This document shows positions 1 through 10,694 of a DNA stretch of 10,694 nt, piece after piece. The notes below the pieces were generated by a model. The model was not told the DNA's origin. It searched no databases and saw only the letters and a program-made list of their open reading frames with translations. This DNA comes from Candidatus Desantisiibacteriota bacterium (GTDB lineage Bacteria; JACRDZ01). The stretch is from positions 1-10,694 of the forward strand of contig JACQWU010000340.1 in NCBI GenBank assembly GCA_016209155.1. The letters run 5' to 3'. Position 1 is the first letter of the stretch, and every line of letters starts with the position of its first letter. Both the position numbers and the translations under genes were made by a program.

Positions 1-99
1 AAAAAAGTATTTGAAAACGTTTCCAAACAAGCGTGGATGGAATTTCTTGAATTTTTTAAAATGGTAGTAAATAGTATTAATATAAAAAAAAATCCGTAA
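1..99 (+). CDS. C-terminal fragment of a YggX-like Fe(II)-trafficking protein (partial)
   Basis: The first frame is open from the window edge to TAA at 97-99 and encodes 32 residues, beginning KKVFENVSKQAW. This resembles the conserved middle of YggX-type Fe(II)-trafficking (oxidative damage protection) proteins, where a segment like GKxIYENVSKEAWxxW is followed by a helix ending in a LINE-like motif. Here the following helix (EFLEFFKMVVNSIN) fits loosely, and the protein stops soon after it, without the usual C-terminal tail of about 25 residues. In the known family the role is protection of Fe-S enzymes or iron handling in the cytoplasm. The identification rests on about a dozen well-matched residues, so it is tentative; an unrelated helical protein cannot be excluded. 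The stop codon lies inside the stem of the downstream hairpin, and the gene converges on the transporter gene. Confidence 0.4.
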   Translation, partial: KKVFENVSKQAWMEFLEFFKMVVNSINIKKNP

Positions 100-124
100 G
101 GCAAATTTGATTTACCTTACGGAT
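84..124 (-). terminator. Rho-independent terminator of the SulP transporter gene
   Basis: ATCCGTAAGG (92-101) pairs perfectly with CCTTACGGAT (115-124). After one mismatch, AAAT (103-106) pairs with ATTT (110-113) around a 3-nt loop. On the minus strand the hairpin is followed at once by nine T residues (plus-strand A 84-92), the classic intrinsic terminator layout. It lies 110 bp beyond the transporter stop codon. On the plus strand no T-run follows, so it would be a poor U-tract terminator for the left-hand gene, although the stem would still form in that transcript. Confidence 0.8.
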
Positions 125-234
125 GGATAAACTCTAAAATTTACTATTTTACTTCTATACTATCATATTTACTACTCTTATACTTTATAAAATATATTAT
201 ACACTATTGTTTTTGTTTGTCAAGATAAATTTGT

Positions 235-2457
235 TTAAGCTTCGAGTTCCGATATTGTATGGTTAGCAGATCTTAATTTTTTTGCTGTAATAAGTGCAAT
301 AGCCGCGTATAATTTTAAAGCTATTTTAGGATATTCATTTATTAATTTGTAAAAATTATTTATGCTTAACTTAAAACAAACAGAAGATTCACAAGCTATT
401 ATATCAGCCGACCTCGGTGTCCCGTCAATTAGAGACATTTCTCCGAACATTGATCCAAACGTATTAGTTTGCAAACGCTTTTTTCTCTGTTCCAAAATCG
501 GGATAATAACATCTACAGATCCTTTAATCAGTAAAAACATTGATCTGTCGGTGTCTCCATAGGTAATTATCTTTTCATTAGCGCTAAATTCAACTTTTTC
601 AAGATAGTCGGAAATAATTCTACCCGTTTTTTCGTCAATTCCAATATATTTAAAAAATTCATCCAGAGAAATTTCCTGCGGTAATTTAATCTCATTTTTA
701 TACTTTTCTAATATAATATCTTCAAAGTATTCAACAGCAAGACTTGTGTCCGGGAAGAATCTATTTTCTCCAAAAACAGTTACCAATCCATGTTCTGTAA
801 GAAGGGACCATAGAAGGCTGTGATTATCTATATAACTTATTGCAAGTTCGATTTTTTTTTCTTTTAATAATAGATAAGTCTGTTCGAGGACTTTGCATCC
901 TGTACTGTCTATTCTGCTGATTCGCTTCATATCAAGAACTATATATTGTCCCCCATCCTGTACAATTTTATCTATCCTGTCAGCAAGATTATCAGCGGAT
1001 CCAAAAAAGATAGCTCCTTCCAACTCAATTACATAAATTTTATTGCCTTCTTTCTGTAAAATTTCAGTTAATTTTTCAAATCGCTGTTTTTTAGAGTTTA
1101 TCTGTGAATGCCGGTGAATCTTTCTAACAATAGAGCGGCTCATTTGTGTCATAAATACTATTATTGAAATAAGAATCCCAATCGCAACCGCTAAAATAAT
1201 ATTAAATACAAGTGCGATAACCATTACCGTTAAAACAATAAATAGATCCAGCAGTAATTCGTTTTTATTTAAAATATTACCTTTGAATAATTTATTTATT
1301 ATCGGGACACTTCTATTATTCATTAATTGAACACATATGTATATAATTATTGCCGACATTACTGACATGGGTATGTATTCTATCGTTTTCCCAAGGATCA
1401 AGATAAAAAAAAGGCAAAATATTCCGCAGAGCACACCGGATAATTTTGTTCTTCCCCCTGATGAATAATTTGTAGTGGAGCGCACCATTGAACCTGACAC
1501 AGGTGTGCTTCCGAATAAAGCACCGATGGAATTCCCGATTCCCTGGGCAATTAACTCTTTATTCCCTTTTGGACGTGCTTGAGTAATATTTTGGAGTGAA
1601 ATAATGATCATTAAAGATTCAATCGATCCCAGAATTGCGATAGCAAAGGCGGCAGGTAAGATAATAGGGAAAAAGTTTGATATAACCTTATCGGGAAAAA
1701 TATTAATAAAAGTAAAAAAATTGGATAAAGAAGGTATGGCAAAAGGAACTTCTCCTATTACCGGTCCTAATTTATCATATAAAAGAGTAAGTTTTAGAAG
1801 GTGGTAAATAATTGTTCCTCCTAATACACTTAAGATTACAGGAGGGAATTTAGTTTTATATTTATTCCCAAAAAACATTATTAAAATTGTAAAAACAGAA
1901 ACAATAACCGTTGTAATTGATATTTGTCCCGGATTATAAAATAGTTCAGTTAAATTATTCAGTTTTAATCCAAGAGTAGAGCTTAGCTGGCTTATAATAA
2001 TTAAAACTGCAGTTCCGTTAATTATTCCCAAAACAACAGGATCTGAAATATTTTTTATAAGAGTTCCGAGTCTTAAAAGACCAAATAGTATTTGCATAAT
2101 GCCGCTTAAAAAAATGATAAAAAATACAATTGATATTATAGACAGAATATCAGCAATATTTGAAGGATTAAAATTATTAGTACTTAAAAATTTTGTTATG
2201 ACAGAAGCAATAATAAAAGTTGCGGGTACAAGCGGTCCGGATATCATAATTTTTGTGCTGCCGAAAATAGATGCCAATGTTCCGTTGAAGACTGAAGAGA
2301 ACATACATGCAATGATTCCAATTCCAATAAATTTAGAGCCAAGAGGCGCAAACGAAATCATACCGTAAGCAATATTGCATGTCACTGATAAAATCGCAGC
2401 GGCAAGCCCCCCGGATAAATCCCCCTTTAATTTTAAAAAATCGATTTTTTTTTTCAT
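235..2457 (-). CDS. SulP/SLC26 anion transporter with STAS and cyclic-nucleotide-binding domains
   Basis: This 740-residue inner-membrane protein has three parts. Residues about 10-440 are the SulP transport domain, with many hydrophobic helices and the family-typical stretches GDLSGGLAAAIL (12-23), GSIESL (277-282) and GNSIGALFGSTPVSGSMVRS (308-327). Residues about 472-575 form a STAS domain with the DSTG motif (517-520), at the site of the SpoIIAA-type serine. Residues about 612-740 form a CAP/cNMP-binding domain whose phosphate cassette FGEMSLIDGTPRSAD (671-685) keeps the ligand-binding Glu673 and Arg682. There is no DNA-binding domain, so this is not a transcription factor. SulP proteins move sulfate, bicarbonate or dicarboxylates with H+ or Na+; the substrate here is unknown. 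The fusion suggests gating by a cyclic nucleotide, which is inference. The ATG is the most upstream start possible (in-frame TAA two codons earlier). It lacks a Shine-Dalgarno sequence, but the next Met (33) would cut the first helix. Confidence 0.93.
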   Translation of the reverse strand: MKKKIDFLKLKGDLSGGLAAAILSVTCNIAYGMISFAPLGSKFIGIGIIACMFSSVFNGTLASIFGSTKIMISGPLVPATFIIASVITKFLSTNNFNPSNIADILSIISIVFFIIFLSGIMQILFGLLRLGTLIKNISDPVVLGIINGTAVLIIISQLSSTLGLKLNNLTELFYNPGQISITTVIVSVFTILIMFFGNKYKTKFPPVILSVLGGTIIYHLLKLTLLYDKLGPVIGEVPFAIPSLSNFFTFINIFPDKVISNFFPIILPAAFAIAILGSIESLMIIISLQNITQARPKGNKELIAQGIGNSIGALFGSTPVSGSMVRSTTNYSSGGRTKLSGVLCGIFCLFFILILGKTIEYIPMSVMSAIIIYICVQLMNNRSVPIINKLFKGNILNKNELLLDLFIVLTVMVIALVFNIILAVAIGILISIIVFMTQMSRSIVRKIHRHSQINSKKQRFEKLTEILQKEGNKIYVIELEGAIFFGSADNLADRIDKIVQDGGQYIVLDMKRISRIDSTGCKVLEQTYLLLKEKKIELAISYIDNHSLLWSLLTEHGLVTVFGENRFFPDTSLAVEYFEDIILEKYKNEIKLPQEISLDEFFKYIGIDEKTGRIISDYLEKVEFSANEKIITYGDTDRSMFLLIKGSVDVIIPILEQRKKRLQTNTFGSMFGEMSLIDGTPRSADIIACESSVCFKLSINNFYKLINEYPKIALKLYAAIALITAKKLRSANHTISELEA

Positions 2458-2462
2458 ATTGA

Positions 2463-2493
2463 ATTATAGGAACCCGTATAATTAATATTGCAA
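2463..2493 (-). promoter_or_regulatory. Weak candidate promoter of the transporter gene, possibly leaderless
   Basis: On the minus strand a perfect TATAAT (plus-strand 2463-2468) lies six bases before the transporter ATG. A TTGCAA (2488-2493) lies 19 bp further upstream, a longer gap than ideal. If used, transcription would start at or next to the ATG, giving a leaderless mRNA, which would fit the absence of any Shine-Dalgarno sequence. The region is AT-rich, so a chance match is possible. Confidence 0.27.
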
Positions 2494-2547
2494 ATCATCG
2501 GCTATTTCAAATACCTGAAGTTATGTGTGATTATGCATAATTTGTAC

Positions 2548-2582
2548 CTAAAAGCCTTCCGCCTTCAGTCTATATACCTGAA
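2548..2582 (-). repeat. Dispersed intergenic repeat, copy 1 (inverted relative to copy 2)
   Basis: Read on the minus strand, this 35-bp segment matches 7652-7686 at 31 of 35 positions. Both begin TTCAGGT, share AGACTGAAGG and end GGAAGGCTTTTAG. The similarity continues more weakly for about 35 bp beyond the TTTTAG end, including a short central palindrome and a final CTTCAG, so the full unit may be about 70-90 bp. The far arm is degenerate in this copy, so no strong hairpin forms. Both copies lie strictly between genes. I do not recognise the family. Confidence 0.75.
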
Positions 2583-2656
2583 TAGCAATAGATTTTAACC
2601 GAATTATTTGCAGAATTCCAGTTTTATCTTTTTAAGGTGATGTAAAAATATAATAG

Positions 2657-2685
2657 TTGCAAAAAGTAATTATTGGAGTGATAAT
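2657..2685 (+). promoter_or_regulatory. Candidate sigma70-type promoter of the protease gene
   Basis: TTGCAA (2657-2662) and GATAAT (2680-2685) are separated by an ideal 17 bp, matching consensus at 4 of 6 and 5 of 6 positions. Transcription would start near 2692, leaving a leader of just under 100 nt before the protease start. The surrounding sequence is AT-rich, so this is a candidate only. Confidence 0.4.
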
Positions 2686-2771
2686 ATTGTAAGAATGTTT
2701 AAAATGAGGGAAAAGTTCAGGATAATATAGAATTACTGTGTAAAATAGGTCAAAGGTGTAATTTTATGAGA

Positions 2772-2785
2772 AGGAGGGAAGGGGG
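2772..2785 (+). promoter_or_regulatory. Purine-rich ribosome-binding tract of the protease gene
   Basis: AGGAGG (2772-2777) lies 11 nt before ATG 2789, and a second run GGGGG (2781-2785) lies 9 nt before ATG 2795. Either ATG could serve; the two proteins differ only by the first two residues (MLMKK versus MKK). Both starts give a normal signal peptide. Confidence 0.7.
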
Positions 2786-2788
2786 TAT

Positions 2789-5700
2789 ATGTTAATGAAA
2801 AAGCTGTTTATAAGTTTATTTTTAATTGTCATTTTTTTACCCGGATGGGCAGTTTTATTGGCAGGACAGAATAAAGGTTATTTTTATAATAGTGATAAAA
2901 AGGCAGATTCAGCTAAAAGTAAAAATGATAGATTACTTAAAAAAGGCGGAGATTCTAAAGTAAATGGATCCGAGACCGGAGAAATTCTGGTAAAGTTCAA
3001 GCCAAACGCATCAAAGGCAGGAATAGATGCAGCTCATAAAAAAATAAGGGCGCTGGTTAAAACTAAATTTAAGAAAACAGGTATACAGGTAATAAAAATG
3101 CCTGCCGGGATGAAAATTGAAAAGGTAATTGAATATTATAAAAATAATACTGACGTGGAATATGCGGAACCGAATTTCAGAATTAAATTGAAAGCAGTGG
3201 TTATGCCAAATGATCCAAAGTTCAGTGAACAATGGGGATTAAATAACACAGGACAATCCGGCGGAACCGCGGATGCGGATATCGATGCGCCTGATGCGTG
3301 GGGATTATTTAAAGGTGATAGCAGCTTTGTTGTCGGGATGCTTGACAGCGGAATTGATTATACTCATGAAGATTTGAAAAATAATATATGGATAAATCCA
3401 TATGAAATAGCAGGGGATGGAATTGATAATGACGAAAATGGTTATGTGGATGATATCTATGGATTAAATGCAATTAATAATGATGGAAATCTTATGGATG
3501 ATAACGGACATGGAACACATATTGCAGGAATAATCGGCGGGGCGGGAAATAATAATAAAGGGATAGCAGGTGTTTCCTGGAATGTTAAACTCATGGGGTT
3601 AAAATGTTTTGATGAAGACGGATATGGAGATGTGGGAGATGCAATTGAATGTATGGAATATGTTCTGGATTTGAAAAAGAAGGGAATAAATATAAAAGTT
3701 ATCAATAATAGCTGGAGCATTAATGAGTATTCTTTCGGTTTATTTGATCTCGTAAAGAACTTAAGAGATGCGGATATTCTTCTTGTTGCCGCAGCGGGGA
3801 ATGAATCTGCTGATAATGATTTGGTAAAATCATATCCTGCAAATTTTAATCTTGATAATATTATATCTGTAGCCGCAACTGATAAGTATGATACTTTAGC
3901 ATCATTTTCAAATTATGGAATTTATTCAGTAGATTTAGCCGCACCCGGAGTTGATATTATAAGTTCAGCATTAGGCGGAGGATATATACCTCAAGCCGGT
4001 GATATTTTTTTTGATGATATGGAAGGCGGTGAAGAAAACTGGACGCATAGCGGAATAAATGACAGCTGGGTATTAGATAATGAAGCTTATCATAGTATTA
4101 ATTACTCATGGAATGACAGCCCTGCTCAGGATTATTTGAATAATACAGATTCTTATCTTGAATATGGCAGTACTATTGATCTTTCAAATTATGCCGGAAT
4201 AAATTTAGGGCTCGGGTTTTGGGCTAAAATTGATATTGAAGACGGATGGGATTATCTTTATGTAGAAATATCAAAAAATGGCGGCCTGGACTTTGAACAA
4301 TTAGTTTATTTAACAGGAGAAGGTATCGGATGGAAGCTATATTCTTTTAAAATACCTGAAAATTATAAAACGGATAAGTTTTGTTTCCGATTTCATCTTA
4401 TAACTGATGAAGATATAAGGTTTGGCGGTGTTAATATAGATGATGTTGGTATCGGCAGTAGTATGGAATCAAATAATTATATCAGCTATTCAGGTACATC
4501 AATGGCAGCTCCTTATGTATCCGGAACTGCTGCGCTTTTATGGGGGTATAGACCCAATTTAAATTATCTGGATGTTGCAGATATTATTCTTACGAGCGTC
4601 GATCCTGTCCTTAACCTTAAAAATAAAATTCGCACAAAAGGAAGATTGAATGCATATAAGGCTTTACAGCTTGATCCATCCAATATTCCTCCGATTATAA
4701 CCGAGCTTTCTCATAATCACGGCCCGGTAAATATGACAATGAATATTAAGGGCAGAAGATTCGGAGTAAGTTCAGGCGCCGTTAAATTTTTTTCAAATAA
4801 AACTGCATCTATTTCGAGCTGGACAGATACTTTAATTACCTGCACTGTGCCTGAAGGCGCACAGTCAGGGGATATTACTGTTACAACAATAGAAGGAAAA
4901 ACCGCAAGTATATTTTTTAAGGTAGGTGAATTTTTTGATATGCATGCGTTTATTCCTATTCCAGTGTATAGATCAGCAGCAGCATCCCTTAATGGGAATA
5001 TTTATGTTATCGGAGGATACATAAATAAAGATGAGGAATCAGGATATGTGCAAATATATGATCCGGCATATAATATCTGGAAAACCGGAGCAGTAAAGCC
5101 GACTCCTGTTGTTGATGCTTGTGCCGGTATCCTGGATAATAAAATTTATGTTATTGGCGGATATACAGTGTCAATGGATAATGTAGTAAATAAAGTTGAG
5201 ATATATGACCCTTTAACTGATTCCTGGTCAGAGACAACGCCTCTTCCAAAAGAATTATACGCTTCATCCGCAACTATTCTAAATGGTAAAATATATATTA
5301 TTGGAGGATTTGATTCTTTAAATGAAGTTAATTCAGTAATATATCAGTATAATTCCATTAATCAATCATGGAATACAAGCGCAAGTCCTTTAAATTATAC
5401 GCGGGGGTTTCATGGTGCAGGTGTAATTGAGGATAAAATATATGTGTTTGGCGGTATTAATAATAATTCTGTTTTTTTGAATTCTGCGGAAGTTTATAAT
5501 CCATCTACTAATAAATGGACACTCATTGCATCAATGAATTTTACAAGATATGATTTTGGAAATGCAGTCGTTGATGGAAAATTATATGCTTTTGGAGGTA
5601 ATTATATGTCCTCAATGGATCCCCCTTATCTTGATAATCTTGAGGTGTATGACCCTAAAACAAATAAATGGGAAATTAACAAAAAATTACTTAATAAAGC

Positions 5701-7174
5701 CAGGCAGGGAGTGAAGGGAGCGGTAATTAATAGCTATATATTTGCTTTAGGAGGATATGACGGATCAGTATCTGATATATGTGAAAGTCTTAATATCGCA
5801 GGAGAAATTATTCCTTTTGATCCAATTTATATTCTGTCCCTGACAGTAAATCCTGCCAGCGGGTTGATTCCGCTTCCTGTAGAATTTAATGTGACCATGG
5901 CAGGCGGTTCAGGTAATTATAATTATTCATGGGATTATGGTGACGGGACAACTGTAGAAACAGCACAGAATCCAAAACATACATATTTAAAAGCGGGTGG
6001 ATATACTGCTGTTGTTACTATAATAGATAAAAACGATCCGGCCAATTATACAACAGGTGTATTATATGTAAGCGCAACCGATAAAAGATTGATTTCAATC
6101 TCGGTAATGTCTGCAACTCCATCGGTTGGTGCGGCGCCTCAGGAAGTAATATTTAATATAACTCCAACAGGCGGTTCCGGAAATTATGATTATTCATGGG
6201 ATTATGGAGACGGTACAGCTATTGAAACAGCTCAGAATCCAAAACATACATATATGAATGCCGGTATATATATTGCTGAGGTAACGGTAAAAGATAAAGA
6301 AGATCCTTCCATTTCTACAAAAGGGCAATTGCATATATTGATTAAATCTGTAGATGATGATTCACTAAAAGTGTCGCTTGATGCATCCTCTGTTATTGGT
6401 ATTGTACCGCTTCTTACTGAATTTAAGGTTGGAATATCAGGAGGTGCTATGCCTTACAATCTTACATGGAATTTTGGCGACGGGACCACACCAAAAGAAG
6501 TAATTCTGGATACTACTTCATCCAGTATAACACATACATATACTACAGTTGGAGACTATAGTGCAGTTATTACCGTAAAATCAACTGCTTCAGGCGGTAA
6601 ACCGGAAATGACAGTATCAAGCACGGTTGAGATTAAAGTATCTGCCGCAAGTACAGTACAAAGCTTAGATGCAGCTCTTTCAGCATCCCCGAATACAGGT
6701 AAGGAGCCGCTTAATACGGAATTTAGTATTTCTATATCAGGAGGGGTTAAACCTTACACTCTTTCATGGAACTTTGGTGATGGTACCCCGCCTATAGCAG
6801 AAATGAGTCTTGATACAACTTTATTCAGTAAAAAGCATACATACGCATATTCCGGTGAGTATAATGCAGCCTTTACTGTAAAATCACCTGCCGCCCAGAA
6901 TAATCCGGAGATGACAGTAACCAGGACGGTTAAGATTAAAGTATTTTCTGCTGATACGGCAGTAAGCGGTGGTAATGCGGGCAGTAATAAAAAGAAGGGT
7001 TTATGTTTTATAGACACAGCATTTTTAAAAATAAATGCAGGTCAATATTCAGGTAGTCTGAAAAAAATAAGAGATGATTTTCTAATGAAGAATAGTATAG
7101 GGAATATTTTAGTTAATTTATACTATAAAGCTTCACCTTATTTTAGAAAAATTATCTTGACAAAAAAACTATAA
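2789..7174 (+). CDS. Large exported subtilisin-family (S8) protease with kelch, PKD and CFI-box-like domains
   Basis: This 1461-residue Sec-exported protein starts with a signal peptide (about 1-26; no lipobox). An inhibitor-type propeptide follows (about 63-132, ending VEYAEPNFRIKL). The S8 domain spans about 145-626, with Asp186 (LDSGID), His241 (NGHGTH), oxyanion Asn338 (AAAGNES) and Ser571 (SGTSMAAP) all intact, plus an Asp/Asn-rich, probably calcium-binding loop (210-226). A MAM/immune-inhibitor-A-like jelly-roll (about 404-557) is inserted between Asn338 and Ser571. Then come an IPT/TIG domain (about 634-712), six kelch blades (GG pairs from 742 to 989; the strand at 717-726 may close the ring), four PKD domains (about 1014-1388; YSWDYGDGT or WNFGDGT) and a C-terminal segment beginning CFIDTA (1406) that resembles the CFI-box-CTERM region. 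It is likely an active extracellular or surface endopeptidase with adhesive domains. Its substrate is unknown. No terminator separates it from secG. Confidence 0.93.
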   Translation: MLMKKLFISLFLIVIFLPGWAVLLAGQNKGYFYNSDKKADSAKSKNDRLLKKGGDSKVNGSETGEILVKFKPNASKAGIDAAHKKIRALVKTKFKKTGIQVIKMPAGMKIEKVIEYYKNNTDVEYAEPNFRIKLKAVVMPNDPKFSEQWGLNNTGQSGGTADADIDAPDAWGLFKGDSSFVVGMLDSGIDYTHEDLKNNIWINPYEIAGDGIDNDENGYVDDIYGLNAINNDGNLMDDNGHGTHIAGIIGGAGNNNKGIAGVSWNVKLMGLKCFDEDGYGDVGDAIECMEYVLDLKKKGINIKVINNSWSINEYSFGLFDLVKNLRDADILLVAAAGNESADNDLVKSYPANFNLDNIISVAATDKYDTLASFSNYGIYSVDLAAPGVDIISSALGGGYIPQAGDIFFDDMEGGEENWTHSGINDSWVLDNEAYHSINYSWNDSPAQDYLNNTDSYLEYGSTIDLSNYAGINLGLGFWAKIDIEDGWDYLYVEISKNGGLDFEQLVYLTGEGIGWKLYSFKIPENYKTDKFCFRFHLITDEDIRFGGVNIDDVGIGSSMESNNYISYSGTSMAAPYVSGTAALLWGYRPNLNYLDVADIILTSVDPVLNLKNKIRTKGRLNAYKALQLDPSNIPPIITELSHNHGPVNMTMNIKGRRFGVSSGAVKFFSNKTASISSWTDTLITCTVPEGAQSGDITVTTIEGKTASIFFKVGEFFDMHAFIPIPVYRSAAASLNGNIYVIGGYINKDEESGYVQIYDPAYNIWKTGAVKPTPVVDACAGILDNKIYVIGGYTVSMDNVVNKVEIYDPLTDSWSETTPLPKELYASSATILNGKIYIIGGFDSLNEVNSVIYQYNSINQSWNTSASPLNYTRGFHGAGVIEDKIYVFGGINNNSVFLNSAEVYNPSTNKWTLIASMNFTRYDFGNAVVDGKLYAFGGNYMSSMDPPYLDNLEVYDPKTNKWEINKKLLNKARQGVKGAVINSYIFALGGYDGSVSDICESLNIAGEIIPFDPIYILSLTVNPASGLIPLPVEFNVTMAGGSGNYNYSWDYGDGTTVETAQNPKHTYLKAGGYTAVVTIIDKNDPANYTTGVLYVSATDKRLISISVMSATPSVGAAPQEVIFNITPTGGSGNYDYSWDYGDGTAIETAQNPKHTYMNAGIYIAEVTVKDKEDPSISTKGQLHILIKSVDDDSLKVSLDASSVIGIVPLLTEFKVGISGGAMPYNLTWNFGDGTTPKEVILDTTSSSITHTYTTVGDYSAVITVKSTASGGKPEMTVSSTVEIKVSAASTVQSLDAALSASPNTGKEPLNTEFSISISGGVKPYTLSWNFGDGTPPIAEMSLDTTLFSKKHTYAYSGEYNAAFTVKSPAAQNNPEMTVTRTVKIKVFSADTAVSGGNAGSNKKKGLCFIDTAFLKINAGQYSGSLKKIRDDFLMKNSIGNILVNLYYKASPYFRKIILTKKL
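5903..6253 (+). repeat. Intragenic duplication encoding PKD domains 1 and 2
   Basis: The 84-bp segments 5903-5986 and 6170-6253 are 267 bp (89 codons) apart and match at 75 of 84 positions, encoding GGSGNYxYSWDYGDGTxxETAQNPKHTY twice. PKD domains 3 and 4 form a second related pair, offset by 300 bp (starting near 6437 and 6737), with WNFGDGT cores and longer inserts. The four domains thus look like two sub-families expanded by separate duplications. Confidence 0.85.
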
Positions 7175-7184
7175 AAAATATAAT
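7157..7184 (+). promoter_or_regulatory. Consensus sigma70-type promoter for secG inside the protease 3' end
   Basis: A perfect TTGACA (7157-7162) is followed 16 bp later by a perfect TATAAT (7179-7184). The -35 hexamer is made from the Leu-Thr codons of the protease C-terminus (...LTKKL), and the -10 hexamer lies just after its stop codon (7172-7174). Transcription should begin near 7191, about 40 nt upstream of the secG TTG start. This would allow constitutive secG expression independent of the protease. Confidence 0.8.
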
Positions 7185-7216
7185 ACACTGATAAAAAGTT
7201 TAATGCATATTAAAAA

Positions 7217-7232
7217 AGGAGAAAATATCTTG
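7217..7232 (+). promoter_or_regulatory. Ribosome-binding site that places the secG start at TTG 7230
   Basis: AGGAG (7217-7221) sits 8 nt before TTG 7230. The in-frame ATG at 7203 lies upstream of this Shine-Dalgarno sequence, has none of its own, and would be only about a dozen bases from the predicted transcription start. TTG 7230 is therefore preferred. Confidence 0.75.
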
Positions 7233-7649
7233 GTTACTTTTATCACGGTTATTCACGTAATTGTTGCTATATGTTTAGTTTTATTAATTCTCATTCAGAC
7301 TACAAAGAGTGATGCTACAGCTTTTCTGGGAGGCGGTAGTTCTTCCGATATTTTTGGCGGAAAAGGACCATTGAGTTTTATAACAAAAACCACCGCAGTA
7401 TTAGCTATTGTATTTTTTCTTACATCTACTTATCTGGCAATTGCTCAGGATCACAAAAAAAGATCTATTATTCAGAATGTGCAATTTCCGGAACGTCCTG
7501 TTGCTGCTTCCAAATCTGTTCCTGCTTCCAAACCTTTTATCCCTGACAATAAAATAAATGCAACAGAGACTCAACCAACTACTCCGGTTCAAGCTCCGGT
7601 AAAAGCAACGGTTGATAATAATGCAACTGGAAATACGGGGAAGAAATAA
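7230..7649 (+). CDS. secG: SecG, preprotein translocase subunit
   Basis: From TTG 7230 the product is 139 residues. The start is set by AGGAG 8 nt upstream; the ATG at 7203 would add nine residues (MHIKKGENI) with no ribosome site of its own. The family pattern is clear: transmembrane helix 1 (VTFITVIHVIVAICLVLLIL), the conserved IQTTKSD and glycine-rich loop (AFLGGGSSSDIFGGKGP), then helix 2 (TAVLAIVFFLTSTYLAI). SecG is the small membrane subunit of SecYEG that stimulates SecA-driven export. A Pro/Thr/Ala-rich tail of about 50 residues extends beyond the core, longer than in E. coli, and is probably disordered. The gene lies 55 bp after the protease stop with its own consensus promoter, and ends before a probable hairpin terminator. 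No tpiA neighbour, often seen beside secG, is present in this window. Confidence 0.92.
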   Translation: MVTFITVIHVIVAICLVLLILIQTTKSDATAFLGGGSSSDIFGGKGPLSFITKTTAVLAIVFFLTSTYLAIAQDHKKRSIIQNVQFPERPVAASKSVPASKPFIPDNKINATETQPTTPVQAPVKATVDNNATGNTGKK

Positions 7650-7651
7650 AA

Positions 7652-7686
7652 TTCAGGTGGTTAGACTGAAGGTGGAAGGCTTTTAG
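7652..7686 (+). repeat. Dispersed intergenic repeat, copy 2
   Basis: This is the partner of 2548-2582 (31 of 35 identical, opposite orientation). In this copy the element is fully palindromic: its AGACTGAAGG is matched downstream by CCTTCAGTCT (7719-7728). The two copies bracket exactly the protease and secG genes, about 5.1 kb. Confidence 0.75.
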
Positions 7687-7751
7687 TTTTGATTTATGTA
7701 TTACATGATAGCTACTATCCTTCAGTCTTCAGTCTAAACACCTAATTTTTT
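7655..7751. terminator. Long hairpin between convergent genes, probable bidirectional terminator
   Basis: The left arm 7655-7670 pairs with 7728-7743 at 15 of 16 positions (AGGTGGTTAGACTGAA with TTCAGTCTAAACACCT). Because TTCAGTC is tandemly doubled at 7721-7734, a second register is possible in which AGACTGAAGG (7663-7672) pairs perfectly with CCTTCAGTCT (7719-7728). Six T residues (7746-7751) follow on the plus strand, ending secG transcripts. On the minus strand the hairpin is followed by TTTTATTT, which could end the lipoprotein transcript. The loop of about 50 nt is long for a classical terminator. Confidence 0.5.
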
Positions 7752-10458
7752 AATTAAACATTGGAAGGTATTTTTCCCAGTACGGAGTATCTATTTTTAG
7801 AATTTCTTTATTAGTGACTATCCATTTTTGTCCTGTTTTATTTATTTTTATTAACCTTACAGGAGAAGATTCAAGTCCGTTTGAGGAATCATATTTTATG
7901 TCCCAGTTATTATTATAGTATTCTGCAAGACCGCTTGAAGTACCTGCCCAGATATGACTGTCTATCGAAAGTGCAATAGAAGTTACAGGTAAATCCGGTA
8001 TTACCGTGTTTATAAATATATTGAAAGAAGAATCATAAGAAATTTCTCCCATTCCTTTATCCGTGGCAAAATATGTATGAAAAGTATCTGAGGCTGTACT
8101 TATCATTATATCATAAACATTTTGTCCCGGTGTATCGTAGCTGATTTTTTTCCAGGTCCCTGAAGAATTAAGAACACTTATTCCATTATCAGTTCCGCAC
8201 CATATATCTCCGCTTTCTTTATCAAAATCCAGCGAATAAACAATATTCCCGGACAGTCCGCTTGATATATCATAATTGTAAAAAGTATTCTGCGGATCAA
8301 GACGGGAAAGTCCTTTATCTGTTGCTATCCAGAAGGTATCATAAATTATTTCAATATCATATATCTTATTTGATAAAAGTCCGTTATTTACGGTATATTG
8401 ACTCCATGTTGTATCATTTTCCTGCTTAAAGAATCCATTATCTGTTGCCAGGCATGGGGTGTTTGACGAGCTAAATTTTATTTTATTGATTTTTATACCA
8501 TTAATTTGATTGAAAATTTTCCATCTATTATTTTTATATTGCACAAGTCTGTCAGAAAGACCAATCCAGACATTGTTATTGTTATCAAATGCTATGTCGT
8601 TTATAGTATCTTTTCCATGTTCTTTTATCCACTGATAAGTAATCCATTTTTCTTTTTCCCGTGCTGTAAGACCGGAGGATGTGGCAAACCATAATACCCC
8701 GTTTTTGTCCTCCGAAATATTATTTATTTTTTTACCGCCTAAAAAATTGTTAAAAGAAGTATCATAAGCTGCCGCCCCGTCCCATGTGCCTATCCATGTA
8801 GTGTCATTTCCGGTAAAAAAAGAAAATATTGATTTATTTGCTGTTGTACCGGATGCCTCATAGACAAATATATCTCCAGTAGTATCAAACCACGCTCTGC
8901 CATTTCTGGTCCCTGCCCATAGACGATTATCCGGATCGATGTACAAAGCCTGAATATAATTATCCGGAAGACCGTTTGAAGTAGTGTAAATAGTCCATTT
9001 ATCCGCATAATATTTTGCAAGCCCAAGAGGTGTCCCCGCCCATATGATTCCGGTATTTGCCGCCGCAAGAGAAGTAATAATATTAACAGGTGCTGATCCG
9101 GTATTAAATTTTTTCCATGTAATACCATCAAATACGTTTAATCCTCTTTGAGTTCCGGCCCATATTTTTTTATTTACATCTATAGCAACAGCATTAACTT
9201 GATTGTTTGAAAGTCCGCTTGTTGTATCAAAATTTATCCATGTTACACCATCATAATATGATAATCCATTATCAGTTCCGCACCAGATATTATTCTGCGA
9301 AGTAATAAAAATGCACAAAATATTCTTACCTGCAAGTTCTGCCTGAAGCTGCCAGTTTAATCCTGATTTTTTTATAAGTCCGCAGTCTGTGGCTATCCAG
9401 TAATCACCATTATTATCCTGTTTTGAAGCATGAATATTATTTATACTTTTAGCAGGATTCTGTGTGTCAAGAGTTATAATATTAGTTACCTCTCCGTTTT
9501 TTATTTTTAAAGTGCATAAACCTCCGGGTGTGGCAGCCCACAGATTGTCATTTTCATCTGTAAGCAGGCTGTTAATTTTATTGCTTGGAAGTCCTGAGTT
9601 AATATCATACGTAACTCCGCCTTTATTACTGTTAAATCGTGTGATTCCGGCGCGTGTTCCGACCCAGAGATTATTATGAGAATCTGCTTCTAAAGCGTAA
9701 ATCTGGTTATCAGGCAGTAACTTTTTTGAATATGTACTCCAATTTTTACCGTTAAATTTAGCAAGCCCGTTATAAGTCCCAATCCATATATTATTATCTT
9801 TATCCAGAAGCAAGGAAAGTATTGTATTATGAGGGATTTTACTATTGTATTTCGTGTATACTGTCCATTTTTTTCCATCGAATTTATTTAATCCGGAGCC
9901 TGTTCCAATCCATAAATCATTATTATTATCTACAAGAAGACATAAAATTTCAAAGTATGAAAGTCCGTCTTTCACATTATAAGTAGTCCATGATGTCCCG
10001 TCAAATTTGCTCAATCCGCTTTCAGTTCCGCACCATACATTATTATTTTTATCAATGGCTAAAGCATACACATGGTATCCTAAAAGACCGTCTCTGGCTG
10101 TATAATTATTCCATGAATAACCGTCAAATCTGCTTAATCCGTCAAACGTCCCGATCCAGTATACCCCTTTTGAATCAATTGCCAGCGAATATACATAGTT
10201 ATCCAGAAGCCCGTCGAGTATTGTATACATTATTGAATTTGCGGAATCATATTCTATCAATCCTTTGTCAGTTCCCGCGAGGATAACAGAGTTATTCCGG
10301 GCAAAAGTAAAGAAACGGTTACCCTCTAAAATATAGTTGCCCCAGTATGATGTAGAAGTACTTTTGTTACTTATACGCCCGCAGCCTGCTATAATAAAAC
10401 ATAAAAAGAATATCAAACATGAAACTGGAACTGATTTTTTCGTTATATTTTTATTCAT
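7750..10458 (-). CDS. Lipoprotein built of 21 two-component-regulator propeller repeats
   Basis: This 902-residue protein has a lipoprotein signal peptide ending FIIAGC, with lipidated Cys26 followed by Gly. The mature part is essentially all Reg_prop (two-component propeller) blades of about 41 residues, with the core WxGTxxGLxxFDGxxW then (N)xIxxLxxDxxxN. I count 21 cores, from LAGTDKGL (59) through W101, W142, W183 and onward to W837 and W879; a few are degenerate (WIGLSDRL 631, CLATDNGF 669, YFATDKGM 796, WIVTNKEI 879). Twenty-one equals three seven-bladed propellers. In hybrid two-component sensors these propellers form the periplasmic ligand-sensing part. Here no Y_Y_Y domain, transmembrane helix or kinase follows, so function is unknown: perhaps ligand binding or a surface scaffold. 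GGAG 8 nt before the ATG supports the start. It probably shares a transcript with pgpA, 29 bp upstream. Confidence 0.9.
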   Translation of the reverse strand: MNKNITKKSVPVSCLIFFLCFIIAGCGRISNKSTSTSYWGNYILEGNRFFTFARNNSVILAGTDKGLIEYDSANSIMYTILDGLLDNYVYSLAIDSKGVYWIGTFDGLSRFDGYSWNNYTARDGLLGYHVYALAIDKNNNVWCGTESGLSKFDGTSWTTYNVKDGLSYFEILCLLVDNNNDLWIGTGSGLNKFDGKKWTVYTKYNSKIPHNTILSLLLDKDNNIWIGTYNGLAKFNGKNWSTYSKKLLPDNQIYALEADSHNNLWVGTRAGITRFNSNKGGVTYDINSGLPSNKINSLLTDENDNLWAATPGGLCTLKIKNGEVTNIITLDTQNPAKSINNIHASKQDNNGDYWIATDCGLIKKSGLNWQLQAELAGKNILCIFITSQNNIWCGTDNGLSYYDGVTWINFDTTSGLSNNQVNAVAIDVNKKIWAGTQRGLNVFDGITWKKFNTGSAPVNIITSLAAANTGIIWAGTPLGLAKYYADKWTIYTTSNGLPDNYIQALYIDPDNRLWAGTRNGRAWFDTTGDIFVYEASGTTANKSIFSFFTGNDTTWIGTWDGAAAYDTSFNNFLGGKKINNISEDKNGVLWFATSSGLTAREKEKWITYQWIKEHGKDTINDIAFDNNNNVWIGLSDRLVQYKNNRWKIFNQINGIKINKIKFSSSNTPCLATDNGFFKQENDTTWSQYTVNNGLLSNKIYDIEIIYDTFWIATDKGLSRLDPQNTFYNYDISSGLSGNIVYSLDFDKESGDIWCGTDNGISVLNSSGTWKKISYDTPGQNVYDIMISTASDTFHTYFATDKGMGEISYDSSFNIFINTVIPDLPVTSIALSIDSHIWAGTSSGLAEYYNNNWDIKYDSSNGLESSPVRLIKINKTGQKWIVTNKEILKIDTPYWEKYLPMFN
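8182..8202 (-). repeat. Exact 21-bp repeat between propeller blades (second copy 9265-9285)
   Basis: The same 21 bases occur at 8182-8202 and 9265-9285, and 15 bases of a closely similar segment recur at 10021-10035. They encode the WCGT(D/E)(N/S)G cores of blades 18, 9 and 3, the only blades with Cys after the Trp. Conservation at the DNA level suggests fairly recent blade duplication or gene conversion. Confidence 0.7.
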
Positions 10459-10466
10459 CAGAAAAT

Positions 10467-10470
10467 CTCC
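10467..10470 (-). promoter_or_regulatory. Ribosome-binding site of the propeller lipoprotein
   Basis: On the minus strand GGAG (within ACGGAGA) stands 8 nt before the ATG at 10458-10456. It lies in the 29-bp gap after the pgpA stop codon, and no promoter or terminator is visible in that gap. Confidence 0.7.
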
Positions 10471-10487
10471 GTAAGTTATTTGTAATT

Positions 10488-10694
10488 CTATTTTAAAAAG
10501 AAAATATAGCCATGCAGAACAAGACAGGCATAAATTCCCGCAGCTGCATCATCAAGCATTACCCCGTGTGCGCCCGGCAGCGATTCAATTTTATTTATCG
10601 GTAAAGGTTTTATAATATCGAAAATACGAAAAAGTACAAAACCAAAAAGGATATAAGTTACTTTATATGGTATTAAAAACATTGTGATCAGATA
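10488..10694 (-). CDS. pgpA: Phosphatidylglycerophosphatase A, C-terminal part (partial)
   Basis: The frame is open from the right edge (TAT at 10694-10692) to TAG at 10490-10488. It gives 68 residues, so the ATG at 10682 is an internal Met and not the start. The sequence shows the PgpA C-terminal signature: a hydrophobic segment, FRIFDIIKPLPI, then PGAHGVMLDDAAAGIYA with the conserved DDxxAG motif, and a final hydrophobic helix. PgpA is an inner-membrane enzyme that removes the phosphate from phosphatidylglycerophosphate to make phosphatidylglycerol. The N-terminal half lies outside the window. The gene is followed after 29 bp, on the same strand, by the propeller lipoprotein, suggesting co-transcription. 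Confidence 0.87.
   Translation of the reverse strand, partial: YLITMFLIPYKVTYILFGFVLFRIFDIIKPLPINKIESLPGAHGVMLDDAAAGIYACLVLHGYIFFLK

What the first reader, a model, noticed from the sequence alone, without database searches (positions are those of the whole stretch)
2548..7686. Inverted copies of an unrecognised intergenic repeat bracket the protease-secG pair
Two 35-bp segments (2548-2582 and 7652-7686) match at 31 of 35 positions in opposite orientation, with weaker similarity extending about 35 bp further. They lie in the only two intergenic regions flanking protease plus secG. This could be a MITE or REP-like palindromic family, or a substrate for inversion of the 5.1-kb block. The arms carry the heptamer TTCAGTC and its complement GACTGAA.
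Basis: partly seen in the sequence, partly recalled or inferred. Interest (0 to 1): 0.6.

Follow-up and report, generated by a model that had tools for sequence, protein, structure and literature searches.

The report
Hairpin remnants of a jumping element
The two matching DNA stretches are old copies of a small mobile element that sits at about 64 places in this genome, and intact relatives in other bacterial phyla carry one conserved gene of a kind otherwise known from insertions in ribosomal RNA, so a protein of unknown function turns out to ride on a jumping element.

Summary
The repeat is real: 31 of 35 positions match in opposite orientation, and it is a dispersed family, not a local duplication. 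A covariance-model search finds about 64 sites in this 3.08-Mb MAG (counted). The copy at 7648-7748 is a complete ~100-bp hairpin. The copy at 2504-2586 (- strand) has a good left arm but then runs into a decayed reading frame.

Relatives in other phyla explain the anatomy. Intact elements end in GTAACTACTCAGG...CCTGAGTAGTTAC and are flanked by 8-bp target-site duplications (34 of 49 match at 7 or 8 of 8 positions; 0.9 expected). The fullest copies (~450 bp) carry one gene, a 23S-rRNA-intervening-sequence four-helix-bundle protein (PF05635), under purifying selection (dN/dS 0.05-0.15). Short copies are internal deletions; the window copy at 2504-2586 still holds a recognisable piece of the gene's 5' end.

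Ends and duplication length fit IS66-family, ISBst12-group transposition. Classification: MITE-like, non-autonomous, probably mobilised in trans by an IS66-type transposase. Inversion of the 5.1-kb block is unsupported. Unexplained: in this genome, copies between co-directional genes point with transcription 21:1.

The parts
7648..7748 (+). Complete short copy (MITE) filling the gap between secG and the propeller gene; + is the orientation in which the lost gene would read
   Evidence: 92.0 bits over the whole model; palindrome and fold
7652..7686 (+).
   Evidence: alignment of 28 copies
7696..7698 (+). ATG 9 nt after TTTTAG, at the place where the intact element's gene starts; the frame here is only 13 codons
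7711..7748 (+). Right arm of the complete copy, ending in a decayed terminal repeat (CACCTAATTTT)
2504..2586 (-). Second, decayed copy on the - strand (weak whole-model match; right arm poor)
   Evidence: 41.7 bits
2548..2583 (-).
   Evidence: E 9.8e-7, 31/35 identities
2472..2538 (-). Broken 5' end of the four-helix-bundle (PF05635-type) gene; reads MHNHT*LQVFEIADD against MRDHTKLRAFELADE, with in-frame stops
   Evidence: DNA alignment outside the arm; 0 of 2000 shuffles and 1 of 4000 random genome windows reach its score
2789..7174 (+). Neighbour, not part of the element: subtilase (S8) with Kelch and PKD domains
7203..7649 (+). Neighbour: secG; its stop codon TAA (7647-7649) lies at the edge of the element

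Best explanation
Both segments are remnants of one family of non-autonomous DNA transposons. The intact form is ~450 bp: outer ends GTAACTACTCAGG...CCTGAGTAGTTAC, two ~35-bp imperfect inverted arms, and between them a single gene for a PF05635 four-helix-bundle protein. Internal deletion of that gene leaves a ~85-190 bp hairpin (a MITE). A transposase acting in trans recognises the ends and inserts the element with an 8-bp target duplication; the most likely enzyme is an IS66-family, ISBst12-type TnpC. In the window's lineage the burst is old: the outermost bases have mostly decayed and about 64 hairpins remain, nearly all between genes. 7648-7748 is a deleted short copy; 2504-2586 (-) is a left-end fragment of a gene-bearing copy. 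They face each other because two separate insertions happened to do so. Shown: family, dispersal, arms, 8-bp duplication and gene in intact relatives, gene remnant in the window. Inferred: the IS66-type enzyme as mobiliser, and the loss of activity here.
For: About 64 sites in the genome. 34 of 49 end-to-end elements in four MAGs have 8-bp flanking duplications at 7 or 8 of 8 positions, 19 exact, 0.9 expected, none exact at lengths 7, 9 or 10 (first seen). Complete PF05635 gene between the ends in three genomes, 446-453 bp (Pfam E 8e-34). Partly deleted genes in the same genomes. Gene remnant in the window and an ATG at the same offset in many own copies. ISDge4, an ISBst12-group IS66 element caught transposing, has ends GTGACTACTCAGCA/GTAACTGCTCAGCA and an 8-bp repeat (PMC12898284). 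IS66 transposase genes next to a GTAACTATTCAGC end in this genome (C12) and in a carrier genome.
Against: No copy contains a transposase, and no complete IS66 element with matching ends on both sides was recovered (one end each, at contig breaks). End similarity between the IS66 genes and the elements stops after ~12 bases. In the window's own genome no clear 8-bp duplications were shown; they rest on relatives in other phyla. The strong orientation bias in this genome (21:1) is not predicted by simple insertion.
Confidence: 0.85

Rival explanations
1. The copies kept in this lineage work as RNA: an intercistronic hairpin cut by RNase III, or a ready-made translation start that tunes the downstream gene (a domesticated MITE). 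This can be true on top of the best explanation.
For: Orientation with transcription 21:1 or 30:3 in this genome. Two half-copies coincide with gene starts: a hydrolase whose first ~20 codons are the lost gene's, and a YacP-type gene. Sense fold slightly stronger than antisense, mean 2.2 kcal/mol, p 0.03. RNase III cutting of MITE-bearing mRNA is known for Correia elements (PMC10969869).
Against: The arms of 33 copies pair no better with their own partner than with partners of other copies. No Rfam family. In younger copies elsewhere the orientation bias is weaker, 10:5 or 16:4 depending on detection.
Confidence: 0.25
2. The four-helix-bundle protein itself, not an IS66 transposase, moves the element, alone or with another host factor.
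For: It is the only gene of intact copies and is under strong purifying selection across phyla (dN/dS 0.05-0.15). Only six of thirteen searched genomes have a recognisable IS66 transposase.
Against: PF05635 proteins have no known catalytic activity. Fixed 8-bp duplications and GTAA ends are what IS66 transposases leave. A second family with the same ends and 8-bp duplications has no such gene (L227). MAGs are incomplete, so absence of a transposase is weak evidence.
Confidence: 0.08
3. REP/REPIN elements moved by a RAYT (Y1) transposase.
For: Palindromic, intergenic, many copies; six Y1_Tnp matches in the genome.
Against: No convincing copy at any of the six Y1 loci; unit two to four times longer than a REP; 8-bp duplications in relatives, which single-strand Y1 transposition does not make (own knowledge).
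Confidence: 0.03
4. The pair is a substrate for inversion of the 5.1-kb protease-secG block.
For: Opposite orientation, 51 nt at 80%.
Against: Two of about 64 copies; short and diverged for homologous recombination; no recombinase in the window; no reads or close relatives to test.
Confidence: 0.03

Closest known systems
IS66 family, ISBst12 group (ISDge4 of Deinococcus geothermalis, PMC12898284)
   Same: Terminal sequence GTAACTRCTCAGC-like and 8-bp target duplication
   Different: ISDge4 encodes its transposase; these elements do not, and carry a PF05635 gene or nothing
Bacterial MITEs such as MITECca01 (PMC9769881)
   Same: Short, non-autonomous, terminal inverted repeats, many intergenic copies, derived from a longer element by internal deletion
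   Different: The longer form is not a transposase-bearing IS but a cassette with a four-helix-bundle gene; copies spread over several phyla
23S rRNA intervening sequences with an S23p gene (Coxiella burnetii, PMC4990558)
   Same: ~430-450 nt hairpin-bordered element with a PF05635-family gene in the loop
   Different: Sits between protein genes, not in rRNA; defined 8-bp duplications and GTAA ends; RNase III excision not tested
IS66 elements with passenger genes (tIS66, e.g. ISPa75 with fosZ, PMC12888890)
   Same: IS66-type ends starting GTAA with a passenger gene inside
   Different: Here no transposase is left; this resembles a mobile insertion cassette (term from own knowledge)

Membership tests
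MITE | Short (<~300 bp), no transposase, many dispersed copies | tested here: met
   ~85-125 bp, about 64 sites
MITE | Terminal inverted repeats | tested here: met
MITE | Target-site duplication of fixed length | tested here: met
   8 bp in relatives; not shown for the window's own decayed copies
MITE | Derived from a longer element by internal deletion | tested here: met
IS66 family, ISBst12 group (as mobiliser) | Ends starting GTAA, matching an ISBst12-group element | tested here: met
   GTAACTACTCAGG against ISDge4 GTAACTGCTCAGC
IS66 family, ISBst12 group (as mobiliser) | 8-bp target duplication | tested here: met
IS66 family, ISBst12 group (as mobiliser) | Encodes a single IS66-type transposase | tested here: not met
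   No copy has one; so the elements are not IS66 insertion sequences, only candidates for movement by one. IS66 genes with one matching end are present in trans
REP/RAYT | Copies flanking a RAYT (Y1) transposase gene | tested here: not met
   six Y1 loci, no convincing copy
rRNA intervening sequence (IVS) | Located in 16S or 23S rRNA | tested here: not met
   no rRNA at the window or at 15 PF05635 loci
rRNA intervening sequence (IVS) | Hairpin-bordered element with an S23p/PF05635 gene | tested here: met
   L096, L319, L326; 15-bp closing helix in the fold of L096
rRNA intervening sequence (IVS) | Excised from RNA by RNase III | not testable with these tools
   needs RNA
Structured regulatory RNA | Base-pair covariation or known Rfam family | tested here: not met
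   no covariation in 33 copies; no Rfam match

The most novel reading that the evidence does not exclude
Intervening sequences in ribosomal RNA and these intergenic elements are one class of mobile element: a hairpin with IS66-type ends that carries a four-helix-bundle gene which the element needs, so the puzzling S23/IVS protein is a mobility or tolerance factor of a transposon, and rRNA is one of its landing sites.
Probability: 0.15. Interest if true: 0.8.

Novelty: new variant of a known kind. Interest (0 to 1): 0.55.

Why it matters
The S23/IVS four-helix-bundle proteins have solved structures but no known function. Finding one clade of them inside a mobile element with defined ends, 8-bp target duplications and strong purifying selection across phyla makes a role for that family testable. 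It also explains a widespread, unannotated intergenic hairpin in environmental genomes, and offers cases in which element copies became gene starts or operon spacers.

Tried and rejected
REP/RAYT: Y1 transposase loci searched, no convincing copy there. RNA function by covariation: no signal; a first RNAalifold consensus fell into a wrong register because GACTGAAGG and GGAAGG recur within an arm, so the register was set by hand. Rfam: none. Nearest relatives: no convincing copies in the three same-phylum genomes by DNA or model (the model search had no positive control among them). Viral contigs: none with the arm pattern. rRNA setting of other PF05635 genes in carrier genomes: none. A complete IS66 element with the same ends: not found; the clean 1.8-kb IS66 of G051 ends GTAACTTCTCACG. 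A nested hairpin inside the gene in L089/L137/L149 was first taken as an insertion with an empty site in L096, but it replaces rather than interrupts ~40 bp, so it was not used as proof of transposition. Literature: no relevant paper in the open-access library holds the arm or end sequences, and none was found on IS66 MITEs with four-helix-bundle genes.

Full report
What was checked. A search of the window's genome (3.08 Mb, 352 contigs, 79% complete) with 7646-7748 gave 58 matches. A profile built from 17 copies found 53 in 484 kb of chosen contigs, and a covariance model found 106 hits over the whole genome, which collapse to 64 sites on 48 contigs.

Anatomy. Canonical copies are ~85-125 bp: ATTCAGGTGnATAGACTGAAGGTGGAAGGCTTTTAGGTACAAATCATG, a variable centre, then CTAATATCCTTCAGYCTTCAGYCTAAATACCTGAAT. 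The arms are imperfect inverted copies, so each element is a hairpin. The window holds one complete copy, 7648-7748, which fills the gap between the convergent secG and propeller genes, and one decayed copy, 2504-2586 on the - strand, with a good left arm only.

What it comes from. A pattern for the left arm hits more than 100 contigs of genomes labelled as Desulfobacterota/Deltaproteobacteria, Nitrospirae, Nitrospinota, Methylomirabilis, Spartobacteria, Dehalococcoidia and others, and no viral contig. In several of these the arm runs into GGACAAATC-ATG-CGC-GAT-CAC..., the start of a 118-residue protein that Pfam names 23S_rRNA_IVP, PF05635, E 8e-34; the nearest solved structure is XCC0516, 2gsc. 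In L325 (the same locus as L096), L319 and L326, from three different genomes, the complete gene lies between the ends, 446-453 bp in all. Within single genomes one finds complete copies and copies in which part of the gene is deleted while its start or its last codons remain. The element-borne proteins form one tight clade, apart from other PF05635 proteins in the same genomes. They are 78-96% identical between genomes with dN/dS 0.05-0.15, so the protein is under selection.

The window copies fit this origin. Beyond the arm, 2472-2538 on the - strand aligns to the 5' end of that gene (0 of 2000 shuffles and 1 of 4000 random genome windows score as high). It reads MHNHT*LQVFEIADD against MRDHTKLRAFELADE, with in-frame stops, so the gene is broken. 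In both window copies an ATG sits 9 nt after TTTTAG, where the intact gene starts.

How it moved. In intact relatives the outer ends are GTAACTACTCAGG...CCTGAGTAGTTAC. Of 49 end-to-end elements in four MAGs, 34 are flanked by 8-bp sequences matching at 7 or 8 positions (19 exactly; 0.9 expected from re-paired flanks), and exact duplications occur at length 8 but not at 7, 9 or 10. Published IS66 ends start with GTAA (PMC12888890). ISDge4, an ISBst12-group IS66 element seen to transpose, has ends GTGACTACTCAGCA and GTAACTGCTCAGCA and an 8-bp repeat (PMC12898284). IS66 transposase genes next to a GTAACTATTCAGC end were found in this genome and in a carrier genome. Movement in trans by such a transposase is the best reading, but it is inferred: no copy contains a transposase, and no full IS66 element with both ends matching was recovered.

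What is odd. In the window's genome, copies between co-directional genes point with transcription 21 to 1 when both neighbours lie within 250 bp (p 1e-5), or 30 to 3 in a looser set. In the apparently younger copies of other genomes the figures are 10:5 or 16:4 (another way of detection), so it is open whether the bias arises at insertion or builds up through loss of antisense copies or use of sense copies. Two half-copies show how sense copies may be used: in C20 a hydrolase gene starts with the first ~20 codons of the lost gene, and in C131 a YacP-type gene starts at the element's ATG position. Against selection for RNA structure, the arms of 33 copies pair no better with their own partner than with those of other copies.

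Judgement. The finding is real, and its MITE reading is right. The REP reading and the 5.1-kb inversion are not supported. The new part is the link between a non-autonomous element with IS66-type ends and a clade of intervening-sequence four-helix-bundle proteins. I found no description of it in the open-access library, which is not proof of novelty because ISfinder and subscription papers could not be searched. Carrier taxonomy rests on MAG bins; dozens of copies per bin (55 ends in G042, 137 in G045) make stray contamination an unlikely explanation for those bins, less so for genomes with one hit.

Noticed in passing
L030:3672-4580 (-), own genome C20: An alpha/beta hydrolase (PF12146) whose N-terminus, MRDNTKPWTFEITDELAILM, is the start of the element's lost four-helix-bundle gene: a host gene appears to have captured the element's start codon.
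   Followed up: partly
L053:9899-9945, own genome C131: A left half-element directly before a YacP-type gene (PF05991) that starts exactly at the element's ATG position.
   Followed up: partly
G048 (JAQYVT SF_100_bin76), 50 PF05635 matches: Many element-borne four-helix-bundle genes are broken at the same internal place by a second palindrome (...GTTAGATCACTTCAGCC...), as in L089, L137, L149; it replaces ~40 bp.
   Followed up: partly
L227:960-1144, 3722-3906, 4721-4905 (G045, JASEGY Yes70-08): A second MITE family of 185 bp with ends GTAACTACTCAGC, without the gene, again with 8-bp duplications; G045 has 137 such ends.
   Followed up: partly
own genome and carriers: Orientation of copies relative to co-directional neighbours, 21:1 here, weaker elsewhere; cause unknown.
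   Followed up: partly
own genome, L071-L076: Six Y1_Tnp (RAYT/IS200-type) matches unrelated to this repeat.
   Followed up: no
window 2789-7174 and 7750-10458: A 1461-residue subtilase with Kelch and four PKD domains and a 902-residue two-component-regulator-propeller protein flank secG.
   Followed up: no
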